Shown here piece after piece: positions 1 through 64,000 of a stretch of DNA of 64,000 nucleotides. Within the stretch, counting starts at the first letter, position 1. Each line of letters starts with the position of its first letter. The stretch spans positions 92,075-156,074 of the forward strand of contig JAHQVJ010000041.1 of NCBI GenBank assembly GCA_019634415.1, in the 5' to 3' direction. Source of the DNA: Myxococcales bacterium. GTDB lineage: Bacteria; Myxococcota_A; UBA796; GCA-2862545. The notes under the pieces are model-generated. The model ran no database searches. It was given only the letters and a program-made list of their open reading frames with translations, and had not been told where the DNA came from. Position numbers and translations under genes: made by a program.

Positions 1-298
1 AGGGGTGCGCGCGCGCCTGCAGGCACCCGTCCACCTCGGACCGTGCGTGCTCGACCATCGAACGACGCATCACCAGGGCGGCGGGATTCAACAGCTGTGC
101 GCTCGGGCTCTCTGCCACGGCAGTAAATGCGCCACCCATTGCGCGCATTCGAGCGCTTCCGAGCGTGCCCGGCTCGGAAAATTCCAAGGGGTTCGCCGAC
201 GCCAAGACGACACCCAATGCGGCCCACCACATTAGTGGTCCGCCCTGGTATTGAACAGCATCTTGTGGCCGCGCTCGATTTTGGGGTACGGAGAACGC
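1..298. other. Left-edge stretch without a recognised gene
   Basis: I see no convincing coding sequence here. The short open frames lack a ribosome-binding site and a plausible protein. One overlapping frame that runs on into the rhomboid gene encodes a run of histidines only because it is a shadow of Thr/Ile/Val codons. The stretch presumably carries the promoter of the rhomboid gene, but no clear -35/-10 pair stands out. Confidence 0.5.
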
Positions 299-913
299 AT
301 GGCGAACACCATCAGCACCCACCAACCCGGTCCACTCCAATCCGCGGCAGCGGGTGTCACCACCATCACCACCGTGGTGGTGGGGCTCTGGTTCATCCAC
401 GCGGTGAACGTGGCTGTGGGGCTCAACGGGTATGGCATCGTGCCGCGCACGGTGGATGGGCTGTCGGGGATCATCGCAGCGCCGTTCTTACATGGTTCCG
501 TGAGCCACATCGCGCTGAATACCGTGTCGCTGGCCATCCTGGGTTCCATCACCATGGTGCGCAGACGCGCGGACTTCTTCCTGGTCTCGGCGGTCAGCGC
601 CTTCACGTCGGGGCTCGGGGTGTGGTTGATCGGCGCGGCGGGCACCACCACCATCGGCGCCAGCGGTGTGATCTTTGGCTACCTCGGATTTCTCATGGCC
701 CGGGGATTCTTCGAGCGCAGCCTGTCCGCCATCGCGTTGTCGGCCATCGTGATCTGGTTCTTCGGTGGCATGGTGTGGGGCGTGCTGCCCACGGTGGGCC
801 CGATGATCAGCTGGGAGGCCCACTTGTTTGGCTTCCTGGGGGGCGTGGGCACGGCCCGCGTGCTCGGCAAGGGCATTCGCCGCGAGCGGCGTCGTCAGCT
901 CGCCTCGGCGTGA
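299..913 (+). CDS. Rhomboid family intramembrane serine protease
   Basis: The 204-residue polytopic protein would cleave membrane substrates within the bilayer. It keeps the rhomboid signature: His65/His70 and Asn74 on the second helix (HGSVSHIALN), the GASG motif at 120-123 with nucleophile Ser122, and the partner His175 in WEAHLFGFLGG. At about 200 residues it is near the minimal six-helix rhomboid core, with no extra domain. The start at 299 is preferred over the ATG at 251 because GGAG lies about 8 bases upstream and the shorter protein begins close to the first helix. The 3' end overlaps the convergent HEAT gene by 19 bases. The substrate is unknown. Confidence 0.85.
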   Translation: MANTISTHQPGPLQSAAAGVTTITTVVVGLWFIHAVNVAVGLNGYGIVPRTVDGLSGIIAAPFLHGSVSHIALNTVSLAILGSITMVRRRADFFLVSAVSAFTSGLGVWLIGAAGTTTIGASGVIFGYLGFLMARGFFERSLSAIALSAIVIWFFGGMVWGVLPTVGPMISWEAHLFGFLGGVGTARVLGKGIRRERRRQLASA

Positions 914-1449
914 CGTCGCAGGAACTCCACCGCTAGCTGCAGGACCACGCGCACCCGCGCGTCCGGCTCGTGCTCGGTACGCGCCGTGAGGGATGGGAGC
1001 AGATCGGGCCACGCCACCGCTCCGGCGGTCTGAGCGGCCGCCTTTCGCACGCGCCAGCTCGAGTCCGACAGCGCGCGGGCCACGGCTGGCTGGCCCACGT
1101 GTGCGGGCGTGTTGGCCGCCGCCGACACCGCGAAGAGCCGTACCGACTCGTCGGGGTCTGACGTCAGCTCGTCGAGCAAGTCGACGGCTTGGGCGAAGTA
1201 GTGGGTGAGCACCGTGAGCCTCGTGATGGCCACGCCGCGGACATACTCGGAGGGGTGTCGGGCTCCCGCCGCCAGGGACTCCAGGTCGTCGTCCGTGACG
1301 GTCTTCGTCTCGGCGATCTCGATGAAGGCATCGATGACGGCGGACAACGCATCGCGATCACCCGGATCCGTGACCACCTCGTCGAAGTTCGCCAGCTCCA
1401 CGTCGCGGGAGAAGGAGAAGAGCCGGGGCTTTCTCCGTCGCTTCGACAT
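895..1449 (-). CDS. HEAT-repeat protein
   Basis: This 184-residue soluble protein begins with a basic tail (MSKRRRKPR) followed by helical pairs of HEAT type. Examples are the segments around HPSEYVRGVAITRL, PDESVRLFAVSAAA and SSWRVRKAAAQTAG, with the usual D/P-x-x-x-V-R spacing. Such arrays bind other proteins; no enzymatic motif is visible. The start at 1449 has GAGGAG 11 bases upstream, and the 17-codon extension to 1500 has no such site. It lies 79 bases downstream of the SLC13 permease on the same strand and could be its third operon member. It converges on the rhomboid gene. The partner is not predictable. Confidence 0.7.
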   Translation of the reverse strand: MSKRRRKPRLFSFSRDVELANFDEVVTDPGDRDALSAVIDAFIEIAETKTVTDDDLESLAAGARHPSEYVRGVAITRLTVLTHYFAQAVDLLDELTSDPDESVRLFAVSAAANTPAHVGQPAVARALSDSSWRVRKAAAQTAGAVAWPDLLPSLTARTEHEPDARVRVVLQLAVEFLRRHAEAS

Positions 1450-1528
1450 CGCGTCTGCGTCTCCTCGACTCCGCATCCCCCGCGGAGCTCTCACCGTCAC
1501 GGCCGTATCCCAGGAGCTGCCGTCGTGC

Positions 1529-3031
1529 TCAGGTCGGGAACGCCCATGGCGCCAGCCCGAGGGCCACCAGGCTGGCCACCAGGGCCAGGCTCAGGTTGAG
1601 CACCAGGCCCGCCGATGCCATGTCTCCAGGGCTCACGTCACCCCCCTGAGCAGCGATGGCGTTGGGCGGGGTGGCCACGGGCATCATGAAGGCGCAGCTC
1701 GCGCTGATGGTGGCCGGCACCATCCACACCATCGGGTCCATGCCCGCCGAGGCAGCCCCTGCGGCCAGCAGCGGCAGCAGGATCTGGGTGGTGGCGGTGT
1801 TGCTGGTGAGCTCCGTGAGGAAGGTGACCCCCAAGCAGATCACCAACACGTCCACGCCACTCGGCAGGGCCGTGAGCCACTGCGTGCCCTGCGCCAGCCA
1901 CTCCGTCAGTCCCGAGGCGCCGATGGTGGTGGCTAGGGAGAACCCGCCCCCCAGCAAGAAGATCACGCTCCATGGCAGGTGTCGCTCTGCGTCGCGGAAG
2001 TCCATCACGAAGCCGGCCGGTGCGTCGGCCGTGGGCCCCTTCGGCAGCAGGAACAAGACGATGGCAGCCCCCACGGCGACCCATGCGTCGTCCACCAGTC
2101 CGGCCAGACCCGTCGCCTCGGACCATCCGGGCAGCTGCACGATGCCCAGATCCACCGGCCGGCGGGTGAGCCAGAGGCCCATCGCCCCCGCCACCACCGC
2201 GAGCACCGAGCGCTCCCCGGGCCGCCACTGGGGCAGGGGGGGAGCCGGAACGGCGCGCCCTTCGTCGGTCACCAGCATGCGGGTGATCACGAACCACGCC
2301 ACCGGGATGGCCAGCACCGTGAAGGGGATCCCCACCAGCATCCACTGGGCGAAGCTGACGTCGCGCCCCACCTGGTCCACCGTGACCTGGGCGAACACCG
2401 CGTTGGGGAACGTGCCGATGAGGGTGGCCACGCCGCCGATGCTCGCCGCGTAGGCCAGGGCCAGGGCGTAGGCGCTGCGGGCGCGGCCACGCGCCCCGGC
2501 CTGATCGGCCATCAGCAGGGCGAGGGGCAGCATCATCACGGTGGTGGCGGTGTTGGACACCAGGCCCGAGAGCAAGGCGGAGGCCACCATGAGGCCGAGC
2601 ACGGTGCGACGTGGGCTCGCCCGCAGCGCTGCCGGACGGAGCAGCACCGCCACGAGCCGCTCGTGCAGCCCCACCACCTCCATGGCGCGACCTAGCAGGA
2701 AGCCGCCCAGCATCAAGAAGATCAGCGGGTGGGCATAGGGAGCGGAGGCCTCCTTGATCGACACGATGCCGAGCGCTGGGAACGCCACCAGGGGCACCAG
2801 GGCCGTGATGGTGATCGGGAGCACGCCGCCGAGCCACCACAGGGCCATCAGGATCGTGACGCCCAGCGTGCGCCAGCCCTGGACCGTCAGCCCGTCGGGA
2901 GGATCGCTGGCGGCGATGGTGGCGCAGCAGAGCAGTCCCAGCAGCACGCCCGTCAGCCGGTAGGCTGGCTTGGTCTGTAGCTGCTCCCAGACGGCCACGG
3001 CTTGCCCCAGGGCAGCCAGCGCAGTCTTCAT
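1529..3031 (-). CDS. SLC13/DASS family anion permease
   Basis: The 500-residue inner-membrane protein has about 11-12 hydrophobic segments and both diagnostic DASS Ser-Asn-Thr motifs in matching halves: SNTATTVMMLP near residue 160 and TSNTATTQILLP near 405. This points to the inverted-repeat fold of sodium-coupled dicarboxylate, sulfate or phosphate symporters; the substrate cannot be read from sequence. Its ATG overlaps the TGA of the upstream phospholipase C-like gene (ATGA at 3028-3031), so the two are almost certainly translationally coupled. The pairing suggests import of an anion released by the exported hydrolase, phosphate being the simple guess (inference). Length is typical of the family. 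Confidence 0.85.
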   Translation of the reverse strand: MKTALAALGQAVAVWEQLQTKPAYRLTGVLLGLLCCATIAASDPPDGLTVQGWRTLGVTILMALWWLGGVLPITITALVPLVAFPALGIVSIKEASAPYAHPLIFLMLGGFLLGRAMEVVGLHERLVAVLLRPAALRASPRRTVLGLMVASALLSGLVSNTATTVMMLPLALLMADQAGARGRARSAYALALAYAASIGGVATLIGTFPNAVFAQVTVDQVGRDVSFAQWMLVGIPFTVLAIPVAWFVITRMLVTDEGRAVPAPPLPQWRPGERSVLAVVAGAMGLWLTRRPVDLGIVQLPGWSEATGLAGLVDDAWVAVGAAIVLFLLPKGPTADAPAGFVMDFRDAERHLPWSVIFLLGGGFSLATTIGASGLTEWLAQGTQWLTALPSGVDVLVICLGVTFLTELTSNTATTQILLPLLAAGAASAGMDPMVWMVPATISASCAFMMPVATPPNAIAAQGGDVSPGDMASAGLVLNLSLALVASLVALGLAPWAFPT

Positions 3032-4410
3032 CGAGGAACCCAGAGGCCCTGCTCACCGAAGCGGGTCCACAGCCCCCACGCCGTCTCCTTCATCTGGTCG
3101 GTGTGGTCGAGGTGCGGTGCGAGGCGCGCCAGCACGTCGCGCAGCTCCGGCTGTCCCGAGCGCTCCCCCGCCTTGTCGCACTCCGCCGCGATCTCCTCCT
3201 CGGAGCGCTCGATGGTGGGGAGCACGATGGGGGCCTTCGGCGTGCCCATGGCCAGTGCCTCGGTGTCGAGCAGCTCGCCCAGGTCGTTGCTCGCTGCGTT
3301 GCGTGCGGTCAGCGGGGGCAGATCGTACTGGCTCTGGATGAAGCGGATGGCGGCGGTGTGGTCGAACTGCACGTTGCTGACCACGTTCCGCACATAGGGG
3401 CCCGCCACGAAGGCCGGCACGCGAAAGCCCAGCTGGTCGAACCCCAGGTCGGCGTGGTCGTCGTCGGTCAGGGGTGGGGGCACGTGGTCGTAGAAGCCGC
3501 CTGCTTCGTCGTAGGTCACGATGAACAGGCAGCGGTCCCAGTAGCGGGAGCGCGCCAGCGCCTCGTAGATGCTCGCGATGAACAGCTGTCCCAGCAGCGG
3601 ATGGTGAGGCGGGTGGTCGTCGTTGAAGGAGGCTGCGGCGTCCACGCAGACCACCGGGGGCAGGATCCCCGCCTCCACCTCGGCGTAGAAGTTGTCGATC
3701 CGCTTCAGCCGGCCCTGCCAGTTCGCCGTGTTCCACAGCCCCAGCGTGGGCAGATCCGTGAAGTAGTAGCTCCAGTCGACTCCCGCCTCCTGCAGCTGGT
3801 CCCAGATCGTGGTGGCCGAGTAGGGGCGACCCTTGGGCAGGTCGTTGGTCCGGATCCCCTGGGACGTGCCCGCGTGCCAGTAGATCCGGTTCGGCCATGT
3901 GCTCGACAGCACGCTCGAGAACCAGCGCTCGCACAGGGCGTAGGCGTCTGCCAGGGCATAGGAGATGGGCTGCATGGACCGGGTCTGGTAGGCCATCACC
4001 TGCGACAGATCGAAGTCCTCTCCCTTGTTGTCGTTCTGATAGGCGCGCACGAATCCGCCGCAGCTGCCGCCGTCGAGCTGCTCTCGGGAGGTGTTCCAGC
4101 CGTGGGGCGGATCGGGCTCCGTGCAGGGGTCCACGAGCTGTGTGGGGTACACCGGGGTGCCGTCGATGGCGGCGTTGAACAGGTCGGGCCGAAGGCCGTC
4201 CACGTCGGTGCGGCCCTCCACCAGCGACAAGCTGCCGAACACGTGATCGAAGCTGCGATTCTCCATCATCAGCATCACGATGGTGTCGATGCTGCCCGGC
4301 TCCACCACCGAGGTCGTCGTGGAGGAGGAGGACGGCCCGTCCCCGCACGCCGCCAGGCCCGCCGTGGCACCGATTCCCTGCAAGATCCTGCGTCGTGGCA
4401 GCTTGTTCAT
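3028..4410 (-). CDS. Exported phospholipase C/acid phosphatase-family hydrolase (Tat lipoprotein)
   Basis: The 460-residue protein belongs to the phosphoesterase family of non-haemolytic phospholipase C and AcpA acid phosphatase. Its N-terminus (PRRRILQG, then LAAC with Cys22) combines a twin-arginine signal with a lipobox, so the folded enzyme is probably exported and lipid-anchored. Family motifs are ENRSFDH at 50-56 and TYDEAGGFYDHV at 299-310, containing metal-binding and nucleophile-side residues, with FDH at 349-351. The substrate could be phospholipids or phosphomonoesters. It is the first gene of a coupled pair with the SLC13 permease. The start at 4410 fits the signal peptide; the frame stays open upstream but without a signal sequence. 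Divergent from a Ser/Thr kinase gene. Confidence 0.85.
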   Translation of the reverse strand: MNKLPRRRILQGIGATAGLAACGDGPSSSSTTTSVVEPGSIDTIVMLMMENRSFDHVFGSLSLVEGRTDVDGLRPDLFNAAIDGTPVYPTQLVDPCTEPDPPHGWNTSREQLDGGSCGGFVRAYQNDNKGEDFDLSQVMAYQTRSMQPISYALADAYALCERWFSSVLSSTWPNRIYWHAGTSQGIRTNDLPKGRPYSATTIWDQLQEAGVDWSYYFTDLPTLGLWNTANWQGRLKRIDNFYAEVEAGILPPVVCVDAAASFNDDHPPHHPLLGQLFIASIYEALARSRYWDRCLFIVTYDEAGGFYDHVPPPLTDDDHADLGFDQLGFRVPAFVAGPYVRNVVSNVQFDHTAAIRFIQSQYDLPPLTARNAASNDLGELLDTEALAMGTPKAPIVLPTIERSEEEIAAECDKAGERSGQPELRDVLARLAPHLDHTDQMKETAWGLWTRFGEQGLWVPR

Positions 4411-4479
4411 CGTCGTCCTCCCCCCGCACACCCGGGATACCTGTGGTGGGTGCAAGGGGTCAAGGGGGGGGACCGTTCG

Positions 4480-4499
4480 CCAGGCCGTCCAATGCCTGG
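4480..4499. promoter_or_regulatory. Inverted repeat between phospholipase and kinase genes
   Basis: CCAGGC (4480-4485) and GCCTGG (4494-4499) form a perfect 6-bp inverted repeat with an 8-base spacer in the 222-bp divergent intergenic region. Spacing is compatible with a dimeric operator. A second small hairpin, GGCGG (4615-4619)/CCGCC (4625-4629), sits just before the kinase start. No regulator is assigned. Confidence 0.3.
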
Positions 4500-4632
4500 T
4501 GGTGGTGGATCGCGGCGACGAACGAAATGCGAGCGGATTGTGGAAGCCAGCGTGCAGTCCCGACCGGTGTTTCGGAGGAACGTGCCCGCGTTGGCGCTCG
4601 ATGCGTAGGTGCTGGGCGGATAGACCGCCTGC

Positions 4633-5637
4633 GTGGTTGGTCCGGTTGACGACAACGACCCTTGGTTGAACGTCATGCTGGCCGGCGGGAGGTATCGCCT
4701 CACGTCTCGGTTGGCCCGCGGAGCCATGGGAGCCGTGTTTCGCGGTGTGGATCAATCCACCGGTGCCGATGTGGCCATCAAGATCCTCGATCTGGTGCAT
4801 CAGCAACCCGACAAGCGCACCCGTTCGCAGGCGCGCTTCTTCCGAGAGGCGTCGCTGCTGTCTCGGCTGCATCATCCGCACACCGTCCGCATCTACGACT
4901 ACGGCGCCGAGCGCGGGTATCCGTGGCTCGCCATGGAGCTCATCGGCGGGCAGCCGCTGGAACGGATCATGGGGGACCGTCCCATGCCCGCGCTGCGGGT
5001 GGTGCGCATCGTGCAGCAGATCTGTGCGTCGTTGTCGGAGGCCCACTCGATGGGGCTCGTGCACCGCGATCTGAAGCCGGCCAACGTGTTGGTGCAGACC
5101 CACGAGGGCGGTGACTTCGTGAAGGTGGTGGACTTCGGGCTGGTGAAGCCCGTGCGCACCACCGAGGAGCTCACCGTGAAGGGGCTGCTGGTGGGCACCC
5201 CCATGTACATGTCGCCCGAGCAGATCCGGGGTGAGCAGGATCTCGATCAGCGCTCCGATCTGTATGGGCTGGGCGTGCTCATGTATCGGTGCCTGATGGG
5301 GCATCATCCCTTCCCTCACGAAGCCACGGCCGCCGTGCTGGTGGCCCACATCAACGAAGCTCCGGCACCCATCCCCGCGAGCCTCGGCCTGCCCGAGTCC
5401 CTGTGCCGTGTGGTGATGCTGTGCCTCGAGAAGGACCGGCGCCGCCGCGTCCAGACGGTGGATCTGCTCGCCGAGGAGCTGCACCACATCGAGGCCGAGC
5501 TGGCTGCGAGGCACGCTCCGCGGTCGTCGCGCTTGCTCATGACCACCCTGTTCGCGCTGGGGGTCGGCGTGATGGTCTGTGGTGGGCTGGCAGCGCTCGT
5601 GGGATTCGCCGTGGCCCAGGTGATGCTGGGCCAGTGA
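4633..5637 (+). CDS. Hanks-type Ser/Thr protein kinase with C-terminal membrane anchor
   Basis: The 334-residue protein has a complete kinase core: a glycine-rich loop around GAMGAV, VAIK with Lys50, HRDLKPAN at 144-151, DFG at 167-169 and a PMYMSPEQ activation-segment end. The HRD arginine is present, so it should be regulated through the activation loop. One hydrophobic segment (about 304-326) follows, leaving almost no extracytoplasmic part, so no sensor domain is evident. The GTG at 4633 is taken as start; an alternative ATG at 4675 lies immediately before the kinase fold, and neither has a strong ribosome-binding site. It converges on the DUF2301-like gene with a 4-base gap. Substrates unknown. 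Confidence 0.85.
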   Translation: MVGPVDDNDPWLNVMLAGGRYRLTSRLARGAMGAVFRGVDQSTGADVAIKILDLVHQQPDKRTRSQARFFREASLLSRLHHPHTVRIYDYGAERGYPWLAMELIGGQPLERIMGDRPMPALRVVRIVQQICASLSEAHSMGLVHRDLKPANVLVQTHEGGDFVKVVDFGLVKPVRTTEELTVKGLLVGTPMYMSPEQIRGEQDLDQRSDLYGLGVLMYRCLMGHHPFPHEATAAVLVAHINEAPAPIPASLGLPESLCRVVMLCLEKDRRRRVQTVDLLAEELHHIEAELAARHAPRSSRLLMTTLFALGVGVMVCGGLAALVGFAVAQVMLGQ

Positions 5638-5641
5638 GCGG

Positions 5642-6211
5642 TCAGATCTGGTAGGCCGCCTTGTTTCCGATGTCGAAGTGCAGCGGCATGCGCCACTTGG
5701 CCACCGCCAGGGCCCCGACGATCAGGCCCGCGACCCCCAACAGGATCGCCGCCACGGCCGGGTAGCCCGCCAGCATGGGAGCCAGCGACGTGGCGAGCAG
5801 GGCCGGAACACCTCGTAGGCCCCAGATCTTGAAGCAGAACTGCTCCTTGAGGGCCAAGGCCGACAGCGCCACGAACAGGAAGCCCAGCCCTGCGGTGGCG
5901 ACCCAGTGCCCCACTGTGCCAGCCAGCGCGATGCCCAGGAACGACATCGCCGCGCCCGTCCAGGCCGCGACGCCCACCACCCACCGGATCCGCTTGTCGT
6001 ACAGGTGCAGGTCCGCCACCGCCAGCGCGGTCGTGACGAGCACGGCTGCATGGGGCAGCCAGGTCGGAAGGGACAGGTCCGCCGCCGACAGCCCCTCGAC
6101 GGCAGGGAACAGCAGCAATGCGACGGCAGCGCCCGAGATGCCAAGGCGGTAGAGGGTGACCGTGAGACGGTCGAAGCCATCTAGCTCAGGGACGTGATTG
6201 GGATCGGCCAT
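5642..6211 (-). CDS. DUF2301-like integral membrane protein
   Basis: The 189-residue protein has five or six hydrophobic segments. It resembles DUF2301 (COG5413-type) membrane proteins, mainly through the motif KEQFCFK near residue 118 and the C-terminal FDIGNKAAY. These correspond to the family's KEAFCF and DIGDKS-like ends as I remember them; no search was run. Its function is unknown. The ATG at 6211 lies 7 bases after the stop of the DUF2254-like gene on the same strand, so the two probably form an operon of membrane proteins. It converges on the kinase gene. The family call is moderate, the membrane topology certain. Confidence 0.65.
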   Translation of the reverse strand: MADPNHVPELDGFDRLTVTLYRLGISGAAVALLLFPAVEGLSAADLSLPTWLPHAAVLVTTALAVADLHLYDKRIRWVVGVAAWTGAAMSFLGIALAGTVGHWVATAGLGFLFVALSALALKEQFCFKIWGLRGVPALLATSLAPMLAGYPAVAAILLGVAGLIVGALAVAKWRMPLHFDIGNKAAYQI

Positions 6212-6218
6212 GGGCCCC

Positions 6219-7760
6219 TCATGCGTCGAACCAGCCGAAGAACGTATCCAGGTACTGACGGCGCGCTGGCTCCAACCAGTCGAAGTTGATCCCGCGGTCC
6301 GACACTTCCCAGTACTCTGCTCGCTCCACCCGCTCGAGCTCCTCGCGGATGGAGGTGAGCCGATCCGCTCGCTCCGTCGACATGTCGTCGAAGATCTGGC
6401 GTGCCGCGTCGGTGGCGTGGGCATTCAGGTAGTAGGTGGCCAGCTTGATCTGCGCCTTTCGCACGCCCCGTAGGCTCTGCTCCTGGGAGCGACCGCCCTC
6501 GGGTTCGCGATCCACCTCGAGGAACAGGCCGAGCAGCTGGTCGTGCCCCTCGGCCTGGGTGCCGTGGGCGTGCTCCAGCAGCGCGCACAGATCGAAGGCC
6601 GCGGTCTCCAACAGGAAGGGGAGGTGTCGCTGGAAGGCGAGCTGCCCGTAGAAGGTGATGTAGCCCGCCACCTCGAGGACCTCGTCGGTCTCTCCCGCGT
6701 TCAGCAGCGCTTCCGCCAGCAGTCGGTACTCGTTGAGCAGGTTGTAGGCCGTGCGCACGTCGCCCGCGTTGATGCCGCTGCGCAGGTAGGTGTTGAGGAA
6801 GCGCACGCACAGACGGACCGTGTGGCCGTCGTTCGCTGTCAGCGCTGCATCCGCCAGCCGACGGGTGTGGATCCCGATCAGGTGGTTGACGTCGTGGACC
6901 TCGTTGACGGCCTCCCCGAAGACCGCCTGGTACTGGCGCAGCACCTTCATCTCGAGCCACGTGCGGCGGCTGCTCAGGGCGCGGACCATGTCGGGATGAA
7001 GCGCGATGAAGTCCTGATCCACCTGCACCAAGGGAGCGCTGTCGAACCACTCCATCGGGAGGTGGCGCTTGTCGCTCACGTGTCGCATGGCCAGCGTCGA
7101 CAGGGCATGCAGCGCCGACAGTGTCAAGGGCTTGTCGTTCTTCTCCACACTGTTCAGTGCGATGTCGCCCAGCTGCTCCACCGCCTGCACGATCCCTTGC
7201 CGTGCGGGTCCCACGGCGAAGGGCGTGCGCTGGGCCGTCAGGAGCTGTGCGATCCCCGTGTTCTGGATGCGCTGCACCACCCGTGACGGAGAGAGGAAGT
7301 CGAAGACGTAGGCGAAGTACGGCAGGATCGCGAGCAGGCTGGCCGTCATGAGCAGGTTGGCCACCAGCGCCATGCCCGAGGGGTAGTGGGGTCCGTTCAG
7401 CGACAGATCGATCCAGATGATCAGCACGCTCGTGACCACGAACGCCGACATCACGAGGCGGTTCACCGGATCGCGCACGAACAGCTCCGTGATCCGGGGG
7501 GTGTAGCGGTTGGCGGCGAGCTCCACGATGATCGCGACCACCGTGATGGTGATGCCGAGCACGCCCACCACCACCTCGGTGAAGCTCGTCAGCGCCTCCT
7601 TGGCCCCCGACGAGGTCCACAGCGCCAGCGGGCTCGGACCATCCGGCCCGTAGTCCATGAACCACAGCACGCCGTACAGCACAGCGCTGGCCAAGTAGAG
7701 CAGCGCGAAGGGCAGGAGCGCCTGCGGCACACCGAAGGGCGGAGGTGTAGGGCGTTGCAT
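6219..7760 (-). CDS. DUF2254-family membrane protein
   Basis: The 513-residue protein has four N-terminal hydrophobic segments (about 15-35, 58-82, 102-122, 130-152) followed by a long helical cytoplasmic part. The second segment and its exit (TEVVVGVLGITITVVAIIVE, then AANRYTPRI) match the DUF2254 pattern. Members have no firmly known function. The start at 7760 gives a short proline-rich tail before the first helix; the 44-codon extension upstream overlaps the divergent lipoprotein gene and lacks a signal. Only 33 bases separate it from that divergent gene, so the promoters must be compact or overlapping. It is followed by the DUF2301-like gene 7 bases downstream. Confidence 0.75.
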   Translation of the reverse strand: MQRPTPPPFGVPQALLPFALLYLASAVLYGVLWFMDYGPDGPSPLALWTSSGAKEALTSFTEVVVGVLGITITVVAIIVELAANRYTPRITELFVRDPVNRLVMSAFVVTSVLIIWIDLSLNGPHYPSGMALVANLLMTASLLAILPYFAYVFDFLSPSRVVQRIQNTGIAQLLTAQRTPFAVGPARQGIVQAVEQLGDIALNSVEKNDKPLTLSALHALSTLAMRHVSDKRHLPMEWFDSAPLVQVDQDFIALHPDMVRALSSRRTWLEMKVLRQYQAVFGEAVNEVHDVNHLIGIHTRRLADAALTANDGHTVRLCVRFLNTYLRSGINAGDVRTAYNLLNEYRLLAEALLNAGETDEVLEVAGYITFYGQLAFQRHLPFLLETAAFDLCALLEHAHGTQAEGHDQLLGLFLEVDREPEGGRSQEQSLRGVRKAQIKLATYYLNAHATDAARQIFDDMSTERADRLTSIREELERVERAEYWEVSDRGINFDWLEPARRQYLDTFFGWFDA

Positions 7761-7793
7761 GCGCGGAGTATAGGTCTGCTGTCGGGAGAGCCC

Positions 7794-8222
7794 ATGCGGT
7801 GGTGCTGGTGTGTGTGGTGGATCGGGTGTGGTGGCTCCCAGCCCTTGCAGCCCGACCTCGACGGAACCTGGGACATCACCTTTGCCGTGCAAAGCCTCGA
7901 CACGTCTCGTGTCGGGTCTGCGGACTTGTCGTGGAACGAGGAGCTGGCCGAGCTTGCCGGCGAGGTCACCATGGTGGAGCCCGACGGTCCTCGCCTGTAC
8001 GACGTCATCGAGGCCGAGGACATCGCCTCGCTGGGGGTGGCGCTACAGCTCGCCGAGCGCACCGGGATCCGCTTGCTCTTCGCAGAGGTGGCGCCCCCCG
8101 AGCAAGGCGCCACGTTCGGAAGCTGGCGTACCCGCTGGGCCAGCACCGAGTGCATCCCGGATGGATGTGGCGAGGATGGCACCATGACGCTGCAGCGATC
8201 AGGCGGCGCGTCGGCCCCGTAG
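7794..8222 (+). CDS. Hypothetical lipoprotein
   Basis: I do not recognise this 142-residue protein. It starts with a short hydrophobic signal ending in a lipobox-like WIGCGG (Cys12), and GGAGAG sits about 9 bases before the ATG. The remainder is acidic and beta-rich in appearance, with TWDITFAVQSL near the start, an AEDIASL segment and a C-terminal Cys pair (ECIPDGCGED). The fold could be a small lipocalin-like or beta-sandwich domain, but nothing decisive is visible. It is divergent from the DUF2254-like gene, and its 3' end overlaps the convergent HAD-like gene by 24 bases. Confidence 0.65.
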   Translation: MRWCWCVWWIGCGGSQPLQPDLDGTWDITFAVQSLDTSRVGSADLSWNEELAELAGEVTMVEPDGPRLYDVIEAEDIASLGVALQLAERTGIRLLFAEVAPPEQGATFGSWRTRWASTECIPDGCGEDGTMTLQRSGGASAP

Positions 8223-8687
8223 CTGGGCCACGGTGGCGGGCCAGTCGGCGACGTGGATCGTCCACTGGGGAGGTGCCTCGGTCTGCTCGCCGAAGAGGTA
8301 CAGCCGCGGCACGAGCCCGCGCATGTGCACCAGTACGTCCCGTCGGTCGTCCACGAAGTCCGTGAGACCGAGCTCCATGGCGATGGGAGCCTTCTCGTGC
8401 CGCTTCAGGCAGAATCGCAGGTGCCCCGAAGGGACGCCCGTGGTGCGGTAGAAGTCGTGGTGATCGAGCCAGGCGCGCGTCTTGCGCTGCACGCTCGGAC
8501 CGCACTTCGAGACGAGCCAGACCTCGTCGAAGCGGTCCACCAACGTGCGGATCGCCGAGAACGCTCCGGGTGCGGGTGGCGTGGACATCGCGTCGTCGAG
8601 CTGCGTGCCCAGGAAGCTCGTGTCTGCCCGTCCATCCACGATGGGGCCGATGATCACCTTGCCGATGTCGAGTCCGAGTCGTGCCAT
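8199..8687 (-). CDS. HAD-like phosphatase/nucleotidase-type protein
   Basis: The 162-residue cytosolic protein resembles small HAD-superfamily proteins. It begins with LGLDIGKVI, where the first Asp would be the nucleophile, and continues with VWLVSKCG (motif II-like Ser), KTRAWLDHH, a KAP lysine and TDFVDDRRDVL as the acidic motif IV. The DIG instead of DxD at motif I is unusual and may weaken or change phosphatase chemistry. AGGAGG lies 8 bases before the ATG, supporting this start. It is transcribed away from the LysR-type regulator across an 82-bp AT-rich gap holding an inverted repeat, so it is a likely target of that regulator. Confidence 0.6.
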   Translation of the reverse strand: MARLGLDIGKVIIGPIVDGRADTSFLGTQLDDAMSTPPAPGAFSAIRTLVDRFDEVWLVSKCGPSVQRKTRAWLDHHDFYRTTGVPSGHLRFCLKRHEKAPIAMELGLTDFVDDRRDVLVHMRGLVPRLYLFGEQTEAPPQWTIHVADWPATVAQLRGRRAA

Positions 8688-8730
8688 GTGCAACCTCCTC
8701 TTCCTCTGGACTAGGTCGCGGCATGTTCGG

Positions 8731-8761
8731 AATCGACTATTAGAATTCGATTGTCTATAGT
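8731..8761. promoter_or_regulatory. AT-rich promoter/operator between HAD-like and lysR-type genes
   Basis: AATCGA (8731-8736) and TCGATT (8747-8752) form a perfect 6-10-6 inverted repeat in an otherwise GC-rich region. It overlaps a possible sigma-70-like promoter reading towards the LysR gene: TCGACT (8733-8738), 17 bases, TATAGT (8756-8761). The position, between a LysR-type gene and its divergent neighbour, is the usual site of autoregulation for this family. Confidence 0.45.
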
Positions 8762-8769
8762 GAATATTG

Positions 8770-9642
8770 ATGATTCGACTGGACCGTCTACGCGCCTTCC
8801 TCGCCTTCGCCGACACGTTGTCCTTCACCCGGGCCGCCGAGGTGCTGCACCTGTCCCAGCCAGCGCTGCACGTGCAGATCGGCAAGCTGGGGGAGGAGCT
8901 GGGTGTGGACCTGTACCGCCGGGTCGGGCGCCGGCTGGAGCTGACCGTGGAGGGAGAGCGGCTGGCTGCCTTCGCGCGGGAGCTCCAGGAGCGGACCGAG
9001 GGGTTCATGGCGCGTCTGCACGGGCGGGCCGACACCACCCCCGTGTCGCTGTGCGCCGGGGAGGGCAGCCTGCGGTACCTCCTGGCCGACGCCCTGCAGG
9101 CGTGGCTCGCGGAGTCCGAGGGGGTGCGGCTGCGCGTCTTCGTGGGGGATGCGGCGCACACGGCCACCTGGGTGGCCTCGGGCCGTGCTCAGCTCGGCGT
9201 CACCGTACCGGGTACCGTTGGCGACGATCTACGCGCCGAGCCCCTGGTCGACGTTCGGCCCATGCTGGTGTGTCCCGCTTCCGATCCGCTCGCAGAGCGT
9301 TCGCGCGTTCGAGCGGCGGATCTGGCGGGCCGGCGGCTCGTGGTGCCGCCGCCGGGGCGCCCACACCGCCAGCGGCTCGATCGCTTCCTGTCGGGCGTGT
9401 CGTGGCAGGTGGCTGCCGAGGTGCAGGGGTGGGATCTGCTGGTCCAACTGGTCCGACTGGGGCTCGGGGTGGCCGTGGTCAACGAGTTCGTGGAGACTCC
9501 AGCACCACTGGCAGCGGTCCCGGTGGAGGGGCTGCAGGCCGTCGGCTACGCGCTCCTCACCCGTCGCCACGCGCCCCTGTCGAGCGCTGCTCGTCGCCTC
9601 GCCGACGAGATCCGACGCGCGTGTGCCGGTGAAACCGCGTAG
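8770..9642 (+). CDS. LysR-type transcriptional regulator
   Basis: The 290-residue protein has the LysR N-terminal winged helix (residues 2-60). The recognition helix is in FTRAAEVLHLSQPALHVQIGKLEE-like context, interrupted only by a GEELG variation. A periplasmic-binding-protein-like effector domain (about 85-285) follows. The ligand is unknown. The ATG at 8770 is preferred to the adjacent TTG at 8767. It is divergent from the HAD-like gene and shares an 82-bp promoter region with an inverted repeat, suggesting it controls itself and that neighbour. The 3' end lies 2 bases from the convergent small gene. Confidence 0.9.
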   Translation: MIRLDRLRAFLAFADTLSFTRAAEVLHLSQPALHVQIGKLGEELGVDLYRRVGRRLELTVEGERLAAFARELQERTEGFMARLHGRADTTPVSLCAGEGSLRYLLADALQAWLAESEGVRLRVFVGDAAHTATWVASGRAQLGVTVPGTVGDDLRAEPLVDVRPMLVCPASDPLAERSRVRAADLAGRRLVVPPPGRPHRQRLDRFLSGVSWQVAAEVQGWDLLVQLVRLGLGVAVVNEFVETPAPLAAVPVEGLQAVGYALLTRRHAPLSSAARRLADEIRRACAGETA

Positions 9643-9644
9643 CG

Positions 9645-9962
9645 TCAGCTGCGTCGGCGGATTCGCCTCAGGAGGGCCTGGAGGCGGCGCCTGCGGACTT
9701 CGTCGTCGGACACGTGCTGCAGCTCTGCATCGATGGACCGACTGAGGACGAGGAGCTGCTCGATTTCCTGGTCGGTGGGCGGCCGATCGTCGTCGTCGTG
9801 GGCCCATCCCGGTGCGGGTCTCGTGCGGCACAAGCGGGTGACCAGCCTCGCGAAGCGCTGCTGGCTCCGATGGGAGGCGTCCAGGAGCTGCTCCAGGTCG
9901 TCGAGGGTGGGCTCAGGGTCGTGAGACCCTCCCGCGGAGGGGGTGTGCTTCTCCGTGCTCAC
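9645..9962 (-). CDS. Small hypothetical charged helical protein
   Basis: I do not recognise this 105-residue protein. It looks helical and highly charged, with TLDDLEQLLDASHRSQQR, an acidic DDDD patch near residue 57, DQEIEQLLVLSRSID and a very basic C-terminus (LLRRIRRRS). Codon third positions are mostly G or C as in neighbouring genes, supporting a real gene. The start is a GTG at 9962 with only a weak GAGG upstream. It converges on the LysR gene with a 2-base gap. The basic tail could bind nucleic acid, but that is a guess. Confidence 0.5.
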   Translation of the reverse strand: MSTEKHTPSAGGSHDPEPTLDDLEQLLDASHRSQQRFARLVTRLCRTRPAPGWAHDDDDRPPTDQEIEQLLVLSRSIDAELQHVSDDEVRRRRLQALLRRIRRRS

Positions 9963-10301
9963 AGCTCGAGGCCTCGACTTTGTGTGCCTGTCATGGCGGG
10001 ACTCCCGATGGGGCAGCCCTTACCACGAACGGTACCCCAGGTTGCGTCGCGCGGTGTGGGTGTTTTGCGAAATTCTCAAACTGCGACGCGAGGAATGGGC
10101 TGCGAACCTAGCGGCGGAACCGGTGCAGCCGAGATGGCGCTCATCGGGTACGCACGCGCAGGTGTGCACCGTCGCGGTGTCGAGGCGCACGGATTTGATA
10201 TCCCTGAAAGCCGATCGACTCGTTGCACGCGAGGGGGGCGCGGCCTGGAGCCCGCACACCACGACGTGTACGGGTCGGTTCGTGCTCTGGGAAGGAAGGT
10301 C
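9963..10301. other. 339-bp intergenic region upstream of the sigma-like cassette
   Basis: No supported gene. Short frames on both strands have no ribosome-binding site and no family resemblance. The stretch has a locally AT-richer patch around 10060-10080 and another around 10190-10210. It must contain the divergent promoters for the small charged protein and the sigma-like cassette. I cannot place a clear -35/-10. Confidence 0.4.
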
Positions 10302-11165
10302 ATGGCTGACATAGGAAGGGGTGATGCGTGGGATCGGTACAAAGAGCTCGCGCTCGTACGAGCGTGGGTCACCGACCCATCACACCCCGATGTCGGCCGG
10401 CAACTGTACGACGAATACGCCCAGGTGGTGGAGCTGGCGCTGATTCGCCTGGCTCGAGCCTCTGGAGCTCAGGTGTTCGACCATGGTCTGCGGCTGTTGA
10501 CCGACGACGCGTTCGAGCAGGCCCTCACGAACGGGGAAGTGCCGGAGGCGCTGGGCCCGCGTCCGTTCCTGTCCACCTGGCTACGTGTCGCCCTGCGGCT
10601 CGCTCGAGGGGCGACCTCGCTTCGACTGAATGCCGTCGATCGACTGCGGCTGCGAGCCATGGCGCCTCACGTGCGACCCTACGTGGCGGAGCACTTCTTT
10701 CCCAGCGACGTCACGGCCGTGGAGAGCCTCCTTCTCGGCGAGCCGGGTGCCGAGCCGATTTTTACCGGCATGCAAGTTGCGGGCTTTGCTGCTGATCTGA
10801 GCGTCGCTGATGCTGTGATTATCAAGGGTAAAGATGACAAGTCGATGGATGGGCGGCTATGGAATCGCATTGGTAAAGTGATGTCTGTATCCTCCGAGAT
10901 CGAACTTCTTGCAACGGGTCGTGGACCCGAAGGCGATCATGCCCTGCTCTCTGCATGGCTCGACGATCTCGTCGTCTCGCTCGACAGGGAGGGGCTTCAC
11001 GGAGGTCGTCGGGTGCACACTGCGATCCGTGAGGCGTCCGTCCCTGCGATGGTGGGCTTTCGCGTCGTCGGGCCGTTCTCGTGGTCCCTCGACGGCGTGC
11101 TTCGGCGGGCCCAACAGATCGTCGACGATCTCGTGGCCCGGTTCGCGCAGGTGGGTGGTCCATGA
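10302..11165 (+). CDS. Sigma-70-region-2-like protein A with unknown C-terminal domain
   Basis: The 287-residue protein begins with a helical segment laid out like sigma region 2: DAWDRYKELALVRAW, then LYDEYAQVVELALIRLAR, LTDDAFEQALT and FLSTWLRVALRLAR. The core DNA-melting residues are not clearly conserved. Its last 80 residues (AWLDDLVVSLDREG to VDDLVARF) resemble the end of the second sigma-like protein at 11437-12396 in length, in a FRVV-G-x-W motif and in the terminal helix. GGAAGGAAGG lies just before the ATG. The TGA overlaps the ATG of the 63-residue gene (ATGA). Bases 10760-10895 are AT-richer than the rest. A true sigma factor role is uncertain. Confidence 0.6.
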   Translation: MADIGRGDAWDRYKELALVRAWVTDPSHPDVGRQLYDEYAQVVELALIRLARASGAQVFDHGLRLLTDDAFEQALTNGEVPEALGPRPFLSTWLRVALRLARGATSLRLNAVDRLRLRAMAPHVRPYVAEHFFPSDVTAVESLLLGEPGAEPIFTGMQVAGFAADLSVADAVIIKGKDDKSMDGRLWNRIGKVMSVSSEIELLATGRGPEGDHALLSAWLDDLVVSLDREGLHGGRRVHTAIREASVPAMVGFRVVGPFSWSLDGVLRRAQQIVDDLVARFAQVGGP

Positions 11166-11353
11166 CGAGGATGCCGGATTGGTTCGTCGACGCGTCCGTG
11201 CGCCTGCCCACGGACGCCGAGGTGGAGTGGCTGATGGCGCGCTCGACCCGACGGCCCCCCTCATCGCGGCGAGTGCGCGCCGTGGTGGCTCGGTGCCGTG
11301 ATCTCGAACCTGGATTCGGGATCGTTGGCTGCAGAATGATGGCTGAAGCCTGA
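11162..11353 (+). CDS. 63-residue protein resembling the kinase N-terminal module (possible kinase remnant)
   Basis: This small ORF begins within the stop of sigma-like gene A (ATGA), which supports translation by coupling. Residues 21-45 (VEWLMARSTRR, PPSSRRVRAVVAR) resemble the N-terminal extension of the kinase at 12393-13361 (LLRALAHRARP, VPSAADRLRRVVHA). In both copies the module follows a sigma-like gene with a 4-base overlap. The simplest reading is a duplicated [sigma-like + kinase] unit whose first kinase has been cut down after its N-terminal module. Alternatively it is a free-standing adaptor. No kinase residues remain. Confidence 0.55.
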   Translation: MTRMPDWFVDASVRLPTDAEVEWLMARSTRRPPSSRRVRAVVARCRDLEPGFGIVGCRMMAEA

Positions 11354-11384
11354 TAATCCAAAAAATGGCCGCAATTCGTTCGGC

Positions 11385-11421
11385 ACGTGGTCCGTCACAC
11401 CAACACTTAGTGTTTCCACGT
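11385..11421. promoter_or_regulatory. Nested palindromes before sigma-like gene B
   Basis: An inner palindrome AACACT-T-AGTGTT (11402-11414) lies inside an outer inverted repeat ACGTGG (11385-11390)/CCACGT (11416-11421). The block is about 16 bases before the chosen start at 11437, in an AT-richer gap. It could be a dimeric operator or a leader hairpin. It would be coding if translation began at the upstream ATG at 11365, for which I see no ribosome-binding site. Confidence 0.4.
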
Positions 11422-11436
11422 TGCGCGGGCAGACCT

Positions 11437-12396
11437 ATGTCACCTTTTCCCCCCGGTGTTCCACCTCTCTCGTCGTCCGGGGGCCCCGACCCCAATGCCT
11501 TGGACGAGGGGGATAGCGAGGTGCTTGGAACGGAGCGATGTCCGTCCGCCGAGGAGGAGCTCGCGCGAAGAGCCCAGCAGGGCGACGCGCAGGCCATCGA
11601 GGCGATCTACTGTGACTTCGTCGACTTGGTCGTCCTCGCCCTGAGTGCGCGCATGGGGGAGCGTTCGCTGCCACAGCAGCCGGAGGACCTCGCAGACGTC
11701 GCGTTCCTCACCGCGGTCCGCACCTTCGACGGGTCGCGGACCACGGCCGCGCATCCGTTCCTGGCCTGGTGGCTACTTCTGGCCAAGCGGCTCGCGCTCG
11801 ATCAGGAGCGAGTCGAGGCGAACCGCGCTCGTCTCGCGCGCGCCAACGGGGAGCTGCTGCAGGCGCAGGTGCCCACCCCTCCCGATCGGCGCGCGGAGCT
11901 GCAGCAGGTCCTGCGCGTCGCGCGGGGACTGATCCGTGAGCACTGCACCGTGTTGGACGGTCCACTCTTCGACAGGTGGCTGGCCCGCGGGGGTGATCGA
12001 CGCTGGAAGGACCTGGCCGCCGAGATGCCGGCCATCTCGGTGGACCACGTGCTCGATGTGGGCTCGGCGCCCTGTGCGTCGGCGCTCGAGGACGTGCAGC
12101 GTGTGCTCAATGCGTTCCACAGGGCGCGTCTGCAGCTCGTGGTCTTCGCGCCGAATACCCAGGCGGTCCGGCGCTGGGCACGGCTCGTCCTGGAGCAGAT
12201 CCACCACGGCTTGCGGCCGCGTACGGTGGAAGGGCAGCCTCGCATCACCCTGCGCCACGTGGCGGAGTCGGGATTGCGGCGTGCGGAGTTCCACGTCGTG
12301 GCCGGGGGCGACTGGACCGCTGATCAGGCCCGCATCCGGGTGCAGTCGATCCTCGATCTGTTGTGGGCGAGGGTCGCTATCGAGAGGCCCTCGTGA
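11437..12396 (+). CDS. Degenerate ECF-sigma-like protein B with unknown C-terminal domain
   Basis: The 319-residue protein has a recognisable ECF region-2 pattern from about residue 40: ELARRAQQGDAQAIEAIYCDF, LVVLALSARMG, the EDLADVAFLTAVRTF stretch and HPFLAWWLLLAKRLALDQ. Region 4 is not convincing. The C-terminal 80 residues resemble those of sigma-like protein A. The domain pair therefore defines a family present twice within 2.1 kb. The start at 11437 is preferred because the 24-codon extension overlaps a palindrome, though neither start has a good ribosome-binding site. The TGA overlaps the GTG of the kinase gene, so kinase and sigma-like protein are coupled. The kinase may control it (inference). 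Confidence 0.6.
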   Translation: MSPFPPGVPPLSSSGGPDPNALDEGDSEVLGTERCPSAEEELARRAQQGDAQAIEAIYCDFVDLVVLALSARMGERSLPQQPEDLADVAFLTAVRTFDGSRTTAAHPFLAWWLLLAKRLALDQERVEANRARLARANGELLQAQVPTPPDRRAELQQVLRVARGLIREHCTVLDGPLFDRWLARGGDRRWKDLAAEMPAISVDHVLDVGSAPCASALEDVQRVLNAFHRARLQLVVFAPNTQAVRRWARLVLEQIHHGLRPRTVEGQPRITLRHVAESGLRRAEFHVVAGGDWTADQARIRVQSILDLLWARVAIERPS

Positions 12397-13361
12397 CGGC
12401 TGACGCGTGGGGGCTACTCCGTGCCTTGGCTCACCGAGCTCGCCCGGTGCCGAGCGCAGCAGATCGGCTTCGGCGCGTCGTCCATGCGCTGTCGCGCCCC
12501 GAGGCCCCGACCTGGACGGGAGCGGGTGGGAGGGGCGCGTCGGGCCACGTGGCGGGTCGCCGGATCGGCTCTGTGGTGTTGCTCAGGCGAATCGGAGCGG
12601 GTGCCACGGGCGAGGTGTGGCGGGCGTGGCACCTCGTGCTGCGACGCGCCGTGGCGGCCAAGCTGCCCCTGCTCGCCGCTGGGGACGCGACGCGACTGGT
12701 TCGCGAGGGTCGCCTGCTGGGGCAGCTGGATCATCCGAACGTGGTGCGACGGGTGGAGGCGGCCGACGCCGAGGAGCCCCTCCTGGTCATGGAGCTGGTG
12801 GATGGCTGGTCGCTCGGAGAGCTGGTGCGTGTGCACGGCGCTTTCCCCGTGGCGTGGGTCTTGCCGCTGCTGTCTGGCGCGGCCCGAGGTGTGGCCGCGA
12901 TGCACCGTGCGGGCATCGTCCACCAAGACCTGAAGCCCTCGAACCTCATGGTCGACCGCTGCGGGAGGGTGAAGGTGGTGGATCTGGGGATCTCGGCGCG
13001 CACGGACGAGCCTCGGGGTGAGCGGTCCGTCGGCACACCGTCGTTCATGTCGCCCGAGCGCCTCGACGGTGCAGCGGGCACGCCCTCGAGCGACGTGTGG
13101 GGTCTCGGGCTCACCCTCTTCACCCTGCTCGCAGGCCGGATCCCGCTCGAGGCGTCGGGTGTGGCTCCGTGTCTGCTGGCTGCACGCCCCGACTGCCCAC
13201 CCCAGGTGGTGGACCTGTACCAGCGGTGCACCACCGACCGGGACGGTCGAGGGGCGGGCTCCCTCGTAGAGTGGATCGATGCGTTGGTGCCGAGGTTCGG
13301 AGGCGATCTCGCCGGGTTGCTGTGTGCGTCGGAGGCCAAGGCGGGCAATCTGTGGGGGTGA
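12393..13361 (+). CDS. Ser/Thr kinase-fold protein with atypical catalytic loop, coupled to sigma-like gene
   Basis: The 322-residue protein has a basic N-terminal module (residues 5-35), then a kinase domain. It contains GAGATGEV as glycine loop, Lys90 in AAAKLPL, HQDLKPSN at 177-184, DLG at 197-199 and SFMSPERL. The arginine of HRD is replaced by Gln and the Phe of DFG by Leu, so it is a non-RD kinase; Lys, Asp and Asn of the core are kept, so activity is possible. There is no transmembrane segment. The GTG at 12393 overlaps the stop of the sigma-like gene (GTGA). A frame extension to 12363 exists but would overlap further. Likely partner: the sigma-like protein. Confidence 0.75.
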   Translation: MTADAWGLLRALAHRARPVPSAADRLRRVVHALSRPEAPTWTGAGGRGASGHVAGRRIGSVVLLRRIGAGATGEVWRAWHLVLRRAVAAKLPLLAAGDATRLVREGRLLGQLDHPNVVRRVEAADAEEPLLVMELVDGWSLGELVRVHGAFPVAWVLPLLSGAARGVAAMHRAGIVHQDLKPSNLMVDRCGRVKVVDLGISARTDEPRGERSVGTPSFMSPERLDGAAGTPSSDVWGLGLTLFTLLAGRIPLEASGVAPCLLAARPDCPPQVVDLYQRCTTDRDGRGAGSLVEWIDALVPRFGGDLAGLLCASEAKAGNLWG

Positions 13362-13392
13362 TGGCGCGTAAGGGGGAGCGAATCGCCCGGGA

Positions 13393-14271
13393 GTGATCGT
13401 GTTCTTCACCGTCAAGCAGCAGACCGTCGCCATCGTCCAGCGCTTTGGCAAGCACAAGGCCATCGCCCACGCGGGGCTCAACCTCATGACCCCGATCATC
13501 GACAGCGTGGTGGCCCGGCTGGACCTGCGCATCCAGGAGCTGGTGGTCCGCTGCGAGACCAAGACGAAGGACAACGTGTTCGTGCAGATGACCGTGGCCG
13601 TGCAGTTCCAGATCCAGAATCCGTTCGATGCCTACTACAAGCTCGCCAATCCTCGGGCGCAGATCGAGAGCTACGTGTATGACGTGGTGCGTGCGCGGGT
13701 GCCGTCCCTCACCCTCGACCAAGCCTTCGAGGCCAAGGACGACGTGGCGCACGCGGTCAAGGAGCAGCTGGCCGACATCATGGACGACTTCGGCTACCTC
13801 ATCGTGAAGGCACTGGTCACCGACATCGATCCCGACATCGCGGTGAAGGAGTCGATGAACCGGATCAACGCAGCGGAGCGCCTCAAGGTGGCCGCCGAGA
13901 TGGAGGCAGAGGCCGACAAGATCCGGCAGGTGAAGGCGGCGGAAGCAGAGGCGGAGTCCAAGCACCTGCAGGGGATCGGGATCGCCAAGCAACGCAAGGC
14001 GATCGCCGATGGGTTGTCCGAGTCCGCTGAGCTGGTGCGCGAGAACCTCTCCACCATGTCCGCCGAGACGATCATGTCGCTGCTGCTGATGACGCAGTAC
14101 TTCGACACGCTGCAGACCATGGCCGACAAGTCCGGCACCCGCACGATCTTCATGCCGCACTCGCCTTCGGGCATGGACGAGATCTACAACCAGGTGCAGA
14201 AAGCAGTGACCGTCGGCGAGTCGCTGCAGGCCAGCGGTGTGACGTCGGTGAGAACTCCGACGCCTCGCTGA
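13393..14271 (+). CDS. SPFH (band 7/stomatin-like) domain protein
   Basis: The 292-residue protein starts with a short hydrophobic tip (IVFFTVKQQTVAIVQRFGKH). An SPFH domain follows (about 10-180: HAGLNLMTPIIDSV, TKDNVFVQMTVAVQF, VVRARVPSLTLDQAF). Next come an Ala/Glu-rich coiled coil (about 165-215) and a C-terminal tail ending with IFMPHSPSG. It is closest in layout to the short HIR-type/HflC-like band-7 proteins, which form membrane-associated rings or microdomain scaffolds. There is no partner NfeD or protease gene nearby. The start is a GTG at 13393, with GGGGGAG about 17 bases upstream. It follows the kinase gene by 31 bases and may be co-transcribed. Confidence 0.85.
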   Translation: MIVFFTVKQQTVAIVQRFGKHKAIAHAGLNLMTPIIDSVVARLDLRIQELVVRCETKTKDNVFVQMTVAVQFQIQNPFDAYYKLANPRAQIESYVYDVVRARVPSLTLDQAFEAKDDVAHAVKEQLADIMDDFGYLIVKALVTDIDPDIAVKESMNRINAAERLKVAAEMEAEADKIRQVKAAEAEAESKHLQGIGIAKQRKAIADGLSESAELVRENLSTMSAETIMSLLLMTQYFDTLQTMADKSGTRTIFMPHSPSGMDEIYNQVQKAVTVGESLQASGVTSVRTPTPR

Positions 14272-14275
14272 CAGA

Positions 14276-14292
14276 TTCAGCTTGGTGCTGAA
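14276..14292 (+). terminator. Small hairpin after the SPFH gene
   Basis: TTCAGC (14276-14281), a TTGGT loop and GCTGAA (14287-14292) form a 6-bp hairpin 4 bases after the SPFH stop. There is no T-run behind it, so termination efficiency is uncertain. Confidence 0.3.
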
Positions 14293-14308
14293 CAACCGAT
14301 GTGGCAAA

Positions 14309-14332
14309 CTCAACACGAAGACTCGTGTTGAG
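14309..14332 (+). promoter_or_regulatory. Leader hairpin overlapping the ribosome-binding site of the 14341 gene
   Basis: CTCAACACGA (14309-14318), loop AGAC and TCGTGTTGAG (14323-14332) form a perfect 10-bp hairpin. The last bases of its 3' arm are the first bases of the GAGGTGGG ribosome-binding site, and the hairpin ends 8 bases before the ATG at 14341. Folding would hinder initiation, so translation may be controlled. As DNA it could instead be a dimeric operator. Confidence 0.5.
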
Positions 14333-14340
14333 GTGGGTAC

Positions 14341-14808
14341 ATGTGGATCGCGGCATTATGGTCGATGACAGCAGTGGCGGGGCCCTGGAAACCCTGGTCG
14401 GAGATGACGAGAGAGGAATCTCTCTTGTTGGTGGAGAGGCAAGATGAGCGGTTGCGTCTTCGGATCCGGCAGGACAAGCGGGCCGACATCGTGGTCTGCG
14501 CCGAGGTGACGGCTCCAGCGCGCTCTGCCTGGGCCCGGTATCTCGAGGTGGCCGTGGCTCGGCACGGGTCGGGTGACATGGTGCTCATCGAGCCTCCTCC
14601 CTCTCTGCTCGGGCCTTCCGCGGCTGGCAGCTGTGGGGTGGGGCTCGCCGTGCGGGACGGAGCAGTGGCGCTGACGGTGGTGCCGCTCGGGGATGCCGGT
14701 GCCGAGGTCACGGTCACGCTCACACCCCAGCGCGCGTCGTCGCTGGCGAGCTGGCTGGCGGCTCCGCGCGCCGTGGCCATGCCTCGTGGCACACCAGCGC
14801 CCCAGTAG
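14341..14808 (+). CDS. Hypothetical secreted protein
   Basis: I do not recognise this 155-residue protein. It has a short signal peptide (MWIAALWSMTAVAG, cleavage near 14). A mature part follows with a basic helical stretch (LLVERQDERLRLRIRQDKR), a single pair of cysteines (53 and about 99) and beta-rich sections (MVLIEPPPSLL, VALTVVPLGDAG, VTVTLTPQRA). A start at 14341 is strongly supported by GAGGTGGG 4 bases upstream. The gene stands alone, with a 10-bp hairpin in its leader and 203 bases before the next gene. Confidence 0.65.
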   Translation: MWIAALWSMTAVAGPWKPWSEMTREESLLLVERQDERLRLRIRQDKRADIVVCAEVTAPARSAWARYLEVAVARHGSGDMVLIEPPPSLLGPSAAGSCGVGLAVRDGAVALTVVPLGDAGAEVTVTLTPQRASSLASWLAAPRAVAMPRGTPAPQ

Positions 14809-15011
14809 CGCGAGGTCAGCAGTGTGGGTGGCCTCGCTTGCTGCACATTGGAACATCTTCGCGGCGGCGTCAGGTGGGTGTCCAGCTTCGAGGCCCCGAG
14901 CTGGAATCGCTCAATTGCAACGCCTGGTACAGCGTGCCGACCCCCTGATCGAGGGCGTTAGCCTCGCGCTTGGCTGCTCGTGCGACGGGCAGTCAGGCCC
15001 GGGAGGTCGAC

Positions 15012-17432
15012 GTGGTCCTTGTTCGGCGGATGCTGGTCCCGTTGCTGGTCGTGTGGATGTCTGGATGCAACGCGTCGGAGTTGCGAGACGGGGACGTGGT
15101 GCAGGGCGCGCGCGTCGACCTCGCCGGCAAGAGGTTCGGACAGTGGAACCTGGGAGGGGCCACCTCCGAGGGCAGCATCGTGGAGGACGTGCTGGCGTTG
15201 ATGCGGGGCCATCGGGACTTCTTCGATCCGCACACCTCCGACCCGGCACGATTCGTTCGGCCCCACGACGGCACCGGCACGGACACGTTGTTGCCCGCGC
15301 CCGCACGCCCCTACGACCTGTCCGCTGTCGGCCTGCAGGAGATGGGTCCATTGGTGGCCGAGATCGCCTCGTTCGGCCAGCGCTCCTCTGGCGATCGGAC
15401 CGTCGAGATGACGTTGACGGCGGGACGACCCATGCCGCTCGGTTGGGCGCCCTCTGCTCGGAACGGAGAGGTCGTGTCGGAGCACGTCTGGACCATCACG
15501 ACCACCCACGATGGCGTCCAGGTGGGTGATCCGGAGGTGTTCTACCTGTATTGGTTCCGGGCGCCGACCACGCCGGGAGGTGTGGTGAACACGGGCTTGC
15601 AGAGCCAGCTCGGAATCCTCTCGAGGCAGCGGGGGGACTACCTCACCAGCGTTCGCGGCACCCACACGCCCCCCGGCCGAGAGTCCAGCGCCCTCGATCC
15701 CCGTGGCCGGCGTCCCGCCTACCTCCTGACGGTGGACGAGGACTCGAATGGGCTGGTCGACTACATCCTCGGGACGTTTCATGCCTCGGCTGGGGAGCAT
15801 GCCGACTCCGACGTCCACCACCTCCTGCCGCAGGTGGCCGACGAGCTGTACGAGCATCGTGCGTACCTCGGCTTCGATCGGGACGACAAGGCGGACTTCC
15901 TCAGGGGTCTACCTCCGTTCGTGCTGTTCGTGGACGCCGATCAGAGCCTCCTGCGTGATTCGCAGTTCGGCCGCGTCGGCTTGCAGCTGGGTGCCTACGA
16001 GGAGCGGTCGAGGCAGGGGGCCGCTCGTGGGATCGTCGCAGATCTCTGCAACCCGGGCGCGGACGCGACCCGTCCCAGCTCGGGTAGCCAGCAGGACTGG
16101 GCGTTCTTCGTCGATCCGGGAACCGACTTCCTGGCACGGACCGTGGCGCTGGATCCGAGCGTCCCCGTGTCGGCGCATCGACCTGTGATCCACCTTCCCC
16201 AGGCGCTCACGCAGCAGGCGGTGGACGATCAGCAGCGGCTTCGGGAGGCGTTCGACGGCGACGCGTCGCGCCCAGGCATCCAGGCCCCCGACGTGGTGAA
16301 CGAAGCCCATTGCGATGCCGAGCACTCCGATTCGACCTATGCCTCGTTCGCCGACGGCCAGGTGGGCCTCGGCCTCGACCCGCTGGAGTCCCCCGCGGCG
16401 CAGGTGGCCGCGCTCTGTGGGTTCGCCGTGAGGCGTCAGGGGTTGTCGCGGCTCGACCGCTCGTGGGCGGCCGGGGCGTGTGTGTTCGAGGCGGGGATCT
16501 CGTCACCGGAGTGGTTCCGTGATCCACAGCTGTCCGAGGCGTCGACTCGCACCCAGAGGCTGAACCGCGTCGATTGTGCGCCCGCGTCCACGGTGGACGA
16601 TCGGCACCAAGGGCATCGGAGCTTGCTCCAGCAGGATCTGCTCGCGGCGACCTCCGTCGATGCGTCGGTGCTGCAGTCCCACGGGCTGCAGCGGCTCGCG
16701 CTCCAGGATGGACGCGGCTTCGTGTGGACGGATCCCACCGGGGAGCGCGCCTTCGAGCTGTGGGAGCGCTTCGAGGATGCCGGCGTTGCGCTGGTGAGCG
16801 TGCAGGTGCCGAGCCATCGCGTGGCTGAGATCCCGTCGTTTCCTGGACTTTTTGTGGACCTGTGGTTCACCGTGGATGCTGGACGCATCGACGACTGGTC
16901 CGACGAGATCGGCGCACCCTTGCCGACCTGGTGGATCCGAGCGCAGGTCGCGATGGCCCAGGGGGTCCTCGACGATGCCACGAACAGGCTCCCCTTCGTC
17001 GAGGCCACGCAGGTGTCCGACTGGGACGACGTTGGGGTCGCGTCCAAGGCCATCGACGGGAATCGAGATGCAGACTGGAGAAACGGAAGCGTCACCCACA
17101 CGGGCACCAACCAGGACGCCTGGTGGCAGGGCGCGCTCGAGCGCCCGTCCCGGATCGAGACGCTGACCGTCTACAACCGAACGGACTGCTGCTCGGATCG
17201 CATCGACGGTACCTGGGTCTTCCTGTTCGATCGGGACATCACCGCCGGGCCCTACCAACCGGTGGACTGGCTCGACGCACTCGGGGCGTCCACCAGCGCG
17301 TGGACCCTCGAGGGAGACGGCCCCTCGTTCACCTTCACCGACGTCGACGCGGTGGCCCAATACGTGATGCTGTACAACCAGTCTCGCTACCTGCACTTCG
17401 CCGAGATGGAGGTGTTCGGCGCTCCACAGTGA
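15012..17432 (+). CDS. Large lipoprotein with C-terminal F-type lectin domain
   Basis: The 806-residue protein has a lipoprotein signal ending in WMSGC (Cys19), then about 640 residues I do not recognise. The last 142 residues (665-806) match the F-type (fucolectin) carbohydrate-binding fold. Visible motifs are KAIDGN (679-684), THTGTN (695 onward), AWW at 704-706 and NRTDCC at 722-727, with the adjacent double Cys and Arg characteristic of fucose-binding sites, ending with FAEMEVFG. The protein probably displays this lectin at the cell surface or periplasm. The GTG at 15012 is chosen because GGGAGG lies 5 bases upstream. The N-terminal region contains SSGSQQDWAFF and scattered Cys but no catalytic motif I can name. 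Confidence 0.7.
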   Translation: MVLVRRMLVPLLVVWMSGCNASELRDGDVVQGARVDLAGKRFGQWNLGGATSEGSIVEDVLALMRGHRDFFDPHTSDPARFVRPHDGTGTDTLLPAPARPYDLSAVGLQEMGPLVAEIASFGQRSSGDRTVEMTLTAGRPMPLGWAPSARNGEVVSEHVWTITTTHDGVQVGDPEVFYLYWFRAPTTPGGVVNTGLQSQLGILSRQRGDYLTSVRGTHTPPGRESSALDPRGRRPAYLLTVDEDSNGLVDYILGTFHASAGEHADSDVHHLLPQVADELYEHRAYLGFDRDDKADFLRGLPPFVLFVDADQSLLRDSQFGRVGLQLGAYEERSRQGAARGIVADLCNPGADATRPSSGSQQDWAFFVDPGTDFLARTVALDPSVPVSAHRPVIHLPQALTQQAVDDQQRLREAFDGDASRPGIQAPDVVNEAHCDAEHSDSTYASFADGQVGLGLDPLESPAAQVAALCGFAVRRQGLSRLDRSWAAGACVFEAGISSPEWFRDPQLSEASTRTQRLNRVDCAPASTVDDRHQGHRSLLQQDLLAATSVDASVLQSHGLQRLALQDGRGFVWTDPTGERAFELWERFEDAGVALVSVQVPSHRVAEIPSFPGLFVDLWFTVDAGRIDDWSDEIGAPLPTWWIRAQVAMAQGVLDDATNRLPFVEATQVSDWDDVGVASKAIDGNRDADWRNGSVTHTGTNQDAWWQGALERPSRIETLTVYNRTDCCSDRIDGTWVFLFDRDITAGPYQPVDWLDALGASTSAWTLEGDGPSFTFTDVDAVAQYVMLYNQSRYLHFAEMEVFGAPQ

Positions 17433-17487
17433 GTCCGTCGGAGCGCGGGTGAGCCGTCGGGTGCTATGCCTGTGAGCCGAGGTCGGG

Positions 17488-18345
17488 ATGTCTTGGGAGC
17501 GGCGGGTCAACCGCGTCATCGATCACGTGCGCACGCACCTTCGCGCAGAGCTGTCCATCGCCACGTTGGCGCGCGTGGCCCATGCCTCTCCCTTCCACTT
17601 CGCCCGCACCTTCAAGGCCGTGACGGGACAGACCGTGGTGCACTTCGTGCAGCGCGCGCGCCTCGAGCGCGCGGCCACGCTGATGCGGGCTCGCCCCGAG
17701 CGGCAGCTGACCGAGGTGGCCCACCTGGCGGGGTTCTCCAGCCTGTCCGACTTCTCGCGGGTGTTTCGCGCCCACTACGGGACTTCGCCCAGCCAGTGGG
17801 ACCGCCGCAGCCGCCTCACGGCGGGGCTCGCGGAGTACGCCGATGTGCTCGCGGAGGCACGCGAGCGCTGCCCTCCCCATCGGATCCGGTTCACGGAGCA
17901 CGTCGCCTGCCGCATCGGCTACGTGCGGCTTCCCACACCGTTCCTCGACAACGACGTCCTGCGGCAGGGCTACGAGGTGCTTACGGGCTGGTTCACGGCC
18001 CATGGCGTCGACTGGCGGCGGCAGCCTCTGGTGGGGCTGTCGTGGGACAACCCGGATGCCACCCCGCTCGATCAGGTGCGGTTCGATCTGGGCTTCGTGC
18101 TGCCCGAGGGGTTGTCGGGGCGGCAGGGCGTGGCCGAGCAGTCGCTGCCCGCCACCGAGACCATCCAGGTGCGCGTGCAAGGGCCGCGGCCGTGCATCGC
18201 GCTGGCCTGGGAGCAGCTGTACGAGGCCCTGGCCCGATCGAGTCGGGAGCCGCGGGATCTGCCTGGCCTGAAGCGCTTTCGACGGCGGCCCGACGAGCTG
18301 GGTTGGGACACCTTCGATCTCGACTGCGTCATTGCGGTTCGCTGA
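17488..18345 (+). CDS. AraC-family regulator with GyrI-like effector domain
   Basis: The 285-residue protein has the two AraC helix-turn-helix motifs at its N-terminus: IATLARVAHASPFHFARTFK near 23-43 and LTEVAHLAGFSSLSDFSRVF near 73-93, ending PSQW. A GyrI-like small-molecule-binding domain follows (about 125-285: FTEHVACRIGYVRL, VGLSWDNPDAT, VRFDLGFVLPEG, DLDCVIAV). This order is that of Rob/BmrR-like multidrug sensors. GAGG lies 8 bases before the ATG. It converges on the SRPBCC gene with a hairpin between them. Targets are unknown. Confidence 0.88.
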   Translation: MSWERRVNRVIDHVRTHLRAELSIATLARVAHASPFHFARTFKAVTGQTVVHFVQRARLERAATLMRARPERQLTEVAHLAGFSSLSDFSRVFRAHYGTSPSQWDRRSRLTAGLAEYADVLAEARERCPPHRIRFTEHVACRIGYVRLPTPFLDNDVLRQGYEVLTGWFTAHGVDWRRQPLVGLSWDNPDATPLDQVRFDLGFVLPEGLSGRQGVAEQSLPATETIQVRVQGPRPCIALAWEQLYEALARSSREPRDLPGLKRFRRRPDELGWDTFDLDCVIAVR

Positions 18346-18348
18346 TCA

Positions 18349-18369
18349 GCTGCGAGCGAAGCTCGCAGC
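18349..18369. terminator. Bidirectional hairpin terminator between convergent genes
   Basis: GCTGCGAGC (18349-18357), loop GAA and GCTCGCAGC (18361-18369) form a perfect 9-bp GC-rich hairpin right after the AraC-family stop and 38 bases from the SRPBCC stop. Placement between convergent genes suggests a shared terminator, although no T-run follows. Confidence 0.55.
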
Positions 18370-18406
18370 CATCAGTACAGTGGCGGCGGAGCCGGCACGA
18401 GTCTGA

Positions 18407-18850
18407 TCAGCTCTCCAGTCTCGCCTTGAGGGTGTGCAGGTGGTCGCGGATCCCCTTGCGGAACAGGGGGGCCATCACCCGGTTCATCATGCGGCGGAAC
18501 CAGGTGCTGCCGCGCGCGTCCATTCGGATCGTGAGGTGGCTGCCCTCGGGGCGCTCCTCCACGGACATGGTCGTGTCCCAGATGGTGCCGTGGGTGTCGG
18601 CCACCATGCGGACGGTGCGCTGGTCCGCGTCGTACTCCACGACCTCGAGCTCGGTGACCAAGGTCTTTCCCTTGCCCATGTCGCGGGTCTCGCGGAAGCG
18701 CGTACCCACGCCCTCGAAGCCCTCGCCACCGATGAACTCGATGGAGGTCACCGCGGGCGTGGTCTCGGGAAAGCGCTCCACCTCGGTGATGGTGCGGAAC
18801 ACGTCGGGCGCGGGTGCAGCGATGGTGAGGCTCTCGGTCACGACGGGCAT
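18407..18850 (-). CDS. SRPBCC (START-like) superfamily protein
   Basis: The 147-residue protein has the polyketide-cyclase/START-like layout: SLTIAAPAPDVFRTITEVERFPE at the start, VVEYDADQRTV and GTIWDTTMSVEE in the sheet, SHLTIRMDARG, and a long C-terminal helix (MMNRVMAPLFRKGIRDHLHTLK). Such proteins bind hydrophobic ligands or coenzyme Q-like molecules; the ligand here is unknown. The ATG at 18850 directly precedes the first strand; an ATG five codons upstream is possible. It is divergent from the lipoprotein gene at 18977. Confidence 0.75.
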   Translation of the reverse strand: MPVVTESLTIAAPAPDVFRTITEVERFPETTPAVTSIEFIGGEGFEGVGTRFRETRDMGKGKTLVTELEVVEYDADQRTVRMVADTHGTIWDTTMSVEERPEGSHLTIRMDARGSTWFRRMMNRVMAPLFRKGIRDHLHTLKARLES

Positions 18851-18976
18851 GGCGTCCTCCGGCATCGAGCCTATGGGTGCGGTGTGTGCTGCGTTCGACG
18901 AATCGTGCGATCCTCGTCCGCGGTTGGTACGACGGAGGCCGTCGACCGTCGATCCTGCAACCAGGGGGACCCCAAG

Positions 18977-19801
18977 ATGCGAAGTGCGACGTGGATGCTG
19001 TTGTTGGGTGCGTGCTCCGGAACCACCACCGATCCCGACACGACGGACACGGACGAGCCCGATGTCGTGGAGACGGGGACGCCGTCGGAGACGGGCTGTG
19101 AGGAGCGGGTGCCCAGCCGCGCCTGCGAGGCGGCGGATCCGCTGACGGGCACGGTGACGAACGCAGCTGGCGAGCCCCTCCCCGGCGCGTGGATCCGCTT
19201 CTGCAAAGGGGAGACCTGCTTCTTCGGGACCGCCGACGACGCAGGAGACTTCTGCATCGAGGCCGCCCCTGCTGGATGGCACGCCTTCGCCGTCAGCCCG
19301 CCGATCTGCTCCGACGGGTACACGGCAGCCGTGACGCCCGTGGAGTTCGAGGACGGACAGACGCGCACACTGGACATGACGCTGCAGGAGGTGGGTCCGG
19401 CCACCCCGCTGCCCGCCACGCCCGAGGAGATCGAGGTGGCAGACGGGCTGTTCCTCACCGTGGGAGCGGGCCAGCTGACCGCCGACTTCGAAGACCCCGC
19501 CACCGAGATCACGGGCGCGCGGGTGCCCGAGGCCGAGTGGCCCACCCTCGACATCGAGGGACAGGTGGTGGACGTCTGGTACGTTTCGCCCTTCGAGTTC
19601 AAGGCCGAGCCGAAGATGCCGGTGCGCTTCGCCAACGATCGCAGCCTGCCCGATGGCACGGTGCTGCACGTCCTCAACGGCTCCTACAAGGCGCAGGCCT
19701 GGATCGATGCGGGCACCGTGACGGCGAAGGGCGACTGGCTCGAGGGCGGCGAGGACCTCGGTGTGACATCGACGGTGGTGCTGGTGGATCGCTCGAAGTA
19801 G
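18977..19801 (+). CDS. Lipoprotein with carboxypeptidase-regulatory-like beta-sandwich
   Basis: The 274-residue protein has a lipobox (LLLGAC, Cys13), then a Thr/Asp-rich linker (TTTDPDTTDTDEPD) typical of surface lipoproteins in this group. A carboxypeptidase-regulatory-like domain follows around 55-125: LTGTVTNAAGEPLPGAWIRF, TADDAGDFCIEA and EDGQTRTLDMTLQ. A C-terminal beta-rich region starts near 140. There is no catalytic motif. The 5' leader contains GGGG-GA-CCCC overlapping the ribosome-binding site. The related lipoprotein at 28551 shares the linker and Ig-like layout. It is followed by the hydrolase gene 29 bases downstream. Confidence 0.7.
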   Translation: MRSATWMLLLGACSGTTTDPDTTDTDEPDVVETGTPSETGCEERVPSRACEAADPLTGTVTNAAGEPLPGAWIRFCKGETCFFGTADDAGDFCIEAAPAGWHAFAVSPPICSDGYTAAVTPVEFEDGQTRTLDMTLQEVGPATPLPATPEEIEVADGLFLTVGAGQLTADFEDPATEITGARVPEAEWPTLDIEGQVVDVWYVSPFEFKAEPKMPVRFANDRSLPDGTVLHVLNGSYKAQAWIDAGTVTAKGDWLEGGEDLGVTSTVVLVDRSK

Positions 19802-19830
19802 GCTTGGCCCCTCACGGAAGGGGGCCGCCG

Positions 19831-20592
19831 ATGATCGGGACCACGACCCTGGGTGCGGGAACGCACCCAGTGGTGTTGCTCAACGACTGGATGGGGGACC
19901 ACCGCAACTACGATGCGGTCCTGCCCCTGCTGGATCTCGACGCGAACACCTATGTCTTCGCGGATCTGCGGGGCTACGGGCTGTCGCGCACGGTGGCGGG
20001 GCACCACACCCTCGAGGAGGCCGCGAGCGACGTGATCGCCGTGCTCGAGGGTCTCGACGGGCCCGTCACCCTGGTGGGGCACTCCATGTCCAGCCTGGTG
20101 GTGCAGCAGGTGGCCGTGCGCGCACGCACCCTGCTGCGAGGGCTGGTGTTGGTGGCGCCCATCGCTTCCAGCGGCATGCAGGTTCCGCCGGAGGTGGTCC
20201 AGTGGCTGCAGGCGGTGGGGCGCGACGAGGCGATGCGCGCCGAGCAGCTGGGGCCTCGGTTCGCGGAGCGTCACGGGCCGGGGTGGGCTCGGTTCAAGCT
20301 TCAGCGATTCGCACAGTCGGCCGAGCCGGAGGCCGCTGCCGCCTACGTGCACATGTACGGCACGGAGGCGGTGGTCGGTCCGCTGCCTGCAGATCTGCCC
20401 GTGTTGGCGGTGGTGGGGGCAGAGGACGACGAGCCGTTCACCCCACAGACGGTGGGCGGATGGTTGCCGGAGCAGTGGCCTGGGTCCACCCTCGTGGTGT
20501 GCGCGGCATCGGGCCACTACCCCATGCAGGAGGAGCCCGTGGCCTTTGCGGCGGCCCTCGACAGCTTCGTGGCGGAGCGCCGGGAGACTTAG
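19831..20592 (+). CDS. Alpha/beta-hydrolase fold protein
   Basis: The 253-residue soluble hydrolase has the nucleophile elbow GHSMS (83-87, Ser85). Its acid is probably in VVGAEDDEPF and the catalytic His in SGHYPMQEEP near the end. An early NDW in place of the usual HG oxyanion segment (VVLLNDWMGDHRNYD) is a variant seen in some peroxidase/esterase-like members. The substrate is not predictable. The ATG has GGAAGGGGG about 9 bases upstream. Its stop overlaps the stop of the convergent PARG-like gene by 4 bases. Confidence 0.85.
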   Translation: MIGTTTLGAGTHPVVLLNDWMGDHRNYDAVLPLLDLDANTYVFADLRGYGLSRTVAGHHTLEEAASDVIAVLEGLDGPVTLVGHSMSSLVVQQVAVRARTLLRGLVLVAPIASSGMQVPPEVVQWLQAVGRDEAMRAEQLGPRFAERHGPGWARFKLQRFAQSAEPEAAAAYVHMYGTEAVVGPLPADLPVLAVVGAEDDEPFTPQTVGGWLPEQWPGSTLVVCAASGHYPMQEEPVAFAAALDSFVAERRET

Positions 20593-21554
20593 TTTCCGTC
20601 GGAGACGCCCCAGGTGAGTCCCAGGCCGTCCACCGCCGTCACCCAGCGAGACGGCTCGTCGCTCAGCGTGGCGGCCAGCTGGTCCAGGTGCCGGCGGGCC
20701 GTGCGCAGATCGTGCTCGCCATCTGCGTCGAAGGGGTGGAACACCACCTCGCTCACCCCCGCTGCAGCAGCCGCCACCAGCTGCAGCAGGGCCATCAGCA
20801 CACGGTTGCCGCCGAAGGCGCCGCAGCCCCAGAACCCCGTGTGCAGGCGAGTGGGGGAGCCGTCCGAGCAGCACACCGCAGCCGCGAAGGCCGTGTGGGC
20901 GGCCGTCAGGATCCAATGGATCTGCAGGGTGGTGTAGCGGCCGTGGCCGCCCACGGGGGCCGTCAGCGCCACCAGGTTCACGCGAGGGGCCGGCTCCAGG
21001 CGCGTGGTGGCCGCGCGCACGGTGTCCACGTCCGCCCGGGCGAAGCGGTTGCCGTACAGCCCCCACGGGCGATCCGGTGCTGGAGCCACGTCGATCGCCA
21101 CGCGGCGGCGCGCGCCCTGCACCGTGAACGGCGTGGGGCGACCATCGGTGTCCAGGGTGGCGGTGGACAGTCCCTCGGCGAGCAGCTGCTGGCGGACCGC
21201 GGCAAGCGCGGGGTGCTCGGCCACCTGCAGCTCGTCCTGGGCCAGCAGAGGCCCGTCCCAGTACCCGAAGAGATCCGGGTCCGCGAAGTTCGGGTAGAAG
21301 ACGGAGACGTGGGGCTCGTCGACGTCGTCGTAGGTGAACGCACCGGGCTGGGCCACCACTCGGAGGGTGCGGGGATCCTCGATGGCGCGCGGGGCGGTGG
21401 GCCGGTAGCGGCACACCCGGATCACGTCCGTCGGATCGGGATCACGGGCCCCAATGTCGAACACGGTCGACTTGTTCGGATGATCCCACTGCAGGGGGTG
21501 GCGGCCCAACAGATCCGCCGTGGACCACGTTCGCTCGAACAGAGGCGTCATCAT
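20589..21554 (-). CDS. Divergent PARG-fold (poly(ADP-ribose) glycohydrolase-like) protein
   Basis: The 321-residue protein carries the C-terminal hallmark of PARG enzymes, WGCGAFGGN at 242-250, followed by LLQLVAAAAAG and VVFHPF as in the PARG segment WGCGAFGGD...YFTF. At 85-108 it has VFYPNFAD, then FGYWDG and QDE in the place where PARG has its VDFAN, GGG and QEE signature. The catalytic second acid would be Glu108, while the GGG that clamps diphosphate is replaced. It may hydrolyse ADP-ribose linkages, bind them, or act on another nucleotide conjugate. GGGAGA precedes the ATG. It is divergent from the cytochrome operon across an 87-bp region with an inverted repeat. Confidence 0.65.
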   Translation of the reverse strand: MMTPLFERTWSTADLLGRHPLQWDHPNKSTVFDIGARDPDPTDVIRVCRYRPTAPRAIEDPRTLRVVAQPGAFTYDDVDEPHVSVFYPNFADPDLFGYWDGPLLAQDELQVAEHPALAAVRQQLLAEGLSTATLDTDGRPTPFTVQGARRRVAIDVAPAPDRPWGLYGNRFARADVDTVRAATTRLEPAPRVNLVALTAPVGGHGRYTTLQIHWILTAAHTAFAAAVCCSDGSPTRLHTGFWGCGAFGGNRVLMALLQLVAAAAAGVSEVVFHPFDADGEHDLRTARRHLDQLAATLSDEPSRWVTAVDGLGLTWGVSDGN

Positions 21555-21569
21555 GCTCTCCCAGGATAG

Positions 21570-21602
21570 ATGCTCGACGCATAAATGTATCGAGCATATA
21601 AC
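21570..21602. promoter_or_regulatory. Inverted repeat and promoter before the multiheme cytochrome operon
   Basis: ATGCTCGA (21570-21577) and TCGAGCAT (21590-21597) form a perfect 8-12-8 inverted repeat in an AT-rich island. It overlaps a possible promoter reading to the right: TCGACG (21574-21579), 17 bases, TATAAC (21597-21602). A repressor bound here could silence both the cytochrome operon and the divergent PARG-like gene. No regulator gene lies adjacent. Confidence 0.5.
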
Positions 21603-21641
21603 TAGGGCCGTCCCGGGCGGGCCCTGGTAGGATGCCCAGCG

Positions 21642-22727
21642 ATGATGTTCCGTGCCTTCGTCGCAATCGCCTGCATGCTCGGATTGGGCTGCGTGGAGAC
21701 CACGGCTCCCGCAGGGCCCGGCTGTGCCGGCTGTCATGGCTCCGAGGCCAATGCTGCGCCTCCGTCCGGCCTCGGTGGGATCGACGATCGCAGTACGCGC
21801 TCGGTGGGGGCGCACCAAGAGCACCTCGCTCCACAACGGGCCGTGCCGGTCGAGTGTGATGCGTGCCACCTCGTGCCCGAGGCCCTGAACGACGAGGGGC
21901 ACATCGACGATGGGTGGCCGGCCGAGGTGAAGTGGGCCGACCTCTCGGTGACGGGCGGGGCGAGCACTCCCTTCGACGTGGAGGGGCAGACCTGTACCGT
22001 GTACTGCCACGGAACCACCACCACGGGCGGCGAGGATCCCCGCCCCACCTGGACGGCGGGGCCCGAGGCTGCCCGCTGCAGCAGCTGTCACGGCAACCCG
22101 CCGCCCGCGCCGCATCCTGCCGACGACCAATGCCTGATGTGTCACACCCGCGATGCGGCCACGGAGCACGTGGATGGGGTGGTGCAGCTGCGAAACCCCG
22201 AGGGCGGCGAGCCCTGTGGGGGATGCCACGGCGAAGGGCCCGACGATCTCTGGCCGCCGCCCGACGTGTCGGGGAACACCGAGACCACCACCAACGGGGT
22301 GGGGGCCCACGAGGCCCACCGCACCGGAAATGGTCGCGCGGCGCCCACGGCCTGCTCGAACTGCCACCTGATCCCGCTGACGGTCAACGACAAGGGGCAC
22401 CGCGATCCGGCGCCTGCGGAGGTGGTGTTCGCGGGCGTGGCCACCATGGAGAGCGCGACGCCGGTGTGGAACGGTGGCACCTGCTCCGAGACCTACTGCC
22501 ACACCGCGGGTGACGCGGTCGTGGCGGGTGGAGCGGTGCCGGAGCCCCTGTGGCGAGCGGTGGACGGCACGCAGGTGGGCTGTGCCGCCTGTCACGGCAA
22601 CCCGCCGCCGCTGCCACACCCTGCGGTGGCCGCCTGTGGTCAGTGCCACCCCAACGCCACCGCCGACGGCTCTGGCTTCACCCTTCCCCTTCAGCACGTG
22701 GACGGCACCGTGGACGTCGTTCAGTGA
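21642..22727 (+). CDS. Multiheme c-type cytochrome lipoprotein (10 heme motifs, CxxxxCH type)
   Basis: The 361-residue lipoprotein (lipobox LGLGC, Cys17) has ten heme-attachment motifs: CAGCH, CDACH, CTVYCH, CSSCH, CLMCH, CGGCH, CSNCH, CSETYCH, CAACH and CGQCH. The YCH motifs with three or four residues between the cysteines, alternating with CxxCH, are the Geobacter-type CxxxxCH/CxxCH pattern. It consists of two repeats of about 150 residues, each with a VGAH...H, CxxCHL(I/V)P, YCH and CHGNPPP-HP block. It probably sits on the outer membrane as an extracellular or periplasmic electron carrier. It is the first gene of a GTGA-coupled trio with the barrel and the 14-heme cytochrome. Confidence 0.88.
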   Translation: MMFRAFVAIACMLGLGCVETTAPAGPGCAGCHGSEANAAPPSGLGGIDDRSTRSVGAHQEHLAPQRAVPVECDACHLVPEALNDEGHIDDGWPAEVKWADLSVTGGASTPFDVEGQTCTVYCHGTTTTGGEDPRPTWTAGPEAARCSSCHGNPPPAPHPADDQCLMCHTRDAATEHVDGVVQLRNPEGGEPCGGCHGEGPDDLWPPPDVSGNTETTTNGVGAHEAHRTGNGRAAPTACSNCHLIPLTVNDKGHRDPAPAEVVFAGVATMESATPVWNGGTCSETYCHTAGDAVVAGGAVPEPLWRAVDGTQVGCAACHGNPPPLPHPAVAACGQCHPNATADGSGFTLPLQHVDGTVDVVQ

Positions 22728-24085
22728 GCCTGCTCTGTTGGTCCACGCTCGCGCTCGCGGGCAGCCTCGACGCTCAGGTGGCCGCGGACGTGCTCGCAGC
22801 GGGCTCTCGGTCGGTGTCTCCGGCTGCAGGTCAGCCCGAAGGCATGGGAGCGGCGGACGTGGGCGTGCGGATCCGCGGGGAGCTGCTCGAGGTCGACGAC
22901 GCGCTGCGGATCAACGTGGACTACCGCGGACGTCAGCCCGTCGCCGGGGCCTTCGACAACGAAGCGCTCCACCTGGTCTATCGGGCCGAGGTCGCCTACC
23001 ACCTGCCGAAGACCGAGCTCGCCGTGGGCCGGTTCCTGGCGCCCTCCGTGCTCTGGCTGCCGATGGACGGGGTGCGTGGCACCTACCGAGACGCCGGATC
23101 CTGGGTCACCGCCTATGCGGGGCGTCGTGCGATCACGCTGTCGCGTCGAAACGTAGCACCTGCCACCTGGCTGCCGGCGTTCGGGGCCGAGGTGGGGCGC
23201 ACCACCGAGGCCTACAGTGCGCAGATCCAGGGCACGCTGGCGGGCGATCAGGTCCTGCTGGGGAACGCAGACGACGAGGTGGTGCAAGACGTCACCGGTG
23301 GGGCTGGGCTGGTGCGCGTCGCCGTGACGGCCCCTCGCACGGTGTCGCTGGGGGCGCAGGCGAGCGTGGCCAACCAGGTCACCTACGCTCTGGGTGCTCA
23401 GGTGGGCGAGCTGCAGGCCACGGTCGACGTGCTGTCGCTGTACAACACCATGGGTTGGGTCGCGTGGCGTCCGAGCAAGGGCGCTCGAGTGGATCTGGAT
23501 GCCGTACATCAGCGTGCCGCACTGTCGGCGGACGCGGCCTCCCTTGGTCTGGATCTGGTGGACCCCTCGTTCTCGGACGTGCGGCTGCGCGGTGCCTTCG
23601 GGCGCGGGGATCGTGGGTTCGTGCGTCCGGACCTGAGGCTGCGGCTGCGCGCATCGCGCACCGAGGTCCGCTACGGGGGCGGGTTCGAGCTGCACGACGC
23701 GAGGCTTGTCGGCCCGTATCTGCGGGGGCGGCTGTGGCTGGAGCACGTGATGGCCGAGAACCGACCGGCCGCCCTGGATCGCGTGCTGTGGCAGGCGGGG
23801 GCGGGCTGGGAGCGAGGGATCGGCATGGTGGAGCTGGGAGCCCATGCCGTGGATCGCGCCCTGGGGCCGGTCTCGGCGCGGTCGGCCGATCCCGGCAACC
23901 CGACGCAGCCCTTGAGCAGCGAGGACCTGGCGCCCTTCGTGCTGGAGGCGCAGAACGTGGCCTACGCTCGGGCACTGCTGGCCGGCACCGTGTGGTTCGC
24001 AGGCACCGACGTGGAGGTGAACGTGGAGGACCGAGAGGTGCGTGCGTTCGTGCAGGTGGGCCTGCGGGGAGCGTCCCGTTGGTGA
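22724..24085 (+). CDS. Candidate outer-membrane beta-barrel of a porin-cytochrome conduit
   Basis: The 453-residue protein begins with a signal peptide (VSLLCWSTLALAG). Alternating-hydrophobicity strands follow throughout, for example DALRINVDYRGRQ, LHLVYRAEVAYHL, RVAVTAPRTVSLGAQAS, LRLRLRASRTEVRYGGGFEL and VEVNVEDREVRAFVQVGL at the end. There is no heme motif. I infer a porin-like barrel that would hold the flanking cytochromes, as in MtrB or OmbB conduits, although it is shorter than those and I see no direct family match. Its GTG overlaps the stop of the 10-heme gene and its TGA overlaps the GTG of the 14-heme gene, so the three are made together. Confidence 0.6.
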   Translation: MSLLCWSTLALAGSLDAQVAADVLAAGSRSVSPAAGQPEGMGAADVGVRIRGELLEVDDALRINVDYRGRQPVAGAFDNEALHLVYRAEVAYHLPKTELAVGRFLAPSVLWLPMDGVRGTYRDAGSWVTAYAGRRAITLSRRNVAPATWLPAFGAEVGRTTEAYSAQIQGTLAGDQVLLGNADDEVVQDVTGGAGLVRVAVTAPRTVSLGAQASVANQVTYALGAQVGELQATVDVLSLYNTMGWVAWRPSKGARVDLDAVHQRAALSADAASLGLDLVDPSFSDVRLRGAFGRGDRGFVRPDLRLRLRASRTEVRYGGGFELHDARLVGPYLRGRLWLEHVMAENRPAALDRVLWQAGAGWERGIGMVELGAHAVDRALGPVSARSADPGNPTQPLSSEDLAPFVLEAQNVAYARALLAGTVWFAGTDVEVNVEDREVRAFVQVGLRGASRW

Positions 24086-25086
24086 GACTCTGGCTCGCCG
24101 CGATGCTTGCATGGTGCCTGGCAGCGCCTGCTTCGGCGCAAGAGGTGCACCGGGCGCTCACCGACGTGGCCTGCACCCACTGCCACGAGGATCCGCACCC
24201 GGTGGAGGGCAAGCCGTGCGTGGAGTGCCATGCGCTCGAGGCCTGGGTTCCCTCCGCCTTCACCCTGGCTGATCATCGCTCCACCTCGTTCCCGTTGGAG
24301 GGTCGCCACACCGACGCCGCGTGCAGTGGCTGTCACATCGGCGCCCGCCTCACGGGTCTCCCCACGGAGTGCGCGGGATGCCACGTCGACCGGCATCGAG
24401 GCAAGCTGGGCGACGACTGCACCGCCTGCCACTCCGTGCAGGGCTTTCGGCCCGTGCCGGAGTTCGATCACGATCTGCGCACGAGCTTCTCCCTGACGGG
24501 TCATCACAAGGGGGTCTCCTGCACGGCGTGTCACGAGGGCAGCAACGGCATGTCGATGCGCATGGTGATGGAGCCCACCTGCGTCACCTGCCACCAGCGC
24601 GGTCACGGCGCCTTCGGCTCCCCCTGCGAGACGTGCCACGAGTCCGAGGACGCCACGTTCCCGGTTGCGCGCAAGGGGTTCGATCACCGCCCCACGTCGT
24701 TCCCCTTGGAGCGGCGCCACAAGAACCTTCCCTGCAAGTCGTGCCACAGCGTGGGGCAGACGCGACCGCCCCAGCCGCAGTGCCGCAGCTGCCACACCGA
24801 CCAGCACGCGGGCCAGCTGGGCACCACGTGCAGCGACTGCCACCGTCCCGATCGGTGGAACCTGGTGCGCTTCGATCACGATCAGTCGGGGTGGGCGCTG
24901 CGGGGCCGCCACTTCGTGACGCCCTGCGGCCAGTGCCACACGGCCAACCGCTGGATCGGGCTGCGGACGGAGTGCTACACCTGCCATCAGCCGGATCTGG
25001 TTCGGGCGCCCATCATGGTCCCCGCCCACGCCAACCCGCTGTCGAGCTGCGACGACTGTCACGGGCTGTGGTCCTGGGGCCTGTAG
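24082..25086 (+). CDS. Periplasmic 14-heme c-type cytochrome
   Basis: The 334-residue secreted protein has a cleavable signal (LAAPASA, site near 20) and fourteen CxxCH motifs. Several occur in a repeated layout: FDH or DH, then S-F-x-L-x-G/R-x-H, then CxxCH, where the histidines are probably the distal ligands of low-spin hemes. One heme per 24 residues is typical of a molecular wire. Translation is coupled to the barrel gene by a GTGA overlap. It probably forms the periplasmic side of the conduit. It is similar in repeat style to the 16-heme protein at 27270. It converges on the ferredoxin-flavoprotein gene with a 4-base gap. Confidence 0.9.
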   Translation: MRLWLAAMLAWCLAAPASAQEVHRALTDVACTHCHEDPHPVEGKPCVECHALEAWVPSAFTLADHRSTSFPLEGRHTDAACSGCHIGARLTGLPTECAGCHVDRHRGKLGDDCTACHSVQGFRPVPEFDHDLRTSFSLTGHHKGVSCTACHEGSNGMSMRMVMEPTCVTCHQRGHGAFGSPCETCHESEDATFPVARKGFDHRPTSFPLERRHKNLPCKSCHSVGQTRPPQPQCRSCHTDQHAGQLGTTCSDCHRPDRWNLVRFDHDQSGWALRGRHFVTPCGQCHTANRWIGLRTECYTCHQPDLVRAPIMVPAHANPLSSCDDCHGLWSWGL

Positions 25087-25090
25087 TCGC

Positions 25091-26419
25091 CTAGGTGTTG
25101 GCGGGAGCGTAGAGCTCGCCCTTGAAGGTGGCGATCTCGATGCCAGCGTCCTGCAGGAACTTGGTGGGAAGCACCCCGCCGATGAGCACGATCACGCGGT
25201 CGTTGTCCAGCGTCATCGGCTGTCCCTCGACCGTCAGCAGCACGGTGCGCTCGTCGATCTCCGAGACCTTGGCTTCGAGCAGCAAGCGCACGCGCCCAGC
25301 CTCCACGGCCTCGTCGAGCCGCTTCTGGTTCTTGGCCTTGATGCGGTCGAAGACCCGCTTGCGGTGGGCCAGGTGGACGTGGGCGCCGGCTTCTCCCAAG
25401 GAGATGGCCGCCTCCACGCCCGCATCGCCACCTCCCACCACCAGCGTGCTCTTGCCTGCGTAGTCCTCGGCATCGATGAGTCGGTAGACGACCTTCCCTC
25501 GCCCCTCTCCGGGGACCCCCAGCTTGCGGGGCGTGCCGCGCCGCCCCAAGGCCAGCACCACCCGCTGCGCCCGGAACGCACCCACCGAGGTGCGCAGGGT
25601 GAACACCTCGTCGGCGCCGCGCTCCACCTGATCCACTCGAACGCCCGTACGCACCGACAGGCCCGTCTTGTCGATGATCTGGTGCCAGTGGTCCAGCAGG
25701 GCTTCCTTGCGCACCTCCGTGACGTGGAGCCGGCCATACAGGGGCAGGTCCACCGGGCGCGTCATCACGATCTTGTGGCGCGGGTACTGCAGCACCGTGC
25801 CGCCGATGGTCTCCTGGTCCACGACGACGAAGTCCAGCCCTGCCTCCATGGCCGACAGGGCCGCGGCGATCCCGGCAGGGCCCGCTCCCACGATGATCAG
25901 CTGGTGCACGCCCTTGGTGGGGGGGGGAGGGGCAGCGCGGATCGAGTCGAGGCACTGCATCGCCTGCGTCATGGCGTTGTAGACCAGGCCCATGCCGCCC
26001 AGCTCGCCGACGACGTACAGGCCTGGCACGCTCGTCTGGAAGTCCGACGCCACCATGGGGATGTCCACACCGCGCTTGGCCGTGCCCAAGACCAACTCGA
26101 TGGCGTCCACCGGACAGGCGCGCATGCACTCTCCGTGACCGATGCACGAGGTGGGGTTGACCACCGTGGCCTTGCCGTCGAGCACCGCGAGCACGTCTCC
26201 CTCGGGACAAACGCGCACGCACGAGCCCGAGCCGATGCAGCGATCCAGGTGGATCCGCGGATGCAGGCTCGCGGGTTGCGCACCCTTGGCCAGCGCGTCG
26301 GCGTGATCGCGCTGACCCTTCGACTCCAGTCGCTGGCTGCGCACGAAGCTCGCGATGGTCAGGACTCCGATCCCCACGAGACCGCCGAACAACACGCATC
26401 CCAGCGCTTCGATCACCAT
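25091..26419 (-). CDS. Membrane-anchored ferredoxin-flavoprotein oxidoreductase
   Basis: The 442-residue protein has a transmembrane helix (5-26) and a two-cluster ferredoxin-like segment (58-108). A thioredoxin-reductase-like FAD/NAD(P)H domain follows, with VGAGPAG at 177-183 and VVGGGDAGVEA further on. Both iron-sulfur motifs lack the second cysteine of CxxCxxCxxxCP: the first has Cys61, Ser64, Cys67, Cys71 and the second Cys92, His95, Cys98, Cys102. No redox CxxC is seen in the flavin part. It probably passes electrons between NAD(P)H and a membrane or periplasmic acceptor. AGGTGGA supports the ATG at 26419. It is divergent from the histidine-rich membrane protein gene. Confidence 0.8.
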   Translation of the reverse strand: MVIEALGCVLFGGLVGIGVLTIASFVRSQRLESKGQRDHADALAKGAQPASLHPRIHLDRCIGSGSCVRVCPEGDVLAVLDGKATVVNPTSCIGHGECMRACPVDAIELVLGTAKRGVDIPMVASDFQTSVPGLYVVGELGGMGLVYNAMTQAMQCLDSIRAAPPPPTKGVHQLIIVGAGPAGIAAALSAMEAGLDFVVVDQETIGGTVLQYPRHKIVMTRPVDLPLYGRLHVTEVRKEALLDHWHQIIDKTGLSVRTGVRVDQVERGADEVFTLRTSVGAFRAQRVVLALGRRGTPRKLGVPGEGRGKVVYRLIDAEDYAGKSTLVVGGGDAGVEAAISLGEAGAHVHLAHRKRVFDRIKAKNQKRLDEAVEAGRVRLLLEAKVSEIDERTVLLTVEGQPMTLDNDRVIVLIGGVLPTKFLQDAGIEIATFKGELYAPANT

Positions 26420-26475
26420 GTCGCTTCCACCTGCTCCGACCGCCGCGCCCAAGGTACCGCACCCAGCCGACGGCG

Positions 26476-27270
26476 ATGCGCTATCTTCTCGGTGACGTGC
26501 GATGGGCCTTGCCGGCGTTGTATCTGTCCCTGTTGGGCATCGAGGCCGCCGTGCTGGTGCCCACCTACCTGGTGGTCCGACCTGCCTCCGGCTCGGTGTT
26601 CAATGCGGCCGTGGGCACCTTTGCGATCCTGTGCATGATCGGCATGCTGGTGTACTCGCTGGCGCGCCGCAGCCGTCGGCTGCGCCGGATCATGCGCCTG
26701 TCGCTGTGGCTCCACCTGCACATCTTCCTGGGTCTACAGGGGATCCTGTTGGCCTACGTGCACTGCCTGCCCCTGTTCTGGCGCCCCGGGCCACCCACGC
26801 TGCTCAACCCGGGCATGCTCAATCTGTATGCGATGACCATCGTGTTCCTGTCGGGGCTGTTCGGTCGCTACCTGTTCGCCCAGGTGCCCACCACGGTGGG
26901 CGGCCAGCACCTCACGATCGAGGCCCTGGATGCCGAGCTCGCCGAGCTGAACCAGCCCGTTCCCGCCGAGGTGAGCGCCTTGTGGGCCGATCCGCCGGGG
27001 GCCTCGGGGTTCTCGGGGGTGGTCACCGCGGGCCGTCATCGGCGTCGAGCGCTGCGACAGCTGGCCGCCCTCGAGCTGTCGCCCGACGTGTATGCGCTGG
27101 CCGAGCGACGGCTCGGGCTGATGCACAAGAAGGCGGCCCTGACCAGCGCGCGCCGCCTGTTCAGCACCTGGATCTTCCTGCACCGTCCCATCGCCGGTGC
27201 CATGTACCTGATCACGGCCGTGCACGTCGTGTTGAGCTTGTTGTTCACTCCTTCCTTGGGGCTGATCTGA
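26476..27270 (+). CDS. Membrane protein, candidate b-type cytochrome of the electron-transfer locus
   Basis: The 264-residue protein has four or five hydrophobic segments with histidines placed as heme b ligands could be: LWLHLHIFLGLQGILLAYVH in one region and FLHRPIAGAMYLITAVHVVL near the C-terminus. The spacing of His pairs in the helices is reminiscent of diheme membrane cytochromes that oxidise quinol, but I cannot name a family. Its stop shares one base with the start of the 16-heme gene (TGATG), so it is likely the membrane subunit serving that cytochrome. It is divergent from the ferredoxin-flavoprotein gene across 56 bases. Confidence 0.55.
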   Translation: MRYLLGDVRWALPALYLSLLGIEAAVLVPTYLVVRPASGSVFNAAVGTFAILCMIGMLVYSLARRSRRLRRIMRLSLWLHLHIFLGLQGILLAYVHCLPLFWRPGPPTLLNPGMLNLYAMTIVFLSGLFGRYLFAQVPTTVGGQHLTIEALDAELAELNQPVPAEVSALWADPPGASGFSGVVTAGRHRRRALRQLAALELSPDVYALAERRLGLMHKKAALTSARRLFSTWIFLHRPIAGAMYLITAVHVVLSLLFTPSLGLI

Positions 27271-28448
27271 TGCATCGAGGCCGTCTGGCGCTGCTCGCGC
27301 TCCTCCTCGTGGGGCTGATGGCGGGGAGCTGGCGCACCATGATGGCGCCTGGTCACACCAACCGAGCCCACGCCTCGTTCGCGGGCAGCTGCGACAACTG
27401 CCACCTCGTCTTCGACGGCGTGCCCGACGAGCGCTGTCTGAACTGCCACCTCGCCATCGCGAACCGAGAGTTCGACGGGCGCGGCTTTCACGCCACGGTG
27501 GCCGACCAGGCCTGCATCGACTGCCACACCGATCATGGGGGCCCGGACGGCCCCCTCACGCGCAAGAGCGCGTTGGCCGACTTCGATCACGGGCTGTCGG
27601 GGTTCGGCCTCGAGGGTCGCCACAGCACGCTGCGCTGTGAGTCGTGCCACCGGGCGCCGCTGGAGGCGATGCAGCCGGAGTGTGGCGAGTGTCACGAGGA
27701 TGCGCACACCAGCGCGCTGGGACCCGACTGTGTGGCCTGCCACGTGGCCCAGGGATGGCGACGCCAGCTCAAGACGCTCGAGGCCCACGTCATCGAGACC
27801 ACCGGCGGGCACGAGGGACTGGCCTGCGAGGACTGCCATCTGCACGGTGAGAACCTGGATGCGTCGGTGGTCTGTGCGAACTGCCACGATCAGTCCCATG
27901 GCGGCACACAGTCCGATTGTGCGCTGTGCCACCAGGTCTCGGGCTTCGCGCCTGCCGAGTTCAACCACGGCCCGTGCACCTGCTCCTTTCCTGGCAAGCA
28001 CCAGACGGTGGAGTGCCTCGCCTGCCACGAGAACTTCTCCTTCACCGACACGCCCACGCTGTGCTCGGGCTGCCACACCAAGGACCGCCCCCACGAGCCG
28101 CTAGGGGAGTGCAGCCGCTGCCACACCGCCTTGTCGTGGTCCGATGGGCGGTTCGATCACGACTCGATCCGCTTCAAGATCCGAGGCGCTCACCTGTCGG
28201 TGAGCTGCGATGCGTGCCACGAGACCCAGTTCCGCGGTGTGCCGAAGGCCTGTGCCGGGTGTCACCAGGAGATGGGCGACGAGGCGCACGGCGATTTCGG
28301 GCGCTGCGAGCCGTGCCACACCACGGCCGGGTTCTCTCCCTCCCGCTTCGACCACGGCAGCGTGGGCTTCCCCCTCACCGGGCGCCACGCCAATGCCCCC
28401 TGTCAGTCGTGCCATGCGGAGAAGGTGGAGGGCTACGAGGGGCGCTGA
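27270..28448 (+). CDS. 16-heme c-type cytochrome
   Basis: The 392-residue protein has an N-terminal hydrophobic segment (6-20) that may stay as a membrane anchor, since no clear cleavage site follows, and then sixteen CxxCH motifs. They recur with FDH/FNH...G-x-x-H and CHxD/E elements as in the 14-heme protein, so the two are probably related by descent. An extra CTC without His follows FNHGP near the middle. It is coupled to the upstream membrane protein. It is inferred to move electrons from the cytoplasmic membrane across the periplasm towards the 14-heme/10-heme conduit. Confidence 0.9.
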   Translation: MHRGRLALLALLLVGLMAGSWRTMMAPGHTNRAHASFAGSCDNCHLVFDGVPDERCLNCHLAIANREFDGRGFHATVADQACIDCHTDHGGPDGPLTRKSALADFDHGLSGFGLEGRHSTLRCESCHRAPLEAMQPECGECHEDAHTSALGPDCVACHVAQGWRRQLKTLEAHVIETTGGHEGLACEDCHLHGENLDASVVCANCHDQSHGGTQSDCALCHQVSGFAPAEFNHGPCTCSFPGKHQTVECLACHENFSFTDTPTLCSGCHTKDRPHEPLGECSRCHTALSWSDGRFDHDSIRFKIRGAHLSVSCDACHETQFRGVPKACAGCHQEMGDEAHGDFGRCEPCHTTAGFSPSRFDHGSVGFPLTGRHANAPCQSCHAEKVEGYEGR

Positions 28449-28519
28449 CGTGACTTCCCTCGGGCTCGCATCGTGACATTCGGAGACAACGTGAGGGGTT
28501 CGCCAGATCCGTGAAGTGC

Positions 28520-28541
28520 CCTGGGCTCAACGACGCCCAGG
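28520..28541 (+). promoter_or_regulatory. Leader hairpin overlapping the ribosome-binding site of the 28551 lipoprotein
   Basis: CCTGGGC (28520-28526), loop TCAACGAC and GCCCAGG (28535-28541) form a perfect 7-bp hairpin. The 3' arm runs into AGGAGAG, the ribosome-binding site of the gene at 28551. The loop and 3' flank (TCAACGA, CCCAGGAGAG) recur in the leader of the gene at 40621. Confidence 0.45.
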
Positions 28542-28550
28542 AGAGCCACC

Positions 28551-29039
28551 ATGCGCCTTGTCCTTTCGCTCACCCTGTTCACGGGGTGTGCGGCCGAGGG
28601 AGTGCACCCTCCCTTCGATCCGCCGCGGTCCGCCACGCAGAGCCCCACCACCGTCGAGTCGACCGACACGACCTCCGAGGCCGAGGTGCCCGAGAGTGCC
28701 TGCGGTTCGGTGCACTACGTGGACATGACGCTGATGGGCGTGGTGCTGGACGTCGATCACGAGCCCGCAGTAGACGTCGACGTGTGGCTGGAGGAGCGGA
28801 ACTGGTCGCCTCACACCGTGCACGGTGAGGGGACCACCGACGACGAGGGGCGCTTCTACTTCGACATCGAACAGGTCCCCATCGTGGAGGAATGTTGGGG
28901 AATTGGGCCCCAGTTCTTCCTCGCAGCCGACGATGGATCCTCTGGCGGGGAGATCCCCGCGAACATGCACATCGTGTGGGCCTGGCTCGACGGCACCTAC
29001 GAGGCAGACATCAGCGGTCTGCCCTGCGTCCTCGAATAG
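28551..29039 (+). CDS. Lipoprotein with Ig-like/carboxypeptidase-regulatory-like domain
   Basis: The 162-residue protein has a short signal with lipobox LFTGC (Cys13) and a Thr/Ser/Glu-rich linker (PTTVESTDTTSEAEVPES). A single beta-sandwich-like domain follows, of the type MGVVLDVDHEPAVDVDVWLEE...TTDDEGRFYFDIE, with Cys at about 51, 114 and 159. It resembles the lipoprotein at 18977 in layout. There is no enzymatic motif. Strong AGGAGAG before the ATG, part of a hairpin. It stands between the cytochrome cluster and the ParA-like gene. Confidence 0.65.
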   Translation: MRLVLSLTLFTGCAAEGVHPPFDPPRSATQSPTTVESTDTTSEAEVPESACGSVHYVDMTLMGVVLDVDHEPAVDVDVWLEERNWSPHTVHGEGTTDDEGRFYFDIEQVPIVEECWGIGPQFFLAADDGSSGGEIPANMHIVWAWLDGTYEADISGLPCVLE

Positions 29040-29096
29040 GCGGATACCAAAGGCGAGCTGTCGTTTTTCGCGGACTCAGCTACGGATATGCGTCGC

Positions 29097-29115
29097 GACC
29101 GGGGACAGGCCGGTC
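29097..29115 (+). promoter_or_regulatory. Hairpin in the leader of the ParA-like gene
   Basis: GACCGG (29097-29102), loop GGACAGG and CCGGTC (29110-29115) make a 6-bp hairpin 12 bases before the ParA-like ATG at 29128, just ahead of its GAGG ribosome-binding site. It could be an operator or a leader structure; no regulator is assigned. Confidence 0.3.
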
Positions 29116-29127
29116 CAAGAGGTGCGC

Positions 29128-30393
29128 ATGAATGCTGTGTCCCATCCAGAAGATGCAACGTTTCTCCGAGACTATCGAGACACGCCAGCGGCTCGCGTCT
29201 GGGCGATCGGCATCGCGTCGGTCCTGGGTCTACTCTTCGTCGTCTGGGCGTTGGCACTGTGGAGACCGATCGTAGCGATGTTCGCTCCGTTGCCCGAGCT
29301 CACCAAGCTGACGGCGGTGGTGGGATTCGGGGCCATGGGGGTGGTGGCCGTGGTGCAGTCGAGCCTCGTGCTCCGCCGTCACTACGCCGTGGCGGACCGG
29401 CTGCGGCGCTGTGAGACGGCGTTGGCCGAGCTACTGGCCACGAACCGCGAGCTCCAGGACACGCTGAAGGGCCAGGAAGAGGAGGTGGTCCGCGTCAGCG
29501 AGATCGATGGTGGCTTGTGGGCTCAGGGGTGTGTGGCCCCCGTTCCCTTCGTGGAGCGCTCCGAGCGGCGCACCCGCCTGCTGTCGGTGTTCAATCTGAA
29601 GGGAGGGGTGGGCAAGACGACGATCACCGCGAACCTCGGTCGGGCGATGTGCGAGCTCGACAGTCACACGCGGGTGCTCGTCGTGGACCTCGACTTCCAG
29701 GGCACGCTGTCTGGCGCCACCACGGCGGAGTCGGAGCGGAGCAAGCGGGATCAGCTGTACACCGCGGCGCGGCTGCTGGAGTCGCACGCCCCCGACGACA
29801 TCGAGCTCGAGCAGATCCTGACGCCGTCGACGGAGAACGAGCGTCTGGTGGTGATCACCGCCAACGATCTGCTGGAGCATGCGGACTTCCGTGAGCAAGC
29901 GCGGTTCCTGCTCGACCGAGGCCAAGATCCGCGTCATCGCTTTCGAAGCTTGTTCCATCACCGGCTGATGCTGAAGTCCTTCGACGTGGTGCTGTTCGAC
30001 TGTCCGCCGCGCCTCACCACGTCGTCGGTGAACGCGTTGTGCGCCAGCGACTTCGTGCTGATCCCGGTGCAGCTCACGGACAGCGCCTGGGAGGCCGTGC
30101 CACGCACCGTCCAGTGGCTGAGGCGACTGGGCAAGGCCTCGCGTGCGGAGCCCATGGGGGTGGTCGCCAACCAGGTGCGGTTGAACGGGGAGCGGCTGAT
30201 CGGACCGCACCAGCAGGTGCTCGGCATGCTGCGCTCCCTCATGAAGGCCGAGGGCTATGACTTCGGGGTGCTCAACCAGATGGTCTCCGACGATCGGAGC
30301 CTGGCGTCGCGGATGCTGGGGGAGGGCTCGGGTCCGAGCAGCCGGCTGTTCCATCCCCTGGCCAGAGAGATCCTGCGGAGGATGGGCCCATGA
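29128..30393 (+). CDS. ParA/MinD-like ATPase with N-terminal membrane segments and coiled coil
   Basis: The 421-residue protein has two hydrophobic helices (about 23-45 and 62-82), a coiled coil (90-125) and then a ParA-type P-loop ATPase. The deviant Walker A KGGVGKTT is at 158-165, VVDLDFQG carries the switch I-like Asp, and VVLFDCPPRL is Walker B. ParA proteins are usually cytosolic and bind DNA or membrane through small patches, so a hairpin membrane anchor fused ahead is unusual. It is probably involved in positioning cargo at the membrane. GAGG precedes the ATG. Its stop overlaps the next ATG (ATGA), naming a small partner. It is not next to a replication origin or parB. Confidence 0.8.
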   Translation: MNAVSHPEDATFLRDYRDTPAARVWAIGIASVLGLLFVVWALALWRPIVAMFAPLPELTKLTAVVGFGAMGVVAVVQSSLVLRRHYAVADRLRRCETALAELLATNRELQDTLKGQEEEVVRVSEIDGGLWAQGCVAPVPFVERSERRTRLLSVFNLKGGVGKTTITANLGRAMCELDSHTRVLVVDLDFQGTLSGATTAESERSKRDQLYTAARLLESHAPDDIELEQILTPSTENERLVVITANDLLEHADFREQARFLLDRGQDPRHRFRSLFHHRLMLKSFDVVLFDCPPRLTTSSVNALCASDFVLIPVQLTDSAWEAVPRTVQWLRRLGKASRAEPMGVVANQVRLNGERLIGPHQQVLGMLRSLMKAEGYDFGVLNQMVSDDRSLASRMLGEGSGPSSRLFHPLAREILRRMGP

Positions 30394-30674
30394 GCCGACC
30401 AGAGAGCCCACAGGCGACGCCGAGGGTCGAAGACAACGGCATCGCCGCTGGCGTGGCGCACTTCGAGACCCTGCGCGACACCCTGCGGGGCGTCGAGTAC
30501 GACGAGATCGAGCGCCAGGTGGCGCACCTCGGCTCGCTGGACCCTGCGTCGTTGACGCGGGTGGTGGAGATCCTGGGATTCGTGCCGGAGCTCACCCACA
30601 AGCGCAACGTGCGCCTGCTGTGCCGGGTGCTGCAGGGCATCAAGAGCCGCCAGCGCCGCCTGGACTTGATCTGA
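30390..30674 (+). CDS. Small partner protein of the ParA-like ATPase
   Basis: I do not recognise this 94-residue helical protein. It has an acidic and flexible N-terminus, then FETLRDTLRGVEYDEIERQVAHLGSL, SLTRVVEILGFVPEL and a basic end (IKSRQRRLDLI). The ATGA overlap with the ParA-like gene makes co-translation near certain. In ParA systems the coupled small gene is often the cargo adaptor or ATPase activator, with a short basic stretch that stimulates hydrolysis; the basic end could play that role (inference). Confidence 0.6.
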   Translation: MSRPESPQATPRVEDNGIAAGVAHFETLRDTLRGVEYDEIERQVAHLGSLDPASLTRVVEILGFVPELTHKRNVRLLCRVLQGIKSRQRRLDLI

Positions 30675-30693
30675 GGATCGATACACTGCGGCC

Positions 30694-31551
30694 ATGACCT
30701 ACTGGATGTGGCTGGCCGTGCTCTCGGCCGTGTTCGTCGGGGTGGAGCGCCTGCGCCCGCGCGACCGTCGGGGCTGGTGGCGGCCGGGCCTCGGGCTCGA
30801 CTTGTTCTATCTGGTGTTCAACGGCCACTTCCTGGGAGTGCTGCTCGCCAAGGCCTCGACTCCGCTCGCGGCGTCGCTGGATGCATGGCTCGTCTCCCAG
30901 GGGCTGTGGGGCACCTTCCACCTGGCGGTGATGGCGGACTGGCCTGCGTGGGCGCAGCTCGTACTGGCCCTGCTGGCGGTGGATCTGTTCCACTGGGGCG
31001 TGCACAACCTGCTGCATCGCGTGCCCGCCCTGTGGACGTTCCACAAGGTCCATCACAGCATCGTGCACATGGACTGGATCGGCAGCTTGCGCTTCCACTG
31101 GGCCGAGGTGGTGATCTACAAGTCGCTGACCTACCCACTGCTGGCGTTGCTCGGCGCGTCGGGAGAGGTGCTGTTCGGACTGGCAGTGTTCAACACGGCC
31201 GTCGGCCACTTCAACCACGCCAACCTCGACGTGGGCCTGGGACCGCTGGGCTACGTGCTCAACAACCCCCGCATGCACATCTGGCACCACGTGCACGCCG
31301 ATGCAGGGCCTCCGCTGCACAACTTCGGCATCACCTTGAGCCTGTGGGACTACCTGTTCGGCACCGCCCACGTTCCCGATCACCCGCCCGAGCGACTGGC
31401 CTTCGACGGCATCGATGGGTTCCCGTCGACGGTGCCCGGTCAGCTGCTGCACCCGCTGTCGGGGTGGGTGCGACCCGCTAGCGCCGGAACCGATTCTGGC
31501 GGATCCAGCGCGCCCGATCCCGTCGGATCTGGTGGCGCTGCCCGGCCGTGA
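30694..31551 (+). CDS. Sterol desaturase/fatty acid hydroxylase family membrane protein
   Basis: The 285-residue integral membrane protein has the histidine boxes of the family: HWGVHNLLH (100-108), HKVHH (117-121), a VGHFNHAN segment and HIWHHVH near 190. These ligate a di-iron centre that hydroxylates or desaturates a lipid. There are four or five hydrophobic helices. The substrate is unknown. The low-complexity C-terminus (Gly/Ser/Pro-rich) arises where the frame runs 74 bases over the 3' end of the convergent sulfatase gene, so the functional part ends near residue 260. The start follows the preceding small gene by 19 bases. Confidence 0.88.
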   Translation: MTYWMWLAVLSAVFVGVERLRPRDRRGWWRPGLGLDLFYLVFNGHFLGVLLAKASTPLAASLDAWLVSQGLWGTFHLAVMADWPAWAQLVLALLAVDLFHWGVHNLLHRVPALWTFHKVHHSIVHMDWIGSLRFHWAEVVIYKSLTYPLLALLGASGEVLFGLAVFNTAVGHFNHANLDVGLGPLGYVLNNPRMHIWHHVHADAGPPLHNFGITLSLWDYLFGTAHVPDHPPERLAFDGIDGFPSTVPGQLLHPLSGWVRPASAGTDSGGSSAPDPVGSGGAARP

Positions 31552-33592
31552 TCGAGTTTCGCGCGAGCTGGAACAGCTCTTGGATCTCGGGATCGTCGGG
31601 GGCGTTCTTCGCCAGCGGTCCGATCACGCGCACCGCCTCGTAGGCGCGCCACATGTCCACCAAGGCCGTGGTGAGACGCATGCGCACGGGCGCCTGCCAG
31701 GGGTCGCGGCGCAGGGCCTCCTTCATCTCTTCGATGGCGTCGTCGGGACGCCCGAGCTCCCAGAACACCTCTCCGAGGGTCATGTGGGCCCACGGAGACC
31801 ACGGGGCACCCTTGAGGCCGAACAGTGCCTCGTCCAGCGCGGCCTCGAGCTGTCGGTCCTCGAGGAGTAGCTCGGCGCGCACCAGGGCGAGCTCGGGGTG
31901 GTCGGGGTAGCGCACCAGGAACTCGGCGGCGCGATCCTCGGCGAGCTGGATGTCTCCGCGCAGCCGTGCCACCCGTGCTTGGCCGGCCATCGCCTCGGGG
32001 CTCGGCTGCTGTGCGAAGGCCTCGTCGTACCAGTAGCCCGCGTCGACCCAGTCACCGCGTGCGATCCCGATGCCCGCCAGCTGAAGTGCCAGCGTGCTCG
32101 AGGGCGCGCGTTGGTACAGCTCGAAGAAGCCGGTGCGCGCGTCCTCGAGCCGCCCGGAGCGGTGATCGATCTGAGCGTGGATGAGCTTCACGCCGAAGGC
32201 GTCGGGCAGGCTGCGATCGAGCTCGTTGGCCAGCCCCTGGGCATGCAACAGCAAGCCGGCGCCGATGCGCTCTCTCGCCCGCCAGGTGAGGGGAATCGCG
32301 TCGATCACCGAGCGCGGATCGACGGTCCCGGCCTTGGCTGCCGGATCGCCCGCGCCGAGGTAGCCCATGGCCGAGAGCATGGCGAGGGCTTGCGGATCGA
32401 GGCTGACCTCGGGTGCCAGCTGCTCGCCCAACGATCGCTGGTAGCGGTGCAGCCGACGGTCCTTGCGGTGGCCGTCCTGAAGCTTCTCCGTGCGGCGGAT
32501 CTCGTGTCCGACCATGGCGCCGTAGGAGCCCCAGGCCCCCTCGACGTAGCGCCCCTCGTCGTTGGTGTAGGCGTAGATGGGAGCGAGCCCGAGGCTGTAC
32601 TGCCCCGCCAGCGACTCGCTGTAGGCGAATCCCGATCCCCCGTACCTCAGGTCGCTTCCGTCCATCCCGCGATGTGCGCCGATGCCCGCCAGCTCGAGGA
32701 GGGTGGGGGCGATGTCCACGTGGGAGACGACGTCGGACAGCTGCTGCCCTGCGGCGAATCCCGGCCCCCGGATGATGAGGGGCACGCGGATGCTGCCGTC
32801 GTGGAGCAGGAAGCCGTGCGTGGCCTCGCCACCCTGGCCCAGGGACTCACCCTGGGGGGCCGTGACCACGACGTAGGAGGCGTCGGCCCAGTAGCGCTCG
32901 TCCCAGGCGTCGATGAGGCGCGCCAGCTGCGCGTCGGCGAAGGCGATCTCGCCATCGTAGGGGTCGTCCAGCTCCGATGCGTAGGGCTCGGGTGGATCGT
33001 AGGGCCAGTGTGGATCGAACAGGTGCACCCAGGCGAACACCGGTGCGTCGTCGGGTAGTGCGTCGAGGGTTCCCAGGACGTCGTCGATGACCTCGTCCGC
33101 CGGACGCTGCTCGCGCCACTGCAGCTGGCTCGGATTCCCCTCCACGATGGGGTCGTGGTACAGGTCGAACCCCTGATCGAGACCCCAGCGGCGCTGAGTC
33201 GTGAAGGAGCTGGTGAACGCCATGGTGCGGTAGCCGGCTTGGCCGAAGCGCTCGGCCAGGGTGATGGCGTCGGCCGACAGGCGGAAGTCTCCCTCGTTGC
33301 GAACCCCGTGGGTGGGCGGCGCCTGTCCGGTGAAGAGGGTGGCTTGGCTAGGGATCGTCAGCGGGGTGCTGGCGTAGGCCCGCATCCAGGTGGTGCCCGT
33401 GGCGGCGAGGCGATCGAGGGTCTTCGTCTGCCCCTTGTCGTAGCCGTACGCGCCGACCCGATCCGCTCGCGTGGTGTCGATGGTGACGAGCAGGATGGCT
33501 GGCTTGGAGCGGGAGACGCCCAACAGCGCCGTCTCCGGAAAGCAGCAGCCGCCGACCAGCACCAGGATGGCTACCAGCAAGGGTCTCAGCAT
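31478..33592 (-). CDS. Sulfatase-superfamily lipoprotein fused to TPR repeats
   Basis: The 704-residue protein has a lipobox-like GGCC (Cys16/17), then an alkaline-phosphatase/sulfatase domain (about 30-400). Visible are DTTRAD (39-44), a nucleophile region TIPSQ at 79-83, HLFDPHWPYDPP and THG. The formylglycine motif CxPSR is replaced by T-I-P-S-Q, so it is not activated like a classical sulfatase. Thr79 could act directly, as in phosphatase or phosphotransferase relatives. From about 430 to the end are TPR-like helical pairs (ELYQRAPSSTLALQLAG, AEFLVRYPDHPELALVRAELL, EMKEALRRDPWQAPVRMRL). It is probably an exported scaffold-enzyme. The ATG at 33592 gives the signal peptide. Confidence 0.8.
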   Translation of the reverse strand: MLRPLLVAILVLVGGCCFPETALLGVSRSKPAILLVTIDTTRADRVGAYGYDKGQTKTLDRLAATGTTWMRAYASTPLTIPSQATLFTGQAPPTHGVRNEGDFRLSADAITLAERFGQAGYRTMAFTSSFTTQRRWGLDQGFDLYHDPIVEGNPSQLQWREQRPADEVIDDVLGTLDALPDDAPVFAWVHLFDPHWPYDPPEPYASELDDPYDGEIAFADAQLARLIDAWDERYWADASYVVVTAPQGESLGQGGEATHGFLLHDGSIRVPLIIRGPGFAAGQQLSDVVSHVDIAPTLLELAGIGAHRGMDGSDLRYGGSGFAYSESLAGQYSLGLAPIYAYTNDEGRYVEGAWGSYGAMVGHEIRRTEKLQDGHRKDRRLHRYQRSLGEQLAPEVSLDPQALAMLSAMGYLGAGDPAAKAGTVDPRSVIDAIPLTWRARERIGAGLLLHAQGLANELDRSLPDAFGVKLIHAQIDHRSGRLEDARTGFFELYQRAPSSTLALQLAGIGIARGDWVDAGYWYDEAFAQQPSPEAMAGQARVARLRGDIQLAEDRAAEFLVRYPDHPELALVRAELLLEDRQLEAALDEALFGLKGAPWSPWAHMTLGEVFWELGRPDDAIEEMKEALRRDPWQAPVRMRLTTALVDMWRAYEAVRVIGPLAKNAPDDPEIQELFQLARNSITAGQRHQIRRDRARWIRQNRFRR

Positions 33593-33668
33593 GGGCAACG
33601 CCTCTGCTCCGCGGCACCGTGGGATATGTTGAGGCCCGCCTTCGGCTGCGGGCCTTCCGGAGTGTGCC

Positions 33669-34229
33669 ATGTCCGAAGAGCTGCACGCCCTGCTCCGCGC
33701 AACGGACCTCTTCTCCGCCCTCGATCCGCCCGCCGTGGCGCGAGTGGCGGAGGTGGGCCGGGTGGAGCACTGGACGAAGGGTGCCGTGGTGCTGGAGGAG
33801 GGGGCATTCGGTCCGCGGATGATGGTGATCCTGCAGGGGAGCGTGGAGATCCTGCGTCGCGATGGCGCTGGGGTCCAGCGGGCCATCACCACTCTATCGT
33901 CGGGCGATGTGCTGGGGGAGCTTAGCCTCCTGTTGGATCTGCCGCGCACGGCCACGGTGCGAGCCCAGCAGGAAGTGCAGCTGTTCGCCCTGGATCGGGA
34001 GGCCTTCGTCGATCTGGTCCGCGTGGAGGACCCGACCTTCCTGCTGCTCGGCTACCACCTGTCGCGCACCCTGGCGCGCCGCCTGATTGCGCTGAACGAC
34101 CGCACGGTGAGTCTGCTGGCCGAGAACGACGAGCTGAAGGAGCGCTTCGGCGAGGCGAGGGGAGAGCTGTTCGAGCTGTGGGACTCCGGAGAGCCCGCAG
34201 GCGGAGTCGAAGATCGAGGCGAGTCGTAG
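33669..34229 (+). CDS. Cyclic-nucleotide-binding domain protein without DNA-binding domain
   Basis: The 186-residue protein has one cNMP-binding beta-roll (about 12-125), with VLEEGAFGPRMMVILQGSVEIL, the phosphate-binding-cassette-like GDVLGELSLLLDLPRTATVRA, and then a C-terminal coiled helix (LIALNDRTVSLLAENDELKERF). No helix-turn-helix follows, so it is not a CRP regulator but a ligand-gated adaptor. The cassette keeps GE and RTA, consistent with nucleotide binding. It is divergent from the sulfatase-TPR gene. It is followed by the convergent SPOR-like gene 15 bases away. Confidence 0.82.
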   Translation: MSEELHALLRATDLFSALDPPAVARVAEVGRVEHWTKGAVVLEEGAFGPRMMVILQGSVEILRRDGAGVQRAITTLSSGDVLGELSLLLDLPRTATVRAQQEVQLFALDREAFVDLVRVEDPTFLLLGYHLSRTLARRLIALNDRTVSLLAENDELKERFGEARGELFELWDSGEPAGGVEDRGES

Positions 34230-34244
34230 CGACGGCACCCTGCG

Positions 34245-35306
34245 CTAGTCCCGATCCGAGCAGCCGTTCACGGCGTTCCAAGCCTGCTTGACGTATGCTC
34301 CGCGCTGCCGGGGCCGGCGCGCTGCCTCCGCAGCCTCCCGCGTGGGCCAGGGCCCGGGGGCCACCAGCACGTAGCCAGGGTTGAGGAGTGGAAAGGAAGC
34401 GGACTCGAACAGGTACAGCTGCTTGGCGTCCTGGCGCTGTAGCCGTCGCATCCGAGCATCCACGAGGTTGGCGTCCGCCTCGTCGTCCTGGGTGAGGATG
34501 AGGAGATAGCCCGGGTCTCCGGCGAGCTCCGTGAGGCCCTCCTCGGCCAGATGGGTCAGCGCGTCTCGGCCGGTGTGGGAGCGCCACCCGTCGGCCTCCA
34601 GCGTCCACACCTTCTGACCCCCGCGCGGGCGGCAGGGCGGAGCCGACCGGCTGCCAGAGGCCACCACCAGCACCTCACCCGTGGGGCTGGTGCCCACCCT
34701 GAACCGAGGTCCGGCGCCGTGCTGCACCAGGTACCGAGCTGGTGCGGGGCGAGCCAAGACCTGGCGCTGCCATCCCTCCTCCGAGGCCCACAGCACCGCC
34801 ACCGCGGAGTCCAGCCGCTCGTCGCCTCGTCGGTCCACCTCCAGGATCACGCGCACCGGGCTGCCCTGGCCCTCGAGGGTGCGGCTCTGCCGCCACGTCG
34901 GCTGGGCGTCGCAGCCCGGCAGCGGCGTGAGCTCTGCGGGCGGGCGATCCAGTAGCGTGTACCGCGCTGGCCCCCTCCCGATCCCCACCGAGATCGCCAC
35001 CCGGCTCTGCACCACGCTGCATCCTCGGACACTGGCTCGCGTAGCCACCACCACGTAGGCAGAGCCTCGCCCGTTGCGCCAAGCGTGAGCGCGATCCACC
35101 GTGAGCTCACCACCGGGACTGCACAGCTCCGTCAGCGCCTGCTGCAGCTCGGCCTGCGGGTTGGCCGCCCGCGCCAGGCCGGGGACCAGCTGGGGATGGG
35201 TCACCGGAGCGCGCGCCTCGTCGATGCGGGCGTCTCGCAGGATCCGGGCTGCATCCGTCGGGTTGCACACCACGGGTGCCCCCCAGGCCGCCGTGAACCA
35301 CAGCAT
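34245..35306 (-). CDS. Secreted protein with SPOR-like C-terminus
   Basis: The 353-residue protein has a signal peptide (MLWFTAAWGA) and a mature part with several Cys pairs that I do not recognise. The last 60 residues, with PGYVLVAPGPWPTREAAEAARR and GAYVKQ, resemble a SPOR-type repeat, which binds denuded peptidoglycan. The ATG shares a base with the stop of the glycine-rich HEAT gene (TGATG), and that gene overlaps the kinase gene, so kinase, membrane protein and this protein form one transcript. It may be an extracytoplasmic output of the kinase operon (inference). Confidence 0.6.
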   Translation of the reverse strand: MLWFTAAWGAPVVCNPTDAARILRDARIDEARAPVTHPQLVPGLARAANPQAELQQALTELCSPGGELTVDRAHAWRNGRGSAYVVVATRASVRGCSVVQSRVAISVGIGRGPARYTLLDRPPAELTPLPGCDAQPTWRQSRTLEGQGSPVRVILEVDRRGDERLDSAVAVLWASEEGWQRQVLARPAPARYLVQHGAGPRFRVGTSPTGEVLVVASGSRSAPPCRPRGGQKVWTLEADGWRSHTGRDALTHLAEEGLTELAGDPGYLLILTQDDEADANLVDARMRRLQRQDAKQLYLFESASFPLLNPGYVLVAPGPWPTREAAEAARRPRQRGAYVKQAWNAVNGCSDRD

Positions 35307-37357
35307 CACCACTGGTCGACCACCACCCGGACGCCGTTGTGACTGGGCAGCACCGACCAACGCCCCGGCAGACGGATCCGGGGAGCGAAGGCGATGTCGC
35401 GTCGCCCGCCCGACCGGTGCCAGCCTCGCCCCAGGGTGCCCCCCACGATGGCGCCTCCCACGGCCCCGGCCAGCGAGGTGCCCAGGATCACGTCGGGCTC
35501 GTTGGTCACCGCGCTCGCCACGAGCCCCGACAGCGACGCTCCCACCACGCCTCCAGCGTCGGCCATGGAGATCACGATGGCCGGTGTGCCCACGAGATCG
35601 GAGACCAACAGGCCGCCCGCCGCCAGCCCCACGTTGGTGCCCACCAAGCCGGCCACCTCCGGGCGTTCCCACGCCAGCTGTCCGATGGCGGCCCCGGCGT
35701 AGGCGCCCCACAGTCCCACGGAGCTTGCTGCGAGCACGTGCGGAACGGGAACGTCGAGCTCCAGGTTCAGGCTCGCGGTGGCCCCCGACACCAACCCCGT
35801 GGCCAGCAGGATCCCGCCCACTTCGCGCCGGCTGATCCCCTCGCCGTCGGCCAGGCTCACCACGGCGGCTTGCGCCGCGACCCAGGTGGAGGTGGTGGCC
35901 ACCAGCACCACGTCACGGTCGTCCACGGGGGCGTCGTCGGTGCTGCCGAAGGCGGCGCCCACCCCAAGTCCCGCTGCCCCTGCCGTGAGGGCCAGGGCGT
36001 TCCCCAGCCCCGGGTCGTCGCGTAACAGTAGGCCGATGCCGCCTCCCACTGCGGCCCCCGAGCCAGCGCCAGTCAGCGCGGCCATCCACACGTCGGCGCG
36101 CAGGTCGAGCGGATCCGCCAGCATCAACCCCACGGCAGCACCTGCTGCAGGTCCCGCCACCACCAGGTGGCGCCGCGGAGCGCCTCGCGCCGGCAGTAGC
36201 ATGGCGGCTCCCAGCCCCACGGCCGTGCCCGTGGCGATCAGGCCGACGTCTTCTCGGCCGACCTCCAGCAGCGGCGCCGCGAGCAGCCCCGCGCCGAGCC
36301 CCGCCGAGAGCGCCAGGCCGTCGGCGAGGGGGCGAACGGGTGCGTCGGGTCCTGCCGTGGCCGACACCAGGCCGTCCGTGGTGAGCGTGGCAAGCATGGC
36401 GAAGGCCGTGCCCTCGACGACGTCCCGAGCCGTGCCCGGGTAGGTGGTTCGCAGCAGCGTGGCGGTGGTGAAGCCGAGGATCTCTCCGCCCAGCCCCCCG
36501 AGTAGCGGCCCGTCCAGCGATCCCGGCGTCGCTGCCGCGCCCAGGAGCGCCCCCGCACCCCCGGCTCCGAGTCCCGACACGGTGATCAGTGCGCCCTCGC
36601 CTGGGTCCATAGGCCAGGCCCGGCCGTACACCCACCCCAGCGACACGCCCCCCGCACCCCCGGTGACGATGGCCACGGGCAACAGCTCGTCCGGCCCCAG
36701 CGTCCCCACCGCCGCCATGGCGTAGCCGAGACCGACCCCAGCGCCCGCCGAGAGCCAGAACGCCGCCTCCGAGGTGTTCGTGCGCCGCGGAGGGGCACGG
36801 CCCGGGAAGCGGTCGGCCAGGGAGGCTGCCGCCGTGCGGTGCACGCTTCGGGGCACCCCCGGCCGCTGCAGGGCGCTCTCCACCACCGCCGCCGCGCGCG
36901 GATCTCCCGTCTCGGCGAGCGCCTCGGCTGCCGCGATGCGAACGGCCTCCGGTAGCCCCTCGTCGACCATCATCGCGCCGAGCGTGGGCCACACCTCTGG
37001 CCAAGCCGCCAGGGCCGTCACCGCACTCACCGCCACGTTCATCGGGCGATGGCGGGCGGCATCCAGCAGGACCGGGATCGCGCGGGGGTCCCCCAGCTCT
37101 GCGAGCTGGGCGCAACCCGTGGACCCCTCGGGGCCCGACAGCAGCAGCACGCCCTCCAGCAGCTCTCGATCGGGCGCGCCGGCGCGATCCATCTGAGCCA
37201 CCAGTGCTGCGTTGACCTCGTCCACCGCCTGGGGATGGGCGATCGCCACCCGCAGGCAGACCTCGATCTCCGTGCCCTCGGCAGCGTCGGCACACAGGCG
37301 GGCAGGAGAGGGCGACTGGGCGAGGGCAGCGGTGGCCCACAGCCCTACTGGGTACAT
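35306..37357 (-). CDS. HEAT-repeat protein with large glycine-rich membrane region
   Basis: The 683-residue protein has a signal-like start (MYPVGLWATAALA) and HEAT-like repeats in residues 30-190: GDPRAIPVLLDAARHR, VRIAAAEALAETGDPRAAAVVE and RSVHRTAAASLADRF. About 440 residues of Gly/Ala-rich hydrophobic stretches follow, with some 16-18 short segments such as FWLSAGAGVGLGYAMAAVGT and AAVGGGIGLLL. The regular GxxxG-like spacing suggests packed helices or an outer-membrane/pore-forming structure. I cannot name a family. The start overlaps the kinase gene by 13 bases and the stop overlaps the SPOR-like gene. Function unknown. Confidence 0.6.
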   Translation of the reverse strand: MYPVGLWATAALAQSPSPARLCADAAEGTEIEVCLRVAIAHPQAVDEVNAALVAQMDRAGAPDRELLEGVLLLSGPEGSTGCAQLAELGDPRAIPVLLDAARHRPMNVAVSAVTALAAWPEVWPTLGAMMVDEGLPEAVRIAAAEALAETGDPRAAAVVESALQRPGVPRSVHRTAAASLADRFPGRAPPRRTNTSEAAFWLSAGAGVGLGYAMAAVGTLGPDELLPVAIVTGGAGGVSLGWVYGRAWPMDPGEGALITVSGLGAGGAGALLGAAATPGSLDGPLLGGLGGEILGFTTATLLRTTYPGTARDVVEGTAFAMLATLTTDGLVSATAGPDAPVRPLADGLALSAGLGAGLLAAPLLEVGREDVGLIATGTAVGLGAAMLLPARGAPRRHLVVAGPAAGAAVGLMLADPLDLRADVWMAALTGAGSGAAVGGGIGLLLRDDPGLGNALALTAGAAGLGVGAAFGSTDDAPVDDRDVVLVATTSTWVAAQAAVVSLADGEGISRREVGGILLATGLVSGATASLNLELDVPVPHVLAASSVGLWGAYAGAAIGQLAWERPEVAGLVGTNVGLAAGGLLVSDLVGTPAIVISMADAGGVVGASLSGLVASAVTNEPDVILGTSLAGAVGGAIVGGTLGRGWHRSGGRRDIAFAPRIRLPGRWSVLPSHNGVRVVVDQW

Positions 37358-38835
37358 CCCCCCTCCCCCTGACCAGCGATGCGCACCTCACCGAAGGTGC
37401 TGCCTACCGCGATGGTACACGACCAGCTCCGTCCATTCTCCTGGACTCGCACCTCCACCGCCTGCTCCGCGGGCAGCTCGAGCACGCTGGGGGAGCTGCG
37501 AACGGCTCCCCAGTCCGTCTCCGCCGTCAGCCCCTCGGCCAACACGAAGCGCACCGCGGCCACCGGATCGGCCTCGGCCTCCGCGGGCTCCGATGCGGGC
37601 TCGGGCACCGAGCGCTCCCCGGAGGGCGGCGCTGTCTCGGTGGGTCGAGTCGTGCGCGGTCGAACGGGCTCGGCCGGGGGCTCCGAGACGGGCACCGGTG
37701 CCGGGGTCGGTGCGTCGACGGCGTCGCTCGGGAGCGCCGTGGACGGCAACGAGGCGGGTGCCTCCACCGCGGTGATCTCCTCGTCGGTGCTCGCGGGCCT
37801 CTCGTCCCGAGAGGTCCAGATCCCCGCGAACACGAGCAGGGCCACGGCGGCGAACAGGGCGACGGCGGCGGGCGGGAACACCGGGGCCAGTCCCGCTCGC
37901 AGGTGGGTGACGGAGGCGTCCTCGTGAACGATGGTGGCCGACGCCGTCGGATCTTGCGCCTGCCCCTCCCTTGGGACCACGTGCGCGGCTGCCCAGGCTC
38001 GCAGCGTGGGTCCCTCCATGCTGGCCGCGATCGCCCGACAGCGCGTGGCCACCTCCTCGGCTGCGGGTCGCTCCGTGTGCTCGAAGGCACACATCGCGGC
38101 CACCAGCTCGCGCAGCTCGGGCTCGGGCACCCGCTCGAGCAGCGCGCGAAGATCCTCGGCGAAGGGCTCGGGAGACAGGCGGGGTCGGTGGGCAGCTTGG
38201 CCGCTCAGCAGCTCGAGGAAGGTGATCCCCAGGCTGAAGACGTCGCTGCGATGCTCCGCGGAGGCCTCCAGCCAGCGCTCCGGGGCCATGTAGCGGGCCG
38301 TGCCGAGTTGCTGGCTCCGTGTCTCGACCTCGCGCGACTCGAACGTGGCGCGGGCCACACCGAAGTCCATGACCTTCACGCCGCCGCGGGGCGTCACCAT
38401 CACGTTGGACGGCTTGATGTCGCGGTGCACCACCCGCAGCGGTGCGCTCTGACCTGGTGGTGTGGTGGTCCACGCGGCATCCAGGGCGTCCGCCACGGCC
38501 CCCACGATGGACGTGGCCACCCGTGCAGGCAGGGGACCTTCTTTGACCAATTGGGCGAGATCCACCCCGTGGACGGGCTCCATGAGGATCGCCAGGCCCC
38601 CGTCGATCCGCGTCAGGCCGTGCACCCGGACCACGTGATCATGCTGGAGCAAGGCCAACAGTCGCGCCTCGTCCTTGAGGCGTGCCGCCAGCTCGGCGTC
38701 GCCGCTACACTCCGGCAGCAGTCGCTTCACGGCCAGCGTCTGGACGTAGTCGTCCTCGTCGCGCAGCTCGGCCAGATGGACCGACCCGTGGGCGCCGCGG
38801 CCGAGGGTGCGAAGAAGGGTGAAGGTTCGCGGCAT
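37345..38835 (-). CDS. Receptor-like Ser/Thr protein kinase
   Basis: The 496-residue protein has a full kinase domain: GRGAHGSV, Lys37 in LAVKRL, HRDIKPSN at 137-144, DFG at 157-159 and RYMAPERW. A proline-poor linker, a single transmembrane helix (about 322-340) and an acidic Pro/Glu-rich stalk follow. The last 90 residues (VRFVLAEGL to GEVRIAGQ) are probably extracytoplasmic. The layout is that of bacterial receptor kinases, with a small sensor of unknown ligand. It leads a three-gene operon with the glycine-rich HEAT gene and the SPOR-like gene. It is divergent from the barrel gene at 39007. Confidence 0.88.
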   Translation of the reverse strand: MPRTFTLLRTLGRGAHGSVHLAELRDEDDYVQTLAVKRLLPECSGDAELAARLKDEARLLALLQHDHVVRVHGLTRIDGGLAILMEPVHGVDLAQLVKEGPLPARVATSIVGAVADALDAAWTTTPPGQSAPLRVVHRDIKPSNVMVTPRGGVKVMDFGVARATFESREVETRSQQLGTARYMAPERWLEASAEHRSDVFSLGITFLELLSGQAAHRPRLSPEPFAEDLRALLERVPEPELRELVAAMCAFEHTERPAAEEVATRCRAIAASMEGPTLRAWAAAHVVPREGQAQDPTASATIVHEDASVTHLRAGLAPVFPPAAVALFAAVALLVFAGIWTSRDERPASTDEEITAVEAPASLPSTALPSDAVDAPTPAPVPVSEPPAEPVRPRTTRPTETAPPSGERSVPEPASEPAEAEADPVAAVRFVLAEGLTAETDWGAVRSSPSVLELPAEQAVEVRVQENGRSWSCTIAVGSTFGEVRIAGQGEGGCTQ

Positions 38836-39006
38836 CCTGCTAGCGTTCTACCACTCCGAGGGGCTGAGTGACCGGCGTTAACAGGCCGGGACGGTCGCAC
38901 ACACCATTCCCGACGACGGCGTTCGACCCCCTCCTGGTGAGGGGGTGGATCGATGGTTACGGAGCAAGGCGACGCATCCCGGCATGGCGGGTGACCGGAG
39001 GGCAGG

Positions 39007-39672
39007 GTGGCAGGTTTGAATCAGCATTGGTGCAGCGGCGTTGTCGGTGCGCTCCTCCTGTTGGCGTCTCCTGCCTTTGCGCAAGACGGCGAGCCCGACG
39101 AGGCATCGGAGGGGCCCACCACGCGGTTGTCCGCACCGCTGCCGCCGCCGCCGCCCATCGAAGACGACCTACCGATCCCCACCCTCACCATCGATCGCGT
39201 GCCGCCCAACACGAGCTTCGAGTTCGCGGTGCAGGTCAGCTACGGCGAGGTGGCCTACTTCACCGACGCCGTGCCTGCCTGGATCGGCTTCGGCATGCGT
39301 GGTGGCTGGGGCAAGAACTTCGGCGTGCACCGCATCGGTGTGGGTGGCACGGTCACCGCCGAGGGAGACTTCGGCGTGCACACGCTGCTCGCGGTCGAGC
39401 CCTCGCTGTCGTGGGACTTCGTGAGCAACAAGGGCCTGCTCCTCGGGGCGGGTGTCGGCCCCGCGGTGATGTACACGCACCGCAACTCCACCGTCGAGAC
39501 GGAGGCGGCCATCGAGGTGGCGCCCTCCGTGGTGGCCCGCATCGGCTGGTCCCAGACGTGGAGCCGCGTGGGTCGGCGGTTGTTCGTGTTCCTCGAGCCG
39601 AAGGTCCGCATCACGCCCCTCGGCGCCACGCCGCTGGTGGCCATCGCCGTGGGGTCCGGCGCAGGCCGATGA
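39007..39672 (+). CDS. Small outer-membrane beta-barrel protein
   Basis: The 221-residue protein has a signal peptide (LLLASPAFA, site near 25), a Pro-rich linker (PLPPPPPIEDDLP) and an eight-to-ten-strand barrel-like sequence. Strands include SFEFAVQVSYGEVAYF, GKNFGVHRIGVGGTVT, FGVHTLLAVEPSLSWDF, LLLGAGVGPAVMYTH, AAIEVAPSVVARIGW, RLFVFLEPKVRI and PLVAIAVGSG. It ends without the usual Phe. The GTG start has GGAGG about 9 bases upstream. Function unknown; OmpA-barrel/OmpW-like proteins are comparable in size. Confidence 0.65.
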   Translation: MAGLNQHWCSGVVGALLLLASPAFAQDGEPDEASEGPTTRLSAPLPPPPPIEDDLPIPTLTIDRVPPNTSFEFAVQVSYGEVAYFTDAVPAWIGFGMRGGWGKNFGVHRIGVGGTVTAEGDFGVHTLLAVEPSLSWDFVSNKGLLLGAGVGPAVMYTHRNSTVETEAAIEVAPSVVARIGWSQTWSRVGRRLFVFLEPKVRITPLGATPLVAIAVGSGAGR

Positions 39673-39785
39673 CCGTCGGCGACACAACCTGACGAGACGC
39701 ATCAGCCCTAGCGGAAGACAATGGGGCCAACCGCGGGACGCATGTTATACGCCCGCTCCCATCACTTCGATTAGGTGGAGGTCCT

Positions 39786-40514
39786 GTGAAGTCGAGCGTG
39801 GTCGCCGTACTCGCGTCGAGCCTGTTGTTGTTTGGCTGCAACGATCCCGAGATGGACCAGCGCATCGCTGATCTCGAGGCCAAGGTGGAAGCCCTCGAGA
39901 AGCGCCCTGGAGGCGCTGGCGGGGCTGGTGCTGCCACCCCAGAGCAGGAGCAGGCTGCGGCCGCCCTCCTCAAGGAAGCCACCCAAGCCGCAGAGGCGAT
40001 GGACGTGGACTCCGCCAAGGGCAAGCTCGAGGAGCTGCGTGGCAAGTACGCCATGACCCGCGCCGCGCGGGCTGCCCAGCGCCTCGAGTCGGAGCTGTCC
40101 GTCGTGGGCAAGGACGAAGCGTCGCTGGACGTGGAGAAGTGGTACCAAGGCTCCGCAGCCGACGTGTCGGGCGGCAAGGCCACCCTGTACGTGTTCTGGG
40201 AGGTCTGGTGCCCCCACTGCAAGCGCGAGGTGCCGAAGCTGTCGGCCACCTACGACAAGTTCAAGGGTCAGGGCCTCACCATGGTCGGTCTCACCAAGCA
40301 GACCCGGAACATCACCGACGACCAGGTCAGTGAGTTCGTGAACGGCCAGGGCGTGAGCTACCCGATCGCGAAGGAGTCCGGGGACGAGCTGTCGCAGCAC
40401 TACGGTGTGCGCGGTATTCCCGCCGCCGCCATGGTGAAGGACGGCAAGGTCGTGTGGCGTGGCCACCCGGCCCGTCTCACCGACGACATGATCTCCAAGT
40501 GGCTCGGCAGCTGA
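39786..40514 (+). CDS. TlpA/ResA-like thioredoxin lipoprotein
   Basis: The 242-residue lipoprotein (LLLFGC, Cys18) has a helical/coiled-coil linker (20-105) and a thioredoxin-fold domain with WCPHC at 141-145 and a cis-Pro segment GVRGIPAAAM near the end. CPHC is the dithiol of ResA/TlpA-type reductases that keep heme-attachment cysteines reduced in the periplasm. With 40 heme motifs encoded nearby, a role in cytochrome c maturation is plausible (inference). GGAGG precedes the GTG start. The hairpin just after its stop (40530-40549) could terminate it. Confidence 0.88.
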   Translation: MKSSVVAVLASSLLLFGCNDPEMDQRIADLEAKVEALEKRPGGAGGAGAATPEQEQAAAALLKEATQAAEAMDVDSAKGKLEELRGKYAMTRAARAAQRLESELSVVGKDEASLDVEKWYQGSAADVSGGKATLYVFWEVWCPHCKREVPKLSATYDKFKGQGLTMVGLTKQTRNITDDQVSEFVNGQGVSYPIAKESGDELSQHYGVRGIPAAAMVKDGKVVWRGHPARLTDDMISKWLGS

Positions 40515-40529
40515 TCGCACCTCGGCCGG

Positions 40530-40549
40530 CCGACGTTTGTTGACGTCGG
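40530..40549 (+). terminator. Hairpin downstream of the TlpA-like gene
   Basis: CCGACGT (40530-40536), loop TTGTTG and ACGTCGG (40543-40549) form a perfect 7-bp hairpin 15 bases after the stop at 40514. No T-run follows, so it may be a weak terminator or an operator for the next gene. Confidence 0.4.
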
Positions 40550-40593
40550 TTGACCGAGTCGGCTGAAGATTCCAGATGGATGCCTCGTCTGTC

Positions 40594-40612
40594 CCTGGTC
40601 AACGAACCCAGG
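40594..40612 (+). promoter_or_regulatory. Leader hairpin overlapping the ribosome-binding site of the 40621 gene
   Basis: CCTGG (40594-40598), a TCAACGAAC loop and CCAGG (40608-40612) form a 5-bp hairpin running into AGGAGAGG, the ribosome-binding site of the gene at 40621. The TCAACGA and CCCAGGAGAG elements also occur upstream of the lipoprotein at 28551. Confidence 0.4.
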
Positions 40613-40620
40613 AGAGGACG

Positions 40621-41550
40621 ATGGCATCCATTCTTGCATTGGCGGTGGCGGGTCTGACGTCCACTGCTTCGGCGAATCACGGTCGCGCCTACGTCGAGAT
40701 CGACAACCGCTTCGCAGGTGAGGCGGTGGTGTACGCGAACGGTCGCTACGTGGGCGAGATCGCCGGCAACACCTGTGAGCGTTTCCGCATCTCGGTGGGT
40801 CGCAGCCACATCGAGGTGAGGCGCCGCGGCTCGGGCTTCGTGCTCGCCTCGGATCGGATCGATGTGGGCTACGGCGATGCGGTGATGGTGCGGGTGCACA
40901 CGCCGCTGTCGTCGCTGCGGGTGGCGAACCGGGGAGATGCGGCGCTGCGACTGCAGGCCGCCGATCGCAGCGTGTGGCTGTCGCCCGGTGCGGTGCAGGT
41001 GATCGACGTGCCTGCGGGCTTCGTGCCCGTCACCGCGATGATGAAGGATCCGCGGGGTGAGTTCGTGTACCGCAGCGATCGTGTCTGGGTGGAGCCCGGG
41101 CGCATCGAGACGGAGGTGCTGCGTCCCGATCCGGCGATGCTGCGGGTGGTGAACCGCGAGGACGTGCCCGTGCGGCTGTTCGTGGACGGTGCCTCCGCCG
41201 CGCTGCTGCGGCCTGGTGAGGTGGAGCACGTGGTGATGCGCCCCGGAAGCGCGTCGGTGGAGCTGGTGGATCCGCGGGGCCGCACCCGTCTGGCGCGTCA
41301 GGTGTACCTGCACGACGGGCAGTCCTCCTCGGTGGTGCTGCTCGATCGCCATCGGGGTCGTCGCTACAGCGGACGCCAAGTGACCTACACGTCGCGCCAC
41401 GATGGCCACCCGGGGCCCGGCCACCACGGCAGGCACCGCGGTCATCGCTGGGACGACGACGACGACAGCTCCGAGGACGACCGGTACGGCCGCCGCGGAG
41501 ACGACGACGACAGCTCCGACGACGACCGTCGCCGTCCGCGCGGGCGCTAG
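40621..41550 (+). CDS. Secreted PEGA-like protein with His- and Asp-rich C-terminal tail
   Basis: The 309-residue protein has a signal peptide (LAVAGLTSTASA). Repeated beta modules follow that resemble PEGA-type domains: AYVEIDNRFAGEAVVYANGR, IEVRRRGSGFVL, LRVANRGDAALRLQ, LRVVNREDVPVRLFVDG and SVELVDPRGR. The last 45 residues are unusual: HDGHPGPGHHGRHRGH followed by two DDDDDSS/DDDDSS blocks separated by Arg-rich pieces. Such a tail would bind divalent cations or polyanions. AGGAGAGG lies 3 bases before the ATG, supporting this start over one 15 codons upstream. Function unknown. Confidence 0.6.
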   Translation: MASILALAVAGLTSTASANHGRAYVEIDNRFAGEAVVYANGRYVGEIAGNTCERFRISVGRSHIEVRRRGSGFVLASDRIDVGYGDAVMVRVHTPLSSLRVANRGDAALRLQAADRSVWLSPGAVQVIDVPAGFVPVTAMMKDPRGEFVYRSDRVWVEPGRIETEVLRPDPAMLRVVNREDVPVRLFVDGASAALLRPGEVEHVVMRPGSASVELVDPRGRTRLARQVYLHDGQSSSVVLLDRHRGRRYSGRQVTYTSRHDGHPGPGHHGRHRGHRWDDDDDSSEDDRYGRRGDDDDSSDDDRRRPRGR

Positions 41551-41615
41551 GGCAGTCGGGGCGCCGCACCCCGTTGCAGTGACGTCTCGCGGGCAGGCTG
41601 CGGGCGTTACGCCCT

Positions 41616-41633
41616 CTCATCCTGGAGGATGAG
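41616..41633 (+). promoter_or_regulatory. Hairpin holding the ribosome-binding site, ending at the start codon (41634)
   Basis: CTCATCC (41616-41622), loop TGGA and GGATGAG (41627-41633) form a perfect 7-bp hairpin whose last base is directly before the ATG of the cytochrome lipoprotein gene. The GGAGG ribosome-binding site (41624-41628) lies in the loop and 3' arm, so the folded form should limit translation. Confidence 0.5.
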
Positions 41634-42152
41634 ATGCGCTTCCTCGTTGTGACCGTCCTCGGCCTCGGCTGCGGGAACGCCCCCGCTCCCGCGCCTACTC
41701 CCGCTCCTTCGGCCCCCGAGCCGACAGCCGAGCCCGCCCCGCCACCCGAGCCGGAGGTGAGCAAGGACACCGACATCACCGGTCTGTCCGACGACGAGCG
41801 GCGGGCGTTCTTGATGGCCCTCGGAGAGAAGGTCTACAAGACCGGCGATGGCGGGCAGGCCTGCATCACCTGCCACATGGACGATGGGCAGGGCATGAAG
41901 GGCGCCTTCCCCCCCTTGGTGGGGCAGAAGGACCTCATGGGGGACTGCAAGAACCACGCAGGCATCATCATCAACGGCATGAAGGGTGAGATCGTCGTGG
42001 ACGGGATCACCTACAACAGCATCATGGTGCCTCAGGGAGACCACCTCAACGATCTGCAGATCGCCTCGGTGATTTCGTACGTGCGCCAGTCCTGGGGCAA
42101 CGACTACGGCCTGTGCAGCCCGGAAGACGTGGCGGCTGCGCGCTCCATGTGA
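41634..42152 (+). CDS. Monoheme c-type cytochrome lipoprotein
   Basis: The 172-residue lipoprotein (LGLGC, Cys13) has a Pro/Ala-rich linker (to about residue 42) and a class I cytochrome c domain with CITCH at 77-81. FPPLVGQKD follows, and a Met in NSIMVPQG is the likely sixth ligand; the domain ends with an ASVISYVRQSWG helix. This is the layout of small membrane-tethered electron carriers feeding terminal oxidases. It could connect the electron-transfer locus to other acceptors. A hairpin covers its ribosome-binding site. It converges on the ChaN-like gene. Confidence 0.88.
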   Translation: MRFLVVTVLGLGCGNAPAPAPTPAPSAPEPTAEPAPPPEPEVSKDTDITGLSDDERRAFLMALGEKVYKTGDGGQACITCHMDDGQGMKGAFPPLVGQKDLMGDCKNHAGIIINGMKGEIVVDGITYNSIMVPQGDHLNDLQIASVISYVRQSWGNDYGLCSPEDVAAARSM

Positions 42153-42171
42153 CGGGGGGGAGCCGAGGGCG

Positions 42172-42894
42172 CTACTTCAGCAGTCGGTCGCCCTTGTAGC
42201 AGCGGCTCCCGGCGTCGGCGAGCAGGGCGAAGTCCACCGGGGCGTCGGTGAGCTGCCGCGCCTGCCACTGCACACCCAGCCCGCCTTCGAGCTGTGCTCG
42301 ATCCACCACCACCACCAGCCAGCCCTCTCCGCTCCAGCTGTCGAGTGCAGCCTGGGCCACGCGGTGGTCCCGCCAGGCCGCCGTCTGCACCAGGCGCTCC
42401 TCGAGCTCTGGCGGCACCGGACCTTCGCCCATGGCGTCGGCCAGCACCAGGGCGTAGCCGGGGGGCAGCGGAAGGGTCTGCTCGTCGGGGCGCAGCTGTA
42501 CGGGCTGGCCCACGGCGCTGACCTGCACGCCGTCTTGCGCGTAGAGGCGGAGCAGCCGCTCGTACCAGCGGTAGTCGAACCCCACGGAGGCTTCCCAGCC
42601 CAGCGCCTCGGGCAGCTTCTCCGGTGTCAGCTTGCCCTCGGACAGTCGGTCCAACACGTTCTGCTTCTGCCCGTCCACCACCTCCAGCGCGAGGGTGACG
42701 GGCCCGGAGGCCGCCAGCTTCCGCACGATGCGGCGCGCTCGAGAGAGGTCCTTGCGCGTTCCGCGGCGCTCCCCGAGGAACAGCACGCGGGGGGAGGGGT
42801 GCCCGAGCAGCTGGCCCATGCGGAGCCGCTCGCAACCACCGTACTCCTGGGCGTGGGTCGGCGTCGCCCAGGACAAGGCCATGATCGTGATCAT
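42172..42894 (-). CDS. ChaN-like (heme-binding uptake, Tiki-superfamily) secreted protein
   Basis: The 240-residue protein has a short signal (MALSWATPTHA, site near 15) and a ChaN-type fold pattern: VLFLGERRGTRKDLSRARRIV, VTLALEVVDGQKQNVLDRL, FDYRWYERLLRLY, PPELEERLVQTAAWRDHRVAQA and WLVVVVDRAQLEGG. The family's first motif GE-x-H-x-x-x-x-H is here GERRGTRKD, so the histidines normally involved in metal or heme binding are gone. The protein is therefore a divergent, perhaps inactive, member. Start uncertain: the ATG at 42894 abuts GAGGAG, and an ATG at 42882 has better spacing. Confidence 0.65.
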   Translation of the reverse strand: MITIMALSWATPTHAQEYGGCERLRMGQLLGHPSPRVLFLGERRGTRKDLSRARRIVRKLAASGPVTLALEVVDGQKQNVLDRLSEGKLTPEKLPEALGWEASVGFDYRWYERLLRLYAQDGVQVSAVGQPVQLRPDEQTLPLPPGYALVLADAMGEGPVPPELEERLVQTAAWRDHRVAQAALDSWSGEGWLVVVVDRAQLEGGLGVQWQARQLTDAPVDFALLADAGSRCYKGDRLLK

Positions 42895-42996
42895 CTCCTC
42901 GATCTAACGGGCTGCGGGCTGCCGGGCCTTCGGAGCGAACAGGACGGTCCTGAATCCGGCGCGCTACGATTCCCTCGAGCCCTCCGGTGAGCACGA

Positions 42997-43068
42997 ACGG
43001 GCACTGGGTCGGCCTTTCGGGACTGCGTCCCTGCAGGCCTTCGTCCTTCGGACCTCCCCAGTGCCCGT
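42997..43068. other. Branched inverted-repeat structure between aldolase and ChaN-like genes
   Basis: Arms ACGGGCACTGGG (42997-43008) and CCCAGTGCCCGT (43057-43068) pair perfectly over 12 bp. Between them is one internal arm, GGCCT (43011-43015)/AGGCC (43035-43039) enclosing GGGAC (43019-43023)/GTCCC (43027-43031). A second short arm is GTCC (43043-43046)/GGAC (43050-43053). The region could fold as a three-way junction on either strand. It lies in the 201-bp gap after the aldolase stop, so it may be a terminator, a small structured RNA or a repeat element. Confidence 0.45.
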
Positions 43069-43095
43069 CCGAGCGCACCGTGGCGCACGAAGTCC

Positions 43096-44157
<1,062 letters not shown>

Positions 44158-44260
44158 GTCGCCTCCACCCTCGACTCGGGTTTTGGCAGGCTCTAACCTG
44201 GCTCGGGGCAGGCGCGAACACGACCCTGTGAACGGGCTCGGTGGCCGTTAGACTGTGGGT

Positions 44261-45490
44261 ATGTCGTCGACCGTGGCATGGGCGCTCCTGCTGGCTTGTC
44301 GCCCTCCCATCGGGCTCGACCGGGCGGGTCCCTCCGTGGGGGACACGGCCGATCGGGCGATGGACTGCGAGGGAGCAGGAACCTGCGCGGTGCCCACCAC
44401 CGCGGAGTCTCGCATCGGGCACCACGACGTGGCGGTGGCCGACGACGGATCGGTGTGGTTGTCGTGGGTGGAGACGCACGAGCTGCAGGCGACCACGGTG
44501 TGGATCGCTCGCTCGCCGAAGGCCGGAGCACCGCTCGGGGACCCCACGGCGGTGCCGGTGATCGAGCCACCGGTGGTGGGAAGTAGCGAGAAGCCGAGCC
44601 TGGCGCTGCGCGGTGACCGCGTGGTGTTCGGCTACACGGGCACGGGCCTGCTGCGCCACGGCGATGCCCACGCGGTGTACGTGCAGCACGGACGGATCAC
44701 CCACGGCGAGGTCACGTTCGAGCCGGCGCTGCAGGTGGACTTGTCCACCCAGCGCAACTGGGTGGCCGAGCAGGCGCGGGTGGCGCTGACCGACGATGGC
44801 GCCTGGCTGCTGTACAAGCGGCAGAACTACGGCGAGCGCGACATCGCCACGGTGGCGCGGGAGTCCGAGGGCTACGTGCCGACTGGGCTGTCGGAGGCGC
44901 TGTCGCAGGATCACGAGTGCTCGCCGCCCGATCTGGTGGCGGGGGAGAAGGGCGCGGTCTACGTCGCGCTGCGCAGCAACGTGGACGGGCTGCTACAGAC
45001 GGTGGTGGTGCGTGCCGACGACCCCACGGTGGCGCCGGTCACGGTGACCCACGACGACTGGGTCTACAGCGACTTGGTGTGTCCAGACGACGGCCCGCGC
45101 CTGGCGGAGCTGTCGGATGGGCGCGTGGCCGTGGCCTGGACGGCCCCCACCGAGGACACCTGGCGGATGTCCTGGGCCACCTCCGACGACGGCGGGGAGA
45201 GCTTCGGCGATCCGGAGCTGCACCATGGCAGCACGGAGCGTGGAGATCGCTTCCCGGTCCTGGTGGCGGCTCCCGACGGCGGCGTGCTCAGTGCGGTGCA
45301 CGACCTGGGTGGGGGGAGTCGCCTGTTCGCCCGCTCGGCGTCGCTGGGGGAGCCCGAGGAGCGGCCGCTGGTGGCTCCGAACGGCCAGCCGCTGGAGAAG
45401 GTGGAGCTGGCCATCGGCGGCGGGCGAGTGGTGGCAGCCGGCCTCGACGAAGACGGCCGGTTGTGGCTGGTCGAGGTTGGCGACGCCTGA
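44261..45490 (+). CDS. Sialidase-like beta-propeller lipoprotein
   Basis: The 409-residue lipoprotein (LLLAC, Cys13) has repeated blades with Asp-box-like elements: HHDVAVADDGSVWLSWVE, KPSLALRGDRVVFGYTG, ARVALTDDGAWLLYK, PRLAELSDGRVAVAWT, then WATSDDGGESFGDP as a true Asp box. This is the neuraminidase/BNR propeller layout, but I do not see the full arginine triad, so glycosidase activity is not assured; it may be a binding propeller. The ATG at 44261 is used; an in-frame GTG six bases upstream is possible. It converges on the esterase gene with an 11-base gap. Confidence 0.7.
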   Translation: MSSTVAWALLLACRPPIGLDRAGPSVGDTADRAMDCEGAGTCAVPTTAESRIGHHDVAVADDGSVWLSWVETHELQATTVWIARSPKAGAPLGDPTAVPVIEPPVVGSSEKPSLALRGDRVVFGYTGTGLLRHGDAHAVYVQHGRITHGEVTFEPALQVDLSTQRNWVAEQARVALTDDGAWLLYKRQNYGERDIATVARESEGYVPTGLSEALSQDHECSPPDLVAGEKGAVYVALRSNVDGLLQTVVVRADDPTVAPVTVTHDDWVYSDLVCPDDGPRLAELSDGRVAVAWTAPTEDTWRMSWATSDDGGESFGDPELHHGSTERGDRFPVLVAAPDGGVLSAVHDLGGGSRLFARSASLGEPEERPLVAPNGQPLEKVELAIGGGRVVAAGLDEDGRLWLVEVGDA

Positions 45491-45501
45491 GGTCGTCTCG
45501 G

Positions 45502-46551
45502 CTACAGGTGGCGGAGCAGGAACTCCGTGGCAGTCTCGCCGCCGCTCTCGTCGATCTCCATCGTGGGCAGCACGGCCTGTACGTCCACGCCCACCGCCTC
45601 GCCGAACTCGTCCACGGCGAGTGCGTGGAACGGATGGTGGTAGAAGCCGCCGATGGTGAGTGGCATGCCTGCGGACTCGAAGACGTTCTCCACTCGCAGC
45701 GGCGGGTCGTCGGACGACAGCAGTCCCAGCATGTCCACCTCCTCCCGGTACGCGATGATGTCGGGATCGGTGTACATCTGGTCGATGTCGTCCATCCCGT
45801 AGAACGCCAGGATCAGAGGCTCCAGACCGAAGGAGATCGCCAGGTTGATGGTGATCGGAACCGCCCAGGTGTCTTCCACCAGGATGTCTTCCTCCCACCG
45901 CACCAGATCGTAGCTGCCTTGCGTCTCGAAGGCGCGGACTGCGCTCAGGCGCGTGGACTGCCACTCCACCGGATCGTCGGACTCCGGATCCGCCATGTCG
46001 TCGTGGGTGGCCAGCCACAGCACGGAGCCTGCTCCCGCAGAGGTGCCCCGCCCCACGACGTGCTCTGGATCCAGCTGCAGCTCTTCGTGGTGCCAGCGAA
46101 GGAACTGCAAGCCGCGGCGCACGTCTCCCAGCGGCTTGATCACGCCGCGGCGATCGGGCGGATCCAGCGACAGCAGGCGGTACTCCACGTTGGCGAAGGC
46201 CACGCCCGCCGCGAGCACGTCGGCGATGTGCTGCTGACCGTCCGCCCAGTTGTAGAAGTCGTCCTTGGAGCCGCCCGTGAAGCCGCCTCCGTGGACCTCC
46301 ATGACCACCGGAAACGGGCCCTCTCCCGGAGGCACGAACAGATCGAGCACCGTCAGGTCCTTGTCGTCGTAGGGCACGTCGGCAAAGAACTGTGTGCCAT
46401 CCGGTACGGCCACCGGGGCGTCTGTGGCCACCAGGTCGAGGAGCTCGGGCTCCACGGGATCGGGTGTGGTGCTCGGAGCGGTCGGCTCGGAGGTGGGCTC
46501 GGCACAGCCCATCCATCCCATCATGCCCAGCAGCGCCATGTGTCGCGTCAT
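45502..46551 (-). CDS. Carboxylesterase-type alpha/beta-hydrolase lipoprotein
   Basis: The 349-residue lipoprotein (MMGWMGC, Cys16) has a Thr/Pro/Glu-rich linker and then a hormone-sensitive-lipase/BD-FAE-like hydrolase. The oxyanion-hole motif HGGGF is at 87-91 and the elbow GTSAG at 169-173 with Ser171; a late HHPFHA or the preceding region may hold the catalytic His. The substrate is unknown. GGAGGGG lies 9 bases before the ATG at 46551. It is divergent from the SGE-repeat lipoprotein gene. Confidence 0.85.
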   Translation of the reverse strand: MTRHMALLGMMGWMGCAEPTSEPTAPSTTPDPVEPELLDLVATDAPVAVPDGTQFFADVPYDDKDLTVLDLFVPPGEGPFPVVMEVHGGGFTGGSKDDFYNWADGQQHIADVLAAGVAFANVEYRLLSLDPPDRRGVIKPLGDVRRGLQFLRWHHEELQLDPEHVVGRGTSAGAGSVLWLATHDDMADPESDDPVEWQSTRLSAVRAFETQGSYDLVRWEEDILVEDTWAVPITINLAISFGLEPLILAFYGMDDIDQMYTDPDIIAYREEVDMLGLLSSDDPPLRVENVFESAGMPLTIGGFYHHPFHALAVDEFGEAVGVDVQAVLPTMEIDESGGETATEFLLRHL

Positions 46552-46636
46552 CGTGTGTTCCCCTCCAGCAGCGGAGCAGTCTACCAGGTGACACATCCGT
46601 GCCCCTGCGGGTTCGAACCTGCACACGGAGGACGAC

Positions 46637-47464
46637 ATGCGCACCCTTTGGCTTGCTCTGCCACTTCAGGCCTGCATCGTGTACACCCAGCCCCAGGTGA
46701 TCTCCACCACGCAGCTCGAGCTCGATGTGGACGACGAGATCGGCATCGATCTGCGCACGGGGGCGGGCGACCTACAGATCGTCGGCGAGTCCGACCGCAG
46801 CGTCGTCGAGATGGAGGTCACGCTGGTCCGGCACAGCAGCGGGCCCTTCCGCATGGTGAGCGACGCGGACGCCGAAGCGGCCATGGATCTGCGCCTCGAC
46901 GACGCTGGCGACCGGGTGTCGGCCGAAGCCACCCTCGATCTGGAGGCCGGCAGCTACGCGCTCGACGTCGTGCTCTACGTGCCTGCGTCCTTCGACATGG
47001 ACCTGCGCGACACCTCGGGCGACATCGAGCTGGCCAACCTCGCTGCCCTCGTGCTCGACGACTCCTCGGGGGACGTGCGCATCGAGGACGTGCCGGGTGC
47101 CGTTCAGATCACGGACTCCTCCGGAGAGCTGGACATCGCCCGCACCGGCCCCCTCGACATCGACGACAGCAGCGGTGAGATCGACGTCGTCGACGTGATC
47201 GGCGACGTCGTGATCGACGACGACTCGGGGGAGATCGACGTGGCCGACGTCACCGGCTCGGTGTTCATCGAGGACGACTCGGGGGAGATCGACGTCGCCG
47301 GCGTCGGCGCCGACGTGGACATCGACGACACCTCGGGCGACATCGAGGTGCGCGATGTGGTGGGCGTGGTCACCATCCGCGACACCTCGGGCGACATCAC
47401 CACGTCGAACACGGGGGACACCGTGGTGGAGGAGGACTCCTCGGGTGAGATCACCATTCAGTGA
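46637..47464 (+). CDS. Lipoprotein with repeated SG(D/E) beta-solenoid (DUF4097-like)
   Basis: The 275-residue lipoprotein (LPLQAC, Cys13) has an N-terminal region (20-110) and then about nine tandem units of 17-19 residues. The consensus is D-D-x-SG-(D/E)-I-x-V-x-D-V-x-G-x-V-x-I, for example DSGEIDVADVTGSVFIED. This is the right-handed beta-helix ladder seen in DUF4097/putative adhesin proteins, with the acidic turns stacked on one side. The acidic row would suit calcium. It is probably surface-exposed. GGAGG precedes the ATG. The 3' end overlaps the convergent phosphoesterase gene by 7 bases. Confidence 0.75.
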   Translation: MRTLWLALPLQACIVYTQPQVISTTQLELDVDDEIGIDLRTGAGDLQIVGESDRSVVEMEVTLVRHSSGPFRMVSDADAEAAMDLRLDDAGDRVSAEATLDLEAGSYALDVVLYVPASFDMDLRDTSGDIELANLAALVLDDSSGDVRIEDVPGAVQITDSSGELDIARTGPLDIDDSSGEIDVVDVIGDVVIDDDSGEIDVADVTGSVFIEDDSGEIDVAGVGADVDIDDTSGDIEVRDVVGVVTIRDTSGDITTSNTGDTVVEEDSSGEITIQ

Positions 47465-48405
47465 GCCTGTCCTCGGGTGAGCTGGAACACCTCGGCTGCC
47501 GAGCCGGCGCCGGGGTGCACGGCCACGGTCAGCGGGGCCTCCTTGCCGCCCTGCGTGATCACCACGTAGCGGAGATCCAGTCCCTCGAAGGGGCGACGCT
47601 CCTCGTAGACGTGGGTGTCGCCCACCACCACGAGCACGGGCCGGTCGAAGGTGCCGGCGATGAGGCGCAGCGCCTCCACGAAGCGCTCCTGCTTCGAGCC
47701 ATCGCGCTCGGCGTCGGCGTGCAGCACGACCACCGCTGCAGCGATCTCGGCCGGCGCGCGGTCCAGCGCCGTCGACAGCCAGCTGATGGCCAGCGACTGC
47801 ACCGTGCGGCCCTTCTCCCCCGGCAGGCCGTGCCCGTTGGCGAAGAAGCTCGGCAACGACAACCCCACCACGCGAACGCCCGCCCGATCGAAGGCGAAGG
47901 CGCCCGTGTGGCGGCCCGGCCACCAGTCGAAGGTGGGCCGCACCTGGGTGCGCACCGTCCAAGGAACAGGCGGGGTGAGGGTGGGGCAGCGCTCGCTCGC
48001 CGCGCCGAAGGCGGCGTCCCAGTGACGCCACCCCTCCACCGTGTCGAAGCCCTCGTCCTTGGTGCGCTCGCAGTCGTTCCACTCGTTGTCGCCGGGGATC
48101 ACGAAGGCGGGCACCGCAGCGCCGCACATCACCTCGGCCACGTTGGTGTAGGTGGTGTCGACACAGGGGGAGCGCCCGGTCTTCAGGTCGCCGAGGTGCA
48201 CCACGAAGTCCACCCCGGTCAGCGTCGCCACGTCGGCGCGCAGCCGCTCCAGCTCTTCGGTGGCGCCGGGGGGATCGTAGGGCGCGTCGCCCGTCACGGC
48301 GAAGGTCAGCGCGGCGCTACCTCGCTCCACGGGTTCCACGGTGGCTGGCTCGGGAGGAGAGGGGGCGAGCTGCGCGCAGCTCCACCAGGCAAGGTACGTC
48401 AGCAT
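47458..48405 (-). CDS. Metallophosphoesterase (calcineurin-like) lipoprotein
   Basis: The 315-residue protein has a short signal with WSC at residue 10 as possible lipobox. The metal-binding motifs of calcineurin-like phosphoesterases follow: TGDAPYDPP, HLGDLKTG, PGDNEWNDC, LHADAE and VVGDTHVYEE. The order and spacing are standard, though the first motif reads GDAPY instead of DxH. It probably hydrolyses a phosphomonoester or diester in the periplasm. The ATG at 48405 is the first that leaves a signal; the frame is open far upstream only because it shadows the genes on the other strand. Confidence 0.8.
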   Translation of the reverse strand: MLTYLAWWSCAQLAPSPPEPATVEPVERGSAALTFAVTGDAPYDPPGATEELERLRADVATLTGVDFVVHLGDLKTGRSPCVDTTYTNVAEVMCGAAVPAFVIPGDNEWNDCERTKDEGFDTVEGWRHWDAAFGAASERCPTLTPPVPWTVRTQVRPTFDWWPGRHTGAFAFDRAGVRVVGLSLPSFFANGHGLPGEKGRTVQSLAISWLSTALDRAPAEIAAAVVVLHADAERDGSKQERFVEALRLIAGTFDRPVLVVVGDTHVYEERRPFEGLDLRYVVITQGGKEAPLTVAVHPGAGSAAEVFQLTRGQAH

Positions 48406-48453
48406 GGTTTGCTCGGGGCTCTGCTCCTGGCGATATCCTGAGCGGGGGGTGGC

Positions 48454-49809
48454 GTGACGCAGGGCGATCCACAGCTGCAGCCCGGGGACCTCGAGGCGGC
48501 ATCGGAGCTGTGCGCCATCGTGCAGACGGCGGACCTGTTCGAGTACCTGGGGGTGTCGGCGGAGGCGGAGCACGAGGAGCTGCTGCTGGCGCTCACGCGC
48601 AAGCGGCGGCGCCTGCAGGGCATGCAGGGCAACCCCAAGTTCCGGGAGTCCGCGTCGTTCCTGATCAAGAACTACCGGCGGCTTCAGCGCGTGCTGCACC
48701 ACCCCGATGCGCACGTCCGCAGCATGCGGTCCGCGCGAGAGGAGGAGCACGTGGCCATGCTCCACCTCGCCCTGGGGGGAGTGCTGGCCGATGGGCGCCT
48801 CACGGTGGAGGAGGAGGCCTTCCTGCGCCAGGCGGCCATCCAGCTGGGGATCTCGGAGCCACGCTACGAGCAGGAGCTGCTGGCCAGCGTGGCCGATGGT
48901 GACATCGTGGTGGAGGCCCTGCTGCAGCCCTCCGCTGGAGACGCGCAGCAGCTGTTCCCCTCGCCGCAGGCTGCCCGCGCCGCTCGACTCCAGGGGGCGG
49001 GGATCGGCTGGTGGGACGCGGCCTTCACCCGCCTGTTGCTGGAGTGCATCCCCGGCGGTCCGGCCGATCTGGTCGACATCTACTGCCGCACGGGGCTGTC
49101 CGCCCTGACCGTGCTCCCCGAGCGTCCGCAGATCAGCTGGACGGGGGTGGACCGCAAGCCCGCCCGCCTCGAAGAGGCGCGCAAGCGCCTGTCGGCCCAG
49201 TCCGCCGGCACGCTGTCGCGGATCACTCTGCGGGAGGGCCGGCCGCATCAGCTGCCCATCGACAACCTCTCGGTGGATCTCGCCCTGGGGATCCGGGCCC
49301 TGGCCCACATCGACGACACCCGCACCGTGTTCGACGAGGTGTGGCGGATCCTGCGTCCGGGGGGGCGCTTCGTGATGGTGGAGCCCGACGGGCTGGCCGA
49401 GACCTTCTACTTCGAGGGCCCGCTGTCGGCCTACAACGCCGCGTTCCATGCGCTCGCGGTGAAGGCCGACGAGGCGCTTGGGCGGGGCTCGCCCGCCGAG
49501 GGCCGTCCAGGGCTGTCCATCGGCCCCACGCTGCACCGACGCATGGCCCATGCGGGCTTCGAGCCAGGCCCCACGCGGGTCCACGCCACCCACAACCTGA
49601 AGCCGCGCACCTTCGCGAGGGTGGCCCGGCGGCTGCGCTCCTACCCCACGGATCTGGCCACGGCGTCGGGCCTGCAGGAGAGCCCGCTGCTCTCGGCGGT
49701 GCTGGGCGAGGTGGAGGCGCTGCAGTCGCGCATTCCCGAGGACGCCGAGGGGGTGGGGGGCCACGCGCTGCCCCTCTTCCTCGTGGTGGGCGACAAGACC
49801 GAGGGGTAG
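48454..49809 (+). CDS. SAM-dependent methyltransferase with J-like and TerB-like N-terminal region
   Basis: The 451-residue protein has a helical J-domain-like stretch (20-85: LFEYLGVSAEAEHEELLLAL, NPKFRESASFLIKNYRRL). A short EF-hand/TerB-like stretch (105-150: GVLADGRLTVEEEAFLRQAA) follows. A class I methyltransferase domain (205-340) has DIYCRTGLSALTV as motif I, WTGVDRKPARLEEARKRL as motif II and VDLALGIRALAHIDD, LRPGGRFVMVEPD as later motifs. Cys in place of Gly in motif I is unusual. The target is not predictable. The N-terminal part suggests that it binds other proteins. The GTG start has a GGGGGG ribosome-binding site. It is divergent from the phosphoesterase gene. Confidence 0.75.
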   Translation: MTQGDPQLQPGDLEAASELCAIVQTADLFEYLGVSAEAEHEELLLALTRKRRRLQGMQGNPKFRESASFLIKNYRRLQRVLHHPDAHVRSMRSAREEEHVAMLHLALGGVLADGRLTVEEEAFLRQAAIQLGISEPRYEQELLASVADGDIVVEALLQPSAGDAQQLFPSPQAARAARLQGAGIGWWDAAFTRLLLECIPGGPADLVDIYCRTGLSALTVLPERPQISWTGVDRKPARLEEARKRLSAQSAGTLSRITLREGRPHQLPIDNLSVDLALGIRALAHIDDTRTVFDEVWRILRPGGRFVMVEPDGLAETFYFEGPLSAYNAAFHALAVKADEALGRGSPAEGRPGLSIGPTLHRRMAHAGFEPGPTRVHATHNLKPRTFARVARRLRSYPTDLATASGLQESPLLSAVLGEVEALQSRIPEDAEGVGGHALPLFLVVGDKTEG

Positions 49810-49869
49810 CGCCGTGGGAACCTCCTGCGGTCGACGCGGTCCGAGGGCGAGGCCAGGTGCGATGGAGGC

Positions 49870-52095
49870 ATGGTGACGTGGGTCTGGGGCGTGATCGGGT
49901 TGGGGTGCACACACGGTGGCCCGGTCGCGGCGTTCGAGCGGGAGCTCACCTTCGAGGCGGAGCACGACGGCGGCCCGGCGGGATGGAGCGCGCGGCCCGA
50001 GGATGCGGCGACACTCGATGCCGAGGGCGCCTTCGAGGGGGAGTGGGCGGTGCGCTTGGATCGCGACGAGGACAGCGAGGGAGAGTTCTCCACGCTGGTG
50101 CGCACCCTCCCCGTCGACTTCGAGGGACGCCTCGTTCGCCTGCGGGGGCAGATCCGCACCGAGGGGGTCACGGGCTACGCCGGGCTGTGGATCCGCCTCG
50201 ACGGACCGGGCGGGACCGTTGCCTTGGAGCACCTCGACGATCCGATCGAGGGCACGCAGCCCTGGAAGCGCCACGTCGTGCAGGCGCAGCTCGAGTCGGG
50301 CGTCACCCATCTGACCTTCGGGGGGCTGATCGTGGGCACGGGGAGCGCCTGGTTCGACGATCTGCAGCTGGTCGTGGACGGAAAGCCCCTCGATCGGGCC
50401 TCGCCCAAGGAGCCCTCGGTGGTGGTGACGGACCGCGAGTTCGAGGCAGGCTCGGGCATCGCCGACGGGGAGCTGACCGACGTTCAGGTCCGCAACGTGG
50501 CCCTGCTGGGGGAGGTGTGGGGCTTTCTCAAGTACCATCATCCTCGCGTCACCAACGGGCAGCTGCACTGGGACTTCGAGCTGTTCCGAGCGCTGCCCGC
50601 CGTACTTCGGGCGGCCGACGAGATCGAGGGCCGCTCCGCCGTGCTGGCCCTGGTGGAGCGCGTGGGGCTCCCCGAGCCCTGCAAGCCGTGCGCCGAGCCC
50701 CTGGTTGAGCCCGCCCTCGATCCCCCCCTGGCCTGGCTCACGGACGAGGAGCGTCTGGGCCCGGACGTCGCCTCGGCGCTCCAGACCGTGTACGAGCGAC
50801 GCCACGCCAAGGGAGCTCAAGCCTATGTGCGCCTCGCACCCGGTGTGGGAAACGCGGTGCTGTCGATGGAGCAATCCTACGACACGCTCGGTCACCCCGA
50901 CGCCGGCTATCGGCTCCTCGCCCTGATGCGGCTGTGGAGCGTGGTGCGCTACTGGTTCCCCTACCGCGACCTGCTCGAGGACGACTGGCGGGACGTGCTC
51001 GTCGAGTTCGTGCCGCGCCTCGTGGCGGCGGACGACGCCGACACCTACCGAATCGAGCTGATCGAGCTCATCGGGCGCGTGCACGACACCCACGCGAACC
51101 TGTGGGGCTCCACCGACGTGGTCCCCCCTCGCGGCGACCACGCCTTGCCCATCCAGCTGCGCTTCGTGGGCGAGCGGGCGGTGGTGTGGGAGGTGTTGGA
51201 CGGCACCCCCTTCCAGCGGGGCGACGTGGTGGTGGCGATCGACGACGAGACGGTAGAGCAGCGGATCGCGCGCACGGCCCGAGCCTACCCGGCCTCCAAC
51301 GAGCCCACGCGGCTGCGCAACCAGGCACGCTTCCTCACCCGAGGTCCGGCTGGCCCCGCCAAGGTGGTGCTGTCGCGGGGAGACGAACGCGTCGAGCTCG
51401 ATGTCGAGCGCCGACCGTCGACCGAGATGGAGCTGCAGTGGGGCCGCCACGACCGGGCCGGAGAGGCGATGCAGCGGCTGGGCGAGCACATCGCCTACCT
51501 CAAGCTGTCGTCGGTGGTGGCCGGCGACGTGCCTGCCTACCTGGAGGCCGCCAAGGGCACGCGGGGGCTGGTGATCGATCTGCGCTGCTACCCGTCGGAG
51601 TTCGTGGTCTTCGCGTTGGGTCAGCACCTGGTGGCGTCGCCCACACCCTTCGCCCGCTTCACCACGGGCAGCCTCGCCAACCCCGGTGCCTTCGGCTGGA
51701 CCGAGCCCGTCACGCTCCAGCCCGCCGAGCCCAGCTACGCGGGTCAGATCGTGATCCTGGTCGACGAGGTGACCCAGAGTCAGGCGGAGTACACCTCCAT
51801 GGCCTTTCGCAGCGCGCCCGGTGCGCTGGTGGTGGGCAGCACCACGGCCGGGGCCGACGGCAACTACTCGGCGCTGTCGCTGCCCGGCGGGCTGCGCACG
51901 GGCTTGAGCGGCATCGGAGTCTTCTACCCCGACCGCACCCCCACCCAGCGCGTGGGAATCCTGCCCGACGTGCAGGCGCGCCCCACGGTGGAGGGGATCC
52001 GAGCCGGCCGCGACGAGGTGCTCGAGGAGGCCTTGCGCCAGATCCTCGGAGAGGACGCCGATCAGCAGGCGATCATCGAGCTCGCACGCCGCTGA
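49870..52095 (+). CDS. S41 family peptidase lipoprotein
   Basis: The 741-residue lipoprotein (IGLGC, Cys13) has an N-terminal beta-sandwich (20-180) like a carbohydrate-binding or CBM-type fold. A helical region follows, then a PDZ-like segment and a tricorn/C-terminal-processing-protease catalytic domain. The catalytic Ser is in VTQSQAEYTS (Ser637), and GRVHDTHANLWG holds the partner His; a lysine of the CTP type is not seen, so tricorn-like Ser-His-Glu chemistry is likely. The enzyme probably degrades peptides outside the cytoplasm. GGAGGC sits directly before the ATG. Its stop is 1 base from the stop of the aspS gene (convergent). Confidence 0.85.
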   Translation: MVTWVWGVIGLGCTHGGPVAAFERELTFEAEHDGGPAGWSARPEDAATLDAEGAFEGEWAVRLDRDEDSEGEFSTLVRTLPVDFEGRLVRLRGQIRTEGVTGYAGLWIRLDGPGGTVALEHLDDPIEGTQPWKRHVVQAQLESGVTHLTFGGLIVGTGSAWFDDLQLVVDGKPLDRASPKEPSVVVTDREFEAGSGIADGELTDVQVRNVALLGEVWGFLKYHHPRVTNGQLHWDFELFRALPAVLRAADEIEGRSAVLALVERVGLPEPCKPCAEPLVEPALDPPLAWLTDEERLGPDVASALQTVYERRHAKGAQAYVRLAPGVGNAVLSMEQSYDTLGHPDAGYRLLALMRLWSVVRYWFPYRDLLEDDWRDVLVEFVPRLVAADDADTYRIELIELIGRVHDTHANLWGSTDVVPPRGDHALPIQLRFVGERAVVWEVLDGTPFQRGDVVVAIDDETVEQRIARTARAYPASNEPTRLRNQARFLTRGPAGPAKVVLSRGDERVELDVERRPSTEMELQWGRHDRAGEAMQRLGEHIAYLKLSSVVAGDVPAYLEAAKGTRGLVIDLRCYPSEFVVFALGQHLVASPTPFARFTTGSLANPGAFGWTEPVTLQPAEPSYAGQIVILVDEVTQSQAEYTSMAFRSAPGALVVGSTTAGADGNYSALSLPGGLRTGLSGIGVFYPDRTPTQRVGILPDVQARPTVEGIRAGRDEVLEEALRQILGEDADQQAIIELARR

Positions 52096-52096
52096 G

Positions 52097-53386
52097 CTAG
52101 GGCGTCAGGCGATGTGCGTCCCGCGGGAACAGCGTGGCGTCGCGCACGTTGTCGATGCCGCACAGTAGCGCCGTCATCCGCTCCAGGCCCAGGCCGAAGC
52201 CGCCGTGTGGCGGCAAGCCGCAGCGATGGGCCTGCAGGAAGAAGGCGAACCCAGCGGGGTCCATCCCGCGGGATCGGATCTTCGCCTCCAGCTCGCCAGG
52301 ATCGTGGATCCGCTGGCCGCCGGTGGTGATCTCGGTGCCGCGGAACAGCAGGTCGAAGCTGTCGGTGACGCTGGGCTCGCCTGGGGTGTCCATGGCGTAG
52401 AACGGTCGCTTGGCGGTGGGGTAGTGGGTCACGTACAGCCACTGCGAGCCGTGCTCCGACTGCGCCCACCGTCCCAGGGCTGCCTCCTCGGCAGGAGCGA
52501 GGTCGTGGCCCGTGCCGCCCGTGATCTTCTTGGCCTCGGCGAACCTGAGTGCTGGGATGGTGTGCACCTCGGGCAGCTCGATCTCGAGCAGGGCCAGCTC
52601 GTGGGAACAGTCCTGCTCCAGCTGCTGCATCATGGCGGCGAGCAGCCCCACCTGCAGCGACATCACCTCCGTGAACGAGCCGATGGGGCCCAGCTCGACG
52701 TCCAGCGACGTGTACTCGTTGAGGTGGCGTCGCGTGGCGTGGGGCTCGGCGCGGAACACCGGTCCCACCTCGTAGACGCGTCCGAACACGCCCGTGCACA
52801 TCTCCTTGTAGAACTGGGGCGACTGCGCGAGCACCGCGCGGCGGCCGAAGTAGTCCAGATCGAACACGTCGGCTCCTCCCTCCGCTCCCTCCGAGCCGAG
52901 CTTGGGGCTGCGGATCTCGGTGAAGCCGAGGCCGTCGAGGTGGGCGCGAAAGGCGCGCACCAAGGCTGCTTGGATCGTGAAGGCGGCCCGGATCCGAGGG
53001 TGTCTCAAGCTCGCCGGACGATGGTCGAGTCGGGTCTGAGGGGTGGCCACCAGCTCGGGGCGCGTCAGGTCGAAGGGCATGCCCTCGGGGGCGGGGCTGG
53101 CCACGATCTCCACCTCGGTGGCCGCGATCTCGAGGGAGCGCCAGTACAGCGTGGCGTCGCGCAGGGTGGCGGCCACCACGCGACCGCGCACGCGCACCGT
53201 GGCGCCAGCGCGCACGCCCTCGGGAGCCTCGGCGCACACGATCTGCACGAGCCCGCGAGGTAGCCACAGCTTCAGGAAGGTTCGGGCCGACAGCCTTCGC
53301 ACCTGGTGCACCAGACCGCACCAATCCCCCACGGCATCCACCGTGGGCTCGGGGGTGCGCTGCATCGGTCGGATCGCTTCGATCAT
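52097..53386 (-). CDS. aspS: Aspartyl-tRNA synthetase, archaeal/eukaryotic type (probably aspartate-tRNA(Asx))
   Basis: The 429-residue class IIb synthetase has an OB-fold anticodon domain (about 20-105) and a catalytic core. Motif 2 lies in GPVFRAEPHATRRHLNEYTSLDVE and motif 3 in GGFGLGLERMTALL, ending LFPRD. Its size of about 430 residues and lack of the bacterial GAD insertion mark the archaeal-type AspRS, which in bacteria is usually non-discriminating and charges tRNA(Asn) for later amidation. AGGAGG precedes the ATG at 53386. Upstream lie a 16-bp hairpin with a T-run and a leader ORF with three Asp codons, so expression is likely attenuated. It converges on the S41 protease gene. Confidence 0.93.
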   Translation of the reverse strand: MIEAIRPMQRTPEPTVDAVGDWCGLVHQVRRLSARTFLKLWLPRGLVQIVCAEAPEGVRAGATVRVRGRVVAATLRDATLYWRSLEIAATEVEIVASPAPEGMPFDLTRPELVATPQTRLDHRPASLRHPRIRAAFTIQAALVRAFRAHLDGLGFTEIRSPKLGSEGAEGGADVFDLDYFGRRAVLAQSPQFYKEMCTGVFGRVYEVGPVFRAEPHATRRHLNEYTSLDVELGPIGSFTEVMSLQVGLLAAMMQQLEQDCSHELALLEIELPEVHTIPALRFAEAKKITGGTGHDLAPAEEAALGRWAQSEHGSQWLYVTHYPTAKRPFYAMDTPGEPSVTDSFDLLFRGTEITTGGQRIHDPGELEAKIRSRGMDPAGFAFFLQAHRCGLPPHGGFGLGLERMTALLCGIDNVRDATLFPRDAHRLTP

Positions 53387-53410
53387 GTCGGCCTCCTGGT
53401 GAGGTCCCCA

Positions 53411-53452
53411 AAACGACAGCGGCCCCCGGAGGAAATCTCCGGGGGCCGCTGT
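53411..53452 (-). terminator. Attenuator-like hairpin upstream of aspS
   Basis: On the minus strand, ACAGCGGCCCCCGGAG (53452-53437), loop ATTTC and CTCCGGGGGCCGCTGT (53431-53416) form a perfect 16-bp hairpin followed by CGTTTTGGGG. The T-run after a GC-rich stem is an intrinsic terminator layout, placed between a short leader ORF and the aspS start, 25 bases before its ribosome-binding region. It could end transcription unless an alternative pairing forms upstream (53486-53498 against the 5' arm). Confidence 0.75.
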
Positions 53453-53475
53453 GCGCTGTGGGGGTGGGTGAGTGC

Positions 53476-53556
53476 CTACCCGGCGCACGGCTGCCCGGTG
53501 GCATCATCATCACGACGATGAGGTGCGGTGCGACGGGCTGGCGCGTGGACGGTCAT
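53476..53556 (-). CDS. Candidate leader peptide of aspS with Asp-Asp-Asp codons
   Basis: A 26-codon ORF starts at ATG 53556 and ends at TAG 53476, in the order MTVHAPARRTAPHRR, DDD, ATGQPCAG. The three consecutive GAT codons (53511-53503) lie 50 bases upstream of the attenuator-like hairpin. Consecutive codons for the amino acid of the downstream synthetase are the hallmark of ribosome-mediated attenuation: scarce Asp-tRNA would stall the ribosome and favour transcription of aspS. There is no strong ribosome-binding site before the ATG, a weakness; reading in from the upstream gene (stop 18 bases before) could supply ribosomes. The triple repeat could also arise by chance. Confidence 0.5.
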   Translation of the reverse strand: MTVHAPARRTAPHRRDDDATGQPCAG

Positions 53557-53573
53557 GACCAAGGCCTAACGAG

Positions 53574-54206
53574 TCACAGCGCCTCGAGCACCACCGAAGG
53601 CGACGACTCGTACAGCACGCGGAGCACCGACACCACGATCCGGTTGATGTGGTCGTGCACCTGGGCCTCCGCCTCGCGCTCCGACCGGCCCGTGGCCGTG
53701 CACAGGTGGCGGAAGTTGTCCTGCTTCTCGTCGTAGATCACGAGCTCGTCGCCGTGCAGCTCCAGGTTCACGTGGGGCAGCTTCAGCAGCAGGCGCTTCA
53801 CCGTCTGATCGCACAGCAGGCCCAGGGTGTGCGAGGGGCGGTCGGACGACACCACGAAGCGCCGGTCGAGGTCCGGATCCTGGGTGAGGAAGGTGCCCTG
53901 CCCGAAGGAGCTCATGCCGCGGCCCTCGCGCTCCACGATGCGCAGCTGGAGCACGCCGTAGCGGGGCAGCTGGGCGGTCCACTTCCAGCCCTCTTCGTCG
54001 TCGAAGTCGAGCTTGATGCCGCGGATCGACTTGGTCCACTTGTGCTCGGCCACCTTCAGGTAGCCGAGCTCCGCCAGGCCGCTCGTGGCTTGCACGGGCT
54101 CCGCCTCGACGGGCTGGGCGCCCTTGTTGCTGACGATGATGAGCGCTGCGGCGGCGAGTGCCGCGGCCCCCAACAGCACCCCAGCGACCATGAGTCCGAG
54201 TTCCAT
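53574..54206 (-). CDS. Membrane-anchored hypothetical protein
   Basis: The 210-residue protein has one N-terminal transmembrane helix (5-27) and a soluble part that I do not recognise: TKSIRGIKLDFDDEEGWKW, LQLRIVEREGRGMSSFG, DLDRRFVVSSDRPSH, VKRLLLKLPHVNLELHGDEL and a C-terminal helix. The soluble part resembles a two-layer alpha/beta domain with no cysteine pair or enzymatic motif. It follows the CsgG-like gene by 39 bases on the same strand and precedes the aspS leader by 17. AGGTGGG supports the ATG at 54206. Confidence 0.6.
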   Translation of the reverse strand: MELGLMVAGVLLGAAALAAAALIIVSNKGAQPVEAEPVQATSGLAELGYLKVAEHKWTKSIRGIKLDFDDEEGWKWTAQLPRYGVLQLRIVEREGRGMSSFGQGTFLTQDPDLDRRFVVSSDRPSHTLGLLCDQTVKRLLLKLPHVNLELHGDELVIYDEKQDNFRHLCTATGRSEREAEAQVHDHINRIVVSVLRVLYESSPSVVLEAL

Positions 54207-54245
54207 ACCCACCTGCGCTCCCTTCGGCTCCAGGGGGTACGCGGT

Positions 54246-56135
54246 TTAGTCCCAGGCGACGCAGTCGTCGCGGACCAGCTGCCACAGCATGTACGAGGCC
54301 ATCCACCCAAGCGAGCCCTCGTAGCTCTCGGTATAGGTGGGGGCGTCTCGGTCGAGCATGGCCGGGTGCACCGTCATCTGGGTGATGGTCACCTTCGTGC
54401 GTGCACAGCTGGGCTCGGCCGTGGGGAGCAGCTGCAGCGAGGAGGCATGGGCGATCACTTCGCTCACGTGCTCGAAGCGGGGCTGAACTCCCACGACGCA
54501 GCCGAAGTCCTCCATGGGACCGATGTCCGACGCCATCACCTCGATGAACGTCTTGTCCTTGCGCAGTCCGCTCGTGCGTGCCTGATCGAGGGCAGCGAGC
54601 TGTGCCGTGAGTCCCGATGCGCGCGAGGTGGCGATGTAGGTGCAGTAGGGTCCGTCGCTGCGGAAGATGGTGTCGTCACCCTCGACCGCCGCACGGACGA
54701 CGCGCTCGATCTCCTCGGGGGTCTTGCCGAGGCGGCGTCGCCTGGCGGCCTGGACCTGGTCTGCTGCGCGCTCCACCTGCTCCACCTTCCGCAACAGGCG
54801 CTCGTGTGCATCGGAGTCGTTCGGATAGCGCGACAGGATCTGCCGCACCTTGCGGGTGAGCGCCTCGCTCGGTCCCAGCTGCTTGGCGTGCTGCAAGGCC
54901 CAGGTGGCGTCCAGGATGTCGGCGATGGTCAGCGGGCTCGCGCGCCGGGCCGGCGTCGACAGCAGCTCGGCGGGAAGGGCCTGCTGCAGTGCGTCGAGCT
55001 CGGTGAGGAAGGTCTGCCCCTGGTGGCACTGCAACAGCGAGCCGACGAGGCCCAGGTGCTCGTCTCGATGGGAGAACCACATCTCGTGCAGGAGGAGGTC
55101 GTTGATGTCCGTCACCGGATCGGCGGACACGCGGAACCGAAGCTCGGGGGCGAGCTTCTCCAAGATCCGCATGGGCTTGTGCCGGACCTCGTCCTTGACT
55201 CGGAACCACTGCTTTCGATCCAGCTCGGGCAAGGTCCACCCGATCCGGTCCCCGTAGTGACGCATCTCGCGCGCCCGCTGGCAGTGCCGCCCCTCGGCCC
55301 GTAGCACCTCGATCCGCAGGGCCAAGTCCACCAGGTGCTCCACACTCACCTCCGAGCCCGTCATGGTGGTCTCGTCGGTGGTGGTCTGCAGGATGTGCTC
55401 GTGCACCTTGTTGGCGTAGGTCGTCAGTCGCTCCTCACGCTCGGCCCGCCCCTCGGCCAGTGCTCCCGACAGGTCGCCGAGGCTGCTGCGCGCTGCCATG
55501 AAGTCGGGGTCGTCCGACAGCGCCTTGCGAAAGGCTCGCTCCGCACCCTCGAGATCTCCCTGATCCGCACGCTCCAGGCCCTCGCTGAAGGCCACCAGGG
55601 CGGAGAAGCTCTCGGTGGCGGCGGCGCTCATGAGCCGGCGGCGATCCCCGGCCGTCAGGGTGACGTCGAGCCCCTCCAGCAAGGCCTCCGTGACCTCCTT
55701 CTGCACGGCCACGAAGTCCTCGATGGAGCCCTGGGAGTCGGCACCCTTGACCACGTCCCCCGTCTGTACGGCCACCACGCGCACGTCGAGCAGGAAGGTG
55801 TCGCGGACCACGGAGTAGCTGCCGAGGAGCAGGTACTCGGCCCCCACGCCCTTGCCGAGCTTCTGGGCGGTGGCCGGATCGAGCAGGCCCGTGCTGGACA
55901 GCGCCATCTCGTCGAGCAGGCTCTGCACGCGCTCTCGCTCCACCAGCCGCAGACCGTCGATGGTCAGCAGATCGGTGACGAACATGCCGGCCAGGCCCTT
56001 GCCGAGTCCGAGGTAGTCCTCGCTGCTCTGACCTGCCTGGAGCGGTAGCACGGCCAGGCTGGCAGCACGGGCGTTCCCCACGAGCGTCACCCACAGGAGC
56101 GCGCCCCACAGCACACAGGACCAAAGCTGTTTCAT
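54246..56135 (-). CDS. CsgG/FlgO-like protein with TPR and C-terminal extension
   Basis: The 629-residue protein has a cleavable signal (VGNARA, site near 24) and a CsgG-type domain (25-160): LAVLPLQAGQSSEDYLGLG, MFVTDLLTIDGLRLVERERVQSLLDE and YLLLGSYSVVRDTFLLDVRVV. A TPR motif (180-205: FSEGLERADQGDLEGAERAFRKAL) and 400 residues of helical sequence follow, with Cys that I do not recognise. CsgG-like domains build outer-membrane pores or bind peptidoglycan-side partners. There is no lipobox. AAGGGGAG precedes the ATG. It is divergent from the TolC-RND operon across a 144-bp AT-rich region with a long inverted repeat. Confidence 0.7.
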   Translation of the reverse strand: MKQLWSCVLWGALLWVTLVGNARAASLAVLPLQAGQSSEDYLGLGKGLAGMFVTDLLTIDGLRLVERERVQSLLDEMALSSTGLLDPATAQKLGKGVGAEYLLLGSYSVVRDTFLLDVRVVAVQTGDVVKGADSQGSIEDFVAVQKEVTEALLEGLDVTLTAGDRRRLMSAAATESFSALVAFSEGLERADQGDLEGAERAFRKALSDDPDFMAARSSLGDLSGALAEGRAEREERLTTYANKVHEHILQTTTDETTMTGSEVSVEHLVDLALRIEVLRAEGRHCQRAREMRHYGDRIGWTLPELDRKQWFRVKDEVRHKPMRILEKLAPELRFRVSADPVTDINDLLLHEMWFSHRDEHLGLVGSLLQCHQGQTFLTELDALQQALPAELLSTPARRASPLTIADILDATWALQHAKQLGPSEALTRKVRQILSRYPNDSDAHERLLRKVEQVERAADQVQAARRRRLGKTPEEIERVVRAAVEGDDTIFRSDGPYCTYIATSRASGLTAQLAALDQARTSGLRKDKTFIEVMASDIGPMEDFGCVVGVQPRFEHVSEVIAHASSLQLLPTAEPSCARTKVTITQMTVHPAMLDRDAPTYTESYEGSLGWMASYMLWQLVRDDCVAWD

Positions 56136-56202
56136 CCGAGCTCCCCTTGAAAACGGTGGGCCGTTCGGCGGTCGACTTTAACCCTGGGCTCCCGCTTCCT
56201 CA

Positions 56203-56236
56203 GAAGTTTCAAATTCAGACCAAAATTTGAATCTTC
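56203..56236. promoter_or_regulatory. 34-base inverted repeat between the CsgG-like and TolC genes
   Basis: GAAG-T-TTCAAATT (56203-56215) pairs with AATTTGAA-T-CTTC (56224-56236) with one mismatch around an 8-base spacer. The block is strikingly AT-rich within a GC-rich window and sits 43 bases before the TolC start. It is a good operator candidate for the winged-helix regulator encoded at the end of that operon (60739). Confidence 0.55.
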
Positions 56237-56279
56237 GGAATGGGCTCTCTATCGTGCCGTACCGAGGCCGGAGGTCGTC

Positions 56280-57662
56280 GTGTGGATGTGCGCTTGGATG
56301 GCGTTTCAAGGGACGGCTCACGGGCAGCAGGTGGAGCCGGAGGGTGAGGGGCTGACGTTGGGGGCGTGGATGGCCGCGTTTCTAGCGGCGGATCCTTCCC
56401 TCGTGCAGGCGGAGAAGCAGGTGCGCGCTGCGGCGGGTCGCGCTGAGGCAGCTCGCACACGGCAGCAGACCGATCTGTTCGCGACGCCCTCGGTGGGGGG
56501 AGGCGTCGACGTCTTCGCGGGAGGGGCGCAGCCCTTCGTGTCGGGCGGCGAGGTGGCGCTGGGGGTGTCCCGCACCACGGGCACCGGCACCACGCTGACG
56601 GCGGCGGTCTCGGGGGCGAGCCGGATCCCCACGGTGCTCCAGGGCCCATCGGCGGGGGCGACCCTGTCGGCGCGAGTGCCGCTGCGAGGCAACCGCGGTG
56701 GGCTGCTGTGGCAGCGGGAGGCCGAGGTGCTCGAGCGGGAGGCCGCGCGCTCGGCACATGCGCAGCGGGCGGTGCTCCGGCAGCGCTGCTTCCTCGGCGC
56801 GGAGCTGCTGGTGGTGACCGCCTCGCTGCAGCAGCAAGCCTCTGTGTACGCCGAGTTCGTGCAGGCCAAACAGGACTCGGTGGCGCGCACGGCCCGCGAC
56901 GTGCGGCGCGGGCTCCTCCGTCGCCTCGAGCTGCTCACGGCGCAGACGGATCTGTCGCAGACCCAAGCGGAGGAGCAGCGGCTGGTGCAGCTCCGCGACG
57001 AGGCCCTGGCGAGCCTCGGCACCTGGTTGCCCGCAGCGCCCGACCGGGTGGCGGAGGTGACGGTGGAGGGCTGGGATGCGGCGGCCCTGTCTGCGTCGGA
57101 GCATCCGCTGGCCCTGGCCGAGCTCGCCCAGCGCGACCGGGCGGCGGCCGAGGCGGCGTTGGTGGATCGGCGCTTCAAGGGCGACGTGGATCTGGTGCCC
57201 ACCGTCAACGGGCTGTACCAGCAGAGCCTCGACGTGACTGGGGCCCCGGTCACGTTCACCGAGGTCGCGGCCGGCCTTACCCTGGACGTGGCGGTGCCGC
57301 TGCGGGCCCCGCGTCGCTCGATGCAGGTGCAGGCCGAGCTGGATCAGGCCTCGGCGAGCGAGGCTGCCGCCGCAGAGGTCGTCCGCGGCTTGGCGGAGGC
57401 GGTGGCGCGAGGGCAGGCCACCCTGGCAGGCGTCGAGCGGCGTCGTGGGTTGGTGGCCGATCGCCTCGATCTCATCGAGGCACAGCAGCGGTCCGCCTGG
57501 TCCGAGTTCCTGCAGGGCCGCCTGGAGTACCAGGACTGGGCCCAGCACTTCGCCCTGTACCAGTCCACCCGTCTCGAGGCGGTGCAGCTCGCGCTGGAGC
57601 GCGATCTCGCCCGCTTGGGCGTTGCTTCGGCGCGCGGGGCGCTGCCCGGGGTGTGCCAATGA
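56280..57662 (+). CDS. TolC-family outer-membrane factor
   Basis: The 460-residue protein has a short signal (MCAWMAFQGTAHG) and the duplicated helical hairpin pattern of outer membrane efflux proteins: LTLGAWMAAFLAADPSLVQAEKQVRAA, a beta-strand region, then LEREAARSAHAQRAV. The second half has EQRLVQLRDEALASLGTWLP, LALAELAQRDRAAAEAALV and AEVVRGLAEAVARGQATLAGVE. It forms the outer channel for the RND pump. GGAGG 6 bases before GTG 56280 supports this start. Its stop overlaps the RND ATG (ATGA). No membrane-fusion adaptor gene is present in the operon. Confidence 0.85.
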   Translation: MWMCAWMAFQGTAHGQQVEPEGEGLTLGAWMAAFLAADPSLVQAEKQVRAAAGRAEAARTRQQTDLFATPSVGGGVDVFAGGAQPFVSGGEVALGVSRTTGTGTTLTAAVSGASRIPTVLQGPSAGATLSARVPLRGNRGGLLWQREAEVLEREAARSAHAQRAVLRQRCFLGAELLVVTASLQQQASVYAEFVQAKQDSVARTARDVRRGLLRRLELLTAQTDLSQTQAEEQRLVQLRDEALASLGTWLPAAPDRVAEVTVEGWDAAALSASEHPLALAELAQRDRAAAEAALVDRRFKGDVDLVPTVNGLYQQSLDVTGAPVTFTEVAAGLTLDVAVPLRAPRRSMQVQAELDQASASEAAAAEVVRGLAEAVARGQATLAGVERRRGLVADRLDLIEAQQRSAWSEFLQGRLEYQDWAQHFALYQSTRLEAVQLALERDLARLGVASARGALPGVCQ

Positions 57663-60600
57663 GGTCGTTCTTCGCGTTCTTCGTCGACCGCAGCCTGCTG
57701 GTGAACCTGGTCACCGTGGCCGCCATGGTGTTCGGGGTGGCGGCCTTCCTCGACGTGCCGCGCACGCTGATGCCCCAGATCGACAGCCGCACCGTGATGG
57801 TCACGGCGGAGTTCCCCGGGGCCAGCGCCGTGGAGGTGGAGCGCCAGGTCACCTTCCGCCTGGAGGAGGTGCTGCAGGATCTGCGGGGTCTGGACGAGCT
57901 GACCTCGGAGACCACGAACGGTGCCGCGGTGGTGACGCTCGAGTTCGAGCCGGGCCACCACGACATGGCCGGTGCCCTGGAGCAGGCGAAGGGGAGGGTG
58001 CAGCGGCTCGATCCGGTCCTGCCCCGCGAGCTTCGGTCCCTGGACGTGCAGCTCCAGTCGGCCGATCAGATGCCGGGGCCCTCGATCCACATGGTGGGGG
58101 CCGACGATGCCGAGCCGGCGCACCGCCGTGCCGCCGAGCTGCTGATCGAGCGGCTGCGACGGGTGCCGTCGGTGGTGGCCGTGCCCACCTCGCTGCGACG
58201 GCAGGATCTGCACGTCGTGTTCGACCCCGAGCGGCTCGATGCCCGCGGGATCGACATCACCGCGGCGCGCGCCGCGGTGGCGGCCTTCCTCCGCTACGCC
58301 CCGGTGGGGGCGCTGCGCCAGGGCGACGAGGACATCGCGGTGGAGGTGTTCCAGGGGTTCGATGGCGTGGACAGCCTGCTGGCGCTTCCCCTGGCCACGA
58401 ACCGCGCGGGCTACGGGGTGCGCCTGCGCGACGTGGCCGAGGTGGAGCTGCGTCTTCAGGACACGCGCACCACCTCGCTGCGCGACGGCGAGCCCACGGT
58501 GCAGCTGATGGTGATGCACGCCGCCGAGGGCGACACCGTGGCCGTCAGCGAGCGGGTCCGCGCCGTGGTGGAGGGCTTCGACCGGGCGCCCGAGGGCGTG
58601 CTCGTGGAGGTGGCCGACGATCCGAGCGAGCTGGTGAGCCACGAGCTGGGCGTGCTGCAGAACAACGCGCTCGCAGGGTTCGTGATCGTGCTCGGGATCC
58701 TGCTGCTGTTCCTGGGCTGGCGCGTGGCCGCGATGACGGCCATCGGACTGCCCTTCTGCTACCTCGGCGGCATCGTGGTGATCGACGCTTTGGGCATCAC
58801 CTTCAACCTGATCTCGCTGCTGTCGCTGATCTTGGTGCTGGGCATCGTGGTGGACGACGCCATCATCGTGGCGGAGGCGTTCTCGGCGCGTCGGCGCAGG
58901 GGCATGGCACCCCGCGAGGCGGCCATCGACGCCGCCCACGACATGTTTCGCCCGGTCCTGGGGATGATGCTCACCACGGCGGTGGCCTACCTGCCGATCC
59001 TCATCCTGGCGGACGGCAACGCCCGGCCGCTGTCGGTGCTCCCCATCGTGGTGATGACGCTGCTGCTCTTGAGCCTGCTCGAGAGCTTCTTGCTGCTGCC
59101 GAACCACCTGGCCCACTTCGCGCCGGGGGTGGGGGAGCAGCAGGAGCTGCGCGTGATGGCGTGGGCGCGGGAGCTGTATCGGCGCGTGCTGCGGCTCGTG
59201 GTGCGGCTGCGCTACGTCACCGTGCTGCTGTTCGGTTCCTCCTTCGTGGCGGCGGGCGTGCTCGTGACCCAGCACATGGAGGTGATCGGTAGCAAGAACC
59301 TGGGCGACGGCGTGGTGGTGCACGTCGCGCTGCCGGAGTCGGACTCGCTTCGGCACACGCACCAGGTGGTGCGGCCCCTCGAGCAGGCCATGATGCAGGC
59401 CGACGTGCGCTACGTGGTGACGGAGATCGGACAGAGCACGGTGGGTGGGCGAACCCTTCACGGCATGCGCTACGCCTCCATCGAGGCGGTGCCGCCGGGC
59501 TCGATGGCGGAGCGCGAGGTGCACTTCGACGACATCGAGGCCCACATGCGGCCCGCGCTTCAGCGCTTCGAGGCCGAGGGGCACGGCACGGCACAGCTCG
59601 TGGTGGAGTACGAGCAAGCGGGTCGAGACGTCATCCAGATCTTCGTGTCGGGCACGGATCGGATCGACTTCCACGCGGTGGAGGCGCGCATCGCGGAGGC
59701 ACTGCAGGACGTGGACGGCGTGCAGCGGGTGTTCGTGGATCCCGATCGGCTGCAGCAGACCTGGCGCTTCGCGGTGGATCTGAGGGCTGCGCAGACCTAC
59801 GGGCTGTCGGCCGATGCCATCGCAGCGCAGCTTCGGCAGCACGTACCGGGGCCCTACCTCGACCGCGTGCGCCTGGCGGGACAGGAGATGCAGGTCTTCA
59901 CGCACACGAGCGACGAGCTGTCGCCCGAGGAGGGCGCGCTGCGCGACGTGACGGTCATGACGCCGCGCGCCATCGCGGTGCCGCTGCAGCGGCTGGGGCG
60001 GTGGGAGCGTCTCGACACCATGAAGCGCATCGAGCACCGCGATCTGCTGCGCATCTTCAGCGTGGACGCCCTGTTCGATCCCGAGGCCACCTCGTCCGAG
60101 GAGGTGGCGCAGGCCATCGAGACCGCGCTCGCGCCGGTGCGCGATCAGTGGCCCGGCTACCACATCTCCGTGGAGGAGCCCGAGGGCGAGGCGGAGTTCC
60201 GCAGCTGGGCCATCAAGGTGGTGGTGATGCTGTGTGGGTTGATGTACGTGATCCTGGCCTTGTCGCTGAACTCCCTGGTGCAGCCGCTGCTGGTCATGAC
60301 GGCCATTCCCTTTGGCCTGACGGGGGTGATCTTCGCCCTGTACGCGCACGGGATGGACTTCGAGATCCTCGCCATCATGGGAGTGCTGGGGCTGATCGGG
60401 GTGGTTGTGAACGACGCCTTGGTGGTGATGGACACGGTGCGTCGAGAGCGCGAGGAGCGCGCCGAGGAGGTGTACACCGAGGTGGTGTGCGACGGCGCGG
60501 CCCGGCGCTTCCAGGCGGTGGTGCTCACGTCGCTCACCACGCTGGGGGGCGTCTTTCCGCTGGCCTACGGCATCATGGGCGACGCGGGCTGGATCCAGCC

Positions 60601-60736
60601 GATGGTGTTCGCGCTGGGCTGGGGGCTGGCCTTCGCCACGCTGCTCACGTTGGTGCTGTTGCCGTGCTTGCTCGCCATCGTCGACGACGGGGCGCGCCTG
60701 GGGCGGTGGCTGCAGGCACGGCTGCGCAGGGGGTAG
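57659..60736 (+). CDS. RND (HAE1/AcrB-type) efflux transporter
   Basis: The 1025-residue inner-membrane transporter has the typical two halves. There is an N-terminal helix (11-31) and a large periplasmic loop. Helices 2-6 include LGIVVDDAIIVAEAF (the proton-relay helix with the Asp-Asp pair), then helix 7, a second loop and the last helices with GVLGLIGVVVNDALVVMDTVRRER. Length and motifs match AcrB-type pumps. The substrate is unknown. It is translationally coupled to the TolC gene, and the ArsR-like regulator follows 2 bases after its stop. It lacks a cognate adaptor here; an adaptor encoded elsewhere is likely. Confidence 0.92.
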   Translation: MRSFFAFFVDRSLLVNLVTVAAMVFGVAAFLDVPRTLMPQIDSRTVMVTAEFPGASAVEVERQVTFRLEEVLQDLRGLDELTSETTNGAAVVTLEFEPGHHDMAGALEQAKGRVQRLDPVLPRELRSLDVQLQSADQMPGPSIHMVGADDAEPAHRRAAELLIERLRRVPSVVAVPTSLRRQDLHVVFDPERLDARGIDITAARAAVAAFLRYAPVGALRQGDEDIAVEVFQGFDGVDSLLALPLATNRAGYGVRLRDVAEVELRLQDTRTTSLRDGEPTVQLMVMHAAEGDTVAVSERVRAVVEGFDRAPEGVLVEVADDPSELVSHELGVLQNNALAGFVIVLGILLLFLGWRVAAMTAIGLPFCYLGGIVVIDALGITFNLISLLSLILVLGIVVDDAIIVAEAFSARRRRGMAPREAAIDAAHDMFRPVLGMMLTTAVAYLPILILADGNARPLSVLPIVVMTLLLLSLLESFLLLPNHLAHFAPGVGEQQELRVMAWARELYRRVLRLVVRLRYVTVLLFGSSFVAAGVLVTQHMEVIGSKNLGDGVVVHVALPESDSLRHTHQVVRPLEQAMMQADVRYVVTEIGQSTVGGRTLHGMRYASIEAVPPGSMAEREVHFDDIEAHMRPALQRFEAEGHGTAQLVVEYEQAGRDVIQIFVSGTDRIDFHAVEARIAEALQDVDGVQRVFVDPDRLQQTWRFAVDLRAAQTYGLSADAIAAQLRQHVPGPYLDRVRLAGQEMQVFTHTSDELSPEEGALRDVTVMTPRAIAVPLQRLGRWERLDTMKRIEHRDLLRIFSVDALFDPEATSSEEVAQAIETALAPVRDQWPGYHISVEEPEGEAEFRSWAIKVVVMLCGLMYVILALSLNSLVQPLLVMTAIPFGLTGVIFALYAHGMDFEILAIMGVLGLIGVVVNDALVVMDTVRREREERAEEVYTEVVCDGAARRFQAVVLTSLTTLGGVFPLAYGIMGDAGWIQPMVFALGWGLAFATLLTLVLLPCLLAIVDDGARLGRWLQARLRRG

Positions 60737-60738
60737 CC

Positions 60739-61245
60739 GTGGATCCCGAGCAGGCCACTGCGATGCTGGCTGCGGTGGCGTCGCCACTGCGGGTGGAGAT
60801 CGTGGAGCTGCTGGACGAGCGGCCTCCGCTGTCGGTCTCGGAGCTGGCGGCGCTGCTGGATCGGCCCGCCACGGCGCTGTACTACCACCTGGAGATGCTC
60901 GAGGACGCGGGCTGGCTGCAGGTCGTGGAGGGCCCAGGACCGCGCCGCTACCGCAGGGCCCCAGGCACCGGCGAGATCAGTGCGGCCCCCTACAGCCCAC
61001 AGATGCTGGAGCAGGCGGCCCGGGTCACGGACGCGCTACTTCGCAAGGCGGGTCGCGAGTTCCGCGGAGCCGCCGAGCGAGGGATCCAGGGCAAGGCGCG
61101 GCGAGCGCGCGTGCGGCTGACGCCCGAGCAGCGGCAGGAGCTGCTGCGACGCCTCGACGAGCTGGCGCGCTTCCTCGACGAGGTGGGCCCCGATGGCGAC
61201 GGGGATGCCTACTCCCTCACCTTCGTGTTGACGTCGCTGGACTGA
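60739..61245 (+). CDS. ArsR-like winged-helix regulator of the efflux operon
   Basis: The 168-residue protein has an N-terminal winged helix (5-75): MLAAVASPLRVEIVELLDERP, LSVSELAALLDRPATALYYHLEMLEDAGWLQV and GPRRYRRAP as wing. A helical dimerisation part (85-168) follows, ending TFVLTSL. There are no metal-binding cysteines, so it is of the non-metal HTH_20/ArsR-like type. The GTG at 60739 lies 2 bases after the RND stop with AGGGGG upstream. It is the last gene of the TolC-RND unit and probably represses it from the 56203-56236 repeat (inference). Confidence 0.82.
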   Translation: MDPEQATAMLAAVASPLRVEIVELLDERPPLSVSELAALLDRPATALYYHLEMLEDAGWLQVVEGPGPRRYRRAPGTGEISAAPYSPQMLEQAARVTDALLRKAGREFRGAAERGIQGKARRARVRLTPEQRQELLRRLDELARFLDEVGPDGDGDAYSLTFVLTSLD

Positions 61246-61281
61246 CACACGAGCAGCGGTTGCTTCGGTACAGCCTGACAC

Positions 61282-61293
61282 GGGTCGCGACCC
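61282..61293. promoter_or_regulatory. 12-base perfect palindrome upstream of the 61338 lipoprotein gene
   Basis: GGGTCGCGACCC is a perfect palindrome 44 bases before the ATG at 61338. It is followed by a smaller hairpin, CCTCC (61317-61321)/GGAGG (61328-61332), whose 3' arm is the ribosome-binding site. Both are candidates for regulation of the lipoprotein gene. Confidence 0.35.
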
Positions 61294-61337
61294 CCCTGCG
61301 ACACAGAGACGGCCATCCTCCTGGTCTGGAGGGCGAG

Positions 61338-63014
61338 ATGTGCCGTTGGTGGATGCTGTGGGTCGTCATGGGCCTCACCGGATGCCCCAAGTCTGGAGCC
61401 TCCCCTGTCGCGGTGCGCGATCGGTCGCTGAAGCAGGCAACGCAGGCCGTGGCTCATGCGCTGCTCACCGATCCCGACGCCCGTCCTTGGCAGCGTTGGG
61501 TCATCGCGAGCGCAGCTGCACCCCACGTTCCTGAGTGGGCTGCCCAGGTGCAGCTCGATCGAGCCTGTCGTCAGGCCGACGCGTTGGCATGTGCTGCGCA
61601 ACGGCGAAGGGAGCTGTCCTGGGGGATCGAGGTTCGCCGTTGCTTGCTCACCCAGGAGTGCCAGCTTCAGAAGACGCCGCCACAAGATGCGGCTCCCGAC
61701 GTCAACGAGCTCGTTCTGCCCTTCTTCCTGGTGGATGCCGTGTCGTGGTTGGTGGATCTCGACGGCCGGAGGCATCCCTCGATCCCGCTGGATCCGGCCG
61801 GGATGCGCTTCGTGGGCCCTGCGGCGGGAGCGGGAGTCGTTTGGGTCGCGTTCAATGGCGGTGGCACCTGGTGCGCCGATGTGGAGGTGAGCGAGGGGCT
61901 GACCATGGGCACGCCTACCTTTCGCAGGTGTGAATGGCCTTCTGGGCGCCTGAGGGTGGTCGATCCGCAGGGCAAGGGGCTGCCTGGGATCTGGGTGGTG
62001 GCATCGAACCGAGCGCACGCCGCGCCGATCGAGCTGTACACCGACCATGAGGGCGTCGCGCAGGTGCCCCTCGGACCAGAAGGGATGGCCGACATCTCCG
62101 TGTCTGGATGGACGGGGGATGGGAGGAATGCCATCACCGGTGCAGGGCTACAGGTCACACTGGAGCCTGCGTCGGCGCCAGCGGCGCCATGGAACCCCCC
62201 TCGGGACCTGCTGGCTGCGCTTCAGGGGACGTGGTGGGCGGGGCCACACGATGCCATGACCGTGCAGGGAACGGAGTGGACCCGCGGCCGCGACCGAGGG
62301 TCCGTGGAAGCGGTGTGGCGGGGTGGTGTGCTGTTGGGCCCAATCCACGTCGAGTCGGACACCCTCGTCTGGCTCGATGAGGAGCGAGTCGCGTGGATCC
62401 CTGCGCGGTGGGGTTCCGTGGGTCTTCTCAGCCGTACTCGGCCACCTGAACGCGCGGACCGTGACGAGTTCATCGATGATGTGTTGGCCTGGTGCCTACA
62501 GGCATCGGAGCCGGTGAGAGCCCTCTGTGGTGCGCCCGTGCCGCATCCGCCGCCGTCAGCCGACAAGACGGTCAGGTTGGGTCTGCTGTTCTCTACGGAG
62601 GACTCCGAACTCGACGATGCGCTGCTCGGCATCCTTCAGTTTCGAGGGGAGGCCGGGCGCGCCACGGGCGTGTCGATTGGAACGACGATCCCTCCGTTTC
62701 GACAGGTGGATCCGTTTGCCGCCGTCCGAGCCCACGTCCTGGCCTGCATCCAGACCGGTTGCGAGGATGGGTTCACCGTCAGCCAGCAGGTATGGGCTCG
62801 ACTTCAGCGCGGCATCTCTACGCTGGGCGTACTGGAGCGTGACGGAGCGGGCCATTGGCGTGGGAGAACGTCAGGCGGCCATGGCTATCCACAGATCTAC
62901 GACCTGGCCTACGTGGCGCGGGGGAGCGGCCTGTGGCTGGTCGGCGTCGGTTCCTCCGCGGAGCTGGGGCGTGTGGGCATCTTGGTGGATGTGGAGGTGC
63001 GGCCTGCTCCGTAG
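61338..63014 (+). CDS. Large hypothetical lipoprotein
   Basis: The 558-residue lipoprotein (MGLTGC, Cys16) is not recognisable as a family. It has an N-terminal helical part (20-150) with Cys, an Ig/carboxypeptidase-regulatory-like patch around 215-290 (LRVVDPQGKGLPGIWVVASN, YTDHEGVAQVPLGPEG), and a small beta-barrel-like section (LLAALQGTWW, MTVQGTEWTRG, LVWLDEERVAWIPARW). A C-terminal domain has PQIYDLAYVARGSG. The ATG at 61338 has GGAGGG 6 bases upstream, in a hairpin. It may be a surface protein. It converges on the propeller gene at the right edge. Confidence 0.6.
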   Translation: MCRWWMLWVVMGLTGCPKSGASPVAVRDRSLKQATQAVAHALLTDPDARPWQRWVIASAAAPHVPEWAAQVQLDRACRQADALACAAQRRRELSWGIEVRRCLLTQECQLQKTPPQDAAPDVNELVLPFFLVDAVSWLVDLDGRRHPSIPLDPAGMRFVGPAAGAGVVWVAFNGGGTWCADVEVSEGLTMGTPTFRRCEWPSGRLRVVDPQGKGLPGIWVVASNRAHAAPIELYTDHEGVAQVPLGPEGMADISVSGWTGDGRNAITGAGLQVTLEPASAPAAPWNPPRDLLAALQGTWWAGPHDAMTVQGTEWTRGRDRGSVEAVWRGGVLLGPIHVESDTLVWLDEERVAWIPARWGSVGLLSRTRPPERADRDEFIDDVLAWCLQASEPVRALCGAPVPHPPPSADKTVRLGLLFSTEDSELDDALLGILQFRGEAGRATGVSIGTTIPPFRQVDPFAAVRAHVLACIQTGCEDGFTVSQQVWARLQRGISTLGVLERDGAGHWRGRTSGGHGYPQIYDLAYVARGSGLWLVGVGSSAELGRVGILVDVEVRPAP

Positions 63015-63022
63015 GGGAGCGC

Positions 63023-64000
63023 TCACTCCCTCGTCCAGCGGGGCAGCCACTCCGGGTTCCCGCCGGCCGTGACCGCTCGGCGCTCGCCGCCGTCGCGCGG
63101 CGCCACCATCACCTGGGCGCGCGCTCGGCTGCCCGAGGTGAACGCCAGCCACGTGCCGTCGGGCGACCAGCTCGGGTGCTCCTGTAGGCCGCTGCCCCCG
63201 TGCACCGCCACGCGCCGTCCGCTGCGCACCTCCACCACCTCGATGTCCAGATCGGGGGCGTGCTGCGGATCGGGCGCGCGGCGCACCACCACCGCCACGT
63301 GGGTGGAGGTGGGCGACCACGCGTAGTCCACGTCGAGCTCGCCGGGGGTGGGGGAGCGCAGCGGGCGCGCCTCGCTGCCATCGGGGCGCATGTGCCACAC
63401 CGACACCTGGTCGCTGCGGCGGGCGAGCCACAGCAGGGCGGATCCGTCGGGGGCGAAGCGTGGACGCATGTCGTCGCCCGGATCCGTGGTGAGCCGTACC
63501 ACGTCGGTGCCGTCGGGGCGCATGGCGTAGATCTCGGCGTTGCCGTCGCGGCTCGAGGCGAACGCGATGCGCCCGTCGGGAGCGACGTGCGGCTCGAAGC
63601 TGCCGTGCGGATGCTGCGTGAGCCGCGTCGCGGGCGAGCCGTCGCTGGGCACGCGGTACAGGTCCCGGAAGCTGTGGGCGTTGGTCTCCACCACCAGGTG
63701 GCTGCCGCCGGGCGCCCACGCCGGGTTGCGCACCATCTGGGCGCGCGCGTCCAGGCGCACCGCGGCGGAGCCGTCCAGCGGCACGCGCCACAGCTGCTCC
63801 ACGTGGCCCGCGGGGCCGTCCTCGGTGCTGATCACCGCCACGCCGCCGCCGCGCGGATCGGGGGCGCCCACGAACTCCAGCCCCGGCAGGTCCGCCAGCG
63901 GCTGCGGCTGGGTGCCGTCGGTGCGGACCGCCCACGCCTGCGGGGCGTCCGGCTGCTCCGATACCAGCGCGAGCGTGCCGGTGGGGGGCGCACTCTCCCC
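63023..64000 (-). CDS. TolB/WD40-like (PD40) beta-propeller protein, truncated by the window edge
   Basis: The frame is open to the right edge, so the 5' end is missing and the visible part is 325 codons. Blades of PD40/TolB type follow one another: LWRVPLDGSAAVRLD, NPAWAPGGSHLVVE, YRVPSDGSPATRLT, HVAPDGRIAFASSRDGNAEIYAM, PRFAPDGSALLWLA, VEVRSGRRVAV, PSWSPDGTWLAFTSG and NPEWLPRW at the end. It is probably a secreted or lipid-anchored protein whose signal lies beyond the window. A GTG at 63871 is internal, not the start. It converges on the 61338 lipoprotein gene. Confidence 0.8.
   Translation of the reverse strand, partial: GESAPPTGTLALVSEQPDAPQAWAVRTDGTQPQPLADLPGLEFVGAPDPRGGGVAVISTEDGPAGHVEQLWRVPLDGSAAVRLDARAQMVRNPAWAPGGSHLVVETNAHSFRDLYRVPSDGSPATRLTQHPHGSFEPHVAPDGRIAFASSRDGNAEIYAMRPDGTDVVRLTTDPGDDMRPRFAPDGSALLWLARRSDQVSVWHMRPDGSEARPLRSPTPGELDVDYAWSPTSTHVAVVVRRAPDPQHAPDLDIEVVEVRSGRRVAVHGGSGLQEHPSWSPDGTWLAFTSGSRARAQVMVAPRDGGERRAVTAGGNPEWLPRWTRE

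Follow-up and report, generated by a model that had tools for sequence, protein, structure and literature searches.

Predicted attenuation of an archaeal-type aspartyl-tRNA synthetase gene by a leader peptide with three consecutive Asp codons

Leader-peptide attenuation is a textbook RNA switch. Vecchione and Sello (2010) reportedly found ribosome-mediated attenuation of the gene for an auxiliary, antibiotic-resistant tryptophanyl-tRNA synthetase (TrpRS) in Streptomyces, with both the resistance and the regulation tested. Both that system and the locus described here combine a divergent aminoacyl-tRNA synthetase gene, a second one there and putatively so here, with a leader peptide containing many cognate codons and with attenuation, here predicted; they differ in that the former concerns Trp codons and TrpRS, whereas the latter concerns Asp codons and an archaeal-type aspartyl-tRNA synthetase (AspRS) and is known from sequence. 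Predictions of leader-peptide attenuators also exist for Streptomyces trpS and leuS and for gamma-proteobacterial pheST (PMC1262725). These likewise place synthetase genes under a leader ORF with cognate codons, an antiterminator and a terminator, but for other amino acids and enzymes, and the available part of that text holds no Asp case. In the available part of a study on bacilli, a His leader peptide is described before the hisS*/hisZ paralogues and a T-box before hisS (PMC2965389); the exchange of leader peptide and T-box among paralogous synthetase genes parallels the leader and T-box-like clades described below, but concerns histidine and the Firmicutes. For Shewanella aspS, an upstream RNA element with a terminator call has been predicted and is given as 'tRNA synthetase leader' in Table 3 (PMC2659441). 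There, as at the present locus, a 5' regulatory RNA and a terminator are predicted for aspS, but neither a leader peptide nor Asp codons are named in the available part of that paper. No case of Asp-specific leader-peptide attenuation was found in the literature, the search covering open-licence full texts and being weak evidence of absence. The initial annotation had considered such attenuation well known for biosynthetic operons and pheST and was aware of none for an AspRS gene; leaders of trpS, leuS and hisS have also been described in the accessible parts of these papers. Leader-peptide attenuators of synthetase genes are thus already known, and what was not found described is Asp as the sensed amino acid.

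The window, i.e. the whole 64-kb stretch of DNA analysed, derives from an assembly (G000) of 9.8 Mb in 254 contigs that is 82% complete. A short ORF with three Asp codons and a hairpin precede the AspRS gene, and together they most likely form a ribosome-mediated transcription attenuator sensing charged Asp tRNA via these codons (probability roughly 0.8); the mechanism and its role are predicted. The sequence elements, a second copy in a related genome (locus L008) and Asp-rich mini-ORFs before related AspRS genes in two other clades were observed directly. The features of the window, in order of transcription, are:

53574..54212, minus strand: upstream gene of 212 aa, no family match (ORF listing, family search)
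53476..53556, minus strand: leader mini-ORF, 26 codons from ATG 53556 (MTVHAPARRTAPHRRDDDATGQPCAG, stop TAG; sequence)
53503..53511, minus strand: run of three Asp codons (GAT GAT GAT), the putative regulatory codons (sequence)
53483..53498, minus strand: predicted antiterminator 5' strand (CCGGGCAGCCGTGCGC), within the mini-ORF just after the Asp codons (folding)
53439..53456, minus strand: 3' strand of the predicted antiterminator (GCGCACAGCGGCCCCCGG), which shares bases with the terminator 5' arm (folding)
53416..53452, minus strand: terminator-like hairpin, perfect 16-bp stem with loop ATTTC (ACAGCGGCCCCCGGAG-ATTTC-CTCCGGGGGCCGCTGT; sequence, folding)
53410..53415, minus strand: short T tail CGTTTT (sequence)
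53392..53397, minus strand: aspS Shine-Dalgarno AGGAGG (sequence)
52097..53386, minus strand: gene proposed to be regulated, encoding an archaeal-type aspartyl-tRNA synthetase of 429 aa (profile match)

The AspRS product scored 443.6 bits against NCBIfam PRK05159 (aspartate--tRNA(Asn) ligase, cut-off 353), which places it in the family of non-discriminating AspRS (AspRS2, Thermus/archaeal type), and 311.3 against TIGR00458, under the cut-off of 368.4. The product also carries PF00152, and the closest solved chain was 1n9w, the AspRS2 of Thermus. The gene had been annotated as aspS with its start at 53386; the ATG was found there on the minus strand and the product is an AspRS, but one of archaeal type (PRK05159) and not the ordinary bacterial aspS. 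Two neighbours, a CsgG-domain protein at 54246-56135 (minus strand) and an S41-peptidase-domain protein at 49870-52095 (plus strand), had no evident link to aspS.

The mini-ORF at 53556-53476 on the minus strand, with GAT GAT GAT at 53511-53503, was confirmed in the sequence. Its stop codon TAG lies at 53478-53476, and an alternative start TTG at 53562 would yield a peptide of 28 aa (ORF listing). No Shine-Dalgarno was seen upstream of the mini-ORF, nor was a promoter-like site found by a pattern scan and a scored test. The mini-ORF of L008 also lacked a good Shine-Dalgarno; AGGAGG-like sites with 5/6 matches preceded the mini-ORFs of four further loci (L118, L119, L120 and L153). A conserved promoter adjoining the leader was rejected: the summed score of eight leaders was 55, within that of shuffles (mean 50.8, sd 2.5), with L008 clear and L120 marginal by locus, overall not significant.

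Between the mini-ORF and the AspRS gene, the perfect 16-bp hairpin reported at 53452-53416 was present together with its CGTTTT tail, as in an intrinsic terminator, with the qualification that the tail comprises four T only; the hairpin was missed by a pattern scan requiring 5 T in 8. Within a segment of 56 nt it folded at -43.7 kcal/mol (z -7.1; none of 200 shuffles was equally stable), and by itself at -37.6 kcal/mol. In the window, the stem with its T tail ends 24 bases before the first base of the Shine-Dalgarno, which lies at approximately 53397.

For the folding of partially covered leaders, the ribosome was taken to reach 15 bases past the first base of its P-site codon. For a stall at the first Asp codon, the uncovered RNA, taken as far as the last base of the terminator 5' arm, folded at -30.4 kcal/mol in the window and at -34.1 in L008; with the ribosome at the stop codon, the corresponding free RNA reached -3.5 and -1.6 kcal/mol, respectively. 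Both antiterminators had the same layout in these two sequences: GTGCGC inside the mini-ORF pairs with GCGCAC just before the terminator, with an outer GGGC/GCCC. Their energy was reached by 11/500 (window) and 7/500 (L008) dinucleotide shuffles of the whole segment, and by 6/500 and 5/500 shuffles of the leader only. As to how many bases of the terminator arm pair with the leader, the count was not above that of shuffles, 172/500 (window) and 313/500 (L008) of which reached it. When the stalled RNA was folded in full, the terminator still gave the lowest energy, so the switch depends on the antiterminator forming first during transcription. A pairing of 53486-53498 with the 5' arm of the hairpin had been proposed; it came close to the predicted fold and is refined here to 53498-53483 with approximately 53456-53439.

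From this arrangement we infer translation of the leader, stalling of the ribosome and the switch itself. When Asp-tRNA is plentiful, the ribosome would read to the stop codon at 53476 and thereby mask 53498-53483, the 5' strand of the antiterminator; the 16-bp hairpin (53452-53416) would then form, and RNA polymerase would halt ahead of aspS. Under a shortage of Asp-tRNA, a ribosome stalled at 53511-53503 would expose the RNA from 53498 on; the antiterminator (53498-53483 paired with roughly 53456-53439) would then form first and take the 5' arm of the terminator, and aspS would be transcribed.

The second copy, L008, belongs to a genome (G014) of a different genus in the same family and is the same contig and locus as L038 (record PKDJ01000183.1). 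Its AspRS was 56-57% identical to that of the window. Among the 21 genomes of the family searched, an archaeal-type AspRS at E 1e-60 occurred in G000 and G014 only, and a genome of the same genus as the window (G001) contained bacterial AspRS only. The L008 leader reads MPMTCTRPVCRRDDDRSGARCASG up to its stop, then a ACGGCCCCGGAGG/CCTCCGGGGCCGT hairpin, the T tail CGGCGTTTTT, which takes the place of CGTTTT in the window, and AGGAG. A leading MT and an ending RRDDD..C.(S)G were common to both mini-ORFs, and GATGATGAT at the Asp codons was identical. The gene upstream of aspS differs between the two loci, the neighbour not being conserved; in L008 it is read as rpoA from its translation. Positions 1-1476 of L008 have AspRS2 and its leader directly following this gene, and rplQ is usually expected after rpoA. 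In this comparison of aspS upstream regions, which among close relatives involves the one locus L008, the RRDDD mini-ORF, both strands of the antiterminator and the terminator were all kept despite a different upstream gene. The attenuation reading of the initial annotation is supported; orthologues with the hairpin but no Asp-rich ORF are not the pattern, either in L008 or in 8/9 loci of the phylum.

These loci derive from searches of 71 genomes of the class of the window, 57 of the class of G217, 317 of the class of G361 and 377 drawn from the phylum, in which AspRS2 at E 1e-70 was found in 10 genomes. L121, whose contig ends inside the gene, was excluded, leaving nine testable loci. An Asp-rich mini-ORF preceded aspS in eight of them, with DDD in five and DD in three; the sole exception was L009 (genome G065), where no Asp-rich mini-ORF was found before aspS. 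The mini-ORFs are:

Window and L008: RRDDD
L117: MGSDDDDDDDEGSPRVT
L118: MDDNDDDVRRRLL
L119: MDNDDDDDVRRRR
L120: MDHDDSDISGDDRRGRP
L152: MITVVGDDLEERT
L153: MDPDDTSHDRKGRAA

The leaders of L118 and L119 contain Asn codons as well as Asp codons. In L117-L120 and L153, the Asp-codon leaders are followed by long hairpins beside the aspS Shine-Dalgarno, which may point to control at the level of translation, not of transcription, in that clade.

Leaders of this type were also found in clostridia, of which 78 loci formed part of the best 80 of 132 AspRS2 matches. Within this set, a DDD or DND mini-ORF occurred within 600 nt in 18/78 loci, and the leader of L041 at -744 raises the total to 19/78; the exact motif NRDDDR was seen in ten leaders among the matches listed. 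A T-tailed hairpin followed 17/18 of these mini-ORFs, as counted by our own search rule without shuffle control. An alignment of 14 leaders (A2) supported two mutually exclusive helices. Helix 1:2 was 98.6% paired, with both-sided changes in 4/10 pairs and a covariation reached by 0/500 shuffles; helix 2:3 was 91.4% paired, with 11 double-changed cells and a covariation reached by 1/500 shuffles, while its number of doubly changed pairs was not special (141/500 shuffles). Both helices were lost when the partner was slid by 1-3 columns. In the interval that separates the DDD leader from aspS, and near the latter, L039, L040 and L041 have a second short frame, MRHKDDA..(M/I)D, of which L077 has a divergent version; it is possibly a second regulatory element.

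An alternative in which the leader peptide senses Asp-tRNA but controls translation of aspS or Rho-dependent termination, instead of intrinsic termination, is improbable for the window. It would agree with the shortness of the CGTTTT tail and with the long hairpins over or adjoining the aspS Shine-Dalgarno in L119, L153 and L120, where no T-tailed terminator was seen; the clade of families f29/f31/f45 showed no obvious T-tailed terminator. In the window and L008, however, the hairpin is compact, with a perfect stem and a T tail, and stands upstream of the Shine-Dalgarno, AGGAGG was unpaired both in the 56-nt fold and in the ribosome-at-stop fold, and the clostridial leaders also have T-tailed hairpins, all of which speaks against this alternative.

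The hairpin could also end the transcript of the upstream gene (53574-54212), because this gene, on the same strand, ends 17 bases before the ATG of the leader. That the hairpin is nothing but the intrinsic terminator of this gene, and the DDD mini-ORF, without a Shine-Dalgarno, a chance frame in GC-rich DNA, is slightly less probable still. Both strands of the window together have 420 mini-ORFs between 8 and 70 aa long, and DDD occurred in one of them, the leader mini-ORF. The perfect stems of at least 10 bp listed for the 64 kb (two per strand) included no other with a T tail at any gene end, 53452-53416 being the only one with at least four T in the nine following bases. Control regions covered 600 nt and some slack before each gene, the gene starts having been corrected (the region of L018 being shorter than the others). 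Unlike the related AspRS2 genes, housekeeping aspS genes had a mini-ORF with DDD or DD in 0/15 cases and AsnRS-like genes one with DDD in 0/28, DD being found before 4/28 of the latter. In 86 AspRS2 upstream regions, i.e. the best 80 of 132 matches (including L037 and L038) plus six more, DDD ORFs were found in 23 on the plus strand, with L008 and L038 both counted although they are one locus, and in none on the minus strand; the next commonest triples on the plus strand were Ile and Arg (12 each), and Ser triples numbered 17 on the minus strand. A chance mini-ORF with a generic terminator is rejected because L008 has both mini-ORF and hairpin behind a different gene, and because of the Asp-rich mini-ORFs in other clades.

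Control by a T-box or another element that binds tRNA or a protein, acting without a leader peptide and with incidental Asp codons, is highly improbable. A T-box-core-like motif does occur in 8/86 AspRS2 upstream regions (including the best 80 of 132 matches), but in loci that do not overlap with the leader loci and belong to different clades, and the aspS upstream region of the window contains no such core motif. A T-box or other Rfam RNA was also rejected for the window as a whole, where no family reached the gathering score and a permissive scan gave sub-threshold matches only. The eight T-box-like loci are L043, L049, L059, L067, L068, L079, L087 and L102, and since they hold this motif, T-boxes plausibly control these relatives of AspRS2; for L043, the Rfam scan gave no match over threshold. 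In a tree of 51 proteins, the leader rows formed three groups (window and L008; L117-L120, L152 and L153; Lachnospiraceae), with a separate group for the T-box rows. The tree program also allowed a single origin of the leader among the labelled rows; three origins are suggested because the RNA designs differ among the groups.

A bacterial AspRS over the family cut-off was found in 6/8 phylum genomes with AspRS2 (G014, G217, G256, G271, G296 and G361; split over contigs in G217 and G296), a count covering eight genomes without G411 and G468. It was not found in G000 (82% complete) or in G065 (97% complete), which has no leader. Among the matches listed, bacterial AspRS was also present in 12/13 clostridial leader genomes tested. 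Coexistence alone is no mark of the leader, because 5/5 clostridial genomes without a DDD leader also carried bacterial AspRS. Since most tested genomes with AspRS2 also carry a housekeeping bacterial AspRS, we infer a role of AspRS2 as a reserve enzyme.

AsnRS was found in 12/12 genomes tested, including one copy in G000 and also G014, and GatB in 6/10 phylum genomes (in G411 as two sub-cut-off pieces). No GatB match was obtained in G000 (82% complete), G014 (88% complete), G296 and G361, some of these assemblies being incomplete, and the GatCAB expected for the use of Asp-tRNA(Asn) was thus not found in G000 and G014. Because AsnRS is present and GatB was not found in these two genomes, the AspRS of the clade of the window probably charges tRNA-Asp rather than feeding Asn-tRNA synthesis; a role in tRNA-dependent Asn formation is unlikely. 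An APGG stretch, which we take to be linked to tRNA-Asn recognition, was missing from the AspRS of the window and L008 and was seen in L117-L120, L152 and L153. In L044 and L052, a GatB sequence recognised by eye precedes AspRS2 in the same frame, and the length of the open frame indicated this arrangement also in L046, L050, L088, L093, L101, L112 and L113, an apparent GatB-AspRS fusion in Ruminococcus-type genomes.

A wider reading, which is tentative and rather doubtful, is that Asp-codon attenuation of a second AspRS arose at least three times, each time keeping a reserve AspRS silent until Asp-tRNA runs short, e.g. under a natural inhibitor of the housekeeping enzyme of the microcin C kind. 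The designs would be a terminator and antiterminator in the clade of the window, a fold over the aspS ribosome-binding site in f29/f31/f45, and helices 1:2 and 2:3 with T-tailed terminators in the Lachnospiraceae. If the attenuator proposed here is real, Asp would join the amino acids sensed by leader-peptide attenuation, and the second, archaeal-type AspRS of scattered bacteria would gain a testable trigger and role. A leader occurring with a reserve enzyme, and none in G065, where AspRS2 was the only AspRS found, would make a clear prediction on reserve synthetases.
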